From: Desulfatibacillum sp.
Lineage (GTDB): Bacteria; Desulfobacterota; Desulfobacteria; Desulfobacterales; Desulfatibacillaceae
DNA length: 64,000 nt
Direction: 5' to 3'
NCBI GenBank assembly: GCA_016342355.1
Contig: JAEINP010000023.1
Location: 1 to 64,000, forward strand
Numbering within the stretch: the stretch's first letter is position 1; every line of letters starts with the position of its first letter. The notes under the pieces are model-generated. The model was not told the DNA's origin. It did not search any database and saw nothing but the letters and a program-made list of their open reading frames with translations. This document shows positions 1 to 64,000 of this stretch, in pieces. Position numbers and translations under genes: made by a program.

Positions 1-186
1 CTGTTTGATATTGAGGAAGACCCGGACGAAGACGATGCCCTGATGGTTGCCGGTGGCGCGGGGGATTCCGGAGATCTTTTCCAGGTAGAGGAAGAATCCG
101 CCGAAGACGACGGTCTGTTTGATATTGAGGAAGACCCGGACGAAGACGGCGGCCTGTTTGATATTGAAGAAGACCCGGACGAAACA
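1..186 (+). repeat. In-frame minisatellite-like repeat coding for an acidic decapeptide block
   Basis: Bases 1-33 and 115-147 are identical and bases 154-186 differ at a few positions. The unit encodes LFDIEEDPDE; the last two copies are spaced 39 bp. More copies may lie upstream of the window. Such repeats can change copy number by slippage or recombination without breaking the frame. Confidence 0.8.
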
Positions 187-1044
187 GACGCTGCCCTGGA
201 TTTTGATATCGATGAGGCGGATGAGGACCTTTTGGCCGAGGAAACTCCCGGGGAGGCTATTGACCAAGGCTCACATGTTGGTCTTCTTGAGATGGAGGAA
301 GAACTCGGAGAAGCGGGGCCCATGCCTGTCAAGGCGGCCGGGGACTTTTACGAACTGGAGGATACGGGCCTGGAGGATGAAGAAGGTCTCTTTGGTGTGG
401 AGGAACTTCCGGGCGAAGGTTTTTCTGAACCGGACGAATCCGGGGAAGAGCTGTCAACGGGCGGAGACTTCCTTGCTTCCGAAGAGGGGGATGTGGACGA
501 TGACGGTCTGCAAGACCTTGGTATGGAGCTCCCGGATGAGGTTCCTCCTCCTCCCCCAATTATTTCAGCCTCTGCTCATCGGGCAATTTCCTCCAGGGAG
601 GCCGCACGAGGCGCCACGGCTCTCGCGTCAGGAACCGATCAGGCCTCCGGGGTTTCTCGGGGAAAGAAAACTGACGAGGATGTCGCCAGGCTCGAGGGAA
701 TTCTCAAAGCCATGGCGGACCAGATTGAGGGCGTCCGGGTATGCGCCATTTCCGGGATGGACGGCATTGGCCTGGCCGAACACAATCCCAAGGGGGTGGA
801 TACCCTTGCATTTGGGGGAAAGTTTGCCGTAGTCATGCAGCTCATTGGTAAATCCGCCCAGGACCTGAACATAGGCAGGTTTCAGGAGAATTTGGTGCAG
901 ACGGAAAATGCGTGGGTACTCACGCGCTTTTTGAGCCCCGAGTACTATTTGGTCATTGCTGCGGGTAGGGAATCCACCGTGGGGAATGTGCGCATGGTAG
1001 CAAGCAAATATTCCGGGGAACTGGATGAGATTTTCCGCGCATAA
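1..1044 (+). CDS. Acidic-repeat protein with C-terminal Roadblock/LC7 domain (5' end outside window)
   Basis: The frame is open from the first base, so the N-terminus is missing; 347 residues are visible. The N-terminal two thirds are extremely rich in Asp and Glu and carry near-identical blocks LFDIEEDPDE (DNA copies at 1-33, 115-147 and 154-186), then a short proline run. The last ~120 residues, from about base 676, have the Roadblock/LC7 pattern: an amphipathic helix (DVARLEGILKAMADQ), a GMDGIGLAE strand-turn and a C-terminal helix. Roadblock proteins dimerise and act as scaffolds or GAPs for small Ras-like GTPases. A likely MglA partner is encoded at 2857. The acidic tail may be a flexible linker or charge-based interaction surface; that part is inference. 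Confidence 0.75.
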   Translation: MFDIEEDPDEDDALMVAGGAGDSGDLFQVEEESAEDDGLFDIEEDPDEDGGLFDIEEDPDETDAALDFDIDEADEDLLAEETPGEAIDQGSHVGLLEMEEELGEAGPMPVKAAGDFYELEDTGLEDEEGLFGVEELPGEGFSEPDESGEELSTGGDFLASEEGDVDDDGLQDLGMELPDEVPPPPPIISASAHRAISSREAARGATALASGTDQASGVSRGKKTDEDVARLEGILKAMADQIEGVRVCAISGMDGIGLAEHNPKGVDTLAFGGKFAVVMQLIGKSAQDLNIGRFQENLVQTENAWVLTRFLSPEYYLVIAAGRESTVGNVRMVASKYSGELDEIFRA

Positions 1045-1194
1045 ACAGGGGAGGGGAGAAAACCCTCTTGAATTTGTCAATAAATGTGGTAAACATGCAC
1101 AATTGGGTAACAAGGTCTTATTTTGCCTTAAACCGGAAATCTTTGCAGGGGGCCAGGAAAGCAATCCCCTTGCCCAGGATTACAGGAGTCGACA

Positions 1195-1587
1195 TTGCCT
1201 AACCATTTGAAAGGCATCCTGGAAAATATGGCCGACGAGTTGCCAGGCTTTGTGGCGTGCGCCGTGGTGTTGGCAGATGACGGCCTTTCCGTGGCCAAGT
1301 TGTCCCGGGATCCCTCTGTGGATGCTGAAACCACCTCCGCCTATCTGGGGGTGATTGTCAAATCCAACCTCAAGGCCATTAAGTTGCTGGCTGGCGATCA
1401 GGTGACGGACGACATTCTGATCACCACGGACCAACATTATTTTTTGATAAGGCACATTGAAGGCAAACCTTGCTTTCTTTTTTTGATGGCCAAGCGAAAC
1501 GAGTGGCTGGGCAGGGCCAGGCTGCTCATGAAGAAATACGAAAAGGAAGTCACAGACGCCTTGGATAGGAAGGGCAAGTACGCATGA
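1195..1587 (+). CDS. Roadblock/LC7 domain protein
   Basis: This is a 130-residue, single-domain Roadblock/LC7 protein. It has an N-terminal helix (HLKGILENMADELPG), a strand pair around CAVVLADDGLSVA, and a C-terminal helix ending in KKYEKEVTDAL, similar in plan to the C-terminal domain of the preceding gene. The start is TTG at 1195, preceded by AGGAG at 1184-1188; no ATG fits. It overlaps the following kinase gene by four bases (ATGA), so the two are probably translationally coupled. Likely role: scaffold or regulator of the MglA-like GTPase encoded downstream. Family assignment is firm; the exact partner is inferred from context. Confidence 0.75.
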   Translation: MPNHLKGILENMADELPGFVACAVVLADDGLSVAKLSRDPSVDAETTSAYLGVIVKSNLKAIKLLAGDQVTDDILITTDQHYFLIRHIEGKPCFLFLMAKRNEWLGRARLLMKKYEKEVTDALDRKGKYA

Positions 1588-2303
1588 GCCGTCCCGATGA
1601 GCATATTGTGGCTTCCGGAAACCATAGGGCTTTGATAGATACCCTGGACCAAGCCTATTCCACCTTGAGGCACGAACTGGTCAATTCGGTCAACTCCCTA
1701 AAGATCACGCTTCAGGTTCTGGCAGCCCAGTTTGAGAGTTTTGATCGGGTTAAACGGGCCGAATACATGGAGCGGGCCCTTGCTCAGGTAGCCAGGCAAC
1801 AGCGGTTTATTGAAAAATTGCGCAGTTACTCAGCGCCAGAGCCGGAGAATTCACCTGTACCTTTGCTTGTGTTCTGGAGCGATTTTCTTGTACCTGTCAG
1901 CGAGAAACTGGCCAGGCTAAATATAGGATTCAGCCAGGATTGTGACGCCGGAGCCTGTACGCTGTGTGCAGACAAAAAGGCCTTGAGCCGGGTTTTGGAT
2001 TACCTGATTGACAACGCAGTAGATGCCCTGGAAGGGACGGAGAGTCCCAAAGTTTTTTTGGCAGCGACCGCCAGGGAGGGTCATGTAGTCATTTCTGTAG
2101 CCGACAATGGGAAAGGCATTTCCAACGAACACCACAAAAAAATATTGGTTCCACTGTTCTCCACTAAGGAAGGGAGAGACGGTCTGGGGCTTTCCATTTC
2201 CCACAGAATGGTGGTTAAAATGGGAGGGGAACTAAGAATTGAAAGTGCAAAAGGCCAGGGCACTACAGTTGAGGTCTGGTTAAATACTATGGACAGCTTT
2301 TAA
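1584..2303 (+). CDS. Small cytoplasmic sensor histidine kinase
   Basis: The protein has 239 residues and no membrane segment or separate sensor domain. A probable phospho-accepting His30 sits in an R-H-E-L context at the start of a HisKA-like helical hairpin. The HATPase_c half has an N box (DNAVDAL, about residue 140), G1 (DNGKGI, about 173), F box (LFSTKEG) and G2 (GLGLSI, about 200). Lacking its own input domain, it probably takes its signal through a partner such as the Roadblock protein whose stop codon it overlaps. No dedicated response regulator lies beside it; the receiver of the hybrid kinase at 4564 is one candidate target. Confidence 0.85.
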   Translation: MSRPDEHIVASGNHRALIDTLDQAYSTLRHELVNSVNSLKITLQVLAAQFESFDRVKRAEYMERALAQVARQQRFIEKLRSYSAPEPENSPVPLLVFWSDFLVPVSEKLARLNIGFSQDCDAGACTLCADKKALSRVLDYLIDNAVDALEGTESPKVFLAATAREGHVVISVADNGKGISNEHHKKILVPLFSTKEGRDGLGLSISHRMVVKMGGELRIESAKGQGTTVEVWLNTMDSF

Positions 2304-2317
2304 AAGGACAACAGTGA

Positions 2318-2758
2318 ATGGAATACGGGTTTGGACAAAAGGAACTCGACAGAGTTGAGAGCATCCTGAAGGAAGAGCTCATCGACATCGGGGTGAATGT
2401 CACCTTGCTCATTGACATGGCCGGCAACATTATAGCCCGGTGCGATGATGGGAACTGCCAGCATGATCTGTATTCGCTGGCTGCCCTTGCCGCAGGCAAT
2501 TTTGGGGCGGTTAACGCAATGGCTCAGATTGTCGGCGAGGAGAATTTTACGCTTCTTTTCCACAAAGGGGAATCGGAAAGCATCCATTTTTCCAAGGTGG
2601 AGGATGACTTTCTGCTGATTACCATATTCGGCAACGATGTTTCCTTAGGATTTTTGAGGCTCCGGGTGGAAGAAGTGGCAAAAAAAATTAAGGATTCGTT
2701 GCTTTATAAAACGATGCTCCTTGCCAATTTGCTGGATTCGGAGTCGGACGCCGACTAG
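2318..2758 (+). CDS. mglB-like: MglB-like Roadblock/LC7 protein
   Basis: The protein has 146 residues. Its order of motifs follows Myxococcus MglB: LLIDMAGNIIA, then SLAALAAGNFGAVNAMAQIVGEE, a strand with FHKGESESIHF, and a last helix after SLGFLRLRVEEVAKK. MglB is the GTPase-activating partner that inactivates MglA and sets cell polarity. The gene lies just upstream of an mglA homologue, the same B-then-A order as in myxobacteria. The ATG follows the kinase stop by 14 bases. A GAP role is inferred from family and synteny; another scaffolding function is possible because two more Roadblock proteins sit in the same operon. Confidence 0.75.
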   Translation: MEYGFGQKELDRVESILKEELIDIGVNVTLLIDMAGNIIARCDDGNCQHDLYSLAALAAGNFGAVNAMAQIVGEENFTLLFHKGESESIHFSKVEDDFLLITIFGNDVSLGFLRLRVEEVAKKIKDSLLYKTMLLANLLDSESDAD

Positions 2759-2856
2759 GTTTTTACCCGGGCAGGAAGGAAACGCTTCCCGTGGAGTATG
2801 GGCTGCAAGGCGGGTCATTGAGTACAGACGAAAACTGGCAATGAGAGGGATCAGCA

Positions 2857-3462
2857 TTGGCATTCATCAATCTGAAAAAGAAGGAAGTACAGGTCAAGAT
2901 CGTCTATTACGGCCCCGGCAGGGGTGGGAAGACGACCAACCTGGAGTATATTTTCAAGAAATTTCAGGAGCGAATCAAGTCCGACATGGTCAGCATCAAG
3001 ACTCATGGGGACCGGACCCTGTATTTCGACTTCTTTCCTTTTGATATCGGCAAGATCAAGGGATACGACATCAAGGTCAATCTCTACACGGTGCCTGGCC
3101 AGGTAAAATACAATGCCACCCGGAGGTTGGTCCTCCAAGGGGTGGATGGCGTGGTTTTTGTGGCGGATTCCATGGCATTACGCCGGGAACACAATTTTCT
3201 TTCCCTGAAGAATCTCCAGGAAAACCTGGCTGCATATAACAAGAATATTTTCAAAATTCCCCTGGTCTTACAGTACAATAAACGCGACCTGGCCAAGCAA
3301 GGCATCCAGCTTTTGACCATTGAGCGCATGGAAAAGGACCTCAACAGCAAATTGAAGGTCCCCAGTTTTGGCGCCAGCGCAATGAGTGGAGAAAATGTTG
3401 TGCCGACCCTGAAGAAGATTATTTCCATTGCCGTGGCATCCTTGCATAAGGAACTCAAATAG
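2857..3462 (+). CDS. mglA: MglA-like small Ras-family GTPase
   Basis: This 201-residue GTPase starts MAFINLKKKEVQVKIVYYGP, almost the MglA signature. The P-loop is G19-P-G-R-G-G-K-T26, the switch II/G3 region is TVPGQ (MglA-type, with Pro-Gly in place of Asp-x-x-Gly), and G4 is NKRD. The start is TTG at 2857 with an upstream GAGGGA; no better start lies in frame. MglA-GTP marks the leading pole in Myxococcus and drives motility and polarity switching. Here it follows an MglB-like gene and two other Roadblock genes, which supports one GTPase module. Whether this organism glides or twitches cannot be seen. Confidence 0.9.
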   Translation: MAFINLKKKEVQVKIVYYGPGRGGKTTNLEYIFKKFQERIKSDMVSIKTHGDRTLYFDFFPFDIGKIKGYDIKVNLYTVPGQVKYNATRRLVLQGVDGVVFVADSMALRREHNFLSLKNLQENLAAYNKNIFKIPLVLQYNKRDLAKQGIQLLTIERMEKDLNSKLKVPSFGASAMSGENVVPTLKKIISIAVASLHKELK

Positions 3463-3472
3463 GAGAAGGCCA

Positions 3473-4258
3473 TTGACGACCACCAAAGATGAAGAATTGA
3501 TTGCGGCTGAAGCGGACGCTCGACTGGATGAGTTTTTTGCAGAGGATGAATGGCAAGCGGATTTGGAGGACAAAGGCCAGGACCCTGCGAAAGATCTCGA
3601 CATCAAGGAGTTGAAGGCCCTTATCCTTTCCTTGGATTGGGAAATTTCCGATGAGATCATGGACAAACTCAAGAGCGAAGTGGAAAGGCTCAAATCAAAG
3701 TGGGAAGACGACCCGGTGGTTAAAACTTTTCTTTCCCTGCTTGATAACCTGAGGAAATATATTTCCAAACGCAAGGCAGATGCCCATCCCGACTCTGTGG
3801 GGTTGCTCCAGAATGCCTATAAAAATCTGGAGAAAGTCCTATCCATGCCCAATTTGGACCAGGAGTCCAGAAAACAAATCGTTATGGAGGATGTGGCCCG
3901 TTTCAAGAAACTCAGGGAGGAAATTGCCGCCTCCAAGACAAGCAAAACGGCCGGCGCATCCGGGCCTGATTTGGAATTCCCTGAAATCAGCGCCCAAGCC
4001 CCGCAAGCCGCCGCCATGCCTGAGCAGGATGAGGATACCAGCGCCGAATCCATGGTTTCCGTGGAATCTCCTGCTAGAGAGGCGCCTGGTGGAGCAGCGG
4101 TTCCGGGTATGGGTTCGGGATCCATATCCCTTGATACCGGAACCCTGGAAGTGATTCTGGAAAAGGTTGTCATAGCTATTGCTGAGCTAACAGAAACCGT
4201 CCGGGACGAATTGGCCGCCCTGCGGGAGGAAATTCAAGCTATTAAGACCCAGGGCTGA
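3473..4258 (+). CDS. Uncharacterised helical protein of the mgl operon
   Basis: I do not recognise a named family. The start is TTG at 3473, with AGGAG at 3461-3465 right after the mglA stop; a longer reading frame from ATG 3428 would run into mglA and lacks a ribosome site. The 261-residue product has an acidic N-terminus, a central helical region of about 115 residues (D-I-K-E-L-K-A-L onward, including LDNLRKYISKRKADAHPDS), a low-complexity Ala/Pro/Glu linker, and a C-terminal coiled-coil helix (VILEKVVIAIAELTETVRDEL). Close packing with mglA suggests an effector or adaptor of the GTPase; that is inference. Confidence 0.7.
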   Translation: MTTTKDEELIAAEADARLDEFFAEDEWQADLEDKGQDPAKDLDIKELKALILSLDWEISDEIMDKLKSEVERLKSKWEDDPVVKTFLSLLDNLRKYISKRKADAHPDSVGLLQNAYKNLEKVLSMPNLDQESRKQIVMEDVARFKKLREEIAASKTSKTAGASGPDLEFPEISAQAPQAAAMPEQDEDTSAESMVSVESPAREAPGGAAVPGMGSGSISLDTGTLEVILEKVVIAIAELTETVRDELAALREEIQAIKTQG

Positions 4259-4293
4259 TCCGGGGTTCTTGTTTAAAGGAGTTGCAGTATCCT

Positions 4294-4482
4294 ATGGAAA
4301 GCACCGTAATATTTTGTGAAGAATGCGGACATAAAAATGTGGTTCCCATTGAAGTCCTCACGGATGGTACTAAACCAGTCAAGTGCGCAGGCTGCCGGGA
4401 TGTTTTGCGTATTGTCAGAAAAGATGAGAAAAATCCTGAGGTAATAGTTAAAAAGGACGAGAAACAAGACTCCCTTTTTTAA
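4294..4482 (+). CDS. Zinc-ribbon mini-protein
   Basis: The product has 62 residues. Two Cys-x-x-Cys knuckles (CEECGHKN and CAGCRD, about 24 residues apart) form a typical zinc ribbon, followed by a lysine/glutamate-rich tail. ATG 4294 is preceded by AAGGAG at 4276-4281. It resembles the short zinc-ribbon domains often attached to regulators in deltaproteobacteria, but here it stands alone. Position between the unknown helical protein and a hybrid kinase suggests an accessory regulatory role. Confidence 0.7.
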   Translation: MESTVIFCEECGHKNVVPIEVLTDGTKPVKCAGCRDVLRIVRKDEKNPEVIVKKDEKQDSLF

Positions 4483-4563
4483 AACCAAAGCCGAACCTAA
4501 AATCAGATTCCGGGCTGCAAACCTCCTTTTTTTGTCTTATTGTTATAATCATGAGGCCCGTAA

Positions 4564-7281
4564 ATGTTAGAAACCCAATGGGATCGCAGATCGCAACAAC
4601 TTGGAATTCTAAGTCAATTCCTGCGTCTGGCCAATTCCAATCGGGGAGAACATGCGGTTTTCGCCACTATGGTGGAGGGGGCGGTTGAGTTGCTGGAGGC
4701 CGAAGCGGCTACGATTGCTCTCCTGGACAGGGAAGATCCCTCCCACCTTGTTTTTTCCTATACCGCGGGAAAGGTGGCTGATACGCTTCAAGGGCAACGG
4801 TTCCCCGTGGGACAGGGCATTATCGGATGGGTGGTGGAGAACGATCTTTCCCAGTTAGTGAATGACGCCAAAAACGACCCTCGATTTTCAGGGACCGCAG
4901 ATAAAAGTTCGGGTTTTACAACCTTTTCAGTAGCATGCGCCCCTATCAAAAGCCGGGGCAAAGTCATTGGGGCCATAGAAGTTCTCAACAAAAAGGGCGG
5001 ACTGTTTACAGATAGCGACCAGGACCTCCTGAATATTGTGGTGGATATTGCCGCCCTGGGCTTTTCCGCGGTTCCCATTAAAGCGCAAGGGCCAGTTAAA
5101 GCAGAATCCCCCCTTGTGCAGCCTCCCGGGCTGGAAAAGCGTTCCCAGTCGGACCTTCCCCAGGTTTGCCGGAATGCCCTGTTGGAAGGCATTAACGAGG
5201 GCATTATGGTCATGTCCCCTGATGCCGTTATTTCCCATGTAAACCGGGCATTTCTCACCTTCCTGCGTAAGAATGAAAAGGATGTGGTGGGCAGGAAATG
5301 CCACGAGGTCCTGTTTAACAACCCCATGGTTTGCGACCCTTGCATCAAGGACGATATCCTTAATGCCGCCAAGGATGACCCGGCCAAAAGGGCTTGCAAA
5401 AGTCTGGCTATGGCCGGACGCTCCATGGCTACCGTTGCGTCCGCGCTTGCCTCCAAAGGGGGAGATCCTCCCGCATTCATACTTACCGCCCGCGACACAA
5501 CCCTCCTGGACCGCCAGGTGGCTTTGCTGAAAGCCGCCAATATTGTGGCTGGCTTATGCTTTTCGGGAAAGTCCGCCTCTGGCCAGGCCGATATGATTTT
5601 GGAGGAACTGGGCCAAGCGGCAGGCGCCTCCCGTTGCTACTGGTTTTCCAACATAGCGGTGGAAAACCAAAGAATTTTCGCTCGGCAGGTAGCGGAGTGG
5701 TGTGTTCCGGGTTTTTCTTCCCAGGAAGGGGACTCCCGGCTGGAAAGGACCAAGTACCCCAAAAGATGGCGCAAAAAATTCGCCAAGGGATGGTTTGTTT
5801 CGGAAACCGAATCCAGTTCGCCGGATAATGCTATTTCTAAATTCAAGAGCGAGGACATCCAGGCAATCCTGTTGATTCCCCTGTTTGTCAGAGGAAAATT
5901 CCAGGGAGTGATTGGCTTTGACAATTGCAAATCCATGGCCCCCTGGCGTGCGGCAGAGGCAAGCATATTGAAGTTCGCCGTGGATTCTTTTGCCCGAGGC
6001 CTGGAACGGGAAAAGGCCCGGCAAGAGCAACAGGACGCCCATAAAGCAGCCAGCGCCGTTTCCTTGGTGGAACGCAAATCGCTGGAATCCGTCGCCCTTA
6101 AGGATGAAGACCTGGAGGAAAAGCCCACTGATGAGGAAGTGGACGTGGAAACCGGCCAGTACATTTTCCGTGATCGGGTTGCCTTGTCCCAGCACATGGA
6201 GGTCATGGGGGAAATTGTGTCCGGAGTGGCCCATAATTTTCGCAATGTGCTAGCCGGGATTATTTCCAATGCCCAGTTAATCCAGATGAAATACGGAGGC
6301 CTGAACGGCTTGGACCGGCAGACGGATGCCTTGCTGGATTTGGCATCCATGGGCTCAGACCTCATACGCAGTATTTTGCAATATTCCAGACCGGATTCCA
6401 CTGGCGATAAATCAGTATTTGACGCGACCCAGTTGCTGCGTGAAATTTATCAGGTGGTTTCCAAGGTCTTTGACAAACGCATTATAACCCACCGGAGTCT
6501 ACCGGACCCCTTGCCTGTTTACGGAAACAGGTCGGAATTGGGTCAGGTGTTCATGAATTTGTGCACCAATGCCCGGGATGCCATGCCAGCGGGCGGGCGT
6601 CTGGATATCCGGGCGTCTCTCACCCTGGAAGGGGTGCAGATCATAGTTTCCGATACTGGCCAGGGTATGGACATGGAAACCTCCCAGGCGATTTTTAAGC
6701 CGTTTTTTACCACCAAGGAACCTGGCAAGGGCACCGGTCTAGGCCTTTCCACGGCCCATGCCATTGTGAAGGACCATGGCGGAGAAATTCGTGTCAATTC
6801 CAAGGTTGGCAAAGGCACCACCTTTACTGTGCTTCTGCCCCTTACCTCTCAGGCGCCCGTGGCCGAACCCGTGCCATGCTCACAGACCATATTGGGCAAA
6901 GGGGAAAAAATACTGATTATCGATGATGACCAAGATTTTTTGTCCCCCTTGGCAGACCTTCTGAAGGAAATTGGGTATTTTCCCAGAGCAATAAGCTCTG
7001 CCTACATGGGCATTGAGGAATTTGCCGGGTGGAAACCCCATTTGGTTCTGTTGGATAGAAATATGCCGGATATGAGCGGCAGCGAAGCGGTCGTTAAACT
7101 TCTGTCCATAGACCCCAAGGCCAGGATTATTATAATGTCCGGTTATGATGACGTAGGACCCGATGCCCTGGAAGATGACGTCCGCAATATGATAGCGGGA
7201 TATTTGTCCAAACCCGTGGAGCTGGCAAAACTCACCCAGACCATGCACAAAGCCATGGGAACCAGCGAGGACAAGGCATAG
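4564..7281 (+). CDS. GAF-PAS-GAF hybrid histidine kinase with receiver domain
   Basis: The protein has 905 residues and no transmembrane helix, so it is a cytoplasmic hybrid kinase. Visible order: GAF (about 10-165, with the GQGIIGWV motif), PAS (about 205-300, GINEGIMVMSPDA), a second GAF-like region (about 320-480), HisKA with the phospho-accepting His in GVAHNFRN (about 556), HATPase (N box NARDAM, DTGQGMD, GTGLGLST) and a C-terminal receiver with phospho-acceptor Asp in LLDRNMPDM (about 830). It is the last gene of the mgl block, and a hairpin terminator follows. It could integrate small-molecule signals and feed the polarity module. The ligand is unknown. Confidence 0.9.
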   Translation: MLETQWDRRSQQLGILSQFLRLANSNRGEHAVFATMVEGAVELLEAEAATIALLDREDPSHLVFSYTAGKVADTLQGQRFPVGQGIIGWVVENDLSQLVNDAKNDPRFSGTADKSSGFTTFSVACAPIKSRGKVIGAIEVLNKKGGLFTDSDQDLLNIVVDIAALGFSAVPIKAQGPVKAESPLVQPPGLEKRSQSDLPQVCRNALLEGINEGIMVMSPDAVISHVNRAFLTFLRKNEKDVVGRKCHEVLFNNPMVCDPCIKDDILNAAKDDPAKRACKSLAMAGRSMATVASALASKGGDPPAFILTARDTTLLDRQVALLKAANIVAGLCFSGKSASGQADMILEELGQAAGASRCYWFSNIAVENQRIFARQVAEWCVPGFSSQEGDSRLERTKYPKRWRKKFAKGWFVSETESSSPDNAISKFKSEDIQAILLIPLFVRGKFQGVIGFDNCKSMAPWRAAEASILKFAVDSFARGLEREKARQEQQDAHKAASAVSLVERKSLESVALKDEDLEEKPTDEEVDVETGQYIFRDRVALSQHMEVMGEIVSGVAHNFRNVLAGIISNAQLIQMKYGGLNGLDRQTDALLDLASMGSDLIRSILQYSRPDSTGDKSVFDATQLLREIYQVVSKVFDKRIITHRSLPDPLPVYGNRSELGQVFMNLCTNARDAMPAGGRLDIRASLTLEGVQIIVSDTGQGMDMETSQAIFKPFFTTKEPGKGTGLGLSTAHAIVKDHGGEIRVNSKVGKGTTFTVLLPLTSQAPVAEPVPCSQTILGKGEKILIIDDDQDFLSPLADLLKEIGYFPRAISSAYMGIEEFAGWKPHLVLLDRNMPDMSGSEAVVKLLSIDPKARIIIMSGYDDVGPDALEDDVRNMIAGYLSKPVELAKLTQTMHKAMGTSEDKA

Positions 7282-7314
7282 GGCTGTTAGAGAACCGTAT
7301 TTGCGGGGTGAAAT

Positions 7315-7338
7315 GGCGGCCACTGGCCGCCGTATTTT
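7315..7338 (+). terminator. Rho-independent terminator after the hybrid kinase
   Basis: A 7-bp perfect stem (GGCGGCC at 7315-7321, GGCCGCC at 7325-7331) with a 3-nt loop is followed by GTATTTTGT. It lies 33 bases after the kinase stop and would end the mgl operon. Confidence 0.6.
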
Positions 7339-7415
7339 GTGGCAGGACAGGGAGGAGTTGCAGGCTGCGCGACCTGTCTTTCTATAAAGATTGATTTTAA
7401 CGGAGTAAAAGGCCC

Positions 7416-7880
7416 ATGCGCCGTAGCGACAAGGAAATCACCCACATTACAGCCATTGAGGCGGTTATTGCAAAAGCCCGGGTTTGCAGGGTGGCGTTCA
7501 GTGACGAAAATCAGCCCTACATTGTTCCCCTGTGCTTTGGCTACACTTCCGGCTATTTTTACGTTCACAGCGCAGCACTTGGAAAAAAGCTGGATATACT
7601 CCGCAATAATCCCCTGGTGTGCGTCCAACTGGAAACCGGGGTGGAGGTCATCCCGGGCGAAGGCCCTTGCAATTGGGGCATGCGCTATCAAAGCGTGACG
7701 GCCATGGGAAAAGCCCGTTTTGTGGAGGACATGGAAGGCAAACGGCAGGCCTTGGACCACATCATGGCCCGGTATACGGATCAATGGACGCCTTTCCCTG
7801 AAAAGGCCCTGAATAACACCGTTGTCATTGAAGTGGAAATCACCCAAATCACCGGCAAACAGTCGGGGCAGCCGACCTGA
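7416..7880 (+). CDS. Pyridoxamine 5'-phosphate oxidase-fold protein (NimA-like)
   Basis: The 154-residue product has the split-barrel flavin-binding fold of the PNPOx/NimA family: the N-terminal helix ITAIEAVIAKARVCRVAF, the strand YIVPLCFGYTSGYFYVHSA, GKKLDILRNNPLVCVQLE, and a later SVTAMGKARFVED strand. Family members bind FMN or F420; some reduce nitroimidazoles, others have unrelated redox roles. ATG 7416 follows CGGAGTAAAAGG. It stands alone between a terminator and a convergent gene. Substrate cannot be told from sequence. Confidence 0.8.
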   Translation: MRRSDKEITHITAIEAVIAKARVCRVAFSDENQPYIVPLCFGYTSGYFYVHSAALGKKLDILRNNPLVCVQLETGVEVIPGEGPCNWGMRYQSVTAMGKARFVEDMEGKRQALDHIMARYTDQWTPFPEKALNNTVVIEVEITQITGKQSGQPT

Positions 7881-7912
7881 TATGGAAGCATCGCCAATGT
7901 CCCACAGTGGAC

Positions 7913-8851
7913 CTAAAGTTTGGGAAAGGCTTTCAGGAAAACCCTGATGCCCCTGTTCAGCATAAAATTGTTCAGGGCTCTTTCGTCGATAGCTTCCACC
8001 TTGGGCAGGAGGCGGTACAGGGAGCCCAAAACATATTTGGCGCCATCAGTCAGGCTTGGAAGATCCTTGGCCACTGTCTCCACCTGATCTGCCAGGGCCT
8101 GCATAATCCTCCCGGAGTTTTTCAAGAGGCCCCGCATGTCTTCCTGGTCATCCAGCAGGGTATCGGCCTTGCCTATAACCGAGGCCATGGCCTTGCTCTC
8201 CCCCGCCACAGCACCAGTGATTACATTCAGATTGTCGATGAACGGCCCCCTGGTTAAAGCCTTGATGCCTTCCGTATCCTCCAGCAAATCATCGGCCTTG
8301 GCGATAATCGATTCAATCCTGTGGCTGTTTGAGGCCACGGTGCGGGCAATGGTTGCCAAGTCGGTAAACAGGCTGCTTTGGGCGATGGCTTTAAGGCCTT
8401 CGGTATCCTCCAGGATATCATCAGCCTTGCACACTAAAGAGGTGATCTGGGTTTTGTTTTGCACCACCATGTCCGTGATGCTCACCAGATTTTCCAGGAG
8501 GGGGCCAATAGCCAGGGCCAGGGCAGTGACGGATTTTTCCCCCTTTACTATGATGCTCTCCAGTTCGTCTTTGTTTTTGGTGAAAAGCCGGTCCCCTTCC
8601 ACGGCCAGGGACGTGCCTTTTTCCAAAATGGCCACCACGTTTTCCTTATTGTCTGAAATGGTTTTCAAGAGAGTGCCAAGGTCTTCCACAACTCCAACTT
8701 CTATAAGGTTTTTCAGGGAAACCTGGAGTTTGTCCACCACCTTGGTCATGCTAAGGCTCCGGGCGAGGTTGGCTGTCCGGGAAGGTTTGGGGGTCTTGGC
8801 TGCCTTGGGGGTTTTAGCTGCTTTGGGGACCCTGCCTTTAGTACTCTCCAT
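7913..8851 (-). CDS. Repetitive helical protein of unknown function
   Basis: I do not recognise a named family. ATG 8851 is preferred because GAGG sits just upstream; a GTG at 8857 would overlap that site. The N-terminus (first ~30 residues) is basic and Ala/Lys/Pro rich with the repeat KAAKTPKAAKTPKPS. The rest is long amphipathic helix with internally repeated units (SIIAKADDLLEDTEGIKAL and SLVCKADDILEDTEGLKAI, plus a weaker third, SVIGKADTLLDDQED). The helical repeats recall tails of MCE-type lipid-transport proteins, but no signal or membrane segment is present. It lies 303 bases beyond a Ser/Thr kinase gene and could be a substrate of it. Confidence 0.65.
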   Translation of the reverse strand: MESTKGRVPKAAKTPKAAKTPKPSRTANLARSLSMTKVVDKLQVSLKNLIEVGVVEDLGTLLKTISDNKENVVAILEKGTSLAVEGDRLFTKNKDELESIIVKGEKSVTALALAIGPLLENLVSITDMVVQNKTQITSLVCKADDILEDTEGLKAIAQSSLFTDLATIARTVASNSHRIESIIAKADDLLEDTEGIKALTRGPFIDNLNVITGAVAGESKAMASVIGKADTLLDDQEDMRGLLKNSGRIMQALADQVETVAKDLPSLTDGAKYVLGSLYRLLPKVEAIDERALNNFMLNRGIRVFLKAFPKL

Positions 8852-9154
8852 GCGCACCTCATCATTAAAAAGTATGGGAATGGTTTGGAAGCCCGATCCC
8901 TGTTCCTGTGAGACCTGGAAGGATCAGGCGGCATTTTTCAACGCGTAGAATTGCTGTTTTGATTCTGAACACATGCAGCGGAAGCCGTATCGGGGGAGAC
9001 AACTATCCTGTATCGGATAGAATGAATTGGAGCAAAATCCCTTTTTGGGGACAGATTCCATTGTAAAACGAAAAACAAGCCACCCTCGGCTTTTTGATGC
9101 ATGCTTCCGGTTTGGCCATAAACAAGGCCTTGCATTGGACCATCCGGATGGTTC
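8852..9154. other. Intergenic, 303 bp
   Basis: No gene seen. It holds the likely promoter of the minus-strand helical-repeat gene, a 12-bp palindrome CCATCCGGATGG near 9140-9151, and a small hairpin next to T-runs at 9068-9095. Confidence 0.5.
9068..9095 (-). terminator. Possible weak terminator after the cNMP-kinase gene
   Basis: On the minus strand AAGCC/GGCTT (9092-9077) forms a 5-bp stem with a 6-nt loop, followed by GTTTTTCGTTTT. The short stem keeps confidence low. Confidence 0.35.
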
Positions 9155-10453
9155 TTAAACTATGGCTTCCAGAGACGCCTTGGGATCAAAAGTGCTCCGG
9201 GACAGGCGATTGACCAGGGTCAGTGCAAATCTTTTGAAGAAAAGGAGCTGGATTTTGGTAGGCGCCCGGTCCAGTAAGGCGCCGTTGATTTTCATAAGAA
9301 TGCAGTCTCCATCTGCAATGACGGTGGCGCTGCGGGGTTGTCCGCCAATGTAGGCCATTTCGCCAAAGCACTCCCCAATCCCGATGGTCGCCACCTTTTT
9401 GCCGTTCCTGATCACCACGGTGGCTCCGGAAAGTACAATATAAAAGCTGTCGTCAATTTCTCCTTCCTCCAAAATGCATTCCTCGGCCTTGGCCTGAACC
9501 ATTTCACTGGCGCCCATCAGTTCCTTGATATGGTTTTTGGAAAACTCGGAGAAAAAAGAAACATTGCCCACATAGTCAATAACATCATTGTTGCGTGCCA
9601 GTTTGGCGGGAGCGCTCATTCCCCGGAGGGCAACCTTGAGTTCAAAGGCAAAATCCTCGCATGATGCATACCGGTGCAATTTGTCCTTTGCAAGGGCCTT
9701 GCGGACTATTTGTTCCAGGATGGGCGGAATATCCGGGTTGATGGTTCTTATTCCGGGGGGTTCTTCGTTGATGACCTTGTACATGATGGAAAAATAGCTA
9801 TCTCCGTCAAAGGCCTTTTGTCCGGTAAGGAGTTCATAAAGAACGCAGCCTATGGCGTAGATATCGCTTTGGGGGCTGCATTTTTCGTCTTTAAGCTGCT
9901 CCGGGGACATGTAACCGGGGGTTCCGCATTGTTCCATGGGCACGGTTTTTTCCGTAACAACAGAAATGCCAAAATCCGTCAGCTTTGGGGTCAGGCCGCC
10001 CTCCAGTATTATGTTGGAAGGCTTGATATCCCGGTGGACAATGCCTCTTTCATGGGCATAGGCCACGGCCCGAATAACCTTGTACATGGTTTCCACGGCG
10101 TTGGGCAAAGGCATGCGCTTGTCCCTGGTGCAAAATTGGGAAAGCTGGGGGCCTTCGATGTATTCCATGGCGATGTAGCAATAGTCCCTGGCCAGGCCGG
10201 CGTCATAGACAGCTACAATATTGGGGTGTGTCAGTCGGCCCGTGGACTGGATTTCCTTGAAGAATTTATCGCTGACGCCAGCAGAGGCCAGGGGGGCGAC
10301 TTTAAGGGCGACCAGTCTCTTGATATAGGGGTCTCTCCCCAAAAAAACCAGTCCTGAACTGCCCTGCCCAAGTTTGCGGACGATTTCATACCGTCCTACT
10401 TTGGTGAGGTCCGACAATGCAAGGAGACGTTCTTCCGTGGTAATGGTAGACAT
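9155..10453 (-). CDS. Ser/Thr protein kinase with C-terminal cyclic-nucleotide-binding domain
   Basis: The N-terminal Hanks-type kinase domain (~20-285) shows the Gly-rich loop LGQGSSGLVFLG, the VAIK-type Lys in ALKV, catalytic HRDIKPSN, DFG and the activation-loop GTPGYMSPEQ. The C-terminal ~120 residues form a cNMP/CRP-type beta-roll (ILEEGEIDDSFYIVLSGATVV, then FGEMAYIGGQPRSATV, with Arg in the phosphate-binding cassette). No membrane segment is seen. ATG 10453 is chosen; a GTG at 10501 in frame is possible, as neither has a clear ribosome site. It is the last kinase of a block also coding for an FHA protein and a PP2C phosphatase. Cyclic-nucleotide control is likely by family; the ligand is not known. 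Confidence 0.9.
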   Translation of the reverse strand: MSTITTEERLLALSDLTKVGRYEIVRKLGQGSSGLVFLGRDPYIKRLVALKVAPLASAGVSDKFFKEIQSTGRLTHPNIVAVYDAGLARDYCYIAMEYIEGPQLSQFCTRDKRMPLPNAVETMYKVIRAVAYAHERGIVHRDIKPSNIILEGGLTPKLTDFGISVVTEKTVPMEQCGTPGYMSPEQLKDEKCSPQSDIYAIGCVLYELLTGQKAFDGDSYFSIMYKVINEEPPGIRTINPDIPPILEQIVRKALAKDKLHRYASCEDFAFELKVALRGMSAPAKLARNNDVIDYVGNVSFFSEFSKNHIKELMGASEMVQAKAEECILEEGEIDDSFYIVLSGATVVIRNGKKVATIGIGECFGEMAYIGGQPRSATVIADGDCILMKINGALLDRAPTKIQLLFFKRFALTLVNRLSRSTFDPKASLEAIV

Positions 10454-10567
10454 ATACTGATCCGATATAGTGTGGGGCGCAAGCAAAAGCGCCCGAATCA
10501 CCCATAATGAGCAAGGGCGTTTCGGGCGCAGAATATCAAAAAATAGAAAGGCTTTAACACCGGTCGT

Positions 10568-11281
10568 TTATTTTTTGCTCTTTCCGGCCAGAAACTGCAT
10601 CTTGGCGGAACCAATTTCAATGGTGTCAAAATCATTAAGTTTTACAGTGTCCTTAACGATCTCCCCGTTGACCTTGGGTTTGACCCTCCCCCCCACAAAC
10701 GCGATGAAAAACCCGTTGGGCCTTTGGCTGATGGTGGCGGCAGTTTGTCCCATAAGCAGGCCGCCCACTACAATATCGTTGGTAGCGGCTTTGCCGATTT
10801 TGAACAGTTTTTTGTCCAGAGGCACTTCGCCTTCTCCCCCTGCCAGATAGGATAGCATGGCCGAGCTGGCGCCTTTGGCCGGGGAATCGGACGGGGAGCT
10901 TTTGGCGACCATTTGACGATGATCGCTGGTGTCCATGACCATGGTCTTATCCATGTCTCCGGCTGCCCCCTCGGGAACTTTGGCCGCGCCTTCTTCATCC
11001 GTAAACAGCAAGGTGTGCTTGCCGACGGTCACCACGTCCCCATGCTTGAGCCAGTGTGAGGTAATCATCTGGGAGTTCACAAAGGTATGGTTTTTGCTCT
11101 GAAGGTCCGTCAGCAGGTATCCTTCACCTACAGAATCCAGTTTGGCATGATGCCCGCTGACTGCCAGATTTTCCACCACCACTTGGTTGTCACTCAACCT
11201 CCCGATGGTGAGACTTTGCCCTTTTTTGACGGGATATTCGGCGATGATGTTGTCCTTGAACTTCAACGTCAAAGTCGGCAT
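10568..11281 (-). CDS. FHA-domain protein with two FHA-like modules
   Basis: The product has 237 residues. The first module (about 5-95) has the FHA core: GRLSDNQVVVENLAVSGHHA, then D-L-Q-S-K-N-H-T-F-V-N, the Ser/His/Asn pattern that reads phosphothreonine. A linker rich in Ser and Ala follows, with MDKTMVMDTSD, whose threonine could itself be a kinase target. The second module (about 140-235: FKIGKAATNDIVVGG, then KPKVNGEIVKDTVKLNDFDTIEIG) has the fold pattern but lacks the Ser-x-x-His, so it is probably degenerate. It sits between the PP2C phosphatase and the cNMP kinase. A role as phospho-dependent adaptor of these is inferred. Confidence 0.85.
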   Translation of the reverse strand: MPTLTLKFKDNIIAEYPVKKGQSLTIGRLSDNQVVVENLAVSGHHAKLDSVGEGYLLTDLQSKNHTFVNSQMITSHWLKHGDVVTVGKHTLLFTDEEGAAKVPEGAAGDMDKTMVMDTSDHRQMVAKSSPSDSPAKGASSAMLSYLAGGEGEVPLDKKLFKIGKAATNDIVVGGLLMGQTAATISQRPNGFFIAFVGGRVKPKVNGEIVKDTVKLNDFDTIEIGSAKMQFLAGKSKK

Positions 11282-11365
11282 TTTTATGTACCCTCTTTAT
11301 AATTGTTTATCTGTTGGGGACCATGTCCCCTCTCAGGCAGAGCCTGATACATAATCCCAAGTCTG

Positions 11366-12184
11366 TTATTGCCTCTTGAACAAGCCGGTAAGCATGGACA
11401 GAATACCGCCGCCATGCTTAACCTTTTGGATTTTGAGGACAATGACAGTAATATTATCTTCACCACCCCGGGCGTTAGCCAGGTCCACAAGTTCGGAGCA
11501 GGCTTTGTCGGCCTTGTGGGTTGTGACAATTGCCAGAATTTCCTGTTCGTTGACCTTATTGGTCAGTCCGTCGGAACCAATGACCAGAATATCCCCGGCA
11601 AAGCATTGAATTTCTGAAACCGAGGGTTCCACGTCTGCATGGACTCCCATGGCCCGGGTGAGCATGTGCTCAAACTTGCTGTCCAGTTGGTCGGCCGCTT
11701 CCGGATCAATGGCCCTTTGTTCGTCCATTACGGTATGAGGCACCGAAATGGTCTCAATCTGGGAATCGTGGACAAGGTAGATGGGGCTGTCCCCCACATT
11801 GACTGTCACGAAGGTGTCCGAGGTCAGATAGACCCCGCTCACCGTGGAACCCATGCCACGATACTCTTTTTTTTGGGTGGAAACTTCGTAAACCACCTGG
11901 TTGGCTAAAAAGACGGAGGACAAGAGGCGATTGGCCTCCATGGAATAGGCAGGCTCGTGAATAGCCATGTCTTCCCGGCCATTCCCGGCATTGGCAGCCC
12001 TGCGGATATAGTCGGCCATGGTCTCCACAACCATTCGGCTGGCCACTTCTCCGGCAAGATGTCCCCCCATTCCGTCGGCAACCACATAAAGGCCCAACGA
12101 GTCATCCACAAAAAGGCTGTCTTCGTTGCCTTTGCGCTTTTGGCCCACGTCGGTCATGCCGGCTGATTCCACTACCAAGCTCAT
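11366..12184 (-). CDS. PP2C-type Ser/Thr protein phosphatase (Stp-like)
   Basis: The 272-residue protein is a full PPM/PP2C domain of the bacterial Stp1/PstP type. Metal-binding motifs are RKGNEDSLFV, VADGMGGHLAGE, GSDGLTN and GGEDNITVIVL. No membrane segment is present. It lies downstream of the CHASE2 receptor kinase and upstream of the FHA protein on the same strand, the usual kinase/phosphatase pairing; it should reverse phosphorylation by the two kinases in this block. ATG 12184 has only a weak purine-rich stretch upstream. Confidence 0.92.
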   Translation of the reverse strand: MSLVVESAGMTDVGQKRKGNEDSLFVDDSLGLYVVADGMGGHLAGEVASRMVVETMADYIRRAANAGNGREDMAIHEPAYSMEANRLLSSVFLANQVVYEVSTQKKEYRGMGSTVSGVYLTSDTFVTVNVGDSPIYLVHDSQIETISVPHTVMDEQRAIDPEAADQLDSKFEHMLTRAMGVHADVEPSVSEIQCFAGDILVIGSDGLTNKVNEQEILAIVTTHKADKACSELVDLANARGGEDNITVIVLKIQKVKHGGGILSMLTGLFKRQ

Positions 12185-12314
12185 ATAATGTTTTCCGCCT
12201 TCCCGGGCTGCGCCTGTCCGCGCCAGATATCCCCACCATTATGGATAGGGTACTATACTTGATTTTGTTTGTTTATTCAACAATACTCAGAAAAAAAACA
12301 CGCAATTGAGGCTT

Positions 12315-14879
12315 CTATCCCTCAACATCCTTTTTTTGAGCCGCAATGGCATCTATTTTCTGTCCCAACTGACGTAAATGGGCCGCCATTTGTCCAGCTT
12401 TTTGGTAACGTTTTTCCCTGTCTTTCTCCAGGGCCTTGTTGATAATAGCAGCCAAGGGCTTGGGGATTTTGGGATTGTGCTGCCTGGGGTCAGGATGCGT
12501 CACGTTCATGATCTGGTGCATAAGAGCAGCCACCGACTCACCGTGGAAAGGCAACTTGCCCGTTAACATCTGGTAGGTCATGACTCCTACGGAAAAAATG
12601 TCGGACCGGCCATCCACCCTTTGTCCGGCTATTTGCTCCGGGCTCATGTAGTAGGGCGTGCCCTTGACCACGCCGGTCTGGGTCTGGGAGGTGGCGGTAA
12701 TACGGGCGATGCCAAAGTCCGTAATTTTTACAATACCTTGTTTGAGCAGCATGATATTGGCGGGTTTGATATCCCTATGGACGATCCCCTTGGAGTGGGC
12801 ATAGTCCAGGGCGTCGCAAATATCGGCTATGTATTGGATGACTTTGCGCATGGGCAGGAGTTTGCCTGGCTTGATGTGGTCGTCCAGGTCTCCGCCTTCC
12901 AGAAACTCCATGGCAATGTATGCCAAGTCCTGTTCCTCGCCCGCGTCATAGATGGTCACAATATTGGGATGGGACAGGGTGCCAGCACTTTCCGCTTCCC
13001 GGAAGAACTTTTCCTTCATCTTTGCCGCTTCCTCTTCCTGGAAGTCGTCGGAAAAGCGAACGGTCTTGATGGCTGTGGTGCGGTTGATCCGGGGATCCTT
13101 GCCAAGATAGACAATGCCCATGGCTCCCTTGCCAAGCATTTTGGAAACCTCGTAACGGCCCAAAGTGGGTTTGGTGTCCGAACCCTCTGAAATTAGGGTG
13201 TCTGACACTCCGCCGCCGCCCAAAATGCCCGCGCCAAAAACCATGGTTTCGCTGGCTTGCATGAGCTTGGTTTTGCGTGTGGACACGTCCTTGAATTTTT
13301 GGTCGTGTTCCTCGATGTACTCATACACGCTGGCGGCCTTGTTGAACTGCCTTTTGCGTTCAAAGTCCAGGGCCAGGTTGTACAGGAGGTCCTTAACCTC
13401 TCCATCCACCGGAACCCTGCGGAATTTATCAAAGGCCATGTCCAGCATGCCCTGGTTCTGAAAGGAAAGACCCAGCATGCGGTTGGTTTCGGCCGATTCG
13501 CCCTTGGCCTTTTCCATACCGGTTTCGCTCACAAAGTACTGGATGGTTACGGCCCCGATATAACTGAGTACGAGTTGGACCATGGCGTACATGACCGGCA
13601 TCCATACCCCGTTGGAAACCATCAAGTAAAAACTGCCGCCAGCCAGACCAAAAAGCAGCACCACAAAGATCAGGGCTGCAAACAGGGCCTTTAACCGGGG
13701 CATTAACAGGGCGCTTAAAAGACCGATAATCAGGATAAAGAGCAACTGGGCCGTCCCTGTCCAGGGAGGCTGCTGGATAAAGTCGCTGTTGAGCATGGTC
13801 CATATGGCGTTGGCGGAAAATTCCCCGGGAGTCATGTCGCCGGTGGGGGTGGATAAAAGGTCGGTAATGCCGGGCGCTGTAATGGTGACAATGACTAATT
13901 TGTTCTTGAATATGCCAGGCTTCACCGAGCCATTGAGAACCTCGAAGAAAGAGTACGACTGGAATGCCCCGGGAGGTCCTTTGTAGCTGACCATGATGGA
14001 CCCGTCCGCCATGGTGGGGATTTCCCGGGTTTTGATGCGCAGCCCGTACCCCATGGCGACAAGGGCCTCGTCCTGTCCGGCGCCCAGATACTGCCACAAA
14101 AGGCTTGCCGTATAAGACGGGATGGGCAGGACTTCGTTCACGCCCCCCCCATTGAAATAAAGCACTTCCCGGCGAACCACTCCGTCCGGATCGGGGCTCA
14201 CATTGATGTGGCCAATGCCGATGCAGGCGTAAAGGAACTGGTCCACAGGAAGAATTATTTCGGACGCAGGGCGGGGGACCAGGTTGTCATCAGGAATTTC
14301 CAGGGAAAGGGCCAGAGGGAACAGGACTTCAAGAGGTTCGTCCGGAGGAGGAACTGCGTCGGACATGGAATAATACACGGGCAGGACCACATTGCCGGCC
14401 TCGTCCATGGCCGCCGCCAGGGTGCTGTCAAAGTCCAGGGCAATCCTGGCTTCTTCCATGGCGTTTAGAAATTTTTGAACCCGTTCCTGGTGCTGGGCGT
14501 CTTCCACGTCTCCAAAAGAAACGGAAAACATCTCCTTGAGGGTTTCCAGGATTTCCACGCTATCCGATGTTTGGGCTTCGGACAGAATGATGTTCAAACC
14601 AATGACTTTGGGCGCTCCCCCGCTGATGGTGCGGATGCCTTCGGCAAGCACGGTCCTGGGCCAGGGCCACCGGCCAAGACGTTTGATGGACTCCTCGTCC
14701 ACTTCCACCAAAATCACGTCGCTGGGGGCTTCGAAATCACCGCGTACACTCATGGTGAGGTCATAGAATTTGTTGTCCAAGGCATCAAGGAATTCCACCC
14801 CGAAGGTGTTCAGGGCAAAGAAGACGAGCATGATGAAGAAACCAAGGAATACAGCGGGATATTTTTTGAAGACGCCCAT
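12315..14879 (-). CDS. CHASE2-domain receptor Ser/Thr protein kinase
   Basis: The protein has 854 residues. A membrane helix at about 8-26 is followed by an extracytoplasmic CHASE2 sensor (about 30-350, with VILVEVDEESIKRLGRWPWPR), three closely spaced membrane helices (about 360-430), a helical TPR-like linker (about 455-550), and a C-terminal Hanks-type kinase (about 575-835: LGKGAMGIVYLG, TAIKTV, HRDIKPANIM, DFGIA, GTPYYMSPEQ). ATG 14879 is backed by GGAGGAAT. CHASE2 receptors sense unknown extracellular cues and usually carry cyclase, GGDEF or kinase outputs. It is the first gene of the kinase/phosphatase/FHA block and the only one with a membrane sensor. Confidence 0.92.
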   Translation of the reverse strand: MGVFKKYPAVFLGFFIMLVFFALNTFGVEFLDALDNKFYDLTMSVRGDFEAPSDVILVEVDEESIKRLGRWPWPRTVLAEGIRTISGGAPKVIGLNIILSEAQTSDSVEILETLKEMFSVSFGDVEDAQHQERVQKFLNAMEEARIALDFDSTLAAAMDEAGNVVLPVYYSMSDAVPPPDEPLEVLFPLALSLEIPDDNLVPRPASEIILPVDQFLYACIGIGHINVSPDPDGVVRREVLYFNGGGVNEVLPIPSYTASLLWQYLGAGQDEALVAMGYGLRIKTREIPTMADGSIMVSYKGPPGAFQSYSFFEVLNGSVKPGIFKNKLVIVTITAPGITDLLSTPTGDMTPGEFSANAIWTMLNSDFIQQPPWTGTAQLLFILIIGLLSALLMPRLKALFAALIFVVLLFGLAGGSFYLMVSNGVWMPVMYAMVQLVLSYIGAVTIQYFVSETGMEKAKGESAETNRMLGLSFQNQGMLDMAFDKFRRVPVDGEVKDLLYNLALDFERKRQFNKAASVYEYIEEHDQKFKDVSTRKTKLMQASETMVFGAGILGGGGVSDTLISEGSDTKPTLGRYEVSKMLGKGAMGIVYLGKDPRINRTTAIKTVRFSDDFQEEEAAKMKEKFFREAESAGTLSHPNIVTIYDAGEEQDLAYIAMEFLEGGDLDDHIKPGKLLPMRKVIQYIADICDALDYAHSKGIVHRDIKPANIMLLKQGIVKITDFGIARITATSQTQTGVVKGTPYYMSPEQIAGQRVDGRSDIFSVGVMTYQMLTGKLPFHGESVAALMHQIMNVTHPDPRQHNPKIPKPLAAIINKALEKDREKRYQKAGQMAAHLRQLGQKIDAIAAQKKDVEG

Positions 14880-15185
14880 GTAATAAATTCCTCCGGATTA
14901 TGCGCACAAAAACGGCATGTTGGGCTGGATCGTGTTCCAAATAATGTTCAAATTTTAACCATGGTTGTTTGGCCTGGACGTAAGTATTTAAGTTTACCCT
15001 GAAAAAATGGCATGAGTCAAGTGTTTGAGCGTAAAATACAGGCAAAATCAGGTGAAATCCGTCACGTGCCCTTTCCGGAAAGGGTAAACATCTAAAATAT
15101 CATGCAGTTTTAGAGAGTTGTCATGCCGGGCCGTCAATGGTATATCATCACAATATGTTTTCAGACCAAACCGGAGGGAACAAAA
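14880..15185. promoter_or_regulatory. Divergent promoter region with a perfect 16-bp palindrome
   Basis: This 306-bp region separates the CHASE2 kinase (leftward) from the DUF362 gene (rightward). CCCTTTCCGGAAAGGG at 15069-15084 is a perfect palindrome, about 102 bases before the DUF362 start, and could be an operator. No regulator can be assigned. No gene seen. Confidence 0.45.
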
Positions 15186-16478
15186 ATGGAAAAACCAAGG
15201 GTGATTTTAAGATCCTGCGCTGACTACGACCGGGATCTGATGGATGGCATTATGAAGGAGTCTGTTCAGGATCTGGGCATTCGGTTCCAGGGCAAGGTCT
15301 TCATAAAACCCAATGTGGTGACAGCCAATAAAAAGTATATCCATAATTCATTCACCCATCCCCAACTGGTGGCGTCCATGGCTGCGCTGGCCCGGAAGGA
15401 CGGACCGGAGAGCCTCGTGATCGGGGAGTCCGGGGGATACGGCATTCCCTCCCGTATGTTTTTGAAAGAGGCCGGGTATTTTGAAATGGCCAGGGAGGCC
15501 GGGGTGACCCTGGTGGACCTCAACGAGCACGGGGTGATAAAAACCCCCCTGACCCGGTCCAAATGGCATAAGGAAATCCTGCTTTCCAAATATATTGCCG
15601 AGGCGGATGTAAAAATCTGGATGCCCAAACTGAAGTACCATATTTTTGCTTCCATTACCCATGCCCTTAAACTCAATATCGGTATTCTGGTCCATAAGGA
15701 ACGCATGCTCTACCATGACCACCGCATCCACGAAAAAATTGTGGATCTCCTGGAGCCCGGATATCCGGACCTGGTGGTGGGGGACGCCATTGACATCACC
15801 TACGGTTTTGAATCCGCGCCTTATCCGGTTCGCCTGGGCCTGCTGATTTTTGCAAACAACCCTCTGGCTGCCGACGTGGTGGCCGCCCATATCATGGGTT
15901 ATGATCCCCACGATGTGGTGCACCTGAAAATCGCTGAAGAACGGGGCTACGGTTCCCTGGAACTGGAGGATATCGATATTTCCGGAGACGCGGACCTGGA
16001 AGAACTCAAGGCCCGGCCCAAGGGGAAAAACAGCCTGTTCCAGGTGCTCAACGAACTGGAGACGCCCATTAAGTTTTTTTCCGGGAACGCCTGGGACACA
16101 GGCATGCTTTGCGACGGCGGATGCGAAGGCGCCCTGAAGGGGTGTCTGGGGACCATTGAAAAGCGCAGCCCCGGGAGCCTGCGGAACGCCCGGCCCGGAG
16201 CCATCGTGTGCGGGGTCTACGACGGAGACGTGATCGCGCCTGACGGCCCCGTTTTGTTGATCGGAACCTGCTCCAAGGTCCTGGGAAAACTGGAAGCCAA
16301 AAAGGTTTACCGGGCCAAGGGCTGCCCTATTGGCGCCCGGGACCTCATGATAAAGGTTCCGTGGGTGTTCAAGCTGCCCAGCCCCATGCTGGATCCAAGG
16401 GACGCAGTGATGTTTATCTGGAATTCCCTGGCAAAGGGGTTTTACATCCTGAAAAACAGGTTGTTAGGGAAAGGGTAG
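15186..16478 (+). CDS. DUF362 domain protein
   Basis: The product has 430 residues from ATG 15186, which follows GGAGGGA with good spacing; an upstream in-frame ATG at 15123 adds an unlikely 21 residues. The DUF362 core is clear: IKPNVVTANKKYIHNSFTHP, then VIGESGGYG, PKLKYHIFASITHALKLN and a late DVVAAHIMGYDP. Unlike many DUF362 proteins it has no trailing ferredoxin Cys cluster, although a short Cys-rich piece (CDGGCEGALKGC) is present. DUF362 proteins are common in anaerobes and their chemistry is unclear. A hairpin follows the gene. Confidence 0.8.
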   Translation: MEKPRVILRSCADYDRDLMDGIMKESVQDLGIRFQGKVFIKPNVVTANKKYIHNSFTHPQLVASMAALARKDGPESLVIGESGGYGIPSRMFLKEAGYFEMAREAGVTLVDLNEHGVIKTPLTRSKWHKEILLSKYIAEADVKIWMPKLKYHIFASITHALKLNIGILVHKERMLYHDHRIHEKIVDLLEPGYPDLVVGDAIDITYGFESAPYPVRLGLLIFANNPLAADVVAAHIMGYDPHDVVHLKIAEERGYGSLELEDIDISGDADLEELKARPKGKNSLFQVLNELETPIKFFSGNAWDTGMLCDGGCEGALKGCLGTIEKRSPGSLRNARPGAIVCGVYDGDVIAPDGPVLLIGTCSKVLGKLEAKKVYRAKGCPIGARDLMIKVPWVFKLPSPMLDPRDAVMFIWNSLAKGFYILKNRLLGKG

Positions 16479-16546
16479 GGCGCTTGGCGGACAATACCTT
16501 GGAATAGGGTTCGCCAATCACATGACGCATAATTGATGATTTTTTG

Positions 16547-16584
16547 ACGCCTGCCCCAGGAGAGACCATTCCCGGGACAGGCGT
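16547..16584 (+). terminator. Hairpin between the convergent DUF362 and YcaO genes
   Basis: ACGCCTG (16547-16553) pairs with CAGGCGT (16578-16584), extended by an imperfect inner stem. It is followed on the + strand by TGTTTA, a weak U-tract, and may serve both convergent genes. Confidence 0.4.
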
Positions 16585-16594
16585 TGTTTATGAA

Positions 16595-18316
16595 TCAGCT
16601 TGCCAGACGTTCCAGGTTAGCCCGGGCAAAGTCGATGGATGGATCCAGGGACAAGGCTTGGCGATAGAACCGGATAGCCAGGTCCGTCTCCCCCAGGTCC
16701 CTGTAATTGGAAGCGATATTGGCGTAGTCAATGGCCGAGCCCGGGTCCAGTTCTATGACCCTTTGAAAGCTGGCAATGGCCTCTTCGTGCTTTCCAAGGC
16801 TGAAATAACAAAACCCCTTGAGGTTGTGGCAGTCCGTTCTGTCCGGGTCTTGGGCCTCAGCCATTTTCAGAAGGCTGATGGCTTCCGCATACCGGCCCAT
16901 TTCTTTAAGCGCTATCCCCATATAAACCAGAATGCTGGGCGTATCCTCGGGTTCAGGGTCGAATTCCATGGCCTTTTTAAAGCAGGTCAGGGCGGTTTCG
17001 GGGTCCCCTAAGGCCATGTATTGGACGCCAATGTTGAAAATCAGGTAATACCTGCCGGGCAGGGCGGCATCCATTTTGAGCAGCCATGACATGGCTTCGT
17101 GGGGGGGCTCGTTTTCACAAATGAGTTTGGCTAAAAACAGGCCCACCCGGTTGCGTTTGGCCCTTTCCCGAAATTGGGTTCCGGGGACAATGCTATAAAA
17201 TGCAGGAACGGCCAGGCCGGAATGAGTGGTTTCAATGGCCACCACTTCCAGTCCAAAAACTGACAAGGAGGAAACAAGGCCTTCCACTTCCCGGCGAATA
17301 TTGGAGTTTGAAAGGTCTGGCATATCCTGAATCCTGGTTTCCAGACTGGAATGAATGACATAGTCCACTTCACTCAGGGTTATGGGCTTGGGAAGGCCGC
17401 TGGCCAGGTAATTGGCGTTGGAGTTGAAGTCCCCTCCAAGCTGGGCCACTTCGGTAATGGCGCGGCAGAGCGCTTTTTGGGGATTGGGCGCCGTGCCAGC
17501 GGTCCACACGATTTCGCTGGAACTGCCCATGGTTGCGGGGTCGTAGGCCAAGGCGCCTACTGTGGGAACGCCCATGCCAAGGGTCAGGTCGGAGAGAAAA
17601 AGCTCAATCCCGTTTTTGTCGAATTTATCTATCAATTCCAAGGCCATGGGGTCGGTGATGCTATCCCTGCGGATTAGCGGTGTTGCAATAGACTCCCGGC
17701 TGACCAGGGCGCAAACATGCCGCTCCACCACTTCGCTTATGCCCTGGCACAGGGCTTCTTCCGTGGCGTTTCCTGCGGAGGCGCCGTTGAATTCGTTGAT
17801 GGAAAAAAACCAGTCAAAGGGAACCATCACCTGCTGGCCTGTTGTGAGGTTGGTGCCCGGACACCATCTTTGGGGATAGCGGGAGAACAAGCCCAGGGCC
17901 TTTTCGGCTTCGTTGGAGGTGTCGGACACGGAATGGGCGATGGCAAGGGGCGTCATGGCTCTATCGCGGAGGTTCAACTGCGTGTCCACCACAAAATTGC
18001 CGGGATTGTTTGAAAATGCATAAAGGCTGAAACGTTCGGCCAACTCCATGACCGCGCTGGCTTCGGCCTGGGCTGCTGTGCCGCCCTTGCCCATTTGCTT
18101 CCTGTTTCCCGTAACGACCCGGGCGTCGCTGCCGCACATGCTCATAAAAACAGGTATGTCCAGGCGACCGTTGTCCACGCGGACGGTTTTCTCCAGGATG
18201 TCCAGATCCACCTGAGCCAGCCTTTCACGAAACCGCTCCAGGGTTTTTTCAGGGGTTGTGACCTTGTCCTGGTCCTTATTATCTGTCTTCGTCGCGTCCT
18301 TAAGAATTATTTTTGC
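16595..18316 (-). CDS. YcaO-domain protein with C-terminal TPR repeats
   Basis: This 573-residue protein starts at ATG 18316 (MAKIILKD). The YcaO ATP-binding region is seen in three Glu-bearing segments: GKGGTAAQAEASAVMELAERFS, ATEEALCQGISEVVERHV and KALCRAITEVAQL, the last leading into a strand pair. About residues 400-570 are tetratricopeptide repeats (YLIFNIGVQYMALGDPETAL, YMGIALKEMGRYAEAI, CHNLKGFCYFSLGKHEEAI, YANIASNYRDLGETDLAI). YcaO enzymes activate backbone amides with ATP to make azolines, thioamides or macroamidines; YcaO-TPR forms have no settled substrate. No TfuA gene or precursor peptide is seen. LarE, a sulfur-inserting enzyme, is the next gene upstream, which hints at sulfur chemistry. 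Confidence 0.88.
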   Translation of the reverse strand, partial: AKIILKDATKTDNKDQDKVTTPEKTLERFRERLAQVDLDILEKTVRVDNGRLDIPVFMSMCGSDARVVTGNRKQMGKGGTAAQAEASAVMELAERFSLYAFSNNPGNFVVDTQLNLRDRAMTPLAIAHSVSDTSNEAEKALGLFSRYPQRWCPGTNLTTGQQVMVPFDWFFSINEFNGASAGNATEEALCQGISEVVERHVCALVSRESIATPLIRRDSITDPMALELIDKFDKNGIELFLSDLTLGMGVPTVGALAYDPATMGSSSEIVWTAGTAPNPQKALCRAITEVAQLGGDFNSNANYLASGLPKPITLSEVDYVIHSSLETRIQDMPDLSNSNIRREVEGLVSSLSVFGLEVVAIETTHSGLAVPAFYSIVPGTQFRERAKRNRVGLFLAKLICENEPPHEAMSWLLKMDAALPGRYYLIFNIGVQYMALGDPETALTCFKKAMEFDPEPEDTPSILVYMGIALKEMGRYAEAISLLKMAEAQDPDRTDCHNLKGFCYFSLGKHEEAIASFQRVIELDPGSAIDYANIASNYRDLGETDLAIRFYRQALSLDPSIDFARANLERLAS

Positions 18317-18373
18317 CATAATTTCCAACTTGCAGCGGCAGCCTGGTTCCAAGGTCCCAATAAGGGAGGGGGA

Positions 18374-19186
18374 TCAGACAATGCCCTTGTTAAGGTTTCC
18401 TGTTTTGTATCCTGCCAGATCCAGGCTTACATACGAAAAGCCCAGGCCCTCCAGATGCCGAACAATGGCATGCCGAAGAGCGTTGGACAACAGATTTGCA
18501 AAGTCGTTTTCACATATTTCTATGCGGGCGGTGTCTCCATGGTGGCGTACCCTGAACTGGATGAACCCCTGATTCCGCAAAAAATCCTCCGCCTTTTCCA
18601 CCGCAGCCAGTTTTTCAGGCGTTATCAGGCTGCCATAAGGTATGCGGGAGGCCAGGCACGCCATGGACGGTTTATCCCATGTTTCCAGCCCCAAGGCTTT
18701 GGAGGCTTCCCTCACGGCATTTTTGTCCAGGCCAGCCTCTGCCAAAGGCGCGAGAATCGCCAATTCCCTGGCTGCCTTCAGGCCTGGCCGGTAGTCGGAA
18801 TAATCGTCCGTGTTGGCGCCATGGGCCACCCGGGCCAAGCCATGCTTTTGGGCCAAATCAGCCAAGGCCCTCATGTGTAGTCCCTTGCAAATATAGCACC
18901 GGTTTTTGGAGTTTTCAGTAAAATCCGGCGCATTCATTTCGTGTGCGCCAATTATATGATGGGGGATGCCTCTTTTTTTTGTAAAGATAACAGCATGTTG
19001 TTTTTCGAACGAGGGAAGAAGAAGAGATTCCACCGTGCCCGCGGCAACCTTGTTCCCCAGAACTTCCCGGGCCAGAACAAGCAAGAGGCTGCTGTCCACA
19101 CCACCGGAAAAAGCCACAAGCAATGATTCCTGCGCTGCCAGGATTTCCCTGGCTTTGTCAATTCTGGTTTTGAGTTCCAGGTTCAT
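18374..19186 (-). CDS. larE: LarE-like ATP-dependent sacrificial sulfur transferase
   Basis: The 270-residue protein has the PP-loop SGGVDSSLLL near its start and the conserved block PSMACLASRIPYG, which holds the sulfur-donating Cys of LarE. No C-terminal Cys-x-Cys is seen, so it looks like the sacrificial single-Cys type and not the [4Fe-4S] type. LarE normally adds sulfur to the nickel-pincer cofactor precursor. No larB or larC is in this window. ATG 19186 is chosen; a TTG at 19213 is possible. The neighbouring YcaO gene, 57 bases downstream, might use its sulfur transfer. Confidence 0.85.
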   Translation of the reverse strand: MNLELKTRIDKAREILAAQESLLVAFSGGVDSSLLLVLAREVLGNKVAAGTVESLLLPSFEKQHAVIFTKKRGIPHHIIGAHEMNAPDFTENSKNRCYICKGLHMRALADLAQKHGLARVAHGANTDDYSDYRPGLKAARELAILAPLAEAGLDKNAVREASKALGLETWDKPSMACLASRIPYGSLITPEKLAAVEKAEDFLRNQGFIQFRVRHHGDTARIEICENDFANLLSNALRHAIVRHLEGLGFSYVSLDLAGYKTGNLNKGIV

Positions 19187-19227
19187 GGAGATGTTCTTTT
19201 GCGAGATTTTCAATGGGCCTGGGAAAA

Positions 19228-20001
19228 TCAGGGCCTTTCCCGGTCCTGCCCCTTAACAAAGCGCTTGGCGCCTGCCTGGGTTTCTCCGCTAATAATTACC
19301 TTTAAGCCCATTTGGAATTCCATTTCCATGGCTTTATCAAAGTCCATGTCAAATCCCTCAAGCAGGGCAAGGCGGTCGCTACGCATGCAGTTTTGGGGAA
19401 ACCGGGAAATACGTTCCGCCAATTCCTCGGCCGCCTGACGTGAAGCCCCGGGGCCAACCACCCGATTGGCCAAGCCAATGGCAAGGGCTTCTTCGGCGCT
19501 GATGCTGCGTCCCGTGAGCACCATGTCCATGGCGCGGCTTATACCGATCAAACGGGCCAGCCTTTGGGTTCCCCCGTCGATGAGGGGCACCCCGTAGCGG
19601 CGGCAATACACACCCAAAACGGCATCTGATTCCACGACCCGCAGGTCGCACCACAGGGCCAGTTCCAGACCGCCAGCCACCGCATATCCTGAAATGGCGG
19701 CAATAACGGGTTTGGAGAGGCGCATGCGGCTTGGTCCCATGGGGCCGTCCAGGGTCATGTCCTCGTTAAGCTGATGAAGGCGTCCTCCCTCGGGGTCAGC
19801 CACTGCTGAAAGGTCAGCCCCGGAGCAGAAAGTGTCCCCGCTGCCGCACAAAACAGCCACACTGGCGGAATCATCGGCCTCAAATTCACGAAAAGCGTCA
19901 GCAAGAAGTTTGGCTGTGGGGCCGTCTACGGCGTTTTTTGTTTCAGGCCGGTTGATAACCACCGTAAAGACCGGTCCGTTTTTCTTTGTAAGCACCTGCA
20001 T
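19228..20001 (-). CDS. Enoyl-CoA hydratase/isomerase family protein
   Basis: The 257-residue crotonase-fold protein shows the two oxyanion-hole segments (GDTFCSGADLSAV and ISGYAVAGGLELAL) and the helix with YGVPLIDGGTQRLARLIG. It starts at ATG 20001 behind AAAAGGAG. The position usually held by a second catalytic Glu is within VPLIDGG, so an acidic Asp is present there. It could be a hydratase or an isomerase of acyl-CoA degradation. It is probably co-transcribed with larE (41 bases between them), but their functions do not obviously join. Confidence 0.85.
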   Translation of the reverse strand: MQVLTKKNGPVFTVVINRPETKNAVDGPTAKLLADAFREFEADDSASVAVLCGSGDTFCSGADLSAVADPEGGRLHQLNEDMTLDGPMGPSRMRLSKPVIAAISGYAVAGGLELALWCDLRVVESDAVLGVYCRRYGVPLIDGGTQRLARLIGISRAMDMVLTGRSISAEEALAIGLANRVVGPGASRQAAEELAERISRFPQNCMRSDRLALLEGFDMDFDKAMEMEFQMGLKVIISGETQAGAKRFVKGQDRERP

Positions 20002-20124
20002 AAAAGCACTCCTTTTCTAAAAAAAACGATCCATTAAGGGACATCTGTGCATCATTCACCGACGCTTACATGATATCATGGGCCGCAGCAGGGCGCAAGA
20101 ATCTTCCATCAGTCTTATGGAAAG

Positions 20125-20141
20125 ATACCACACTGTGGTAT
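20125..20141. promoter_or_regulatory. 17-bp inverted repeat in divergent promoter region
   Basis: ATACCACA and TGTGGTAT are perfect arms around one central base. The site lies 124 bp from the crotonase start and 132 bp from the permease start, so it may control either. It looks like a dimeric regulator site; no regulator is assigned. Confidence 0.4.
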
Positions 20142-20272
20142 ATAAAGTTGTCGATTTTTCTTGGCGGTAATCGAAAAACATGGCATAAATCAAGGCCGAA
20201 AGTCTGTGGCAAGGAAAAGGCTTTCATCAGGCATGAACACTTGTGGCATTGGTCTTTTTTAAAGGAATTCCC

Positions 20273-21163
20273 ATGTACTTTCCTGTTGCCGGTATTGAAG
20301 TGAATCCCCTGGTTCCGCCCCTAGTGGCTTTTGTGGTATCCTTTTTTACATCCATGGGAGGTGTGTCAGGCGCTTTCATGCTCCTTCCTTTTCAGGTGAG
20401 TGTGCTGGGTTACTCCGCTCCCTCTGTCAGTGCAACCAACCAATTATTCAATATTGTCGCCATTCCCGGGGGCATTTACAGGTTCATCAGGGAGCAGCGC
20501 ATGCTCTGGCCCCTGGCCTGGGCGGTGATTATCGGAACCCTGCCGGGCGTTTTTATTGGCGCCTGGGTGCGGGTCCAATGGCTTCCTGATCCCAAAAATT
20601 TCAAGTTTTTTGCCGGAATGGTCCTGCTGTACCTGGGATATCGTCTGGTGCTGGACGTATGGAAAGGGGGCAAGGGCAAGTCCATGGCCGGAGCCCGGGG
20701 AAAACAGCCGTCGGTTGGCCAGGCTACTTTTTCCATGGTCAAAATTTCCTTTGAATTCGATCAGGAGACCTACTCGGTATCCACCTTTCAAATCTACCTG
20801 CTGTGCTTTATTGTGGGCATTATTGGGGGAATTTACGGAATTGGGGGCGGCTCCATCATTGCTCCCTTTATGGTGGCGATTTTCGGCCTTCCCGTTTACA
20901 CTGTGGCTGGTGCGGCCCTCATGGGAACCTTTGCGACCTCCATTGCCGGCGTTGCCTTTTACAGCTTTTTGGCGAGGTTTTATCCCGGGATATCCGTGGC
21001 TCCGGACATAGGCCTGGGCATCCTGTTCGGGGTGGGAGGGTTGGCTGGCATTTATCTGGGCGCCCGGTGCCAAAAGTACTTTTCGCCCCGTGTCATTAAG
21101 GCCGTGCTATGCTTTTGCGTGTTGTTTGTAGCTGGCAAGTACATCCTGGGCTTTTTTGTTTGA
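20273..21163 (+). CDS. TauE/SafE-type sulfite/sulfonate permease family protein
   Basis: The 296-residue protein has about eight hydrophobic segments and the two TauE/SafE repeats. The second carries the GGGSIIAPFMV motif; the first has the looser SMGGVSGAFMLLPF. ATG 20273 is preceded by AAAGGA. Members export or import sulfite, sulfoacetate, taurine or other organic anions. In a sulfate reducer a sulfur oxyanion would be reasonable, but nothing here proves the substrate. Confidence 0.85.
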   Translation: MYFPVAGIEVNPLVPPLVAFVVSFFTSMGGVSGAFMLLPFQVSVLGYSAPSVSATNQLFNIVAIPGGIYRFIREQRMLWPLAWAVIIGTLPGVFIGAWVRVQWLPDPKNFKFFAGMVLLYLGYRLVLDVWKGGKGKSMAGARGKQPSVGQATFSMVKISFEFDQETYSVSTFQIYLLCFIVGIIGGIYGIGGGSIIAPFMVAIFGLPVYTVAGAALMGTFATSIAGVAFYSFLARFYPGISVAPDIGLGILFGVGGLAGIYLGARCQKYFSPRVIKAVLCFCVLFVAGKYILGFFV

Positions 21164-21220
21164 TTTGTTGGCGTCAAAGATTTTTCGTGGAAATCGTGAT
21201 GGAAAGTTCTTGCTTTTAAT

Positions 21221-21237
21221 TGGTAATTTTATTACCA
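21221..21237. promoter_or_regulatory. Inverted repeat upstream of the GMC oxidoreductase
   Basis: TGGTAAT (21221-21227) and ATTACCA (21231-21237) are perfect 7-bp arms with a TTT spacer, 72 bp before the start. It could be an operator; a weak terminator of the permease gene is the alternative. Confidence 0.3.
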
Positions 21238-21308
21238 TAATTTAACCATTCGTAGAAAAAAGGCGGTGTCTGACATTCCATTACAACTTGTTGATGGAGG
21301 AAAGGGCT

Positions 21309-22577
21309 ATGCAATACGACGTCATTGTGGCTGGAACAGGACCAGGAGGGGCGTCTGCCGCCCGCGGGCTGAGCGACCAGGGCGCCAAAGTTCTGATGCT
21401 GGAGTGGGGCGGGGGGGATGCCTTTAACGGGTCCCAGGCGCAAAGCCTGTCCATGATAGGCGTCCCGGGCAAGAACATACTGGTCACACCCGAGGCCCTG
21501 ATCGTGGGGCGGGCGACCACTGTGGGAGGCAGTACCTCCCTATATTGCGCCACGGCATTTAATCCGCCATTGGAAATGCTGCAAAGGGTTGGCGTGGATA
21601 TTTCCCGGGAGGCGGAGGAAATCAAGGGCGATCTCCCTTGTGCAACCCTGGACGATTCCCTGGTGGGCCAGGGCGCCAGCCGTCTTATGGATTCAGCCCA
21701 GTCCCTTGGTTATGATTGGCAAAAATTACAGAAGTTTATCTATCAGGAAAAATGCCGGTTGGGATGTTACAAATGTTATACCGGGTGTCCTTACGGGGCC
21801 AAGTGGACGGCCAGGAATTTTGTTGAACAGGCAACGGAAGCGGGCGCCACACTTTTAACCCGGGCCAGGGTGCGCCGGGTGATTGTGAGAAGGAAGCAGG
21901 CGGCGGGAGTGGTGTTTCATCATGAAGGCAGAGACAAAAGGGCCTATGCGCCGGTGGTGATATTGGCTGCCGGTGGCCTGGGCACTCCCGTGATTCTCAG
22001 GAGGACAGGCATTCAAGAGGCGGGTTATGATTTTTTTGTGGACCCCCTGGTCATTGCCTTTGGCGTGACGGAGGATTTTGAAGGCGGCGGGGAGGTGCCC
22101 ATGACTGCGGGCATGCATTTGGAGGAAGGGATTATGCTTACGGATCTGGCGCTTCATCCGTCTGTATACCGGGGTTTTAGCGCTCAGATTATGCGTTTTG
22201 ACAAGGTTTTTTCACACAAACGAGTTCTTGGGATCATGGTTAAAATACGGGATGACCTTGGCGGGCGCTTAACGGATTATGGAGGGGTGCGCAAGTATCT
22301 GGGCAAGGCCGACTGGAAGCGGCTGGATAAGGGATACCATGTTGCCAGGAAGGTTTTAAAAAGGGCGGGGGCCACTGAATGTTTCAAATCGTGGAATATT
22401 GCCGGACATCCCGGGGGTACTGCCAAAATCGGTGATGTGGTGGATGCCAACCTGATGACCCGGTATGACAGCCTGTATGTATGTGATTGCTCGGTGATTC
22501 CCGAGGCATGGGGCGTGCCTCCCTCCTATACTTTGGCATGCCTGGGCAAACGCCTGTCCAGGCGCCTTTGCGCTTAA
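21309..22577 (+). CDS. GMC-type FAD-dependent oxidoreductase
   Basis: The 422-residue protein starts at ATG 21309 behind GGAGG. The FAD ADP-binding fold is GTGPGGASAARGLSDQGA; GRATTVGGSTSLY is the second flavin contact. The C-terminal GMC block reads GHPGGTAKIGDVVDAN, then LYVCDCSVIPEAWGVPPSYT. A cysteine-rich loop (CRLGCYKCYTGCPYGAKW) sits before the substrate domain, as in anaerobic GMC-like dehydrogenases with a CxxGCxxG pattern. Substrate is probably an alcohol or steroid-like compound; not determinable. Confidence 0.85.
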   Translation: MQYDVIVAGTGPGGASAARGLSDQGAKVLMLEWGGGDAFNGSQAQSLSMIGVPGKNILVTPEALIVGRATTVGGSTSLYCATAFNPPLEMLQRVGVDISREAEEIKGDLPCATLDDSLVGQGASRLMDSAQSLGYDWQKLQKFIYQEKCRLGCYKCYTGCPYGAKWTARNFVEQATEAGATLLTRARVRRVIVRRKQAAGVVFHHEGRDKRAYAPVVILAAGGLGTPVILRRTGIQEAGYDFFVDPLVIAFGVTEDFEGGGEVPMTAGMHLEEGIMLTDLALHPSVYRGFSAQIMRFDKVFSHKRVLGIMVKIRDDLGGRLTDYGGVRKYLGKADWKRLDKGYHVARKVLKRAGATECFKSWNIAGHPGGTAKIGDVVDANLMTRYDSLYVCDCSVIPEAWGVPPSYTLACLGKRLSRRLCA

Positions 22578-22640
22578 AACAAAAAGACCCCGCCCTGCGT
22601 GGTTACCGGATTAAAATCGGCAGCCATGCGGGGCGGGGTC
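22577..22640 (-). terminator. Rho-independent terminator of the acyl-CoA operon
   Basis: GCGGGGCGGGGTC (22628-22640) pairs with GACCCCGCCCTGC (22586-22598) with one imperfect pair. On the minus strand it is followed directly by TTTTTGTTTT (22585-22576), a strong intrinsic terminator 40 bases past the kinase stop. Confidence 0.8.
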
Positions 22641-22680
22641 ATTATATACGTGTTACCAGGTCGAGAGGCCTATACAGTTT

Positions 22681-23754
22681 TTAGATGGTCAGCCTGCCTT
22701 CTATGATGCCTTTGCATACGTCTGACAGGATATGCACGGCAAAAATCATTTTGGCGAAGCGCTCGTCCTTGGTTTGTTTATGGTAGTAGCGGTAATAAAT
22801 CTGTTGGGCGATGACAATCAGGCGAAAAATCCCGAAGCACCAGTAAAAGTCGAAATTGGTCACGGCAATGCCGGTTTTTTCGGAGTAACGGTCTATGAGT
22901 TCCGTCCTGGTCATGGCGCCTGCCATGTTCGTGGGCATCATGCGGGCTTCCTGGAAATCCGGCGGATCATCGGCCTGGATCCAGTATCCGATGGTGCTTC
23001 CCAGGTCCATAAGGGGGTTGCCGATCGTGGCCATTTCCCAGTCCAGGACTCCTACGATTTTGGTGGGGTCTTTGGGATCCAGGATCACGTTGTCCATTTT
23101 GAAGTCGCCATGGAGGACGGAAGCCCTTTCCGGGTCCGGGGGCATTTTGGCTGCCAGCCATTCCATGATGGGTTCGCAATCCGAGGCGTCCGGGGTTTTG
23201 GCCTTGCGGTAGCGTTTGCTCCAGCCTTCCACCTGTCTGCGGGTGTACCCCTGGGGTTTTCCAAAGGTGTCCAATCCCACTTCATGCATATCAATATTAT
23301 GGAGTTTGGCCTGGACGTCCACCATTTCCTCGCACAGAGCCTTGGCCATTTCCGGGGTAAAGGGCATGTCCTCGGGGAGGTCCCGGCGGATGATGATTCC
23401 CTTGATCCGCTCCATGACGTAGAACGGGCACCCGAGGATGGATTCATCCTCGGTATAAGCCAGGGGTTTGGGACAATAGGGATAGGCGCCGTGGAGGGCG
23501 CTGAGCACCTTGAATTCCCTGTGCATGTCGTGGGCTGTGGCGGCTTTGGTACCAAAGGGGGGCCTGCGCAAAACCAGGTCCGCTTTGCCGACGGAAATGC
23601 TGTAAGTAAGGTTGGAATGGCCGGAAGGAAACTGGCTGATGCTCACAGGGCCTTCCAGGCCCGGGATGGAATCCTTTAAAAAAGGTTCGATTACCGATAC
23701 TTCCAGTTCCTCGCCTTCCCGGATATCCTTGGGTTTATCAATTGTATCGCTCAT
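22681..23754 (-). CDS. APH-family phosphotransferase (ACAD10/11- or LvaA-like acyl-CoA kinase)
   Basis: The 357-residue kinase-fold protein has the APH catalytic motif LHGDFKMDNVIL, metal-binding VLDWEMATIG, and N-terminal substrate loop FPSGHSNLTYSI with LVLRRPPFG. The same family forms the N-terminal half of human ACAD10/ACAD11 and the stand-alone LvaA of the Pseudomonas putida levulinate pathway, which phosphorylate 4-hydroxyacyl-CoA. It is the last gene of an operon with an acyl-CoA dehydrogenase, which supports that role over antibiotic resistance. ATG 23754 follows AGGAG. The exact acyl substrate is inferred only. Confidence 0.88.
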   Translation of the reverse strand: MSDTIDKPKDIREGEELEVSVIEPFLKDSIPGLEGPVSISQFPSGHSNLTYSISVGKADLVLRRPPFGTKAATAHDMHREFKVLSALHGAYPYCPKPLAYTEDESILGCPFYVMERIKGIIIRRDLPEDMPFTPEMAKALCEEMVDVQAKLHNIDMHEVGLDTFGKPQGYTRRQVEGWSKRYRKAKTPDASDCEPIMEWLAAKMPPDPERASVLHGDFKMDNVILDPKDPTKIVGVLDWEMATIGNPLMDLGSTIGYWIQADDPPDFQEARMMPTNMAGAMTRTELIDRYSEKTGIAVTNFDFYWCFGIFRLIVIAQQIYYRYYHKQTKDERFAKMIFAVHILSDVCKGIIEGRLTI

Positions 23755-23767
23755 GATTGCTCCTACG

Positions 23768-24466
23768 TTATTCTGCCACAGGTTCCCGGTTTAAATAAGC
23801 AAAAGCCCAGTCCACCACAACGCGGGCGTAGGCATCCACCGTAACCTGTCTGGCCTGGTATTTCCATTTTTTCAAATACCAATCCTGCAACATGGCCTTG
23901 ATAAGGGCCGAGGTCATGTCCGGGTCTCTGGGGCCGAAAATATTTTGGTTTTGTCCTTCCCGGATGATGTCGGCAAACATCTGTTCGGTGGCCAACTCGC
24001 TCAGGATGGCTTCCCGTTGGGCCTTTTTGGGGAGATTTTTGGCTTCCATGTAGGAAAAATAAAACCAGGGTTGCATGGCGTCGGACAAATAGAGATGGAC
24101 CACGATGGCCGTCTGCAATTTTTCCCGAGGTCCTGCAACCGTTCCTATTTGCTCCTGGAGGATGCGTGTGGTGACTCTCCTGCCCTGGTCCTGGATCATG
24201 CGCAGGAGTTCCTCCTTGCTGGCAAAGTAGGAATACAGGGCTCCCATGGATAGACCTGCGCCTGCGGAAAGGTCCCTCAGGCTCATGGCGTGGAATCCCT
24301 TTTTATTGCTCAATGCCAGGGTGGCTTCAAAAATCCTGGCGAGGTTTTTCACAACCCTGTCAGGTTTTTTGACCTTGATCAGATCCCTGTTCTCGGTGAA
24401 GATTTCCTTACAGATCTCACGCCGGGACAAGTGGACCATGCCCTTAAATTCTTCATAAGTCATCAT
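23768..24466 (-). CDS. TetR/AcrR-family transcriptional regulator
   Basis: The 232-residue protein has an N-terminal helix-turn-helix (FEATLALSNKKGFHAMSLRD, then AGLSMGALYSYFASKEELL) and a C-terminal helical ligand domain. It lies between the acyl-CoA dehydrogenase and the APH kinase, so autoregulation of this operon by an acyl-CoA or fatty acid is likely. A palindrome at 26562-26580, upstream of the first operon gene, is a candidate operator. The start is either of two adjacent ATGs; no clear ribosome site. Confidence 0.9.
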   Translation of the reverse strand: MMTYEEFKGMVHLSRREICKEIFTENRDLIKVKKPDRVVKNLARIFEATLALSNKKGFHAMSLRDLSAGAGLSMGALYSYFASKEELLRMIQDQGRRVTTRILQEQIGTVAGPREKLQTAIVVHLYLSDAMQPWFYFSYMEAKNLPKKAQREAILSELATEQMFADIIREGQNQNIFGPRDPDMTSALIKAMLQDWYLKKWKYQARQVTVDAYARVVVDWAFAYLNREPVAE

Positions 24467-24555
24467 GGCGGGGTGGGTTGTTTTCTCCGATCTGTTGCCT
24501 TGCAGAAAAAGTCTTCCGGGGCGATAAACGCCCCGAAAGACAGATCCTGAAAGAC

Positions 24556-25761
24556 TTATCTTATGGTTTTTCCTTCGTAGCCTCTTAAAATTCTCCTGGC
24601 TGTGCTTGCCTTGTGCACTTCGTCCGCCCCATCATAGATACGGGCGGCCCTTTCATGCCTGAAGAAGAATGCGATGATCGTGTCGTCAGTCATACCAAGT
24701 CCGCCGTGAACCTGCAAGGCCCTGTCGATAATTTTTTGCATGATTCCGGCGACATAAAATTTAATAAAGGAAACCTCGTTCCGGGCTTCCTTGTGGCCCA
24801 TGTTTTCCATGGCCCAAGCGGCATGGAGCACCATGAGGCGTGCTGCCTGGATTTCAGCGGCGCTTTCGGAAATCCATGCCTGGATGATTTCCTTGGAACC
24901 CAGGGATTTTCCTGGGCTCATCATGCGGGTGTTGGCCCTGTGGCACATGAGATCAAAGGCGCGGGTGCAGATGCCGACCCAGCGCATGCAGTGGTGAATA
25001 CGGCCAGGCCCAAGACGCTCTTGAGCGATGACAAACCCGCCGCCCTCGGGGCCAAGCAGGTTGGCCTGGGGCACCCGGCAGTTTTGGTACAGGATCTCGC
25101 CGTGGCTGGACCAACTGTCGCCGGCATGGCCCATGACAGGAATGTTGCGCACCAGGTTGAAGCCCGGGGTGTTGCAGGGGACAATAATCTGGCTGGCCTG
25201 CATGTATTTGGCGTTGTCGGGGTTGGTTACCGCCATGACAATGGCGAACTCGGCGCCATCGGCAGAGGATGTGTACCATTTGTGGCCGTTGATTACATAA
25301 TCATCTCCGTCCTTGACGGCGGTGGTGTCCATGATCACGGGGTTGGACCCGGGTTGCTCCACTTCGGTCATGGAAAAACAGGAACGGATTTCCCCGGCGA
25401 CCAGGGGCTGGAGATATTTTTTCTTCTGCTCAGGGGTTCCATGAAGGTGCAGAATTTCAATGTTGCCTGCATCCGGGGCTTGGCAGCCAAAAACAAAGTG
25501 CCCTATGGGGGTGCGGCCCAATGCTTCGGAAACCATGGCATGATCCAAGAGGTTCAGGCCCATTCCACCGAATTCCTTGGGATGGTTGGGCGCCCACAGC
25601 TCCATTTTTTTGACCATGTCCCGCTTTTTTTCCAGTTCGGGAAGCATTGAGCTGAAGGAATGGGTTAAGAATTCGGGTTCCATGGGAATGAGTTCTTTGT
25701 CCACGAACTCGGTGATCATTCCCAAAACAGTTTGCATTCTTTCAGAGACGGTAAAATCCAT
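24556..25761 (-). CDS. Acyl-CoA dehydrogenase (ACAD10/11-like)
   Basis: The 401-residue flavoprotein shows the ACAD order: N-terminal helices, FAD/substrate strand CFSMTEVEQPGSNP, GHKWYTSSADGA, and the C-terminal helix block LQVHGGLGMTDDT. The end RIYDGADEVHKAS resembles ACAD10/11 and related dehydrogenases. It starts at ATG 25761 behind AAGGAGG. It sits between the histidine-phosphatase and TetR genes and two genes away from an APH kinase. Together they suggest conversion of hydroxyacyl-CoA through a phosphorylated intermediate; ordinary beta-oxidation is the simpler alternative. Confidence 0.92.
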   Translation of the reverse strand: MDFTVSERMQTVLGMITEFVDKELIPMEPEFLTHSFSSMLPELEKKRDMVKKMELWAPNHPKEFGGMGLNLLDHAMVSEALGRTPIGHFVFGCQAPDAGNIEILHLHGTPEQKKKYLQPLVAGEIRSCFSMTEVEQPGSNPVIMDTTAVKDGDDYVINGHKWYTSSADGAEFAIVMAVTNPDNAKYMQASQIIVPCNTPGFNLVRNIPVMGHAGDSWSSHGEILYQNCRVPQANLLGPEGGGFVIAQERLGPGRIHHCMRWVGICTRAFDLMCHRANTRMMSPGKSLGSKEIIQAWISESAAEIQAARLMVLHAAWAMENMGHKEARNEVSFIKFYVAGIMQKIIDRALQVHGGLGMTDDTIIAFFFRHERAARIYDGADEVHKASTARRILRGYEGKTIR

Positions 25762-25776
25762 GCAGTCCTCCTTGGC

Positions 25777-26475
25777 TTATCTATCGGTAACGAGTGACTC
25801 TTCCAGGTACGACACATTGTTGTACCCTTGGAGCGTTATATGATCTTTGGTGAATTCAAAAACTGTTATAGATGCGTTTAGGGTGGCGAATGCCAATCCC
25901 ATGGCTTTTACATTGTCCAGCCCCAGGGCGAATTGCATGGTGGCGGATATAGGACCGGCGGAAGAAAAAACCACCACATCACCCTGGCCTCCATGGTTGA
26001 CCATGACCTCTTTTACGCCTTTTTGCACCCTGGCTGCAAAAGCGTTCCAGCTTGGTCCTTCCCGGGGCGCCCTATTGCCGTCAACCCACCTGAGCATGGC
26101 TTGGCGGAATAATCTTTCAAAAATCCGGCGGTCCTCCATGATGTTTTCCAGGTCTTTGCCAATGCCGGGATCTTCTTTTACCATATCTGCAATCTGTATG
26201 CCCCAGACCGTGGTGGCGTCGTATTCGTCAAAGGCGTCCAGAACCGCATATTCTCCGGGGCACAGGCCTTTTGACCCTCCCGTCTCCACCAGGGGCTGGG
26301 CGGTCTGGCGGTGGCGCAGCATATTGCCGGTAAACACAGCCTGGAACTCCCTGTTTTTTTCAATCAGGTGATCCGCCAGAATCGCAGCCTGTTTTTGTCC
26401 GATGGGGGACAGGTTGTCGTAATTTGGCATGCCAAAAGATGCCTGGCCATGCCGGACCATATATAGTAAACTCAT
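25777..26475 (-). CDS. Histidine phosphatase (phosphoglycerate mutase-like) family protein
   Basis: The 232-residue protein begins MSLLYMVRHGQASFG, with the catalytic RHG motif, and has a later FSSAGPISATMQFALG segment at the place of the second catalytic His region. ATG 26475 is preceded by AGGAAAG; upstream in-frame starts are less suited. It is the first gene of the acyl-CoA operon, 15 bases before the dehydrogenase. The second catalytic His is not seen in the usual G-H form (Ser-Ala-Gly instead), so activity may be altered. Confidence 0.82.
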   Translation of the reverse strand: MSLLYMVRHGQASFGMPNYDNLSPIGQKQAAILADHLIEKNREFQAVFTGNMLRHRQTAQPLVETGGSKGLCPGEYAVLDAFDEYDATTVWGIQIADMVKEDPGIGKDLENIMEDRRIFERLFRQAMLRWVDGNRAPREGPSWNAFAARVQKGVKEVMVNHGGQGDVVVFSSAGPISATMQFALGLDNVKAMGLAFATLNASITVFEFTKDHITLQGYNNVSYLEESLVTDR

Positions 26476-26561
26476 TGACAATACTTTCCTGTAAGAAGCC
26501 GGACGATTCATCCGTTATTCCCTACGATTATCGGGCATTTTTTCCGGGGTGTCAATAAAAA

Positions 26562-26580
26562 AAACGAGCGATCGTTCTTT
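26562..26580. promoter_or_regulatory. Operator-like palindrome upstream of the acyl-CoA operon
   Basis: AAACGAGCGATCGTTCTTT is an imperfect palindrome centred on CGATCG, 87 bp before the histidine-phosphatase start. A related palindrome with the CGTTC half-site lies at 48428-48444 before the acyl-CoA synthetase. The co-encoded TetR protein is a candidate binder. Confidence 0.4.
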
Positions 26581-26707
26581 TTTTCCCTGAAAAACACAGG
26601 CCGCATCGGCAAGCCTTCCGGGCGACGCCGGACAAAGTTCCGCCTCTCTTGTCCCGTATGGCCAAATATGGTACCTTGCAGGTATTTAATACAGTAAGGA
26701 GGAACTC

Positions 26708-26938
26708 ATGCCAGCCAAACCTGAACGGGATGTCACCAAAGAATACAACCTCAAGCAGACCGTGGAAAAACTCAGACGCCTTGCGGACTGCCTGGAAACC
26801 GGAAAACCCTTCCGGATTCAGATAGCCGGGGAACGAATCAACGTGCCTGCGGACGCGGTTTTCAATATCGAACATGAACGGGAAGGCAACAACGAAGAGG
26901 TGGAATTCCAATTTAAATGGGAAAACAAAGCTGACTGA
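26708..26938 (+). CDS. Amphi-Trp domain protein
   Basis: The 76-residue product matches the small amphi-Trp family: YNLKQTVEKLRRLADCLETGKPFRIQIAGERINVPA, acidic middle, and C-terminal EVEFQFKWE. ATG 26708 has AAGGAGG upstream. The function of this family is unknown. It overlaps or directly precedes the following membrane-protein gene and may be translated with it. Confidence 0.8.
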   Translation: MPAKPERDVTKEYNLKQTVEKLRRLADCLETGKPFRIQIAGERINVPADAVFNIEHEREGNNEEVEFQFKWENKAD

Positions 26939-28775
26939 ATCCTGGTCCATTCCTGAAAAAACTGTTCAAAGCAGCATAATGGCGGCCACCGTGGTGTTGG
27001 TGTGTCTGGTTATGGCGGTCCCTCTGTTTTTTCGTCCGGGCAAGGTGGCGGACCTTACCAATGGCGACTGGAGGCAGTTGTATTTCCACCATAAAGCAGC
27101 CCGGGATGCGATGTTGGAACAGGGGGAGCCATGTTTTTGGTGTCCCCATATAAACGGGGGGTTTCCCCTGGCGGCCCATCCCCACGACCCCTCTTTTTCG
27201 CCCCTTTTCCCTATTGTTCTAATTGCCGGGGAAGTGCTTGGATTTCGTATCAATGTTTTTCTTATCTTTATTGCTGGCGTGGCGGGCATGGCCCTTTTGA
27301 CAGGGAAATGCATGGGGTTCAACCGATGGGGAGTCTGGTTCGCCACCCTCATATACGCCAGTGCGGGTTGGTTTCCAGCCCGTTTATACGGGGGCAATTA
27401 CTGGGAAACCTTTTATTATTTGTTTCCCTTGATTGTTTTTTGCGTGGCCAGCGCCAATAAAGACAGAAGGTATTTGTTCGGGGCTGCCTTGCTCCTGTAT
27501 CTCCTGTTGGCCGAGGCCAATTTTGTGTTTCCCGTGACTTTGTTGTTCCTGGGTTTTATCTGGCTATGCGGAAAGGCCATGTTGGGGGGGGAGGGCGCAG
27601 ACCCCGAAAGGGTGGTCACGGTAAAGAATCTCGGACTGGCCGTCATATTTGCCTGTCTGGTAGGGGCTGTCAAGTTTCATCTGTTAAGCGGCCTGCTGGC
27701 TATCAATCCCCGGGAAGTGGATTATAGGGTTTTCAAGCCTGCTGCGGATATAGCTCGTTCATCCAATCCATTTTATGGGATAGCTGCCTATTGGGACAAT
27801 TTTATCAGGGTGCGTCCCATTGCGGAGGCGGCCAGGATGGTGGGCGGGCTGGATTCCGGGATATTGGGGCCGGAGTATCTTGGTTGCGGGGGCCTGGCTT
27901 TGGCCATGGCCTGTTTTTCTCCTCTGGTGTCTTTTCGAAGGTTTTTTGCAGTGGCGGCCCTGCTGGGACTTTCCATAGCCCTCAGTTTCAGCCTGTATCT
28001 GCCCTTTGACCTTTTCGCCCCCATTTCCAGGTTGCCTGTTTTTAATTCAATTTATAACACCTTGAAATATTTTAATTATTATACGTTATTTTTTATTTGT
28101 CTGGGGGCGGGGGGGGCGTGTCAGCGGGTTTTTTCACGATGCAGGGGACAGGGGCTAAGGATTGTCCTGGCAATTCTCCTGTTGGCTTCCGTTCTCTATC
28201 CTTTGAATGCCCATCGTCTGATTATTCCCCTGACTTTTTTTCATGACCCGCCAGCCCTAAAAGCGGAAACTGCTTTTTTTCAGGTGGATTCCGGCCCGAT
28301 ATATTTCAATCTCATGGAAAACAAAGGGATTATTGCATGGCATTCCAGCATACAGATCCCGTCCCTGACCATTCCTGCAAAAGTATATGACGACAACTCA
28401 AAGACATGGATTCCGGTCAAGGACTATCAAGGCGAAGCCTGGATGGAGCAGGGCGCAGGCCATGCCCGGATCATTGCCATGGCCCACAACAGGATCCAGG
28501 TCCAGGCTCTTGCGACAGCGCCCGGCATCCTGGTGGTGAATCAGAACTTCGACCCCGGCTGGTCCTGCGAGCAGGGGGAGGTTGTGGAAGCAAATGGCTT
28601 GATAGGCGTCCCCATTGCCAAACCCGGCCTGGCAAATATTTCGTTAAGGTATCGGCCTCAAGGAATTTGGGTCGCTTTGGGGGTTGCCACGGCATCTTTG
28701 ATATTGTTAATTTGGCATTGTTTTTTTTGGGATTTTCGAAGAAACTCCAAGCATTCTGCAATAACAGGATTATAA
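26874..28775 (+). CDS. Large polytopic membrane protein (YfhO/glycosyltransferase-like)
   Basis: The protein has up to 633 residues with about ten to twelve hydrophobic segments and a C-terminal non-membrane domain of ~190 residues with beta-rich character. Layout and the luminal/external NGDWRQLYFHHKAARDAML loop recall YfhO-type or GT-C-like membrane proteins that modify surface polymers. The start is uncertain: ATG 26874 lies inside the amphi-Trp gene; ATG 26979 sits at the first membrane helix and has no ribosome site. Function is not assigned; a surface-polysaccharide role is a guess. Confidence 0.6.
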   Translation: MNGKATTKRWNSNLNGKTKLTESWSIPEKTVQSSIMAATVVLVCLVMAVPLFFRPGKVADLTNGDWRQLYFHHKAARDAMLEQGEPCFWCPHINGGFPLAAHPHDPSFSPLFPIVLIAGEVLGFRINVFLIFIAGVAGMALLTGKCMGFNRWGVWFATLIYASAGWFPARLYGGNYWETFYYLFPLIVFCVASANKDRRYLFGAALLLYLLLAEANFVFPVTLLFLGFIWLCGKAMLGGEGADPERVVTVKNLGLAVIFACLVGAVKFHLLSGLLAINPREVDYRVFKPAADIARSSNPFYGIAAYWDNFIRVRPIAEAARMVGGLDSGILGPEYLGCGGLALAMACFSPLVSFRRFFAVAALLGLSIALSFSLYLPFDLFAPISRLPVFNSIYNTLKYFNYYTLFFICLGAGGACQRVFSRCRGQGLRIVLAILLLASVLYPLNAHRLIIPLTFFHDPPALKAETAFFQVDSGPIYFNLMENKGIIAWHSSIQIPSLTIPAKVYDDNSKTWIPVKDYQGEAWMEQGAGHARIIAMAHNRIQVQALATAPGILVVNQNFDPGWSCEQGEVVEANGLIGVPIAKPGLANISLRYRPQGIWVALGVATASLILLIWHCFFWDFRRNSKHSAITGL

Positions 28776-28892
28776 TAGCAGCATGGTAATGAAAACGGGG
28801 TTGTGTACAGTCTGTTTGCACGGAGACAGGCATGGTTGCCCTTCCATTCAAAGGGGCGCAATTTATCATTGCAAACGACCGGAGAGATTAAG

Positions 28893-30614
28893 GTGGAAAA
28901 CAAATCCCAAAATTCGGACAAGCCTGAGCTTCTGAAAACAGATTCCGTTATTCGGACGGTCCGACGCCGCACCATAGGCGGGAATCTGGTGGGCATGCTC
29001 ATGTGTATGTCATATTTTGTTTATTTTGATTCCTTATACATAGCACGCAATATGGATATGGTCGTCTATGGCACATTGATTTTTTTTGTATTGCAGGTGG
29101 GAGTATCCGGGTATCTGGTACGCCGGTGGATGGGAGACATCCTGGCCTATCTGGGAGTTCAGCATGGCCTGATGCAGATAAAACCCGGGATGAAGGAGAT
29201 TGCACAGCGTAAAGTGATCAACCTGCCCTATTTATGCGCCATTGTGTCTTTTGGAAACTGGCTGGCGGCATCGGTAGTCATCCCGACCCTTGTGCTCATA
29301 GCCCAGCCAGCAGGCAAAGACTGGTTTATTGTATTCAGGATGTTTGCTGGCATTCTGTTTTCAGGTTGTTTTACCGGGGCATTGCTTTATTTCAACATGG
29401 AAATATTCGGCCGGAGAATATGGCCCATGATTTTTCCGGACGATAGCGTGACCGGGATCAGGGGCGCCTTACGTATGAAAATGAGAGCCCGGATGATTAT
29501 TTCCCTGTTTTTGACAGGGGTATTTCCCACCATCATGCTTTCCGTGGTGGTCTATAACAAAACCCGGCTCATGCTTGCCTACAATCCTGACATGATCCTC
29601 CAATCCCTGTTGGCCGTTATAAGTTTTATCCTGGCGGGAAGTTTCATTGCCACCATCATAGTCTCCCGCATGGCGGCCAAGAGCATTGTAGAACCCTTGC
29701 AACACCTGGAACGGGCGATCATCCGGGTTGAAAGAGGCGATTTTCAGGTCAGGGTGCCTTTGATTTCCAATGATGAACTGGGAACCCTGACGGAAAACTT
29801 CAATAAGATGGTGGGTGTGTTGCGGGACAGGGAGCGCATGCGGGTCATGGAAGTGGAGATGGAGCAGGGTCGGCGAATCCAGCAGGATTTTTTGCCTAAA
29901 ACCATACCCGAGGTTCCTGGTTGGGAGATTGACGCTGCATTTTTTCCGGCCAGGCAGGTATCCGGGGATTTTTATGATGCGTTCAAACTTCCTGACGGAA
30001 GCGTGGCCTTTGTTATCGCTGATGTGTGCGACAAGGGAGTGGGCTCGGCCTTGTTTATGGCGTTGTTCAGAAGTCTGCTTCGGGTGTATGCGCTTCAGCT
30101 TGGCGACGTGTGCGATGACCTCCACAACCATGAAAATCCGCTCCAAAGCGCTTTGTATGCGGTATCCCATACCAACGATTACATCGCTTCGGTTCATGGG
30201 GAAAACGGAATGTTCGCCACGGTGTTTTTGGGGGTATTCGACCCGGAAACGGGAGACCTGCACTATGTAAACGCCGGGCATGAGCCCCCCATTCTGGTGA
30301 GCGGGAAAGGTATCAGGCAAAATCTGCACCCTACCGGCCCTGCCGCAGGCCTGCGCCCGGGGATTGTTTTCAACCACGAGTCCCTGAATATGGCGCCGGG
30401 GGATATGCTTTTTGGCTACACGGACGGCGTGTTGGACGCCCGCAATCCGGCGGGAGAGTCTTTTTCAAGGGAAAGGGTGAAATTCCTGATTGAAGAATCT
30501 CCTGATTCCGCAAGGGGCTTGATCAGAACCATGGAAACCCGTCTTTTCAGCCACATGGCCGGAGAGTCTCAGTTTGATGATATAACCATGATCGCCATAA
30601 GGAGAAAACCATGA
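28893..30614 (+). CDS. Membrane HAMP-SpoIIE (PP2C-type) protein phosphatase
   Basis: The start is GTG 28893, six bases after GGAGAG; an ATG at 28803 has no ribosome site. The 573-residue protein has about five membrane helices in the first ~240 residues, a HAMP linker (VEPLQHLERAIIRVERGDFQV) near residue 270-320, a coiled coil, and a C-terminal SpoIIE/RsbU phosphatase (FFPARQVSGDFYDAF, FVIADVCDKGVGSALFMA, FGYTDGVLDARN, QFDDITMIAI). Such phosphatases dephosphorylate anti-anti-sigma factors in partner-switching. No antagonist or kinase is nearby. It overlaps the next gene by four bases. Confidence 0.9.
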   Translation: MENKSQNSDKPELLKTDSVIRTVRRRTIGGNLVGMLMCMSYFVYFDSLYIARNMDMVVYGTLIFFVLQVGVSGYLVRRWMGDILAYLGVQHGLMQIKPGMKEIAQRKVINLPYLCAIVSFGNWLAASVVIPTLVLIAQPAGKDWFIVFRMFAGILFSGCFTGALLYFNMEIFGRRIWPMIFPDDSVTGIRGALRMKMRARMIISLFLTGVFPTIMLSVVVYNKTRLMLAYNPDMILQSLLAVISFILAGSFIATIIVSRMAAKSIVEPLQHLERAIIRVERGDFQVRVPLISNDELGTLTENFNKMVGVLRDRERMRVMEVEMEQGRRIQQDFLPKTIPEVPGWEIDAAFFPARQVSGDFYDAFKLPDGSVAFVIADVCDKGVGSALFMALFRSLLRVYALQLGDVCDDLHNHENPLQSALYAVSHTNDYIASVHGENGMFATVFLGVFDPETGDLHYVNAGHEPPILVSGKGIRQNLHPTGPAAGLRPGIVFNHESLNMAPGDMLFGYTDGVLDARNPAGESFSRERVKFLIEESPDSARGLIRTMETRLFSHMAGESQFDDITMIAIRRKP

Positions 30615-31852
30615 GCAAGATTGCACGCATTGAGCTTTACCATGTGGCTATTCCCCTGCCTGTTCCATTTTATCCCAGTTGGATTCCCGGGCTGCCCCAG
30701 ACCGAGAATCGTTTTGACCTCATCAAGGTGACAACGGACGACGGCATCACGGGCTATAGCGCCTGCACGGCCATGGGCCGGGAAAGGGCTGGCCTGGGCG
30801 AGGTGCTGGGACCGTATCTTTTGGGCGAGGACGCCACGGATTTGGATCTCATTCAGCAAAGGGTCCGCGAAGTGGGATACCTGGGGCAGCGGCACGGATG
30901 GATAGAACCGGCTTTTTGGGACATTTTGGGCAAAAAGGAAGGCAAACCGGTATATGAACTCCTGGGGGGCAAGGCCTGCACCATAGACCTGTACGCTTCC
31001 ACCGGCGAGGTCAAAAGACCCGAAGAACGCATTGAGGAAGTCCAGGCCCGGTATGAGGAGGGTTTTCGGACCGTCAAGCTGCGGGTGCATGATTTCGACC
31101 CTGAGGTGGACATCCGGCAGGTGACCGAGACCGCCAAGGCCATGGGGGACAAAATGGCCATTGGCGTGGACGCCAACCAAGGGTGGCGGGTGACCGTGGT
31201 GGGCGATGCGCCCCTGTGGGACATGAAGCGGGCCAAGTATTTCGCCGACGCCTGCGCGGACGCGGGTCTGGCATGGATCGAGGAACCCTTGCCCATGGAC
31301 GCCTACGACGACTTGGCGGAGCTCACGGCTTACAGCAAGGTGCCTATCTCCGGCGGTGAGCTGAATTCCTCGGGCCTGCCGGAGCTGTCCATGATGATCA
31401 AAAGGCATTGCCTGGACATTTTTCAGCCTGACGCCTGTTTTACCGGAGGCATTGCCCAGACCTTTGAAGTGGCCAAACTGTGCAAGGAATACGGACTTTT
31501 GTACAGCCCCCATACCTGGACCAACGGCATAGGTTTCGCCATCAATTTGCAGCTCATGGCCGCCAGCGGGTTTGCGGACAAAAAGGCTCTGGAGTATCCC
31601 TATGCGCCTCCTGGATGGGTGATTGAGGCAAGGGACGGTATTTTAGAGACGCCTTTTTCCCACGAGTCCGGTTCTTTACGTACTCCCACCCTGCCGGGCC
31701 TGGGTTTCAGGATCAATCATAAGGCTCTCAAGCGGTATGGGCATCGGTATTTTGTCATGGATAAAAAGAGGCTGATCTGGTACTCACTCAAAAATCGGGG
31801 GCTCAAGGTTTCGCTGGAGGTGGACAAAGCCCGGCGGCAGAGGATGAACTAG
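30611..31852 (+). CDS. Enolase-superfamily (mandelate racemase/muconate lactonizing-type) enzyme
   Basis: The 413-residue protein has the MR/MLE capping domain then a barrel: Lys in FRTVKLRVHDF, metal ligands in AIGVDANQGW and WIEEPLPMDAYDD, and ISGGELNSSGL, followed by a QPDACFTGG strand and the His-bearing SPHTWTNG. ATG 30611 overlaps the phosphatase stop (ATGA), so the two are translationally coupled. Likely a sugar-acid or cycloisomerase-type enzyme; substrate is not predictable. The pairing with a SpoIIE phosphatase is unusual. Confidence 0.88.
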   Translation: MSKIARIELYHVAIPLPVPFYPSWIPGLPQTENRFDLIKVTTDDGITGYSACTAMGRERAGLGEVLGPYLLGEDATDLDLIQQRVREVGYLGQRHGWIEPAFWDILGKKEGKPVYELLGGKACTIDLYASTGEVKRPEERIEEVQARYEEGFRTVKLRVHDFDPEVDIRQVTETAKAMGDKMAIGVDANQGWRVTVVGDAPLWDMKRAKYFADACADAGLAWIEEPLPMDAYDDLAELTAYSKVPISGGELNSSGLPELSMMIKRHCLDIFQPDACFTGGIAQTFEVAKLCKEYGLLYSPHTWTNGIGFAINLQLMAASGFADKKALEYPYAPPGWVIEARDGILETPFSHESGSLRTPTLPGLGFRINHKALKRYGHRYFVMDKKRLIWYSLKNRGLKVSLEVDKARRQRMN

Positions 31853-31925
31853 CCGCCATAGGCGTAATCACAAAGTGATCCTTCCCTTGTCCGGGGGAAG
31901 ATTTTTTTGGATGCGTGACATATTC

Positions 31926-31967
31926 AAGCCCTGCCTTTTTCATGGCGGGGTTTGTTTTTTGTGTCCA
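31926..31967 (+). terminator. Rho-independent terminator after the enolase-superfamily gene
   Basis: AAGCCCTGCC (31926-31935) pairs with GGCGGGGTTT (31944-31953) with two wobble pairs, then GTTTTTTG. It would terminate the + strand operon facing the helicase gene. Confidence 0.7.
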
Positions 31968-32025
31968 TGCTTTAAGCAGGAACGCAAATCATCCTTCTTT
32001 TATGTCCGCACCGAAAGTGTGTTTT

Positions 32026-33315
32026 CTATTTGGCCGAAACCCAGGCAAAGGCGCCTTTGGCGTCACCCCGGTTTTGCCGACCCGTGTTTTTCCGTCCAGC
32101 CGCCTGGGGCGCGGCGCGGTATGTCCGTTGCCTTGCAGCCGGTTGGGGTTGTGCGGTCTGGCTCATATTTTGTCTGTTAACGGCGGGTGTGGAGGCCTGG
32201 TAATTGAAACCCTTGAGGGTGCGTTGTTCCACATTCGCCCCGATGGCCCGGTGAATAGCCTGGACCATTTGCCTGTCTTCCCCGGTAATGAGGGTGAAGG
32301 CTTCGCCGTGGCGTGTGGCCCGGCCGGTTCTGCCAATCCGGTGCACATAGGTTTCCGGCGTGGAGGGCATGTCGTAATTGATGACATGGGAGACGTTGGA
32401 AACGTCTATGCCCCTGGCCGCGATATCCGTGGCTACCAGCACCTGGTACTTGCCTGATTTAAAGCCGTTCATGGCATCCAGGCGGCGCGATTGGGACAGG
32501 TTGCCCTGGAGGGAGGCGGAGCGGAATCCCGCTTTGGCCAGTTTTTCCCCCAGTTGTTTTGCCCTGTGTTTGGTCCGCGTGAATATCAGGACCGCCTCGG
32601 TTCCTGTATTGCCTAACAATTCCAGCAACAAGGCTGTTTTGAGATGTTGGGCTACAGGGTAGAAGGCGTGGCTGACTGTGTCGGCCGGAGCTTCGTTTCC
32701 TACCTGTACCCGCACTTGGTTGTTGAGGATTTCCTCAGCCAGGCGGCGAATTTGAGAAGGCATTGTGGCCGAGAACATGAGTGTCTGGCGGTTAGCCTTG
32801 GGCAGATAGGACAGGATTTTGCGGATATCGGGCAAAAAGCCCATGTCAAACATCTGGTCCGCTTCATCCAGTACAAGCATTTCCACGCGGGAAAGAATCA
32901 CAGTCTGGCGTCTGATATGGTCAAGAAGGCGTCCTGGGCAGGCTACGATGATATCTGCGTGTTTAAGCAGATTCACCTGGCGTTGCATTCCTACGCCGCC
33001 GTAAATGGACACGCTTTTTAAATTGGTTTGGGATCCCAGGGCTTGAATAGCCTCGTGAGTCTGCTCTGCCAACTCCCTGGTGGGGGCCATGATCAAGGCC
33101 CGTACGCCTCCCTGGCGTCCTTGCAATAATTTATGTAAAATGGGCAGCACAAAGGCTGCTGTTTTTCCCGTACCTGTTTGAGCCAGGCCCATGAGATCGG
33201 AGCCCTGCATTACGCTGGGAATGGCCTGATTTTGAATGGGGGTAGGGGAGGTGTATCCGGCTGCTGCAATGCCTGCAGCAATCCGGGGGTGAAAACCAAA
33301 TGTGTCAAAATTCAA
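32026..33315 (-). CDS. rhlE: DEAD-box RNA helicase (RhlE-like)
   Basis: The 429-residue helicase has the Q motif (TPIQNQAI), Walker A AQTGTGKT, DEAD, SAT, and C-terminal motifs IAARGIDV and HRIGRTGR. A short basic Gln/Ala/Arg tail follows. The start is TTG 33315, ten bases after AAGGAAAC. It is the third gene in a run with an RRM protein and a cold shock protein on the same strand, consistent with RNA remodelling at low temperature. No DbpA-type RNA-binding domain is present. Confidence 0.9.
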   Translation of the reverse strand: MNFDTFGFHPRIAAGIAAAGYTSPTPIQNQAIPSVMQGSDLMGLAQTGTGKTAAFVLPILHKLLQGRQGGVRALIMAPTRELAEQTHEAIQALGSQTNLKSVSIYGGVGMQRQVNLLKHADIIVACPGRLLDHIRRQTVILSRVEMLVLDEADQMFDMGFLPDIRKILSYLPKANRQTLMFSATMPSQIRRLAEEILNNQVRVQVGNEAPADTVSHAFYPVAQHLKTALLLELLGNTGTEAVLIFTRTKHRAKQLGEKLAKAGFRSASLQGNLSQSRRLDAMNGFKSGKYQVLVATDIAARGIDVSNVSHVINYDMPSTPETYVHRIGRTGRATRHGEAFTLITGEDRQMVQAIHRAIGANVEQRTLKGFNYQASTPAVNRQNMSQTAQPQPAARQRTYRAAPQAAGRKNTGRQNRGDAKGAFAWVSAK

Positions 33316-33355
33316 ATGATGTGTTTCCTTCTGTTACAATGTTTGTTTTTTTGTT

Positions 33356-33643
33356 TCAGTAATCTTCTCTGCTATGAAAAGACTTTTTTTTGCGTTTTTT
33401 TGCCCCTGAATCTGCCGGGCGGACTTTGATGTGATTGCCGTCTATATATTTTCCGTTTAGCGCCTTGATAGCCTGGTCAGCCTCGGAGTTGCTGGGCATG
33501 TCGATAAAGCCATACCCTTTACACCTGCCTGTAAACCTGTCCATGATCAACTTGGCGTTTTCCGCGGTTCCAAATTCGGCAAACAGGGCCGTGATGGCGT
33601 CTTCCGTTATGCTATAGGATAAATTTCCGATATAAATATTCAG
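33356..33643 (-). CDS. Short RRM-type RNA-binding protein, probable CTG start
   Basis: The protein has 95 residues if translation begins at CTG 33643, giving (M)NIYIGNLSYSITEDAITALF. RNP2 is IYIGNL and RNP1 is KGYGFIDM, and a basic tail (KKRKKKS) ends the protein. No in-frame ATG, GTG or TTG lies before RNP2; the first ATG would cut off half the domain. AAAGG nine bases upstream supports CTG; an in-frame ATT at 33649 is the alternative. Bacterial RRM proteins of this size bind RNA and are often cold-induced. Confidence 0.8.
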   Translation of the reverse strand: MNIYIGNLSYSITEDAITALFAEFGTAENAKLIMDRFTGRCKGYGFIDMPSNSEADQAIKALNGKYIDGNHIKVRPADSGAKKRKKKSFHSREDY

Positions 33644-33800
33644 ACAAATACACCTTTCGCCTCTCCATGACAGACATCTGGTAAAGCGTAGAACTGTGCC
33701 AGATTAAGAAGGCCGATTGTGGTTACCACACAGGGGACCCGACTCCCGGTTGAAATTGAGGAGCCTGAAGCAGCGTGTAGGGATAGGTAGGTCTATGAGA

Positions 33801-33862
33801 TTTTCCGGAGCAAGACCGGAAAAAAAGAAAGGGCATCCTTCAACAATCGAAGCACGCCCTTT
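33801..33862 (-). terminator. Tandem terminator hairpins after the cold-shock gene
   Basis: On the minus strand AAAGGGCGTGCTTC pairs with GAAGGATGCCCTTT (33862-33828) with small mismatches, followed by TTTCTTTTTTT. A second perfect 8-bp stem (TTTTCCGG/CCGGAAAA, 33801-33823) follows. The cold-shock gene thus ends strongly before the RRM gene. Confidence 0.75.
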
Positions 33863-33880
33863 GACTTCAGGTATCTAAAC

Positions 33881-34081
33881 CTAGCTTACCGTGACATTTT
33901 TCGCGGAAGGACCTTTGGGTCCTTGCTCAATGTCAAAAGTAACCCGGTCGCCTTCGTTGAGGCTTTTGAAACCGCTTGCATTGATTGCTGAATGATGAAC
34001 AAAGACATCGGGTCCGTTTTCCTGCTCAATAAACCCAAATCCTTTTTGGTCGTTAAACCACTTCACTGTACCGTTGGCCAT
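33881..34081 (-). CDS. cspA-like: Cold shock protein (CspA family)
   Basis: The product has 66 residues. It is a full cold-shock domain with RNP1 KGFGFIEQ and RNP2 VFVHHSAI and starts [14 protein letters not shown] 34081 is preceded by AAGGAGG. It acts as a single-strand RNA/DNA chaperone. A strong terminator follows, so it is its own transcription unit, but it neighbours the RRM and DEAD-box genes on the same strand. Confidence 0.97.
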
Positions 34082-34721
34082 GGAGACATCCTCCTTAAGT
34101 TAAAGTTATCAAGATTTTTAGACTGGAGGATGCTGCACTCATGATTAATGAATTCCTCAGAAAAAAACTGGTCCGCGAGTGAGGTGCGGATCCTTCTTGA
34201 TTCGAGTCATCATACCATATCAGATGACTAAAGCAACAGATATTTTCTTGTCCCCTCAATTTTTTTTTGAGAGGGCTGGATATTGAACAATAAATGCCTT
34301 GATCCCATACATCTTGTGCTTTGCCTCTGCCATGTTCTGGCTTCTCCGTCCCTGCGCCCCTACAAAACCGGGCTTTTCCGGCTCCCATAAACCTATTAAA
34401 AAGGCAGCCGAACCCAATGTATCTGCTTTATAAAAAAAATGCCAGGAAAAAATGATTCCGGGAACTCACATGCTTAAAAGGAGGGGCAGGCACCCGCTTC
34501 ATTGGGCTTCCAATTCAGCCAAGGCCTTTAAGGCGATTTTCTTCGCCCCATGCCTGGACAAAATGTCCCGCCCGGGGATGCTCATAGGGGACGGGACCGC
34601 CTCGCATGTCCTTGCGCAAGTATCCGGGATGATCAAAAGGCAGAGGGGAGTCCGGTTTTCCGGCATGTCCTGCCCTATTCGGACAGGACATGCCGGGTTT
34701 TCAGGATCCATTGGATCGGAG
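34082..34721. other. Intergenic, 640 bp, includes cspA leader
   Basis: No convincing gene. The left part is the promoter and probable structured leader of the cold-shock gene (a small stem TCCGC/GCGGA near 34170-34190). Near the right end is the 13-bp inverted repeat listed separately. An open frame at 34452-34952 runs through the chemoreceptor gene and looks like a shadow. Confidence 0.5.
34660..34700. terminator. 13-bp perfect inverted repeat just past the chemoreceptor gene
   Basis: CCGGCATGTCCTG (34660-34672) and CAGGACATGCCGG (34684-34696) are perfect arms with an 11-nt loop. GTTTT follows on the + strand, whereas the adjacent chemoreceptor gene is on the minus strand, where no U-tract follows. 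It may still end that transcript or stabilise its 3' end. Confidence 0.45.
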
Positions 34722-37415
34722 TCAATTATAATCTTCCGGGTTCCAGGGGAGCGCTTTTTCGGGCGGCGCGGTAAGCGACAACTGCTGCTGTTTGTTGGCG
34801 GACGCTCCCCACCGACCTGTCTCGTGGGCAGGCAAGGCCCGGGTGTAAGACGCGCCGATCCGGGATTGGGTTTGTTCTCCCAGGCTGTTTGCTCCTGTTT
34901 TGAGTTTAAATGTAGACAGGAGGTGTTTCAAATAGTTGGCCTGGGAGTTTAGTTCCTGGGCTGCTGCGGCGGTTTCCTCGGCATTGGCCGTGTTCTGCTG
35001 GGTGGCGCCGTCAATCTGGTGCAGGCCTTGATTGATTTGCGCCACGCCTTGGGCCTGCTCATTGGAAGCTGCGGCGATCTCCCCAACCAGATCCGAAACC
35101 TTGGAAATTCCTTCCACAATTTCCTTTATGGTTTCGGCTGTTTCCAGGACCATGGATGTTCCTCTTTCCACTTTTTTCAGTGATCCTTCTATTAGTCCGG
35201 CGGTCTCTTCGGCTGCTTTGGCGCTGCGGGCCGCCAGATTTCTCACTTCCTGGGCGACCACGGCAAAGCCTTTGCCATGTTTGCCGGCCCTGGCCGCCTC
35301 CACTGCGGCATTCAGGGCCAGGAGATTGGTCTGGAAGGCTATCCCATCTATAACCTTATTGATTTTGGCGATATCCGCCGAAGCCCTTTCGATTTCCGTC
35401 ATGGCCTCCACCACGATTTCCATTTGTTCGTTACCGCGGGTTCCCGAGTCCCTGGCTGACCCCGCCAATGTATTGGCCAGGGTGGCGTTTTCGGCGTTGG
35501 TTTTTGTCTGGGTTCCGATTTGGGACATGGAGGCGGTGATTTCTTCCATGGAGGCAGCCTGTTCCGTAGCGTTTTGGGAGAGCGACTGGCTGGCCTCGGC
35601 GATCTGGTTGGAACTGACCTGGACCTGAGAAGCTCCTTGGAGCACATTACCCACAATTTCGTTCAGGCTGTGAACCATGCGATCCAGAGCATTGCCCAAA
35701 ACATCCTTGTCGGAAACCAGGTTCACGTCCATTCGAAGTTCCCCGGAAGCAATGGCCTGGGCCACTTTGGCTTTTGCCTCCAGAGCGTCCGCCATGGAGT
35801 CCAGGGCTTTGGACAGTTCCCCTACCTCATCTCCGGCATCGGAATGAAGCCGCTGGGTCAGGTCCCCCAAGGCGACGGCTTCGGCCAGTCCCAAAGTTTT
35901 TTTGATGGGATTGGTAATGACCCTGGAAATAATCAAAGTCAGAAAAATGGCCGCCAATACGGCAAAAACGCTAACCACCACCACGTTGCGGCGGGTGGTC
36001 ATTGCCTCGTCCAACATGACCTGTTCCGAAACCATGCTTTGCCGGACCTCTTTCACCATGGCGCTCATCAGCGCCCTTACCTGGCTCAGGGAGGGAACTG
36101 TTTCGTTCAAAAAAATCCTGCTGGCGTCCCTTTGGCCCGTCTCAAAACTCTCTTCCACGCCAATAGCTTGGGCGAAAAGTTTTTTGAGTGTGTCCATGGC
36201 CGGAATGGTTTGGGCGTTGTAAACTTTTATAACATCTTCCATTTGTAGATTATTGATATGCTTAATCATGCTTTTTGCGGATTGGTGCAATTCCCCATGC
36301 GGTTTTTTCATGGTAGCCAATATGGCGCCGAATTCGGGAATTTCCGCGGCCAAGGCGTGGGTTTTGGGATCTGCAAGAAACTTTCCGAATCCGCACAATG
36401 TGGGATCTGTCTGGATGTCGATGGTAAACGCCTTGCCTTCAGCGATTCCCATAGCTCTCTTTACAACAGTCGGGTTGGAGTTATCCACATAAACCCCGCT
36501 GCCCGCTATCCACCCCCAGGGTTTAAAGACCTTTACAAAGGAGACCTTTGGCAGGGCGGGGCCGCCTTGTTCCCGTGGCCACAAGTAGGCCGTAAAACCC
36601 TCGCCGCGTGATTGACCAATCTGTGTCATTTCCGTGAAAAACCGGAGCCCGTTTGAATCTTCATAGGCGTCCAGGTTTTGCCCATCCATGGACGGCTGGA
36701 CAGGATGCATGACCATTTGGTTTTCCGTGTTCTGTATCCATATATAATCCCGGTTCTCCGGTCCAAAGCGGATGGCCCTTATCATTTCCATGGCCTTTGA
36801 TTGCCGGGCCTGCAGGTCTCCCAGTTCAGGATTGTCCTCGCAGGCCTGCATAAGGGAGAGGGCGATATCCACGGAATCCTTCACCCTGGCCTGATACGTG
36901 TACATTCCCCCCGCCTCTTCGGCCACCCCTTGCATGAGTTTGCCTATCCATAGCATATGGTCATTAAGTCGAACGTTCAAGGTCTGGGAAAGTCCCGCAT
37001 GGGGCTGTTTATACACACTGGCTATGTGCTTGGCGGAATTGTGGAGGGTTGCCAGAGGGCTTTCCAACTGGTTGAGCAGAGGCGCTATTGATGGGACCTT
37101 GGTCTCTATATTGTTGCGCTCCCGGGAATGATACCAGCTTCCCACAGGGCTTTTGGCCGGATCAGTTTCTATGTCCAGTTGGGTGATGGAGTCATCATTG
37201 AGCAAATTCGAGATATGGTCAGCCCAATTGATAGTGTCCAATTCCTTTTGAGAAAAAAAACTTTGAAGCCGGTTACCCTCGATAACCTGGTTGGCATTGT
37301 CCACAATGCCGCCCACACCCACAAAACTGATTGTTCCCACAGTAATTAGGAGAATCATCACTACTCCAAAGCCCACAGCCAAGCGGGTTCCGATACTAAA
37401 GTTTTTCCATTTCAT
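34722..37415 (-). CDS. Methyl-accepting chemotaxis protein with Cache sensor and CZB-like flanks
   Basis: The protein has 897 residues. A membrane helix at about 10-32 opens a ~450-residue outer region. In it a single Cache domain (about 225-320, [14 protein letters not shown] to [13 protein letters not shown]) lies between two CZB-like helical segments ([14 protein letters not shown] with [22 protein letters not shown] with [10 protein letters not shown]). A second membrane helix near 490, HAMP, and the long MCP signalling coiled coil (tip region [16 protein letters not shown]) follow. A ~60-residue tail ends [11 protein letters not shown] 37415 follows AAGGGAG. It senses a small molecule outside the cell; no chemotaxis kinase genes are near. 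Confidence 0.92.
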
Positions 37416-37732
37416 TCTGTGATCTCCCTTGGAAACTAATAGCGTTGCTTATTCATGAAAAGGTATATCGGATACTAGATAGGAGGGGAAAAAAGGAACA
37501 ATCCACTCGCTTGTTGCACAAGCAATTATTAAGCCAAAGGAGCATATCTGGAAGGTTGTGAAGATATGACTGTGGATTTTGTTTAAAAACAGAGAGTTGA
37601 TAGAGAAGGATATTTCCCGTGTCTCTGTGCAAAAGGAAAAGAACTACTGGCCTGTTTTCAAATGCAGCAATCGTCAGAAATTTGACATGATGCGGAACGG
37701 TGTGGGGGTATGAAATCAAGGCGGTCGGGGCG
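37416..37732. other. Intergenic, 317 bp
   Basis: Holds the chemoreceptor promoter region and the space after the rhomboid gene. An 88-codon minus-strand frame (37453-37719) lacks a ribosome site and recognisable pattern, and I do not call it. No clear terminator seen. Confidence 0.4.
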
Positions 37733-38590
37733 CTAAAACCCTGCTGCGGCCCAGGCCCAAAGAAGAATGGCGGCAGCCAAAGTGAGAAAGGGAAGCTGCT
37801 TTTCCTTGGAGACCGGATTCCGGATTACAAGTGCATAAGCCAAGCCTGCACCGACCCCGGAAAGCCAGCCAAACAAATGAGCCAGAAGATCCGCCTTGGG
37901 GCCGCTGCCCAGAAAGGCCAGCAGGGCCAAGCCGCTGGCCAGACCAATCCAGCGTCTGGAAGTAAATCCCCACCTACCCTTTTCATTAATGGCCCGGATT
38001 CCGCCCAAAATGCCCAGAGCCGCAAAAACCGCTGTAGACGCCCCGCCCGAGAGGTGATGGCTTTGGTAAAACGCGGCAGAGGCAAGGTTGCCCAGGACGC
38101 CGGAAAGGAGGATGAGCAGCCAACCCACTCCATAGCCCATGATCTGGCAAACTCCGGTGGCGAAAATGGCCAAAAATGCCATGTTGCCCATAAGATGCAA
38201 CAAATCCGCATGGAGGCACAGAGCAGTCACGGCCCGCCAGATCTGGCCATCCAGTATCCTTTCGGCCACCGCTCCTTTTTGCTCCAGCATCAGGCGGTTT
38301 TCGGAAAACGGGCCGGTGAAAACGTAAAAAAGAGCTAAAATTCCGGAAGCCCAGAGACCGCTGTAGGTTTTGAACAGGGGGTTGGCAGGGGTTTCGTGCT
38401 CCCCGGGCATGTTTTCACCCGTGTAGGCCGTGATTTGGGCAAAGGCAAAGTCGTGGAAATCCCGGGGAACCAGAATCTGCCAGCCATCCTGTACCCTTTC
38501 AAACTCATAAGGAATTTTAGAGGCCTCCAAAATCAGGCCGTACAGGTTGGCCTTGTTTTCCGGTAGGCTTTTTATGAAAAGAGACGTCAT
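37733..38590 (-). CDS. Rhomboid-family intramembrane serine protease
   Basis: The 285-residue protein has a cytoplasmic N-terminal domain of about 75 residues and six or seven membrane helices. The rhomboid signature is complete: H127-x4-H132-x3-N136 in helix 2, catalytic Ser185 in GGASTAVF, and His238 in LAHLFGWLSG. It cleaves transmembrane substrates. It is the last gene of a five-gene operon, four bases after the hydrolase gene stop. Confidence 0.9.
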   Translation of the reverse strand: MTSLFIKSLPENKANLYGLILEASKIPYEFERVQDGWQILVPRDFHDFAFAQITAYTGENMPGEHETPANPLFKTYSGLWASGILALFYVFTGPFSENRLMLEQKGAVAERILDGQIWRAVTALCLHADLLHLMGNMAFLAIFATGVCQIMGYGVGWLLILLSGVLGNLASAAFYQSHHLSGGASTAVFAALGILGGIRAINEKGRWGFTSRRWIGLASGLALLAFLGSGPKADLLAHLFGWLSGVGAGLAYALVIRNPVSKEKQLPFLTLAAAILLWAWAAAGF

Positions 38591-38594
38591 GATG

Positions 38595-39347
38595 TCATGA
38601 CAAAAAATCTTTCAGGGCCTTGCAGAATTGATCGGGCTGCTCCATGGCCATAAGATGTCCGGCATTTTCGATGACCACCAGTTGGGAATCCTTGATGCCT
38701 TTCAGCAAAAACTGGCTGTATTTCAAGGGCGTCAGCTTGTCGTCATCCCCGGAAAGAATCAGGGCAGGCCGGGTGATCTCTCCCAATCGGGCGCAAATAT
38801 CAAATTTGTCGCAGGCCCTGAAATCCCCCAACAACAACTCGGGCTTTAATCCCTTGGTGCGTTCCTTTTCCATGGCTACCAGCTTGGGATCGGGATTGGC
38901 GCCAAAAACAGTCTGGTCCATCATTTCCCGGGCGCCTTCCCAGTTGGTTTCAATGGCCTCTAAAACCATGGGCATGACCCGCAGCCGGCATCCTGTTCCC
39001 ACCAGCACGATCCGGGTGAGCCACGGGGGATTATTCAATGCGCTGGCCTGTGCAATGGCGCCGCCCAGGGAGTGTCCGCCCAGGGCCACGTTTTCCAGGG
39101 AAAGGGCCGTACAAAAGGCCTCCACCACAGCCACGTATTCCCCCACGTCCTCCCGGTTTTTCCCGCCGGATAGTCCATGGGCTGGCAGGTCAATCAGGTA
39201 CACATTGGCGCAACCGATTGTCAGGCAAGATTCCGGCCAGTTTTCGTGGCTGCCGCCGGACCCGTGGACCAGGACCAAATTGACGGCGGAGCCTGCATCA
39301 TGATGGATATAATGGATGTTTTCTCCGTTGACTTCCACAAATGGCAT
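38595..39347 (-). CDS. Alpha/beta hydrolase
   Basis: The 250-residue protein has the oxyanion segment LVHGSGGSHENW, nucleophile GGHSLGGAIAQA and the C-terminal GHLMAMEQPDQF with the catalytic His; the acid is probably in LILSGDDDKLTP. ATG 39347 is backed by AAGGAGG. Likely an esterase, thioesterase or lipase-like enzyme. It sits in an operon with an acyltransferase, a methyltransferase and a terpenoid-cyclase-fold protein. Confidence 0.88.
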   Translation of the reverse strand: MPFVEVNGENIHYIHHDAGSAVNLVLVHGSGGSHENWPESCLTIGCANVYLIDLPAHGLSGGKNREDVGEYVAVVEAFCTALSLENVALGGHSLGGAIAQASALNNPPWLTRIVLVGTGCRLRVMPMVLEAIETNWEGAREMMDQTVFGANPDPKLVAMEKERTKGLKPELLLGDFRACDKFDICARLGEITRPALILSGDDDKLTPLKYSQFLLKGIKDSQLVVIENAGHLMAMEQPDQFCKALKDFLS

Positions 39348-39394
39348 ACAGGCCTCCTTAAAATATTGTTGAGGGATGGAGCGAATTGGTGCGA

Positions 39395-40195
39395 CTAGTC
39401 CCCAAACCGGGGAAATAACAGGTATCTCAGCCAGCCCCAGAAGGTGTTTTCGTCGTGGGCTTCCTTGTCGGCGGCCTTCAGCATCCTTTGCAATTCATCG
39501 TGGTTGGCGAACATGGCTTCCCGGCCCTTTACAATCCGGGTGGGATCCAGTTCCTTTACCAACTTGGCCGGGTTGCCGGCCACAATACTGTTGGCCGGGA
39601 CATCCCGGGTCACTACAGAGCCTGCGCCTACCACGCTGTTTTCGCCAATGGTCACGCCCTTGCAGATAATAGCATGGTCGCCAATCCAGGCGTTGTCTCC
39701 GATAACCACAGGTGCGGTGCTTCCCACGGGCATGCACCGGTCGTATAGGCCGTGCCAGTCCGCGTCTGTTACATAAACCCCCTGGGCAAACATAACTCCG
39801 TTGCCAATGGTGATGCTGGTGGCAGACTGGATGCGCACCCCGGGGCATACCAAAACATAGTTTCCCAGTTTGATGAGCCCCTGGCCCAAGGCCCTGGCTT
39901 CATCCTTGGCTTTTGCGCCCACCCTTTTTTCCGAGCCCTCCATGATGGCGGCCAGGTCTTCCAGGTCAGCTTGGGCCCAGGATACAAAATGCACATTGGA
40001 ATGGGGTTCTGCAATGATGGTGGCATAATCCCCCACCTCCACCGAATAGCCGAACACCTGGATGTGCCAGGGCCGGATAACTGCCGGGCTTTTGCCCAAA
40101 TGACGGAATTGGGGACGCAAATAACGGTTCGTGTACCATTTTACGAACTGGTTTTGCAGTTTCTTGATAAAAAACGGCCTATGATCTTTGCGCAC
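39395..40195 (-). CDS. Left-handed beta-helix (hexapeptide) acyltransferase
   Basis: The 266-residue protein has about twelve hexapeptide turns (VCPGVRIQSATSITIGNGVMFAQ, VVIGDNAWIGDHAIICKGVTIGENSVVGAGSVVTRDVPANSIVAGNPAKLV), the usual fold of CoA- or ACP-dependent acetyl/acyltransferases. The catalytic His may be in DADWHGLYDR. It starts at GTG 40195. Substrate is not predictable; sugars or amino-sugars are common. Confidence 0.88.
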   Translation of the reverse strand: MRKDHRPFFIKKLQNQFVKWYTNRYLRPQFRHLGKSPAVIRPWHIQVFGYSVEVGDYATIIAEPHSNVHFVSWAQADLEDLAAIMEGSEKRVGAKAKDEARALGQGLIKLGNYVLVCPGVRIQSATSITIGNGVMFAQGVYVTDADWHGLYDRCMPVGSTAPVVIGDNAWIGDHAIICKGVTIGENSVVGAGSVVTRDVPANSIVAGNPAKLVKELDPTRIVKGREAMFANHDELQRMLKAADKEAHDENTFWGWLRYLLFPRFGD

Positions 40196-40207
40196 GTAGT
40201 CTAACCT

Positions 40208-41287
40208 TTAGGCGGCAGGGGCCTTTTCCCGTTTGCCGGTTCCAGCTTTGGTATGGCTCCGGTGGGTTTTCCAATAATCATGGGAAAAAATGTGGGAGCC
40301 GGGGGTCCAGGTATACAAGGCGTCCGCAGCCAAAAGCACTGCCCCTGTTGTCCAGGATGTTTGTTCTTCCGGCCACACCACGGAATCGGGAACCGTCACT
40401 CCAGTCCAGTACAGTCCGTTTTCAAAACAGGAATTCCTGATCCACCGGAAAATGTTTTCCGCCTGTTCAAACATATCAATGCCTGCCAGGGCCAAAACGC
40501 ATTCGGAGCTTTCGGCCATGGTGACCCAGGGTCGGTCGGACACGCAGCGTACGCCCCAGTTTTCCACCACAAATTCGTCCCAGTACTGGCGGATTCGGTT
40601 TTCAGCTTCCTGGTCGGTTACGGCCCCGCAGAGGATGGGATAATACCAATCCATGGAATAGCGGGATTTACTTTCATCGAACAGGTCCGGCCTGGTGCGG
40701 ATGGCCTTGCCCAGTTTTCTTCTGGCGAATTCCCATTGGGGCCGGGACTTGTTCAGGCATTTTGCAATGGCTATGGCGCTTTGGATGCTCATGTAGATGG
40801 AACTGGACCCGGTGAGCAGGCATCTTTTTTCTATGTTGCCGTCAAGGTCCTGGCTCCAATAGATGGGGCCGTCGGGAGACTGGAGGCGAACGGCGAAGTC
40901 AATGGCCTTTTCAATAGTGGGCCACATTTTTTCCAGATAATCCTTGTCTCCGGATATAAGATAATAATGGTAGATCCCCAGAGCCACGTAGGTGCTCATA
41001 TTAGGGTCTTTACGCATTTCGTCCGGCTGGCCGTTCCTGTATGTGGCGTAAAAGCTGCCGTCGGGATTCTGGGTAAAGGCGGACCAGGCAAAGGCGTCTC
41101 TGGCCTCCTTGAGATATCCGGCAACCGCCAGGGCCATGGCGCTTTCCACATGGTCCCAGGGGTCTGTTTTTCCATTCACGGACCAGGGGATTTCGCCATT
41201 GGGTTTTTGGAGACTGCAGATGGCGTCTGCCATGGAACGGACATCTATGGCGTCGAATATGGGGTTTGGCGATGGGTTACGAGTCAT
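40208..41287 (-). CDS. Prenyltransferase/terpenoid-cyclase-like alpha-toroid protein
   Basis: The 359-residue protein shows repeated helix pairs of an (alpha/alpha)-barrel: DAICSLQKPNGEIPWSVNGK, AFTQNPDGSFYATYRNG, AVRLQSPDGPIYWSQD, with the aromatic-rich repeats ending PDG or NGL typical of the squalene-cyclase/prenyltransferase superfamily. No DxDD or membrane-binding insert of true cyclases is seen, so a cyclase reaction is unproven. It overlaps the methyltransferase gene by 11 bp. ATG 41287 follows a weak GAGGGC. Confidence 0.7.
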   Translation of the reverse strand: MTRNPSPNPIFDAIDVRSMADAICSLQKPNGEIPWSVNGKTDPWDHVESAMALAVAGYLKEARDAFAWSAFTQNPDGSFYATYRNGQPDEMRKDPNMSTYVALGIYHYYLISGDKDYLEKMWPTIEKAIDFAVRLQSPDGPIYWSQDLDGNIEKRCLLTGSSSIYMSIQSAIAIAKCLNKSRPQWEFARRKLGKAIRTRPDLFDESKSRYSMDWYYPILCGAVTDQEAENRIRQYWDEFVVENWGVRCVSDRPWVTMAESSECVLALAGIDMFEQAENIFRWIRNSCFENGLYWTGVTVPDSVVWPEEQTSWTTGAVLLAADALYTWTPGSHIFSHDYWKTHRSHTKAGTGKREKAPAA

Positions 41288-42005
41288 GTTTGCCCTCGTT
41301 TTTCAGATAATAGACTATACTCTTGGCCATGACCGGGGCCAGAAGATTCTCGGCAAAAACAGTGGGCGCAGGGCGCCTGGTAATGTGCCAGTGGATGAAT
41401 TTGTCGTACACGGTCGACAGGATACCGGATTTTCCTCTTCGTGCTGACAGGCACTTGAGCCACCACAAGGGGCTGTGCAGGGCGTGTTCCCTGCGTCGGG
41501 CCTGACAGGTGAGGCCTGCCTCCTTAAAGAGCTTTTCCAGTTCCTTTTTTCTGTATATGCGAACATGGCCCCCAGCCATTTTTCGGTATGTTTCATCCGC
41601 CAGGGCCCAGCATATTTTTTCCGGCAAGTACAGGGGAACACTAACCACAAGGGCGCCTCCGGGCTTAAGCACCCGGACCAGTTCCTCAACGGCCCGCTGG
41701 TCATTGGGTATATGCTCCAAGACTTCCGAGCAAATTACGACATCGAAACTGTTCTTGGCAAAGGGCAGGCAGGTGGCGTCCACGGCTGCTCCGTAGGCGT
41801 TACCGCCTCCGCTTTCCCCGTTTCCCACCATGCTGTCCAGCATGTATAGCGCCCAGCCCACAGTGTTAACCGAGATGTCCGTGGCAACCACGTCCACACC
41901 CGGGCAACCGTAGGCCTCCCACGAGTGGCGGCCCGCGCCGCAGCCCACGTCCAGAACCCTGGCTCCAGGCTTAATGTCCAGCCTCTCAAAATCTACTGTA
42001 AGCAC
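41277..42005 (-). CDS. Class I SAM-dependent methyltransferase
   Basis: The 242-residue protein has the SAM-binding glycine motif VLDVGCGAGRHSW, an acidic strand end (VVATDIS), and post-motif region FDVVICSEVLEHIPNDQRAVEELVRVLKPGG typical of the Methyltransf_11 group. It starts at GTG 42005, the furthest possible start as TGA lies three codons upstream. It is the first gene of the operon 37733-42005. The acceptor is unknown. Confidence 0.88.
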   Translation of the reverse strand: MLTVDFERLDIKPGARVLDVGCGAGRHSWEAYGCPGVDVVATDISVNTVGWALYMLDSMVGNGESGGGNAYGAAVDATCLPFAKNSFDVVICSEVLEHIPNDQRAVEELVRVLKPGGALVVSVPLYLPEKICWALADETYRKMAGGHVRIYRKKELEKLFKEAGLTCQARRREHALHSPLWWLKCLSARRGKSGILSTVYDKFIHWHITRRPAPTVFAENLLAPVMAKSIVYYLKNEGKHDS

Positions 42006-42551
42006 GCTTGGTCACAATCGGGCCAAAAAATGAGAAAATCATCCCCAAATAAAGCATGGCCCTCCTTAAAAAAAGTCAATCCATATCATGTGGCCTGGGT
42101 GTTGACAAGGAATTATGCCCGTTTCGGCCCCTGGCGCCGGAACCCTTGTGGTTTCGGGAGCCCTATGGTCATGATACAGGCCGCGTCACGTTCGGGGCTG
42201 GGCACTTCTTATCACAAAATGAATATTGTTGCACCATATTGCAAAAATTTTCGTGGATGGAAATCGCAAAGGTTGGGAACTCTGGCATGGCAGGATTATT
42301 AACGGGTTTGATCTGTTCAACGCCCATGGCTTTGGAAGATCTGATTAAGTGTATTTTAACGATTATATTAAGAATTCTCCCCATTATGCCGAATGAGGGA
42401 TGTCGGACCTTCGGGACTTTGCGGTGAAAAATGCAACAAACAACATAATGGGGCTTGGAAAAACTTTGGCCGCATAGTAACGTTTGGAGATGGGGAGTTG
42501 CCTGCCGACATGGACGGCCCCCGGGAAAGGGATGGTTAGTCACAGCCAATT
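42006..42551. other. Intergenic, 546 bp
   Basis: Divergent region between the methyltransferase operon and the RelA/SpoT-like gene. Frames such as 42056-42427 show no family pattern or ribosome site. GC-rich small hairpins occur near 42117-42165. I see no gene. Confidence 0.45.
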
Positions 42552-43721
42552 ATGTACTTGTCAGCATTTCTACACAGGGACGAGCTTTTTGAAATTACCA
42601 ACCGCTGGCTATGCGATGAGTATCGGCCAACGGACCCGCTTCAGATCACCCGGATTATCACCTACGACAGCTTTGCAGCCTGGCAAACCCTCATGGACGT
42701 GACCAACCGAATTCTGACCGCTTTATCGGGAAAAATTCCCCATGAACAACGGGTCAAATCCAAGAAGGAACTCAAAGACTTTTTGTGCCATTCCGCCCGG
42801 AGGCAGTGTTTGGGCATCCAGACCCTGATCGAGCAGTATATGGAGACTCCGGAATTCTATTATGTGGGTTCTCCCATGGCCGGAATCGTTTATCATGATG
42901 AATCCATGAATATTCTGGGAGCGTGCCGGTTCAAAAAAGCCCGGCGTATTGCGGAAAAATCCAACCGATACGCCTCCAGGCACATTTTTGAAATGGTGCG
43001 GGAAAAGGCTGTGGCCCTGATGGAAGCCCGGGAAAAGCAGGGTGTCCGTAAGGGCATCGATCCCCAGGAGCTCTATGAGCAGGCTGAAAAAATGGTCATG
43101 AAAGAGATCCGGGCCAACGGCCTGAAGCTGCCTGTCGAACCCATGACCATCCAGGACATCCTGGGTTTTAAGGTTGTGGACCAGGGGTTTGGGGAAGCAG
43201 GCCTGGAAAAGGCCATCCTGAACATGGGGAACGCCCGGATTGTGGAGAAGGAATGCCATACCGGCAAATACAATGCCGTGCATTACGTGATTCAGGTGGA
43301 TGTGGATTATTCCTGCTTATGCAGAAAGTTCAGGCAAAACGGCAAGGGCCCGGCTTATGCCCGGCGAGGCCTGCCAGGAGACCGGATTCACGAGGATTTT
43401 GAGGAGTTTATCCAAACCGGAGCCAAGGACCTCTCCGTGGACCTCATTTTCACCACCTACGAGGAAATGATCCAGTCGGAAATCGGCAGGAGCATGCATG
43501 AAACCCGAATATTCGCCCAACGGAGCAACCAACGGGTATTCGGAAACATCCCGGTCAATATCGAGTACCTCATGGAGTATCTGCTGGCCGTTGGCCTGTG
43601 TCCCAGGGTGGAGCTGGACGAAATTCCCATCAAGATTTGGGGACGGTATTTGCCCGAAACCCTGGCCTACTGCATTCGTAAGCTCTTTGGCATGCCCGAA
43701 TATTCCCTCATGGGTTTCTGA
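42552..43721 (+). CDS. Unassigned protein with RelA/SpoT-like nucleotidyltransferase signatures
   Basis: The 389-residue protein has no sure family. Several segments recall RelA/SpoT synthetase domains in the right order: MTIQDILGFKVVD (about 198-210, compare the DIxGxRV strand), GKYNAVHYVIQVDVD (about 238-250, compare GYxAxHxVV), and LIFTTYEEMIQSEIGRSMHETR (about 298-318, compare the EIQxRTxxxxxxE helix). An N-terminal helical part (1-180) has no match I can name. The catalytic Asp/Glu of the synthetase cannot all be placed, so it could be degenerate or a different pol-beta-fold enzyme. The start lacks a clear ribosome site. It faces the DctP gene. Confidence 0.5.
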   Translation: MYLSAFLHRDELFEITNRWLCDEYRPTDPLQITRIITYDSFAAWQTLMDVTNRILTALSGKIPHEQRVKSKKELKDFLCHSARRQCLGIQTLIEQYMETPEFYYVGSPMAGIVYHDESMNILGACRFKKARRIAEKSNRYASRHIFEMVREKAVALMEAREKQGVRKGIDPQELYEQAEKMVMKEIRANGLKLPVEPMTIQDILGFKVVDQGFGEAGLEKAILNMGNARIVEKECHTGKYNAVHYVIQVDVDYSCLCRKFRQNGKGPAYARRGLPGDRIHEDFEEFIQTGAKDLSVDLIFTTYEEMIQSEIGRSMHETRIFAQRSNQRVFGNIPVNIEYLMEYLLAVGLCPRVELDEIPIKIWGRYLPETLAYCIRKLFGMPEYSLMGF

Positions 43722-43759
43722 TGCTTGTTTGGAATCCCTTAAATTGGACCATTCCCGGC

Positions 43760-43795
43760 CATACACCCACCTCTTGGGGGGTATGTATAAATAAT
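43760..43795. terminator. Possible shared terminator between convergent genes
   Basis: ATACACCC (43761-43768) can pair with GGGGGTAT around a CTCTT loop. No full U-tract follows. It lies in the 76-bp gap between two convergent genes. Confidence 0.3.
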
Positions 43796-43797
43796 TT

Positions 43798-45633
43798 CTA
43801 CCTGAGTTGTTCCAGTATGCCCTCCAATACAGGCAGGACCTGTCGGTTGGGATCATTTCGCAGTTTTTGCTCTTCCTGGGCCATGACTACAAAAAAGGCA
43901 TCAAGGGTTTTTTCCGTAATGTACTGATTCCAGTCCTGAATAGGCTTGCCTATTTCCGGGCTTAGTTTTTGGGCGCTGTCTATAAAGATTTGATACTTGC
44001 TGGAAAGTCCGGAGGATTGGATAGCTTCGGGAACATCTTTTCCTATTTGATAAACGAGAGTGTCACGGTAGATTCTCTCAAAATTTTCCGTCATCAATGA
44101 CTCACCGGATATGGAGAGTAACGCTGCGGAATCGGTCTCCGGATCCTCTCCGTTTTGCTTAACCAAGGCCATGATAGTTTTTCGATTGATAGAAATCATT
44201 TGGGTGGCAGCCTCATTAAGGCTCTTGGCAAGCGCTTCACAAGGTTCTTTCAGCCCGGATTGTATCATTTGCCTTTGAATGGGTTGCAATAGATCCGGGA
44301 GAGCAATATGCAAAGCCGGGTCTGCCCATAGTCCCTGGGTTTCCACACGGTTTATCGTTTCCAGGGCGGCCTGCTCCATATTGTTCCGGATAGCTATTCG
44401 GATTTCCGTTTGGGCTCTGCTAAAGATGTCGTTGAATGCGTTAGCCCGTTCCAAAATGTCTTCCAGATCTTTGTCTGTGGCGCCTTTTGGGCTCATACTA
44501 TTCCATATTTCAACAACCTCCTCGCGCATCCGAGCAACGTTTTGCAGCACCTCCTGTTGCTTTTTCACGCATTGGGCGCAGGATTCCAAATTTCGATATG
44601 CCTGGATACGGCCTTGGATTTCATCCAATAATTCCTGGGGGTACATTTCCTCTTGCGCCAGCTTGTTCCGGAGTTTTTCAGAGATGGCCCGCATTTGGGC
44701 CATGCTTTCGGAATCGGTGTGAACGGGTTTGACACCATATTGGATCATAGCCTTCAGGGCTTTTTGATTATCGGTCCGCACAATAGTGCAATAGGCTTCA
44801 GAAAGGGGCACCCGCAACTCCAAAAGGCGCTGCTTGTATTGCTCCAGTTCGGGATAGGCCTCCCACAACTCTTTGCGACAGAGGATCACTCCCGGCGAAT
44901 ATCGGATTTTTATGGGATTGACGTACTCCACCTTGGAATACAATTGCGCTCCCACTATCCACATGGCAGGACCTATGCTGGCGTCCACCACGCCCTGGCG
45001 CACATTAGTGGCGAATTCAGGCACATTGACCTGGATTAAATTGGCGCCAAATTCCTGGAGGAATCTCTCCTCCACCGGCCCGTACCAGGACCCGAATTTC
45101 AGTTTGGCAAAATCCTCCAAGGTGGCTACTGGTCGTCCGTTGGAGTATATCTGATCAAAATCCTGATCCACCCACGCAATGAGAAAAAAACCCCGTTCCT
45201 CCATGATTTTGTCAAAAGCCGGAAACATGGAGTATTTTATGATATCCACTTCGTTGTAGTCGTTGAAAAGAAAGGGCAGTTCCAGCACACTCATTTCCGG
45301 CGCAGCCAGGGTGGCCCCCTGGGCGGAAAAACCCGCACCGTCCAGCTGTCCGATACGGATTTTTCTTAGGATGTCCTCATCGTCCCCCATGGATCCTCCC
45401 CAATAGACCTTGACTTTCACCAGTCCGTCGGTCTCTTTTTGGATCAGGGGAAACAAAACCCGCTTGATAGGAAGAGCCCACGAAGTGCCGTCCGGCGCCA
45501 GGGTGCCAAATTTCCACACATGCTGGGGAGAAGCTAGCTCTGTGCATAGGCCTGGACTGCTCAGAAAGGATATCAGGGCCAGGAAGGCAATCCAGAAAAC
45601 GTGGCGGGATGATTTGCACATGAATATTGGCAA
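43798..45633 (-). CDS. DctP-type TRAP solute receptor fused to a DUF4197-like domain
   Basis: The start is TTG 45633, five bases after AGGAGG; a signal peptide follows (FWIAFLALISFLSSPGLC). Residues about 35-330 are a DctP TRAP receptor (WKFGTLAPDGTSWA, GGSMGDDEDILRKIRIGQLDGAGFSAQG, LPFLFNDYNEVD, FGSWYGPVEERFLQEFGA). After a helical linker with a Cys-x-x-Cys (CAQC), residues ~410-605 follow the DUF4197 pattern: ALHIALPDLLQPIQRQM, LNEAATQMISINRKTIMAL, an internal SGESLM segment, NQYITEKTLDAFFVVMAQEEQKLRNDP. No TRAP membrane subunits are near. The joined protein may be a periplasmic binding protein with a second function. Confidence 0.8.
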   Translation of the reverse strand: MPIFMCKSSRHVFWIAFLALISFLSSPGLCTELASPQHVWKFGTLAPDGTSWALPIKRVLFPLIQKETDGLVKVKVYWGGSMGDDEDILRKIRIGQLDGAGFSAQGATLAAPEMSVLELPFLFNDYNEVDIIKYSMFPAFDKIMEERGFFLIAWVDQDFDQIYSNGRPVATLEDFAKLKFGSWYGPVEERFLQEFGANLIQVNVPEFATNVRQGVVDASIGPAMWIVGAQLYSKVEYVNPIKIRYSPGVILCRKELWEAYPELEQYKQRLLELRVPLSEAYCTIVRTDNQKALKAMIQYGVKPVHTDSESMAQMRAISEKLRNKLAQEEMYPQELLDEIQGRIQAYRNLESCAQCVKKQQEVLQNVARMREEVVEIWNSMSPKGATDKDLEDILERANAFNDIFSRAQTEIRIAIRNNMEQAALETINRVETQGLWADPALHIALPDLLQPIQRQMIQSGLKEPCEALAKSLNEAATQMISINRKTIMALVKQNGEDPETDSAALLSISGESLMTENFERIYRDTLVYQIGKDVPEAIQSSGLSSKYQIFIDSAQKLSPEIGKPIQDWNQYITEKTLDAFFVVMAQEEQKLRNDPNRQVLPVLEGILEQLR

Positions 45634-45723
45634 GGGTTCCTCCTTGGTCTTTCCTTTCAAAAAGGGCAACCGACAAAAAATCAATCCTTCAAAAGCGTTG
45701 ACACCAGAACCCATGGGTCGGCC

Positions 45724-46293
45724 CTAAGCCATGAGCGGTTGGAACTGCATGGCGAAAGCCATGTCGCCCTCAATTTTTAGCGTACCATTCATAAACATGT
45801 TTACCGGGTTGGTCTGTTTGGTGGTCAACAGGCGGGCGTCGTCCATAGTGAGGCTGAATTTAGCTTCCGGCGCATAAGCGCCGTTGAAAGTGGCCCGAAT
45901 AACGGCATTATTGCCATTGTTCCCAGCCAGATCAAATACTGCGGCGCCCTTAAGAGAGGCCAGGACATTGTATTTGGTTTTGGAAAGAGCCTCCTGCATG
46001 CTCAGCAACATATCGATATTTTTCATCTGCGCCAATTTTTGCATGTCTTCCAGCGTGATGGTGAGATGCACCATGGGATTATCCAGTGTGCCTTCCCTGG
46101 CATTAAAGTCTTTCCCCTCTTTGACCACAAAGCTATACTGACTGCCCGAAATATCCACCGTCATGGAGAACTCTGTTCCGGCCAGTTCCTGTCCCATTCC
46201 CCTCAGACCCATATACTCCAATGCCATTTTAGGTAAGAACTCGGTCACCAATTCCTTGACATCAAGACTTAAAACAATGGTCTGAGTGCTCAT
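45724..46293 (-). CDS. SCP2-type sterol/lipid carrier domain protein
   Basis: The 189-residue protein starts at ATG 46293 behind CAAGGAGA. It has the SCP2 pattern: GTEFSMTVDISGSQYSFVVKEG, NPMVHLTITLEDMQKLAQ, and the late strand NPVNMFMNGTLKIEGDMAFAMQFQPL. Such proteins bind acyl-CoA or lipids. A strong palindrome lies 78 bp upstream. It is next to the DctP fusion on the same strand (90 bases apart), so the two may be co-transcribed. Confidence 0.85.
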   Translation of the reverse strand: MSTQTIVLSLDVKELVTEFLPKMALEYMGLRGMGQELAGTEFSMTVDISGSQYSFVVKEGKDFNAREGTLDNPMVHLTITLEDMQKLAQMKNIDMLLSMQEALSKTKYNVLASLKGAAVFDLAGNNGNNAVIRATFNGAYAPEAKFSLTMDDARLLTTKQTNPVNMFMNGTLKIEGDMAFAMQFQPLMA

Positions 46294-46716
46294 GCTTGTC
46301 TCCTTGTATTCTATCGGTAGTTTGGGGAAATGGGTTTCATAACGGCGGCGGCCGCGAACAGTCGCAAATTTTTTTGTACGTATGTACAAAAATATGGAAG
46401 ATTGGATCTGTTGTCAAGTAGTTTTTGAACGCATGGATAATTTTCTTTGAATACAGGTTTTGGGAATGGATTTCACCTTTTCATACGCAATATTATATAT
46501 TTATTCCATAGCTTATGCGAAAATATTGAATCCGCAAGTGGAGGATGAAAGATTTTTGGCCGGAAAAAAGACCCTGATTTGTGATAAATTTCGGGCCAAT
46601 TGCTCGACCTGAACCGGTAGGAAGGCCATCTTTGACTGGCTTTATTGTCGAGCTTCGTGATATGAATCTCCAGGCTCATTAACGCTCCATGAAGTTCTCC
46701 TAAGGACACGGATCCC
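46294..46716. other. Intergenic, 423 bp, divergent promoters
   Basis: Separates the SCP2 gene from the GT39-like gene. The palindrome at 46371-46392 and an AT-rich stretch (46480-46540) are regulatory candidates. No gene seen. Confidence 0.5.
46371..46392. promoter_or_regulatory. 22-bp palindromic operator TTTTTGTAC-GTAT-GTACAAAAA
   Basis: Perfect 9-bp arms (46371-46379 and 46384-46392) around GTAT, 78 bp before the SCP2 start. The form is typical of a TetR/AcrR-type dimer site. The regulator is not encoded next to it. Confidence 0.6.
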
Positions 46717-48321
46717 ATGCAGGAAGAAACCCAAAACAAGAATGATCTTCGCTGGAAAGTTTCCTGGTTTGCCCTGGTTGTGGTTGTTTGCCTTGCCGTG
46801 ATCGTTTTGGTGCATGATGATTATGGAGTGTCCTGGGACGGCGCCCGTATGGCCGACTACGGGGATGCTGTGCTGGAATATTTCACTTCGGGCTTTACCA
46901 GCCAATCTTATAAAAGCTGCGACGACGCCCATTTTTACGGACCGTCCTTTGAACTGCTGGCCGCCTCCATTTATCAGTATTTTCCGGATCAGCGGTTTGA
47001 AATCCGCCATCTTCTCAGCGCCCTGGCCGGTTTGCTGGCCCTGATTGGGACCATGGGTTTTGCCGCCCTGTTCAGGGGGCGCGCGGTGTTGTTTTTCACT
47101 CCCATCATTCTGATAATGCTTCCCCGGTTTACGGGGCATGCTTTTATCAATACCAAGGACATCCCCTTTGCTTGCGGTTTTGTTTGGACCATGTTCTCCA
47201 TGGCGTTGTTGTTTCGGGGGAGAAAATTCACTTGGCCCAAAATCCTGTTTTTCGGGGTGTGTCTGGGGGCGGCTCTGTCCGTAAGGATGGGGGGGCTTCT
47301 GGCTTTTTGTTTTTTCTTTCCTGTTGCGGGATACTATCTTCTGGTTCGCAAACCCTGGCAGGGTTTGGAAGCCGGAAGTCTTAGGATGCAGGGCCTTGCT
47401 CTGGGCCTGAAAATGCTGTGCGCCGTGGCCGTGGCTTGGCTGGTGATGGTGGCGTTCTGGCCCTGGGCGCACGAAAACCCTTTTGGGCACCCCGTGGAAG
47501 CCTTCAAGCTGGCCACCCAATTTCACCGTTCCATCCGGATCCTCTTTATGGGGGCGCAAATACAAAGCGCCAACCTGCCCTGGTATTATCTGCCCTGGTA
47601 TTTGATGATCACCACGCCGCCGTTGGTGCTGGTTCTCCTTGCCTTAGGGACAGGTTCCTGTGTGCGCGGGATTTACAAGACGCCCCGTTCCGAAGAAAGC
47701 CTGCTTTCCATCTGCCTGCTTTTTTGGTTCTGGTTTCCTCTTGCCTATGTGGTGCTTACTCACCCTAATATCTATGATGGCATCCGCCATTTTTTGTTTA
47801 TCCTTCCGGGCATGGCGCTTTTGGGAGCCGTGGGCGTTAGGCAGTCGGCCGATATTTTTCGAGGCAAAGCCAAAACCTACCTGTTGGCAGGACTTGCCGG
47901 GGCGCTGCTTTTGCCCCTGGTGGACATGGTTGGTCTCCACCCCTACCAGATGACCTATTTTAACTCCATCGTGGGCAAGGTGGGCGGAGCTCAGGGAAAA
48001 TACGACACCGATTACTGGCTCACCAGCTACAAGGAATGCATGGAATGGCTTAACCAAAATACTGACCCCGCCAATGGGCCAATTAAAGTGTTGGTGGTTT
48101 TGGAGCCGTTAGCCGTGGATTGCGCTAAATATTTTGCCGCGCCCCACATCCGCATAGTCCTGGCCGACAGGCGTCCCGCGGAAGAAACCATGCCCGATTT
48201 CCTGGACTATTTAATTTCATCCACCCGGTTTGGAAACCATATGTGCTTTCCCGGGAGCCCAGTGGTTTTTGTTGCAGAGAGAGATGGAGCAGTGTTTTCG
48301 CTCATCCGGTCCCGGGAATAG
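46717..48321 (+). CDS. GT39-like membrane glycosyltransferase
   Basis: The 534-residue protein has about ten membrane helices and a loop after the first that carries an acidic motif (HDDYGVSWDGARMADY), as in the PMT/ArnT GT-C fold, followed by HFYGPSFELLAASIYQ. A polar C-terminal part (from about 430) contains EPLAVDCAKYFAAP. ATG 46717 has AAGGA upstream. It would transfer a lipid-linked sugar to lipid or protein on the outer face. Donor and acceptor unknown. Confidence 0.75.
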   Translation: MQEETQNKNDLRWKVSWFALVVVVCLAVIVLVHDDYGVSWDGARMADYGDAVLEYFTSGFTSQSYKSCDDAHFYGPSFELLAASIYQYFPDQRFEIRHLLSALAGLLALIGTMGFAALFRGRAVLFFTPIILIMLPRFTGHAFINTKDIPFACGFVWTMFSMALLFRGRKFTWPKILFFGVCLGAALSVRMGGLLAFCFFFPVAGYYLLVRKPWQGLEAGSLRMQGLALGLKMLCAVAVAWLVMVAFWPWAHENPFGHPVEAFKLATQFHRSIRILFMGAQIQSANLPWYYLPWYLMITTPPLVLVLLALGTGSCVRGIYKTPRSEESLLSICLLFWFWFPLAYVVLTHPNIYDGIRHFLFILPGMALLGAVGVRQSADIFRGKAKTYLLAGLAGALLLPLVDMVGLHPYQMTYFNSIVGKVGGAQGKYDTDYWLTSYKECMEWLNQNTDPANGPIKVLVVLEPLAVDCAKYFAAPHIRIVLADRRPAEETMPDFLDYLISSTRFGNHMCFPGSPVVFVAERDGAVFSLIRSRE

Positions 48322-48674
48322 GATAAACGGCATTTATTCTGAAAAGAGCATTATGTGATCATGATTTGCTTGTGATTGCGCTATACGCAATGACGATTCT
48401 CGTTTATGGGGCAATGTTTGCCTGGACAAACGAACGTTCGCTTTAGCTACTCCCCTTATACTCCGTTTTACCGCCACTATTTCTTGCCTAAACTATTGCA
48501 TTACCCCCGGTGTTGTGACAAATAAAGACCGTTGCTTTCCAGCCTTTGCGGGGGGGCAATTCCGGCCTGGAACCAAGCTGTGGGGGTGTTGGCTGGTCAT
48601 GGATTTTGTTGTCGATGGCTGCCAAGGGTGCGCTTATTTTACAAGGGAGACAAGCAGTAGAAAGGAGAATCACC
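48322..48674. promoter_or_regulatory. Promoter region of the acyl-CoA synthetase, with palindrome
   Basis: No gene in this 353 bp. AAACGAACGTTCGCTTT at 48428-48444 contains the perfect palindrome CGAACGTTCG and resembles the site before the acyl-CoA operon at 26562. It lies 231 bp before the start codon. Confidence 0.45.
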
Positions 48675-50546
48675 ATGGAAGAGCTTCTCATCAGGGGCCT
48701 GGATGACATCAGAGCGATTGAAAAAGTCCCTTACACCGAGAGCGTGAAGGAAAAGAGCACCTATGAACTCCTGGAGCGGGGGGCCGCCATCAATCCGGAT
48801 GCTGTGGCCATCAGCTTCCTCATGAACGGCGACACCTACGAAACCCCCATAGAAATCACCTATAGTCAGTTTATCGGAAAGATTCGCCAGGCAGCCAACA
48901 TGTTTCATGATCTGGGCATCGGGCCGGAGGATGTGGTCACCTACATTCTGCCCAGCCTTCCCCAGACCCACTATACCCTGTGGGGCGCGGAGGTAGCCGG
49001 TATTGCCAACCCTATCAACCCCCTTCTGGAAGCACCCACCATCAAGGATATCTGCATCGCCGCCAAGACCAAGGTCATGGTGTGCATGGGGGCAATGCCA
49101 GGCGTCGATATTTGGGACAAGGTGGATCAAATCCGTAAAGACATCCCCACCCTGGAGCATGTGGTGCGGGTCATGGGGCCCACGGACGAAGCGGAAAAAA
49201 TCTGGAGCTTTGAAGAAAAGATGGAGCAGTATCCATCGGACAAGCTCATTTTCGATAGGGAAATCGACCCGGAGGATATCGCTTCCCTGTACCATACGGG
49301 CGGGACCACCGGTACTCCCAAGTTGGCCAAGCGCACCCATTACAATGAAGTGGTCATGGCCTGGATGATTCAGGTTATGTCGGGATCCAAACCGGAACAC
49401 ACCTTGATGTGCGGCCTGCCCCTGTTTCACTGCAACGGAACCATTGTTACAGGATTGGCGCCTTTTTCCACCGGTTCTCATGTGGTCATTCTCTCTCCCA
49501 TGGGATACCGGGACCCTTCCATCATGATGAATTTTTACAAGATCGTGGAAAAGTATAAACCCGCCCTGTTTTCTGCGGTGCCCACGGTCCTGTCCGTATT
49601 GCTGGATATCCCCCTGGATGGCGCGGATATTTCTTCCCTGGAATTTGTGGTGTGCGGCGCAGCGCCCCTGTCCGTGGAATTGTTCCGCCGTTTTGAGGAA
49701 CACTCCGGGATGAAGATTCTGGAGGGCTATGGCCTTACCGAGGGCGCGGTGGCCTCCAGCATGAACCCCAAAGACGGGGAACGCAAGATTGGAAGTATTG
49801 GCCTGCCCATGCCTTTCCAACGCATCAAGATTGTGGAATGCAACGACGAGGGCGAATATGTGCGGGATTGCGAAGTAGGGGAAATCGGCAATGTCTGCAT
49901 CAAAGGCCCTAACGTCTTCAAGGGGTATGTGGAAGAAGCCCACAATAAGAATATTTGGGTTCCCGGCGGATGGTTCAACACCGGCGATATGGGCCGCCTG
50001 GACGCTGACGGCTATTGCTGGCTTACCGGGCGGAAAAAGGAACTCATTATCCGCGGCGGCCACAATATTGATCCGGCCTCGATCGAAGAGCCCCTGTACA
50101 GAATGCCTTCTGTCAAAATGGTGGCTGCCGTGGGACGTCCCGACGCCCATGCTGGCGAAGTTCCCGTGGCCTATGTGGAAATTGCCGAGAATTCCGGCAT
50201 TACCGTGGAACAGATCATGGCTTGGGCCAAAGAGCATGTGGGCGAAAAAGCCGCTGTGCCCAAGGAAGTGGTCATCACCAACGCTATCCCCCTGACTCCT
50301 GTGGGCAAGATCTTCAAGCCCGCCCTCCGGTGGGATGCGACCAAGAGGATGTATCTGCAGGAACTGGCCGCCCTGGGGGATCTGGCACAGTCTGTGGAAG
50401 TTTTCGTGGGCGAACACAAGGTCCATGGCACCATTGCGGAAATCAAGGTGAAAGCCGCTGCCGGACAGGATGCCCAGACTATCAAGGATAAGGTGTCGGA
50501 AATCCTGGCCCGTTACACTATCTATTTTGAAGTGACCGTGGAATAA
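48675..50546 (+). CDS. Acyl-CoA synthetase / AMP-dependent ligase
   Basis: The 623-residue protein starts at ATG 48675 behind AAAGGAG. It has the AMP-ligase core: LYHTGGTTGTPKLAKRTH (P-loop, A3), LEGYGLTEGAV (A5), WFNTGDMGRLDADGY (A7), TGRKKELIIRGGHNI (A8) and catalytic Lys in PLTPVGKIFKP (A10). It is probably a medium/long-chain or aryl-CoA ligase; the substrate pocket cannot be read by eye. It is monocistronic, with its own terminator, and may share a regulator with the acyl-CoA operon. Confidence 0.93.
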   Translation: MEELLIRGLDDIRAIEKVPYTESVKEKSTYELLERGAAINPDAVAISFLMNGDTYETPIEITYSQFIGKIRQAANMFHDLGIGPEDVVTYILPSLPQTHYTLWGAEVAGIANPINPLLEAPTIKDICIAAKTKVMVCMGAMPGVDIWDKVDQIRKDIPTLEHVVRVMGPTDEAEKIWSFEEKMEQYPSDKLIFDREIDPEDIASLYHTGGTTGTPKLAKRTHYNEVVMAWMIQVMSGSKPEHTLMCGLPLFHCNGTIVTGLAPFSTGSHVVILSPMGYRDPSIMMNFYKIVEKYKPALFSAVPTVLSVLLDIPLDGADISSLEFVVCGAAPLSVELFRRFEEHSGMKILEGYGLTEGAVASSMNPKDGERKIGSIGLPMPFQRIKIVECNDEGEYVRDCEVGEIGNVCIKGPNVFKGYVEEAHNKNIWVPGGWFNTGDMGRLDADGYCWLTGRKKELIIRGGHNIDPASIEEPLYRMPSVKMVAAVGRPDAHAGEVPVAYVEIAENSGITVEQIMAWAKEHVGEKAAVPKEVVITNAIPLTPVGKIFKPALRWDATKRMYLQELAALGDLAQSVEVFVGEHKVHGTIAEIKVKAAAGQDAQTIKDKVSEILARYTIYFEVTVE

Positions 50547-50587
50547 ACGGGTAACTTTTACGTCCGTTTGTATTGCTTGAACAAATT

Positions 50588-50632
50588 GCCCCGCCTTTCC
50601 GGACCTGTTTCGGAATGGCGGGGTTTTTTTAT
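50588..50632 (+). terminator. Rho-independent terminator of the acyl-CoA synthetase
   Basis: CCCCGCCTTTCCG pairs with CGGAATGGCGGGG with one mismatch and a 9-nt loop, followed directly by TTTTTTT. Confidence 0.88.
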
Positions 50633-51198
50633 CTGGTATTTTTGTCAAATTGTCTGTTTCAGGAACCAATATTTCCGAAATTTCCGATTTTTCATGCTGT
50701 CGTCCCTGGTTTTTCTATTTACTCATGTGTATGAGAGAGTTTTTTACCCTGTCCAATGCCTTATATCTTCCTTCAGTGAGGCAATCTTTCCCAATCAGTC
50801 CGGTTTCTACCCTTGTTCAATTCCTTCTTTTGGAATAACCATTGTATTTTCAGGTAGTTGTATTTTGGCACGGAATTAGCTATATGTAAACTGTCAGATG
50901 GGTTGTGAAACGCCTTCCTTCCTGTCAACCAGTTGGAATATACAGTGTCACGGTAGGGTGATTTTTTAGGGGTGCACTTTTTTTGCGCGACCCGCCTGGA
51001 TGCAAAGCAAGGGGGACATCCGGCGAAACAATCAGTCGGCAGAAAGCTGGGCCAGGCATTCATAGCCTGGGCTCGGGCAAAGCCGCACACGGGTTTGATC
51101 TGGGGGGACAAACCCAAGAAAAGGGGGGTTAGTTAGCCGGTGGTCTTGCGCAAAGGCCGGATCGTCACATTCGTTGACGATCCGGCCTTACTTTTTTT
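50633..51198 (+). other. Structured non-coding stretch ending in an orphan terminator
   Basis: No convincing protein in about 570 bp. A 114-codon minus-strand frame (50773-51117) lacks a ribosome site and family pattern. On the + strand the stretch from ~50880 has several GC-rich inverted segments and ends in the very strong hairpin at 51153-51198. That hairpin serves no visible upstream gene, so a small RNA or conserved element is possible. I do not match it to a known RNA family. Confidence 0.4.
51153..51198 (+). terminator. Orphan rho-independent terminator, 15-bp perfect stem
   Basis: AAGGCCGGATCGTCA (51153-51167) and TGACGATCCGGCCTT (51175-51189) pair perfectly with a 7-nt loop, then AC and seven T. 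The nearest + gene upstream has its own terminator 520 bases before. Confidence 0.85.
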
Positions 51199-51322
51199 GG
51201 GGCCAGGTACAATCAGAATGAGCGCGGATGGGTGGGTTTTGTATTGTAAACCGCATAAAAACCAAACAGGCATTAGAATTTGTGTATGGAGAAGGCCATG
51301 CAGGTCCAGCCGGCTATGGGAA

Positions 51323-51862
51323 TCATTCCAAACGCGAAAGATTTTCCTGTACAAACAAAAGCAGGGGGTCTGAGGAGGGCAACCCTATCTGGGCCGCCTC
51401 CATCGCCTTTTGGTATTGCCGGGCCGCTTGGTCTGTTTGCCCCATGCCTTCATAGAGCAAGGCCAGGTTGGTCAGGGATTTCACCACGTCACGATGGTTT
51501 GGGCCCCAGGCGGTTTCGTTGATAGCCAGAGACCGTTGCAAAAGCGAAAGGGCTTCCTCGAATTTTCCCCGTGCCTGGAGCACCAGGGCAAGATTATTCA
51601 AAGCCAAAGCTACATTGGGATGAAACAGCCCATAGGTGTTTTCCGTGCCTTGCACCAATTCCTGGCATAAGGCCTCAGCCTGGGCGAAATCACCCACAGT
51701 GTAGGCATAGTTGGCCTTTTTTTCCAAATCCGACAGAATATCTTCGGCAGCACGGGATTCCGGCCAGAATAAATAAGCCATTCCTCCAGCCACACACAGG
51801 CAGAACAGGATAAGAAAGCTGTTCCTTCCCAGCCACCCTCGAATGTTTGTTTTTCCACCCAT
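51323..51862 (-). CDS. Membrane-anchored TPR protein
   Basis: The 179-residue product has a signal-anchor helix (NSFLILFCLCVAGGMAYLF) and then TPR units of the kinesin-light-chain form (KKANYAYTVGDFAQAEALCQ, HPNVALALNNLALVLQARGKFEEAL, HRDVVKSLTNLALLYEGMGQTDQAA). It probably serves as a protein-interaction scaffold on the outer side of the inner membrane. Two direct repeats lie upstream at 51891-51930. Confidence 0.8.
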   Translation of the reverse strand: MGGKTNIRGWLGRNSFLILFCLCVAGGMAYLFWPESRAAEDILSDLEKKANYAYTVGDFAQAEALCQELVQGTENTYGLFHPNVALALNNLALVLQARGKFEEALSLLQRSLAINETAWGPNHRDVVKSLTNLALLYEGMGQTDQAARQYQKAMEAAQIGLPSSDPLLLFVQENLSRLE

Positions 51863-52189
51863 GCTTCTTTCCCCCCGAAAGATTTCTTAACAGATAAGGC
51901 CAGTTGATTATTTATCAGATAATGCCAGTTTAATCAAAATGGAAAGTGAAGAATCTGCGGTCTATACCCTTCCAGGGTTTTGAGGCATTTTTGGGCGGGG
52001 AGCTTAGTGAAAGGGCTGCAAGGCATCGGGAATACCTGCCCCTGTTGAAATGGGAACAGGTATCAATTGTAGCCTGCTGCCGGTGGTCGGGATGATGACC
52101 TTATTTCTAAAATGGTTCATCCCTCGCACCGGCCAACAAGGGCAATAGCCGGAAAAATTCTCCGATATTTGTTTGATGTGTTGGCTATA
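51863..52189. other. Intergenic, 327 bp, with a pair of direct repeats
   Basis: CAGATAAGGCCAGTT (51891-51905) and CAGATAATGCCAGTT (51916-51930) are 14/15 identical with a 25-bp period, 29 bp from the TPR-gene start. They may be tandem activator sites. An inverted repeat TACCTG/CAGGTA near 52032-52061 is also present. No gene seen. Confidence 0.45.
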
Positions 52190-53383
52190 TCACGCAATAA
52201 TTTGCATGGTTTTTGGGTCCGCCTTTTTCCACGCCAGGGGAGCCCTTTTGCCCAAGGTGTATATGACCCTGGGCATGAGTTTGGAAATGGGCATGGTGAT
52301 ATCATCCCCAAAGGCCCTGAGCAGTTCCTCCGGCATGTACCTTAGCTTTACCCGTTTCACCCAACTGTGGGGGGCCAGGGTCAGGTAGCAGCCCGGGCAA
52401 TTCAGGGCCATGTTTTTAGTGCCGGTGGCTTTGACTTCATTTAGCCGACGGGCCTGGGTCTTGATGACGGAGGTGAGGTCAAAATCCCGGGCGATACTGG
52501 CGGCTCCGCATGTCACCGCGTTTTCCCGGGTATGTTCCATTTCCAAAATTTGGCAACCGGCGGCCCCATAAATCCGTCGCAGGGTATTGCTAAATGCATT
52601 TCCCAGTTCGGTGGCATAGCAGGACTCATGGATGGCTGCCGTAAATCCCAGGGGGGTTTTCAGTTCCAACTCTCCGGCCTCATGCTTTTCCAAAAGCCAC
52701 TGGTATAGGGAAATCACTTCATAGGGCAGTTTTTTACCGGCCACCTCAGGCAGGATGTGACCCAGGAAGGTGCAGCACGAACCGCAATAGCACACCAGCC
52801 TTTTGGTCTTGACTTTACTCAGTACAGAGAAAATCCTGTCCGTGTTCTCCATAAAGGCGTCCCACTGGCCCATGCGATAGTGCAGTTCCCCGCAGCACAG
52901 GTCTGCCGGGCTGAATTTGGGCAAGGAGGCCAGGACTTTGGAGTTTTCCAAGTCTTTACAGAACAGCCTGCCAATACAACCGATCCACAGGAGATCTTCG
53001 GAAGGCTCGGGAAATTGTCCCCACTTGTCCAATATGGCTTTTTCCTCTGCTTTTTGCAGATCATAGAGTTCGGAAAAAAACACCGGCCCGGGCGTACCCA
53101 TGAGAAAATAGGGCGCCAGACCAGGCAAAGATTGTTGCCTGCTTTTTTGCTCGGACACCCGTTGAAGGATGAGTTCGTAGGGTCTTAATCCTTCGGGGCA
53201 ATAGGCGTTGCAACTCATGCACAGGGTGCATTGGTTGAGGATGGGTTGGGGCAAATCGCCCCGGACCATTTCCTGGATGGTTGAACCGGCTTCCTGTTTG
53301 TCCATGCGAAGCTCAGGACATTTGTTCAGGCATGTGCCGCATTGGGTGCATTTGGTCCAGTCACTGCAATCCATAAAGCTCAC
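52190..53383 (-). CDS. Iron-sulfur protein with CCG domains (HdrD/GlpC-like)
   Basis: The 397-residue protein starts at GTG 53383 with a G-rich site before it; ATG 53374 is an alternative. Two ferredoxin clusters open the protein (CTQCGTCLNKCPEL and CTLCMSCNAYCPEG). Two CCG-type regions follow (CCGELHYRMG, then CYCGSCCTFLG; later a CGAASI segment). This is the HdrD/GlpC/LutA plan: electron transfer or disulfide reduction. It is alone and divergent from an AraC regulator, which may control it. In sulfate reducers such proteins feed quinone- or heterodisulfide-linked reactions. Confidence 0.85.
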   Translation of the reverse strand: MSFMDCSDWTKCTQCGTCLNKCPELRMDKQEAGSTIQEMVRGDLPQPILNQCTLCMSCNAYCPEGLRPYELILQRVSEQKSRQQSLPGLAPYFLMGTPGPVFFSELYDLQKAEEKAILDKWGQFPEPSEDLLWIGCIGRLFCKDLENSKVLASLPKFSPADLCCGELHYRMGQWDAFMENTDRIFSVLSKVKTKRLVCYCGSCCTFLGHILPEVAGKKLPYEVISLYQWLLEKHEAGELELKTPLGFTAAIHESCYATELGNAFSNTLRRIYGAAGCQILEMEHTRENAVTCGAASIARDFDLTSVIKTQARRLNEVKATGTKNMALNCPGCYLTLAPHSWVKRVKLRYMPEELLRAFGDDITMPISKLMPRVIYTLGKRAPLAWKKADPKTMQIIA

Positions 53384-53583
53384 GATGATTCCCCCCGTTG
53401 AAAAGTGAAAAGAGGCCAATTGGGTTGATCTTTGACCCCGATAGGTTATGCCAAAAAAAATCTGAAGTATATCGAACTCTATCTCTTATTGGCCTGACTT
53501 GTCTTATATAGCTCTTGCCCACTAGTAGAAAAAGTGGCATATACGACAATTATGGGTTTGATAAGGCCAATCAGGAGGGAACC
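53384..53583. promoter_or_regulatory. Divergent promoter with ATTGGCCT/AGGCCAAT arms
   Basis: ATTGGCCT at 53488-53495 and AGGCCAAT at 53564-53571 are inverted copies 68 bp apart. They lie between the Fe-S gene and the AraC-type gene and could allow looping by that regulator. Confidence 0.35.
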
Positions 53584-54579
53584 ATGAAAATCATCACCAT
53601 ATACATTTATGAGAACGCCCTGTCGTCCACCATTACCGGCCCCATGGATTTATTCAGCTCGGCGGGTATCATGTGGAATTATTTTATGGATCAGGAGATT
53701 GATCCTCATTTTATGGTGGAACTGGCTTCCATCGACGGGAGACCGGTGCGGTGTTTTAACAATTTGACCATAGAGGCCCATAAGTCTATTGACGAGGTGG
53801 AGGAAACCGACCTGATTCTGGTGCCAGCCGTGGCTGATGACATTGACCGGGCTTTGGGGGACAACCGAAAGGCTTTCCCCTGGCTGGCCGCCCATGGAAA
53901 GAAGGGGACCCTTTTGGCCAGTGTGTGCACAGGGGCTTTTCTCCTGGCTGAATCCGGCGTCCTGGATGGCCGGAAAGCGGCCACCCACTGGGCTTATGCC
54001 GGGATGTTTCGGGAGAGATATCCCAACGTGCGCCTGGAAACCCGGCCTTTGGTCACCCGGGACGGCAATACCATCTGCACCGCCGGGTCCAGTTCCTGGG
54101 GCGAACTGAGCCTTTATCTGGTCCAGGCCTTTTGTGGTAAGCAGGTGGCTGTGGAGTGCTCCAAATCCCTGTTGCTGGACATGTCCCGGACCCAGCAGGC
54201 GCCTTACGGGGTCCTGACCCTGCCCAACCATCATCAGGACCAGGAAATTCTGAAAATTCAGGAGTGGCTTCAGGGGCATTATAGGGAGAAAATCAGCCTG
54301 GATGACCTGGCCTCCCGTTTTTCCATGAGTGAACGGACGTTTAAACGCCGTTTTAAGAAAGCCACGGGCGGTTCTCCCCTGGGTTATCTGCAAAAGGTGC
54401 GGATAGAGGCGGCCAAGGGTTACCTGGAACAAAGCAACCGTACCCTGGAAGAGGTGGTGTTCAACTCCGGGTATGAGGATGTGAGTTTTTTTCGCAAGCT
54501 GTTCAAACGCCACACGGGGTTGTCGCCCAACGAATACCGGAAGCATTTTTCCGTATGGGACCGCGCCGGGGAAGCCTGA
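53584..54579 (+). CDS. GlxA/FtrA-like AraC-family regulator with DJ-1/PfpI domain
   Basis: The 331-residue protein starts at ATG 53584 behind CAGGAGGGA. An N-terminal glutamine-amidotransferase-like domain (about 1-190, TLLASVCTGAFLLAESGVLDGRKAATHW) is followed by an AraC double helix-turn-helix (LDDLASRFSMSERTFKRRFKK, then EVVFNSGYEDVSFFRKLFKRHTGLSPNEYRK). It likely activates the divergent Fe-S protein gene in response to a small molecule. The ligand is unknown. Confidence 0.9.
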   Translation: MKIITIYIYENALSSTITGPMDLFSSAGIMWNYFMDQEIDPHFMVELASIDGRPVRCFNNLTIEAHKSIDEVEETDLILVPAVADDIDRALGDNRKAFPWLAAHGKKGTLLASVCTGAFLLAESGVLDGRKAATHWAYAGMFRERYPNVRLETRPLVTRDGNTICTAGSSSWGELSLYLVQAFCGKQVAVECSKSLLLDMSRTQQAPYGVLTLPNHHQDQEILKIQEWLQGHYREKISLDDLASRFSMSERTFKRRFKKATGGSPLGYLQKVRIEAAKGYLEQSNRTLEEVVFNSGYEDVSFFRKLFKRHTGLSPNEYRKHFSVWDRAGEA

Positions 54580-54906
54580 AAGAAAAGGGGAGTCCGGCGT
54601 TGCGCCAACTCCCCCAAACTCCTTATGTTATCCCGAGGTTTTAGGCGGGGACCCAGGGTCATTTTACTTTAGGGCGCAGGGTGTAAGAAATCCACCCCGG
54701 ATAGCCGGACCTTAAGGCTTTCAAACTCCAGCATCAAAAATGCTTAAGTCAACGGCACTGCCTGCCTGGGACCAACTTTTTTGCTATCTGTAGGTTACCT
54801 GTCCCTATCACTGTCGCCAAATCTTGTGCAATGCAAGCACTCCCATTGGCAAACATCCTATATCCAAAAATATCGTCAACCGAAATTTGAACCCAAATGA
54901 CGAAAC
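54580..54906. other. Intergenic, 327 bp, start of the AT-rich island
   Basis: Contains a hairpin GGGGAGT/AACTCCCC after the AraC gene (near 54588-54615) and, on the minus strand, a short frame ending SIFDAGV-stop (54721). The 21-mer at 54718-54738 matches 19/21 bases at 55576-55596. No intact gene. Confidence 0.45.
54718..54738 (-). repeat. Copy 1 of a repeated 3'-end segment (FDAGV-stop)
   Basis: Matches 55576-55596 at 19 of 21 bases; read on the minus strand both end in FDAGV and a stop codon. Either a degenerate dispersed repeat or remnants of related reading frames. Confidence 0.5.
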
Positions 54907-55512
54907 TCACTTCCTTGCTAAACGACTGACTATGAACAAATCACTCTCAACTTGTTCGTAAGTAAAGTCTTTACAGGTATTTGCCATGGACCTATCTGTA
55001 ATAATTACACTGCTTTTTGTTGATATTTTACCATTTAATCCCTCAACTGTGCTAACAGCAGAACCAAAAGGGCCAAGAATTCTTTTTCCGTGAACTTTGT
55101 AAACACATTGACCCTGACACATTGAAACAACCACTACTGGTTTATTGGTATGAAAAAAACTCAAAAGTATTTTATCCTCCATAATCGATTCAACTATTTT
55201 TTCGGATGCAAAATAGTAATTACAGCAATCCATTCCTTTATCGTTTGAATGATCAAAAAAAGCGGATAGTATACAATCTCCCTCCTGCGTAACAAGATGC
55301 CCATTGAATGACTGTAGTACTTTTTCGACCAAAAAACCATAATGCTTCAGAAAAGAAAACAACTCAATAGGAGATACATCTTCCGTCATTTGACCAATGT
55401 TACGCAGATCTATAAACACTAGCGTAACCAATCCCTTTCTGGCACCAATCTTCCAGAACATGAGCCGATTTTTTATATAGTTCAACAATTTTCCCTCCAT
55501 ACTACCCACCAT
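54907..55512 (-). CDS. Stand-alone class III nucleotidyl-cyclase-homology protein
   Basis: The 201-residue protein resembles a cyclase homology domain: FIDLRNIGQMTED with the first metal Asp, LFSFLKHYGFLVEKVLQSFNGHLVTQEGDCILSAFF with the second, and GPFGSAVSTVEGLNGKIST late. No membrane or sensor domain. Base-specifying Lys and Asp are not clear, so it may be an inactive or divergent cyclase. AT-rich codon use differs from neighbours. It lies in the toxin/immunity remnant region. The start is uncertain (ATG 55512 or 55500). Confidence 0.6.
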   Translation of the reverse strand: MVGSMEGKLLNYIKNRLMFWKIGARKGLVTLVFIDLRNIGQMTEDVSPIELFSFLKHYGFLVEKVLQSFNGHLVTQEGDCILSAFFDHSNDKGMDCCNYYFASEKIVESIMEDKILLSFFHTNKPVVVVSMCQGQCVYKVHGKRILGPFGSAVSTVEGLNGKISTKSSVIITDRSMANTCKDFTYEQVESDLFIVSRLARK

Positions 55513-55578
55513 AAAGTTATAGCAGGGTGCTCCTTACGGTTCCCCCTCTCACACATCCAGGGCAAAAATTACAGTCTT

Positions 55579-55701
55579 TCAGACTCCGGCATCAAACAGC
55601 GTATGCCACGGCCACCAAAAGACACTTTTGGAGACAGCGCCACTCGCGTGGCCGAAACTAAAGCGATCCGCCCCCTGGCAGCAAAAAGGCAGTTGCCAAG
55701 G
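55579..55701 (-). pseudogene. Short 3'-end remnant ending FDAGV
   Basis: A 40-codon open stretch preceded by a stop, with no start or ribosome site, reading WQLPFCCQGADRFS, then HASGAVSKS, then WHTLFDAGV. Its last codons match those at 54718-54738. Probably the tail of a displaced reading frame or a dispersed repeat; no family recognised. Confidence 0.35.
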
Positions 55702-55725
55702 TTACCCTATTACTTACTCGCTATT

Positions 55726-56133
55726 TCAGTGTTTGGCCTTTTTTATCCAGTTCATCATATCGGCAAATGACTCTTTAAAAATTGAAAAAAGCATTTCTTT
55801 ACATGAGCAGGGAGGGAGTTCCGCAAAAAGCTCAGCCTCCTTTACAAGGCTTTCTATGTCGCCAAGTAGCACATGGTCGCATGACCTCCCAACATTTGCC
55901 AACGCAGTCCTTATCAGTTTTTCCAACTCGAATACTCTATTCTGAACTCCGGGTTCTTTTTCAATTGTTACTCTATCGTTAAGTGCTTGTAACTTTAAAG
56001 GATGGCCTTCTGCGTCATATCCTTGATAGACACCATTAGTAACATCGATGGCTTCCAAGTACTCTTCAGCTTCCTCCACTGAGGAAAAAAAGGTGATGTC
56101 CCCGGATTCATTTATTATAATAGGTGGTTTCAT
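55726..56133 (-). CDS. Small acidic protein, probable immunity protein
   Basis: The 135-residue product has no family I can name. It starts MKPPIIINESGDITFFSS, then VEEAEEYLEAIDVTNG, a beta-alpha pattern seen in many small immunity proteins. A probable toxin tail ends (TGA at 56134-56136) right against its ATG, the usual arrangement of toxin and immunity genes. Immunity is inferred from this context and size. Confidence 0.55.
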   Translation of the reverse strand: MKPPIIINESGDITFFSSVEEAEEYLEAIDVTNGVYQGYDAEGHPLKLQALNDRVTIEKEPGVQNRVFELEKLIRTALANVGRSCDHVLLGDIESLVKEAELFAELPPCSCKEMLFSIFKESFADMMNWIKKAKH

Positions 56134-56274
56134 TCAGATGCTCCAATCAGGTAATTCCGGGGACGATTTAGTTAATTCATCCTGGACAAGTTCTGTTCGA
56201 CATTTTTTGTGGACAACTCTACACCTTGCCGCCAGCGCCACTCGCGGCAATAGGATTATTCCTATGAGATTCAC
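56134..56274 (-). pseudogene. Possible toxin C-terminal remnant abutting the immunity gene
   Basis: A 46-codon open stretch whose stop codon directly touches the ATG of the 56133 gene. It contains CRVVHKKCRTELVQDELT and ends LPDWSI. GTG 56274 is a possible but unsupported start. It may be the displaced 3' end of a polymorphic toxin gene. Confidence 0.35.
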
Positions 56275-56291
56275 TCAATTGCTCAGCCGTT

Positions 56292-56744
56292 TTAAAGCAA
56301 ACGAAAAGAAAAATCTTCACACCACTCAGACAGTTCCTTCATGGTCCCTTGCGACAGATCGAAATTGGTCGGGTTATGTTCCTTTGACTCTATCCAAAAA
56401 GAAACAGACACTCGACAATCCGGATTCTCAATATAGGATCTAATCGCTTCTTGGTTGCCCTTTCTTAGTAGTTCGAGTAGACGCCTGGCATGTTTTTCTA
56501 CGCTTGTGGAAAACAGCATCCCCTCAGTAGTTATTGACCAGTGTCCAGAAAAACGTTTATTTTCAATTCCAAATTTTTTGACAACATATTTATCTCCTCT
56601 TGCAAAACACCTGGAGGGCTGGATACCAAGTTCATCCGTAATTTTGCTCGGAATTATATAGTGTCCTGCAATAAGGAGCCATACGTTCACCACCTTAAGA
56701 TGAGGATTTTCCCTCAACTGGTCGGATTGCATGATTTTGTCCAT
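56292..56744 (-). CDS. DUF4279-like protein (probable immunity protein)
   Basis: The 150-residue protein has the DUF4279 pattern: WLLIAGHYIIPSKITDELGIQPSRCFARGD near the start, GHWSITTEG, and a C-terminal helix pair. ATG 56744 follows GGAGGTG. DUF4279 proteins occur often in polymorphic-toxin loci as immunity or antitoxin-like proteins. No paired toxin is adjacent. Confidence 0.6.
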   Translation of the reverse strand: MDKIMQSDQLRENPHLKVVNVWLLIAGHYIIPSKITDELGIQPSRCFARGDKYVVKKFGIENKRFSGHWSITTEGMLFSTSVEKHARRLLELLRKGNQEAIRSYIENPDCRVSVSFWIESKEHNPTNFDLSQGTMKELSEWCEDFSFRLL

Positions 56745-56816
56745 CTCACCTCCAAATGAAGATAGTCGAATAGATTTCCGATACGTTATCCTGAATGAAT
56801 AGTTACCCCCAAGGAG

Positions 56817-57092
56817 TTAAATATCATCTTCCCGCAACTCGTCGCCAAAGTCGACCTCCCCATTTAATAGAGGGATCAACAATTCTCTCCATTCATTTAA
56901 AGAGGCATGAACACCATTGATTTCTATATGCGTTTTACTATAAAAAATTTCAATAGAACTATCACAACAGCCGCATTTTACCAAAAAGCGCGGAGACTTT
57001 TTGCCACTTCCCTTCTTGTGATAAACACGAAGTTTCCATCCCTCATGTTCATCCATGATAGCCAGTTTTCTATTTCGCTTTTTATTTGGCAT
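56817..57092 (-). CDS. Small conserved-type protein of the island
   Basis: The 91-residue product starts at ATG 57092 behind GGAGGT. It is basic at first (MPNKKRNRKLAIMDEHEGWK), then has CGCCDS and a beta-rich part SIEIFYSKTHIEINGVHASLNEWRELLIPLL. I do not recognise a family. The good ribosome site and codon content support a real gene. It overlaps nothing but follows a HicA-like remnant (stop at 57109). Confidence 0.6.
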   Translation of the reverse strand: MPNKKRNRKLAIMDEHEGWKLRVYHKKGSGKKSPRFLVKCGCCDSSIEIFYSKTHIEINGVHASLNEWRELLIPLLNGEVDFGDELREDDI

Positions 57093-57108
57093 TAACACCT
57101 CCACGACT

Positions 57109-57273
57109 TTATAGGGCATCTTTCCACAGGTTAATAATGCTTTTCAATATGCCAATTGGAAGTGGCTTGTTGCCATGAACTGGAACAGGGATGGAATTTC
57201 CTCCTGGCCCTTCATTATACGGTAGTCGACCTGAACCACATTGGCAGAAAGGGGAAATATAGGGAGTAGGTCC
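57109..57273 (-). pseudogene. HicA-like toxin remnant
   Basis: A 54-codon open stretch without start. Its end reads GGNSIPVPVHGNKPLPIGIL, the second half of a HicA/YcfA mRNA-interferase (VPxHGNKxLxxGTLxxIL). The N-terminal part with the first conserved Gly-Ser-His is missing, and no HicB follows. Confidence 0.5.
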
Positions 57274-57618
57274 TCATGCCTGCCAGCAAGAAATACATAA
57301 AGCTATACCCGCGTCTCCAATGCGTTTCATTTGTTCTGGGCTAAACTCCATATTACATTGCTGATTATATTCATAGAGCATCCATATCGTAATATCTTCA
57401 ATGTTTACTCCAACATCCTGAAGTTTAGAGTAATTTCCATCAAGCATGTCGAGGAACTTATTGATAAAGTCATGATACTCATCATTTTCATGCTGAATGA
57501 CCTCATAAATCCATTCTTTATCGTACTTTTCGGATGGATCAATGCCAAGGACATTGGAAATTATTGAAGATCCATTTTCACAATTGATGGTCAGCCTATA
57601 TATGAACTTCATTGTCAT
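57274..57618 (-). CDS. DUF4279-like probable immunity protein for the adjacent toxin remnant
   Basis: The 114-residue product has a DUF4279-like order: YRLTINCENGSSIISNVLGIDPSEKYD, then WIYEVIQHENDEYHDFINKFLDML, and SPEQMKRIGDAGIALCISCW. ATG 57618 lies three bases after the stop of the toxin C-terminal remnant, the position of a cognate immunity gene. Family match is by eye and moderate. Confidence 0.55.
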   Translation of the reverse strand: MTMKFIYRLTINCENGSSIISNVLGIDPSEKYDKEWIYEVIQHENDEYHDFINKFLDMLDGNYSKLQDVGVNIEDITIWMLYEYNQQCNMEFSPEQMKRIGDAGIALCISCWQA

Positions 57619-57621
57619 CCC

Positions 57622-57930
57622 TTACCACTTGAAATAGTCTGAAACATTGAGACTGGTTGACATCGATTTCCCCCTGAAAGGACCGGTCCCCTGTAGATGA
57701 ATTCTATCGCCAACAATCCTAATATCAGGGTTTCTACCTACGATTTTTTGGAATTTTCCGGCATTTCTAAGTATGGCAGGCTTAATGCTTCTGTGAAACA
57801 ATTCCCCTGGAACTTTCATCTTGCCGAACCGAAGTATCGAGGACCCAGACCCATTATGCACCCAGGCGCCGGACTGGCCCACAAAATGGTTGTGGATTTG
57901 ATCCACCTCAAAGTTGTAGACCCTCTGAGG
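57622..57930 (-). pseudogene. Polymorphic-toxin C-terminal fragment with Hint-type boundary
   Basis: The frame opens right after a TAA (57931-57933) with PQRVYNFEVDQIHNHFVGQSG and then AWVHNG, the usual end of a pretoxin/Hint domain that precedes the toxin tip (VYNFEV...H.YFVG..G.WVHN). About 75 residues of tip follow, with IVGDRIHLQGTGPFRGKS and ending in FKW. The large N-terminal part is absent: the upstream DNA holds the sat terminator. GTG 57906 is not a credible start. It looks like an orphan toxin cassette left by recombination, followed by its immunity gene. Confidence 0.6.
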
Positions 57931-58038
57931 TTAAGGCAATGGGGCGCCTGCAACAAATGTAAGCCAATGGTCGCACCGGCATGGGCCATGCTTTATATGG
58001 ATCTCAAACCCATTTTTGAAATTATGCTTTACAATCGC

Positions 58039-58074
58039 AAAAAAAGGGGGAGCCCGAAAAAACCGGACTCCCCC
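58039..58074 (-). terminator. Rho-independent terminator of sat
   Basis: On the minus strand GGGGGAGTCCGG pairs with CGGGCTCCCCC around TTTTTT, followed by TTTTTTT (58045-58039). It ends 40 bases after the sat stop. Confidence 0.85.
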
Positions 58075-58113
58075 ATGTGCTTCTAACCAGGATGAATCCT
58101 GGAAAATTTACTT

Positions 58114-59388
58114 CTATTTACCGGTGGCTGCGCCGTGGAGTTTGACTTCCACTTTGTCGGTGACGCCTTCGTAGTACTTACGGAGGATCGCCACAACTTC
58201 GTCGCGGCCAAAGTGATCGGGCAACTCGCCGCCTTCGGACAGCATTTTGCGGAGCATGGTGCCGGACAGAAGCACGCGGTCTTCTTTGCCGTGGGGGCAG
58301 GTCCGCAGGGAAGCCATGCCGTCGCACTTGTGGCAATAGAAGGTCCAGTCAATCTTCAGAGGCGTGCAGAGCAGAGCCTTGCCTTCTTCGGTGGGGCAGG
58401 GGATCTTGTCGAAGATGGTCTGGGCTTCGAACATGCCGTAGAAGTCGCCAACGCCAGCGTGGTCGCGACCGATGATCATCCGGGAGCAGCCATAGTTTTG
58501 GCGGAAGGTAGCGTGCAGAAGGCCTTCGCGGGGGCCGGCATAACGCATGTCCAGGGGGTAACCGCCCTGAACTGCCTTGTCTTCCACAAAGTAATTCTTC
58601 ACCAGGGCATCGATGCACTTGACGCGAACGTCAGCCGGAATGTCGCCTGGCTTCAGGTTGCCGATGAGGGAATGAATGAATACGCCGTCACACACTTCAA
58701 TAGCGATTTTGCACAGATACTCATGGGAACGATGCATGGGGTTACGAAGCTGCATGGCGGCAATTTCTTTCCAGCCTCTTTTTTCGAAAATAGCGCGGGA
58801 TTCCGCAGGACGCTGGTACACATCGGGGTATTCCGTGGGATATTCAGCCTCGGACAGGACCTTGACAGGACCGGCCAAGTTGACATCGCCTTGCTGCATG
58901 ACCATCTGAACGCCCGGGTGATCATCCTTGGCGATCTTCCAGAATTCTTCCGCCGTGGGGGTTCCTTCGCCCATGAAGACCTTCTCGCACTCAAACTTTT
59001 TGTCTTCTGCGGTCATTGCGTACTTCTCGGTGACCTTCATGGTGGCCATGAACTCTTGCCGTTCGGGATCGAACAGAGCAATTTCGTCGCCCACGTTGAT
59101 CTTGGCGGCTTCGTCAGCAGAAGCATCCAGGGTCACGGGGATGGGCCAGAATGTGCCATCGGCCAAAAGGTAATTATCGCAAACGCCCTTCCAATCAGCT
59201 TTGGTCATGAAGCCGTCCAGAGGGGAGAACCCACCGATACCCATCATGATCAGGTCGCCTTTGGCGCGGGAGCTGATGTTCAGCTTGGGCAGGGTTGCTG
59301 CCTTTTTCTTTTCTGCTTCGAGTTCTGCACCTTCCAGAAGGCAGCATACAAGCCCTTTGCCGCCATGGGGGGGAATAAGATTCGACAT
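58114..59388 (-). CDS. sat: Sulfate adenylyltransferase (ATP sulfurylase)
   Basis: The 424-residue enzyme activates sulfate with ATP to APS, the first cytoplasmic step of dissimilatory sulfate reduction. It has the catalytic [10 protein letters not shown] motif, [12 protein letters not shown], and a zinc-type Cys set (FYCHKCDG...RTCPHG) typical of bacterial dissimilatory Sat. ATG 59388 is behind AAGGAGA. It is monocistronic: apr and dsr genes are not in the window. Strong promoter, ribosome site and terminator suggest high expression. Confidence 0.97.
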
Positions 59389-59833
59389 GTGTTGATCTCC
59401 TTTTAGATTATTTTGTAAAAACCAGCCCCGCGGCCCAGCGGAGCTTTCTCACCAGGTCCTATAGAGCATGTGAAAAAAGACACAATAACTTATTATGCAA
59501 AGCGCACCTTTGTCAAGGGAAACCCACACCCCGCGAAAGATGGAACCATGGATAATGCTTATCGTACTTAAATCATGGGCAAATCCAAAATTTTTCCGAA
59601 AGCTCCCTCTCGCCCTAGGCGAACTGCACCCTGACTATTGGGGAAAGCCTCCTCGAATCCGCCTCTTTGGGCCAGCGAAAAACTTGTGAATAGCACCCAG
59701 GCGCCCAAAAGGGCGGGTGGGTATTAAGGAGGGTGTTCAAACCTGCGAGATCTTTTCATGCGAGGCGTTCCCGCAAGAATTGACATCCTTCAATTTTACC
59801 GGCCCGTGTATGGCGCAACCCCTTTTCTGATAG
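59389..59833. other. Intergenic, 445 bp, upstream of sat
   Basis: Holds the sat leader and promoter and the space past the 59834 gene. Short frames (such as 59495-59689 on the + strand) show no family pattern. No gene seen. Confidence 0.5.
59488..59516 (-). promoter_or_regulatory. Putative sigma70 promoter of sat
   Basis: TTGACA (59516-59511) and ATAAGT (59493-59488) on the minus strand with 17 bp between them, about 100 bp before the sat ATG. The -10 is imperfect. Confidence 0.4.
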
Positions 59834-62143
59834 TCACGCGTCCAAGGAAAAACGCAATCCCATGAGCGTGATCAATACGAAAAACAAAAACATCAGCGTG
59901 CCTCCGTGGCCCCATGATAAGGAGATAAGCAGCGACAAGGGGGCGGAGGCCAATGCGCCTAAAGCATTGGCGATAAATAGTGCTGGAAGGGCGGTTGTCC
60001 GATCCTTTTCCATGGCAGTCAGCAGGGATAAGGGAAGGGCCAGAAAAAAGGCCAAAGGAGTATATGTCACAAATAATATTATGTCCGATAGGATGCTCGG
60101 ATTCCAAGGAAAGGTGGCCAGACCCTTTGCCAGAAAAAATTTCATACCCGCTAACAGGATCAAAGCGCTTCCCCCCATGAAACAAAAAGCGCGTCGGCTT
60201 TTAATCCTATGCGCGAATAATGCCGATACCGAAGCCCCCAGGAGGCAAGCCAGGAGGGAAATGGACCAGGCATGCAAGAGATTTCCCGCCATCTGGTAAC
60301 TTACCCGGACAAGGGAGATTTCATAGAAGCAAAAACCCATCCCCCCAACAAAAGCAAACAACAGAGGAGATACAGCCAAAGCCTTGCTTCGGGATCGCCT
60401 GCGTGCAAAGGTATAAGAATGGATTCCAATCCATACGGAGAGAATGCAAAAAGTTGTCAGCAAAAAATGTACGAGAGAAACCGGGGCGGAAAAAAGGGGA
60501 TCGGAAACAATTCTTTTGGGAGCCCCCTCCAGAGAGAATCCGCGCGAAAACCAGGGCCGCAACATGATGTAATAAGGCTTTTCATCTGTGGAAACCTGAT
60601 ACCCAGGCACACCGCCGTTATCCAAAATCTCTTTCATGAACGGAGAACTGACAAGGGCGCTGTCGCAACAGACCATATGGTTGCCGACCTTCGGGTCGGT
60701 CAGGTTATTCAGCAAAGTTCTTTGTTGGTCTGAAAAGGGCCGTTTGCTCACCACATGCGCCATGGTCCACTCATTAGACACGGTCATGACGTGGTCGCGC
60801 CAGGATTGTCCCAATTGGCTGGCAAAGATACGATACCAAAACACCCCCAGATCAGTTTCCACTATCAGGAGCCCGTCTTTGCTCAGTCCGGACAGGAGAT
60901 CCTTCAGACCTTCCGTGGTGGCCAGAGTGGAAACAGCCGATGCTCCTGCTGAATGCATGGCCCCGGCGTCGGGATTGGCTTCCCGGACAACGATGGCATC
61001 GTAAATACCGGGGTGGGTCCGCACAAACCGTCGGCCTTCCGTCACCTTGGTATGGACGCCAGCCAAGTCATACACCTGAGTCAACATGCGTCCAAACTCA
61101 CTGCCAAGGGATTTCAGGACCATTCGATCCTGATTTACGGCGTCTATATGCTGAGTTCCTGCCTTTTTCAGACACAACACTTCAATCCCTCCTGCGCTTC
61201 CTATCACAAGGGCCCTTTGGGGGGGATGCAATTTGAGGCAGGTTGCCAATAGCGGGTCGGGAGGCAGTGATTCTTTGTCCCCGAAACCACTGTTGCCCGT
61301 GTTTGAAGGCATGCGAGGGATGCGGCTGGAATGATTTCCCCCGTCAAAAAGCATCACGCCCTCCCTGCCATCCCGTCCCGAAAATAAAACGACATCGGAC
61401 CATAACGAAGAATACCGGGAGCTTTCTGATTCCAAACTCATGGTATGAAACCCCCGCCTGTTTTCTACAGGAACAGGTTGCATAAAACTATTGGGGAATC
61501 CTGCCATGAGCAGCAACAAAACAGCTATGGCCACGCTAAGGGTCCGGTTTGGCTTGATAATCCATATCGCCGCCCACAAAACCAAAATCGCGCCCGCCAA
61601 CAATAAGGTGTTGTATGGCAGGAATCCACCGATGAAGAATAGTAGCACCAGTCCGCATGCCGCCCCAAACAGGTCTGAAAACAGGATCAGCGGAGGCCTG
61701 GAATCCTGTTGGGAGTACATAAAATACAACAACAGCCCGGAGCATGCATTGAAGATGAATAATCCCAGTGTGGCGCACAGGAGCATGGCAATCCGGACAA
61801 CCAGCAGAAACGGGGAATTCCCCACCGGCATGCCGCAAAAGCCTATACAAACCATCAAGCTGCTACCCAACACCATCAAGGAAATAAGCGTGCCATAATA
61901 ATTGGAATCCCTGCTGGAAAAGAATCTGATTCCAATGGCATATCCCGCAGCAATGCCCGTCAAGGCAGTGGTTATGGCGACGAAAATAAACCCAAAGCCG
62001 GAAGAAATGGTGATCAGACGGTCTGCCACGATTTCCACTATGATCACCCCGGCCCCTATCATTGCGGGCGGAATAAGTGATGATTGCTTATCGATGGAAG
62101 CCGGGTGTGCGGTTTTAAGGCTGGAATGGAAAATCGTTGCCAT
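59834..62143 (-). CDS. Polytopic membrane protein with spermidine-synthase-like domain
   Basis: The 769-residue protein has about seven membrane helices at the N-terminus (to ~210), a soluble methyltransferase-like domain (about 300-480, RALVIGSAGGIEVLCLKKAG, then IDAVNQDRMVLKSLG, YDAIVV), and six more helices after ~580. The fold order matches fused membrane/spermidine-synthase-like proteins common in deltaproteobacteria. The glycine motif is G-S-A-G-G and the catalytic Asp of true spermidine synthase is not evident (it reads VVREANPD), so polyamine synthesis is doubtful. ATG 62143 has no clear ribosome site. Confidence 0.75.
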   Translation of the reverse strand: MATIFHSSLKTAHPASIDKQSSLIPPAMIGAGVIIVEIVADRLITISSGFGFIFVAITTALTGIAAGYAIGIRFFSSRDSNYYGTLISLMVLGSSLMVCIGFCGMPVGNSPFLLVVRIAMLLCATLGLFIFNACSGLLLYFMYSQQDSRPPLILFSDLFGAACGLVLLFFIGGFLPYNTLLLAGAILVLWAAIWIIKPNRTLSVAIAVLLLLMAGFPNSFMQPVPVENRRGFHTMSLESESSRYSSLWSDVVLFSGRDGREGVMLFDGGNHSSRIPRMPSNTGNSGFGDKESLPPDPLLATCLKLHPPQRALVIGSAGGIEVLCLKKAGTQHIDAVNQDRMVLKSLGSEFGRMLTQVYDLAGVHTKVTEGRRFVRTHPGIYDAIVVREANPDAGAMHSAGASAVSTLATTEGLKDLLSGLSKDGLLIVETDLGVFWYRIFASQLGQSWRDHVMTVSNEWTMAHVVSKRPFSDQQRTLLNNLTDPKVGNHMVCCDSALVSSPFMKEILDNGGVPGYQVSTDEKPYYIMLRPWFSRGFSLEGAPKRIVSDPLFSAPVSLVHFLLTTFCILSVWIGIHSYTFARRRSRSKALAVSPLLFAFVGGMGFCFYEISLVRVSYQMAGNLLHAWSISLLACLLGASVSALFAHRIKSRRAFCFMGGSALILLAGMKFFLAKGLATFPWNPSILSDIILFVTYTPLAFFLALPLSLLTAMEKDRTTALPALFIANALGALASAPLSLLISLSWGHGGTLMFLFFVLITLMGLRFSLDA

Positions 62144-62341
62144 GTGGTCTCATAACCAGGACTCGTTGAAATTATAGTTGTACAAATGTGGAATTTACCA
62201 GGATGAAACCCTTAATACATGTTTTACTCAATATCAATCCTTATCCCATTCGGTTCTGTGGGAAAGGATCTCGCCTGATGGACAATCCTGCATGAAAGAG
62301 CCGATGTAAAACCATGCGAATAGGAACAGACCTCAATAGCC

Positions 62342-64000
62342 TCACCAAGCCACAGGAACCCTTACCACCTGTTTCGCCTTATTTTGAAATAAAAGGTGAC
62401 CGTGCTCCCTGCCGTATAGAAATAAATCCCGCGTGATGGCTACGTCAGCCCTGCAATACTTCAATATTTTGTCCATTTTTCCCTGCTTCCACCACCTGAG
62501 TGCGGCAAGGCCATCCGCAGTCTTCCCGGCGCCCAGGGTGAATTGGGCCAGACGATCCAGGGAAATGCGGTATCCCAGGGTGGTGTAAATCTCCTGAAGC
62601 ATGTCCAGGGTGGGGATGGCGGAAAAATCAAAGGCTGTATGGGCCGAAAGCACCTGGTAATCAAAACGGATGATGTTAAAACCCACCACAAGGTCCAGTT
62701 GGCTGAGGTGTTGGGCCAGGGCGTCCGTGTCGTCCTGGAAATATTCGTGGAATTTTTGGTCCCGGGAGTCAAACAGCACCGAGCAACTCACGCCCATGCG
62801 ATAGGCGTGGTTCCATCCCCCCACCTCGGCGGCGCTCCGCCGGGTTTCAATGTCCAGGACCCCGAATTTTTCCGTTATCGTAGCCGGTTCAGGCTCTTTG
62901 GCCTCCTGCTTGGAGGCATCCCCGGAAGATTGTAATGCCGCCACATAGGCCTGGCCCAGGTCAAAGCCTGGCTTTTGAGGCTCGGGCGTCCTGGCCGGAG
63001 GTTGTCCCACGGAAGAAACCGGCTTTTCAGGGCCAGCAGTTTCTTTTGATTCCACAATATTGACAGGGTTCTTTTTTCCTGGTTTGGAATTCCTGATGGA
63101 TTCCAGAATGAAAAGGGAGGCCTCCTTGTCTATGGGCCGATTGCCGGAGCCGCACTTGGGGGAATGCACGCAACTGGGGCAGCCTGTTTCGCATTTACAG
63201 GATCTTATGGCCTGGATGGTCTTGGACAGCAGTTCCGTGGCTTTGTCGAAGGCGGAGAGGGAGAGGCCCACTCCTCCCGGAACCCCATCGTAAATGAATA
63301 CCGCCGGTCCTCCCACCTGGGGATGAAAAGGCGTGGAAATGCCGCCCAGGTCGTTTCGATCGGCCATGACGATAAGGGGCAGGATGCCAATGGCGGCGTG
63401 TTCGATGGCATGGATTCCGCCCATGAAATGCAAGAACTTGTCTTCAGCCGCCTTTTGGCTGTGGGCCGGTATTTCAAACCATAGGCCTTGGGTCTCGAAG
63501 GTATTGGAAGGCAGGTCCAGAGGGGTGATGCCCAGGCTTTTGCGGGTGCGCACCTTTTTACTTTCAAACCCGGTCACCTGGTCCGTGACCTTTAGCCTGC
63601 CGCAATACACACGGGCGCCCCAGACGGTTTTTTCGTCAAATATCTCCAGGATTTCCGTGTCTTTGTCTGCCCGGGCCTGGGTGTAATAATCAACGGCTAC
63701 GGGCTTTGCCAGGACGATTCTCCGCTCTATGTCCAGCTCATCCACCCGAAAGGTCCTGCCCAAATGCAGGTATATGGCGCCGGGATGGGTTTCCCGGAAA
63801 GCCCGGAACATGTCGATTTGTCCCACGCTCTGACCGCCCACGCCCCGGGGATCTTCCGGGTCCGCCACCAGGATGTTGAACTGGCTCCCGGACCCCCGCA
63901 GGTCCACGTCCCGCTGGGGTCTTTTTCGGGAGGCGTAAAGCCTTTGGCCTCCGGCGTCCCTCAGTAGCTTTCCTTTTTTTTCCAGGTTGCGAATGCTTTG
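62342..64000 (-). CDS. MrfA-like DEAD/DEAH helicase C-terminal part fused to a DEDD exonuclease (5' end outside window)
   Basis: The frame stays open to the window edge, so the helicase motor is outside. The visible 552 residues start QSIRNLEKKGKLLRD, contain HPGAIYLHLGRTFRVDELDIE and the DUF1998-type cysteine cluster (CKCETGCPSC, then CGSGN; about 63120-63200). After a Pro/Glu linker, the last ~190 residues form a 3'-5' exonuclease: LDIETRR (DxE), VVGFNIIRFDYQV, and YCRADVAIT. In Bacillus these are separate MrfA (helicase) and MrfB (nuclease), acting in mitomycin-C repair. A repair role here is inferred. Confidence 0.85.
   Translation of the reverse strand, partial: QSIRNLEKKGKLLRDAGGQRLYASRKRPQRDVDLRGSGSQFNILVADPEDPRGVGGQSVGQIDMFRAFRETHPGAIYLHLGRTFRVDELDIERRIVLAKPVAVDYYTQARADKDTEILEIFDEKTVWGARVYCGRLKVTDQVTGFESKKVRTRKSLGITPLDLPSNTFETQGLWFEIPAHSQKAAEDKFLHFMGGIHAIEHAAIGILPLIVMADRNDLGGISTPFHPQVGGPAVFIYDGVPGGVGLSLSAFDKATELLSKTIQAIRSCKCETGCPSCVHSPKCGSGNRPIDKEASLFILESIRNSKPGKKNPVNIVESKETAGPEKPVSSVGQPPARTPEPQKPGFDLGQAYVAALQSSGDASKQEAKEPEPATITEKFGVLDIETRRSAAEVGGWNHAYRMGVSCSVLFDSRDQKFHEYFQDDTDALAQHLSQLDLVVGFNIIRFDYQVLSAHTAFDFSAIPTLDMLQEIYTTLGYRISLDRLAQFTLGAGKTADGLAALRWWKQGKMDKILKYCRADVAITRDLFLYGREHGHLLFQNKAKQVVRVPVAW

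Follow-up and report, generated by a model that had tools for sequence, protein, structure and literature searches.

We report a Desulfatibacillum gene in which a TRAP-type solute receptor (DctP) and a DUF4197 domain are joined in one open reading frame, and whose receptor half belongs to a class that lacks the carboxylate-binding arginine; the evidence for the fusion, and for that class, is solid. The gene lies in a window of 64,000 nucleotides, the whole stretch of DNA analysed here, on a 75-kb contig (C73) of a 5.26 Mb genome in 142 contigs (G000). Its parts are as follows.

43798..45633, minus strand: DctP-DUF4197 fusion gene, 611 aa from a TTG start; an alternative ATG at 45621 gives 607 aa
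45544..45633, minus strand: signal-peptide-like N-terminus, translation judged by eye
44656..45495, minus strand: DctP domain (solute-binding family 7, PF03480), residues 43-322, Pfam E 9.8e-37
44413..44655, minus strand: linker, residues 323-403, mostly helical in the models at moderate to low confidence
43822..44412, minus strand: DUF4197 domain (PF13852), residues 404-600, Pfam E 5.4e-23, all-helical in the model

The fusion is a single uninterrupted frame on the minus strand with its 3' end at 43798. Because a Shine-Dalgarno AAGGAGG precedes the TTG at 45633 in the genomic sequence, at a spacing of 5, this start is preferred to the ATG at 45621, and the protein is therefore taken to be 611 aa long; residue positions follow the 607-aa numbering from the inner ATG. 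An earlier note had read the gene as this fusion, with a signal peptide on the receptor, and the domain search bears it out: both halves are matched far beyond chance. PF03480 scores 127.2 bits against a gathering score of 23.4, and DUF4197, which the note had placed at residues 400-605, is found by its HMM at 404-600 with 82.1 bits against 24.9, over profile positions 4-195 of 199 (E 8.2e-24 in a Pfam scan of just the last 270 aa); the third-best Pfam match in the fusion region, at E 0.018, falls under its cut-off. NCBIfam TRAP_S1 matches residues 37-308 (E 3.3e-57), the score for TIGR00787 dctP is below the cut-off (84.9 against 175.05 bits), and the structures related to the first half are those of TRAP receptors, the best being 4p47 (8.8e-22), with the TatP(T) structure 4di3 matching at 1e-9. 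The hydrophobic N-terminus, judged by eye, suits a Sec signal peptide.

With a draft genome of 142 contigs, an assembly or annotation artefact has to be considered, but we regard it as extremely improbable here, as one stop-free frame holds both domains within a 75-kb contig and no other locus found in the genome is a duplicate of either half. The receptor half is at most about 51% identical to the other own-genome receptors found, and the DUF4197 half is 27% identical to the other own-genome DUF4197; with each half this far from any further copy found in the genome, an assembly chimera appears unlikely.

The receptor half was aligned with 47 other receptors of the family and one from another family (G013), 49 in all, which came from fetched loci, are at least 220 aa long and represent part of the 132 receptor frames listed for the family; two DctPs of the same genome that are encoded beside DctM were aligned together with them. 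In the column of the carboxylate-binding Arg, none of the 49 class receptors has Arg and both DctPs sited with DctM keep it, and a W-x-G-x-x-E motif following the column is invariant in all 49. The fusion has Gly177 there, followed by S-W-Y-G-P-V-E, and so lacks the conserved Arg of PF03480, an absence that is expected of TPAT receptors. According to a review (PMC5812351), Arg occupies this position in 96.8% of 6,142 sequences, and TatPT homologues are mostly without it, most having Ala there; the same text gives hydrophobic molecules as the proposed substrates of TPATs and notes that, among free-living proteobacteria, these systems are found mostly in hydrocarbon degraders. The fusion shares with DctP/SiaP-type receptors its match to Pfam DctP, but differs from them in having Gly177 in place of their ligand-binding Arg and in scoring under the TIGR00787 cut-off. 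With TatP(T) of TPATs it shares sequence similarity and the missing Arg, but it is not encoded with permease genes, it carries a C-terminal DUF4197, and, whereas TatPT is a lipoprotein (PMC5812351), it is without a canonical lipobox (G/A/S before Cys), reading P-G-L-C by eye; nor is 4di3 its best PDB match, 4p47 being better. In G013, a member of the same class precedes DctQ, DctM and TatT genes (DctM as judged by its N-terminus) and matches 4di3 at 9.7e-11. We call the class TatP-like because of the Arg loss, the statements of the review and this receptor-DctQ-DctM-TatT run. As the fusion's pocket would be of the Arg-less kind, a dicarboxylate ligand seems unlikely; by analogy with what is known of the family, the ligand of the predicted receptor is probably hydrophobic or amphipathic.

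In the usual view, a TRAP receptor diffuses freely and carries its ligand to a single cognate permease. The G000 genome has 16 DctP genes, and 14 of them, the fusion included, are on contigs without DctM. Its five DctM matches lie on C40, C37, C88, C60 and C125; on C73 there is no match to DctM or TatT, so the fusion is without the DctQ/DctM and TatT genes with which a TPAT receptor is expected to be encoded, and a DctQ search of the genome with one DctQ-containing protein as query matched C88 alone. The earlier note had likewise seen no TRAP membrane genes nearby, and had taken this to mean that the receptor may report its ligand to the second domain and not to a transporter. We confirm that the protein has two domains and that no DctM gene adjoins it, but the reporting role does not follow from this: missing membrane genes say little, both because 14 of the 16 DctP genes are on contigs without DctM and because a receptor-less TPAT permease on C88 could be shared by the orphan receptors. 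On that contig, where no receptor gene was matched, TatT and DctM lie with a 494-aa protein that has dCache_1 (1.2e-24) and DctQ (2.2e-19) domains. The same three genes are found together in D. alkenivorans (G067), the Cache-DctQ protein being 71% identical over 1-494, and the full-length form of this protein occurs in 2 of 146 genomes of the order; in G140, of the same family, the DctQ frame is only 172 aa. The two DctQ-dCache_1 fusions, each beside DctM and TatT with no receptor gene, are located at L171:8498-9979 (C88 of G000) and L172:3849-5429 (C44 of G067). Among the family genomes and the receptors listed, TatT and a receptor share a contig only in G140, where over 60 kb separates them; in the remaining genomes of the family the comparison covers TatT location only, the G210 TatT match is below the cut-off, and because several contigs are short and the receptors compared are the matches listed, the separation of TatT from receptors is not proven everywhere. 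Many receptors with few membrane partners are also a feature of the orphan Bug receptors of Bordetella (TTT family), which however belong to another receptor family and for which tail domains are not mentioned in the available part of the review (PMC5812351).

C-terminal tails recur on the receptors of this family. Pairing of receptor frames with domain matches by contig, strand and frame length placed the peptidoglycan-binding domain PG_binding_1 on 33 of the 132 listed frames (a set that includes the fusion and a few fragments), in seven of nine family genomes: among the frames listed, G140 has nine, G210 seven, G109, G197 and G222 five each, and G163 and G180 one each. When ten example proteins were scanned with Pfam, six had both DctP and PG_binding_1 and four had DctP alone, although in one of these four (L139) the domain is missing because the stretch examined was incomplete. 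The PG_binding_1 tails sit after Pro/Ala-rich linkers, as in L068, L152 and L156. L152 has two PG_binding_1 copies, and a receptor frame in G222 (L155:17-1975, contig C454) ends, after DctP, in a tail of about 310 aa without a Pfam match at E 0.001. Judged by sequence, the DUF4197 of the fusion fits this theme of added C-terminal domains and looks like a one-off alternative tail. The analogy crosses genera, since neither genome of the genus (G000 or G067) has a PG_binding_1 receptor among the frames listed.

Other DctP-DUF4197 fusions, which the earlier note had proposed to list, were searched for in genome samples of 242, 395 and 398, which overlap and cover part of the bacteria, and among 20 named DUF4197 loci; none was seen in the samples and none of the named loci is fused to DctP. 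In G000, DUF4197 is encoded twice, once by a standalone gene on C142 and once in the fusion. In the order sample, DUF4197 is present in 102 of 242 genomes and, with frames longer than 400 aa inspected, no other match proved a receptor fusion. With the fusion's C-terminal half as query, 93 of 395 genomes in the phylum sample matched, and no second fusion was seen among frames longer than 370 aa (the 454-aa frame of G511 by BLAST only); a sample of 398 genomes from the phylum to which a gammaproteobacterium belongs gave matches in 108, mostly as frames of 230-330 aa and again with no second fusion seen, a result that leaves out four frames longer than 400 aa (409, 438 and 479 aa, and one of 623 aa with a match below the cut-off). 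Seven candidates for further fusions, with frames of 372-590 aa (L051, L112, L113, L114, L116, L117 and L118), had DUF4197 as their sole Pfam domain at E 0.001, and an eighth, L115 (the G511 frame), had no receptor by BLAST. Because neither a receptor nor a second domain was found, these long frames are best seen as containing an upstream open frame or unassigned sequence; elsewhere, then, in the frames inspected, DUF4197 is encoded by separate genes without a second Pfam domain, whereas here it is a C-terminal domain. In D. alkenivorans, some 3 kb separates the standalone DUF4197 gene (L090, contig C42 of G067; 7484-8287) from an orphan receptor gene (11423-12541) that belongs to another subgroup.

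A literature search found no paper naming DUF4197 and, in titles and abstract openings, no description of DctP-DUF4197 or DctP-peptidoglycan-binding fusions. A profile search gave no solved relative of DUF4197 (best E 0.8). The AlphaFold model of the C-terminal 283 residues of the fusion has eleven helices and is mostly confident (mean pLDDT 84.5); the full-length model is poor (pLDDT 60), as is its receptor half. For the DUF4197 half, Foldseek returned no match at E 0.001 or better (best 0.06), and VIA-align gave Z of at most 6.2, in a range that possibly means just common helical packing.

In a FastTree tree of the 49 receptors, which took in 14 of the 16 matches counted for D. alkenivorans, the pair L079/L088 joins the fusion with a support of only 0.73. 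A one-to-one partner in D. alkenivorans is lacking for the fusion but present for 11 of the 14 own receptors. The DUF4197 half groups in its tree, at a support of 0.91, with the DUF4197 genes of the family itself (G000, G067 and G109) and a copy from G608. The two groupings suggest that both halves derive most simply from genes resident in the lineage. Since only one genome was seen to carry the fusion, its function cannot be argued from a conserved architecture, and DUF4197 could be a decaying passenger that was joined by chance and has no role (yet), leaving the receptor to work like the unfused ones. Its long branch would agree with this, as would its retention of just 27 of the 66 columns conserved at 80% or more in the DUF4197 family, one of them an alignment artefact at a start Met. 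We nevertheless hold decay to be quite improbable, given a reading frame intact across about 200 diverged codons, a domain that still scores 82 bits against Pfam, and the mostly confident helical model.

We tentatively suggest, as a reading that falls short of probable, that the fusion is an exported TatP-like receptor of the TPAT kind, whose ligand would not be held by a carboxylate salt bridge. It would be part of an array of receptors amplified in the family, with the matching permease (Cache-DctQ, DctM and TatT on C88) encoded apart. A DUF4197 gene copy from within the family would have become joined to the C-terminus in a single receptor lineage, and this helical domain may act as a docking or tethering module that holds the receptor on a periplasmic partner, a role that we liken to that of the PG_binding_1 tails on receptors of sister genera. 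The docked receptor would then pass its ligand to the shared permease. More broadly, and in our view doubtfully, receptors in these bacteria may have become uncoupled from the permease to form a fixed periplasmic array that serves a shared TPAT permease, with some members attached to the cell wall or a partner through swapped tails (PG_binding_1, DUF4197 once and the unassigned tail of about 310 aa once) and with DUF4197 as a docking domain; as part of the same doubtful scheme, the Desulfatibacillum permease would have acquired a Cache sensor domain of its own on DctQ. The array scheme rests on up to about 20 receptors per genome among the matches listed, Arg-less in all 49 aligned. If it were true, DUF4197 would be a periplasmic docking domain, a first testable role for an unstudied family. 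Receptors with wall- or partner-binding tails and no cognate permease gene adjacent may be fixed in place, and this, if true, would alter the way in which these bacteria carry out uptake or sensing. For the widespread DUF4197 family, the fusion also offers a partner with which its function can be tested.

The surroundings of the gene bear on two further explanations. The features upstream of it are these.

45724..46293, minus strand: gene for an SCP2-domain protein, 189 aa, with a 90-base gap to the fusion; Pfam SCP2 E 1.2e-14 for a slightly longer reading
46389..46417, minus strand: sigma-70-like promoter TTGACA-17-TATTTT before the SCP2-fusion unit, a consensus match only
46373..46390, no strand assigned: palindrome TTTGTACATACGTACAAA, 18 bases, adjoining the -10-like hexamer

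The SCP2 gene and the fusion are likely co-transcribed. Promoter-like sites number 9 in the region against 4.3 in shuffles. The palindrome is perfect, with a chance expectation of 0.11 when up to 2 mismatches are allowed, and is a possible repressor site; it is the sole perfect copy in G000, with one single-mismatch copy on C65, and D. alkenivorans has no copy even when one mismatch is allowed, so that no regulon could be drawn. On the other side of the fusion, a 389-aa protein without significant Pfam or NCBIfam match is encoded at 42552-43721 on the plus strand. By eye the SCP2 protein has no obvious signal peptide, and the operon therefore does not point to a periplasmic partner. Such an operon could instead mean that the receptor and DUF4197 shuttle a lipid across the periplasm while the cytoplasmic SCP2 protein handles the same lipid, which the position of the SCP2 gene on the same strand behind a promoter-like site and palindrome, the Arg-less class of the fusion's pocket and the lipid hand-over in TPATs discussed in the available part of the review (PMC5812351) would all favour. 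We consider this carrier role unlikely, as the three SCP2 relatives in D. alkenivorans (36-43%; contigs C59, C26 and C94) are not beside listed receptors, the one listed receptor on these contigs (C26) being about 128 kb off.

The main rival to docking is signalling, which comes near to the idea of the earlier note and which we rate as rather unlikely: the DctP domain would sense a periplasmic ligand and DUF4197 would relay the bound state to a membrane sensor (a histidine kinase or chemoreceptor), much as TorT relays its ligand state to TorS. A histidine kinase or response regulator gene lies within about 2.5 kb at 5 of 11 fetched own-genome orphan loci (L073, L075, L076, L077 and L081), one orphan receptor (L078) is followed by the gene for an MMPL-cNMP-GGDEF protein, and a chemoreceptor-like gene is situated about 6 kb from the fusion (34722-37415). 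The 5 of 11 is, however, a raw count without a random-locus background rate, among neighbours chosen by size and scanned in part, and such genomes are rich in kinases. The other orphan neighbours are also mixed in function (flavodoxin-like reductases, an NMT1-type binding protein, Fur, GntR, a peroxidase and a pyruvate-formate-lyase-like enzyme), no kinase gene adjoins the fusion, and a permease of the matching type is present in the genome on C88. The chemoreceptor-like gene was named by eye and clusters with signalling proteins; the frame at L078:7952-11179 (contig C104 of G000), which starts 24 bases after its orphan receptor, encodes 1075 aa with MMPL, cyclic-nucleotide-binding and GGDEF domains.
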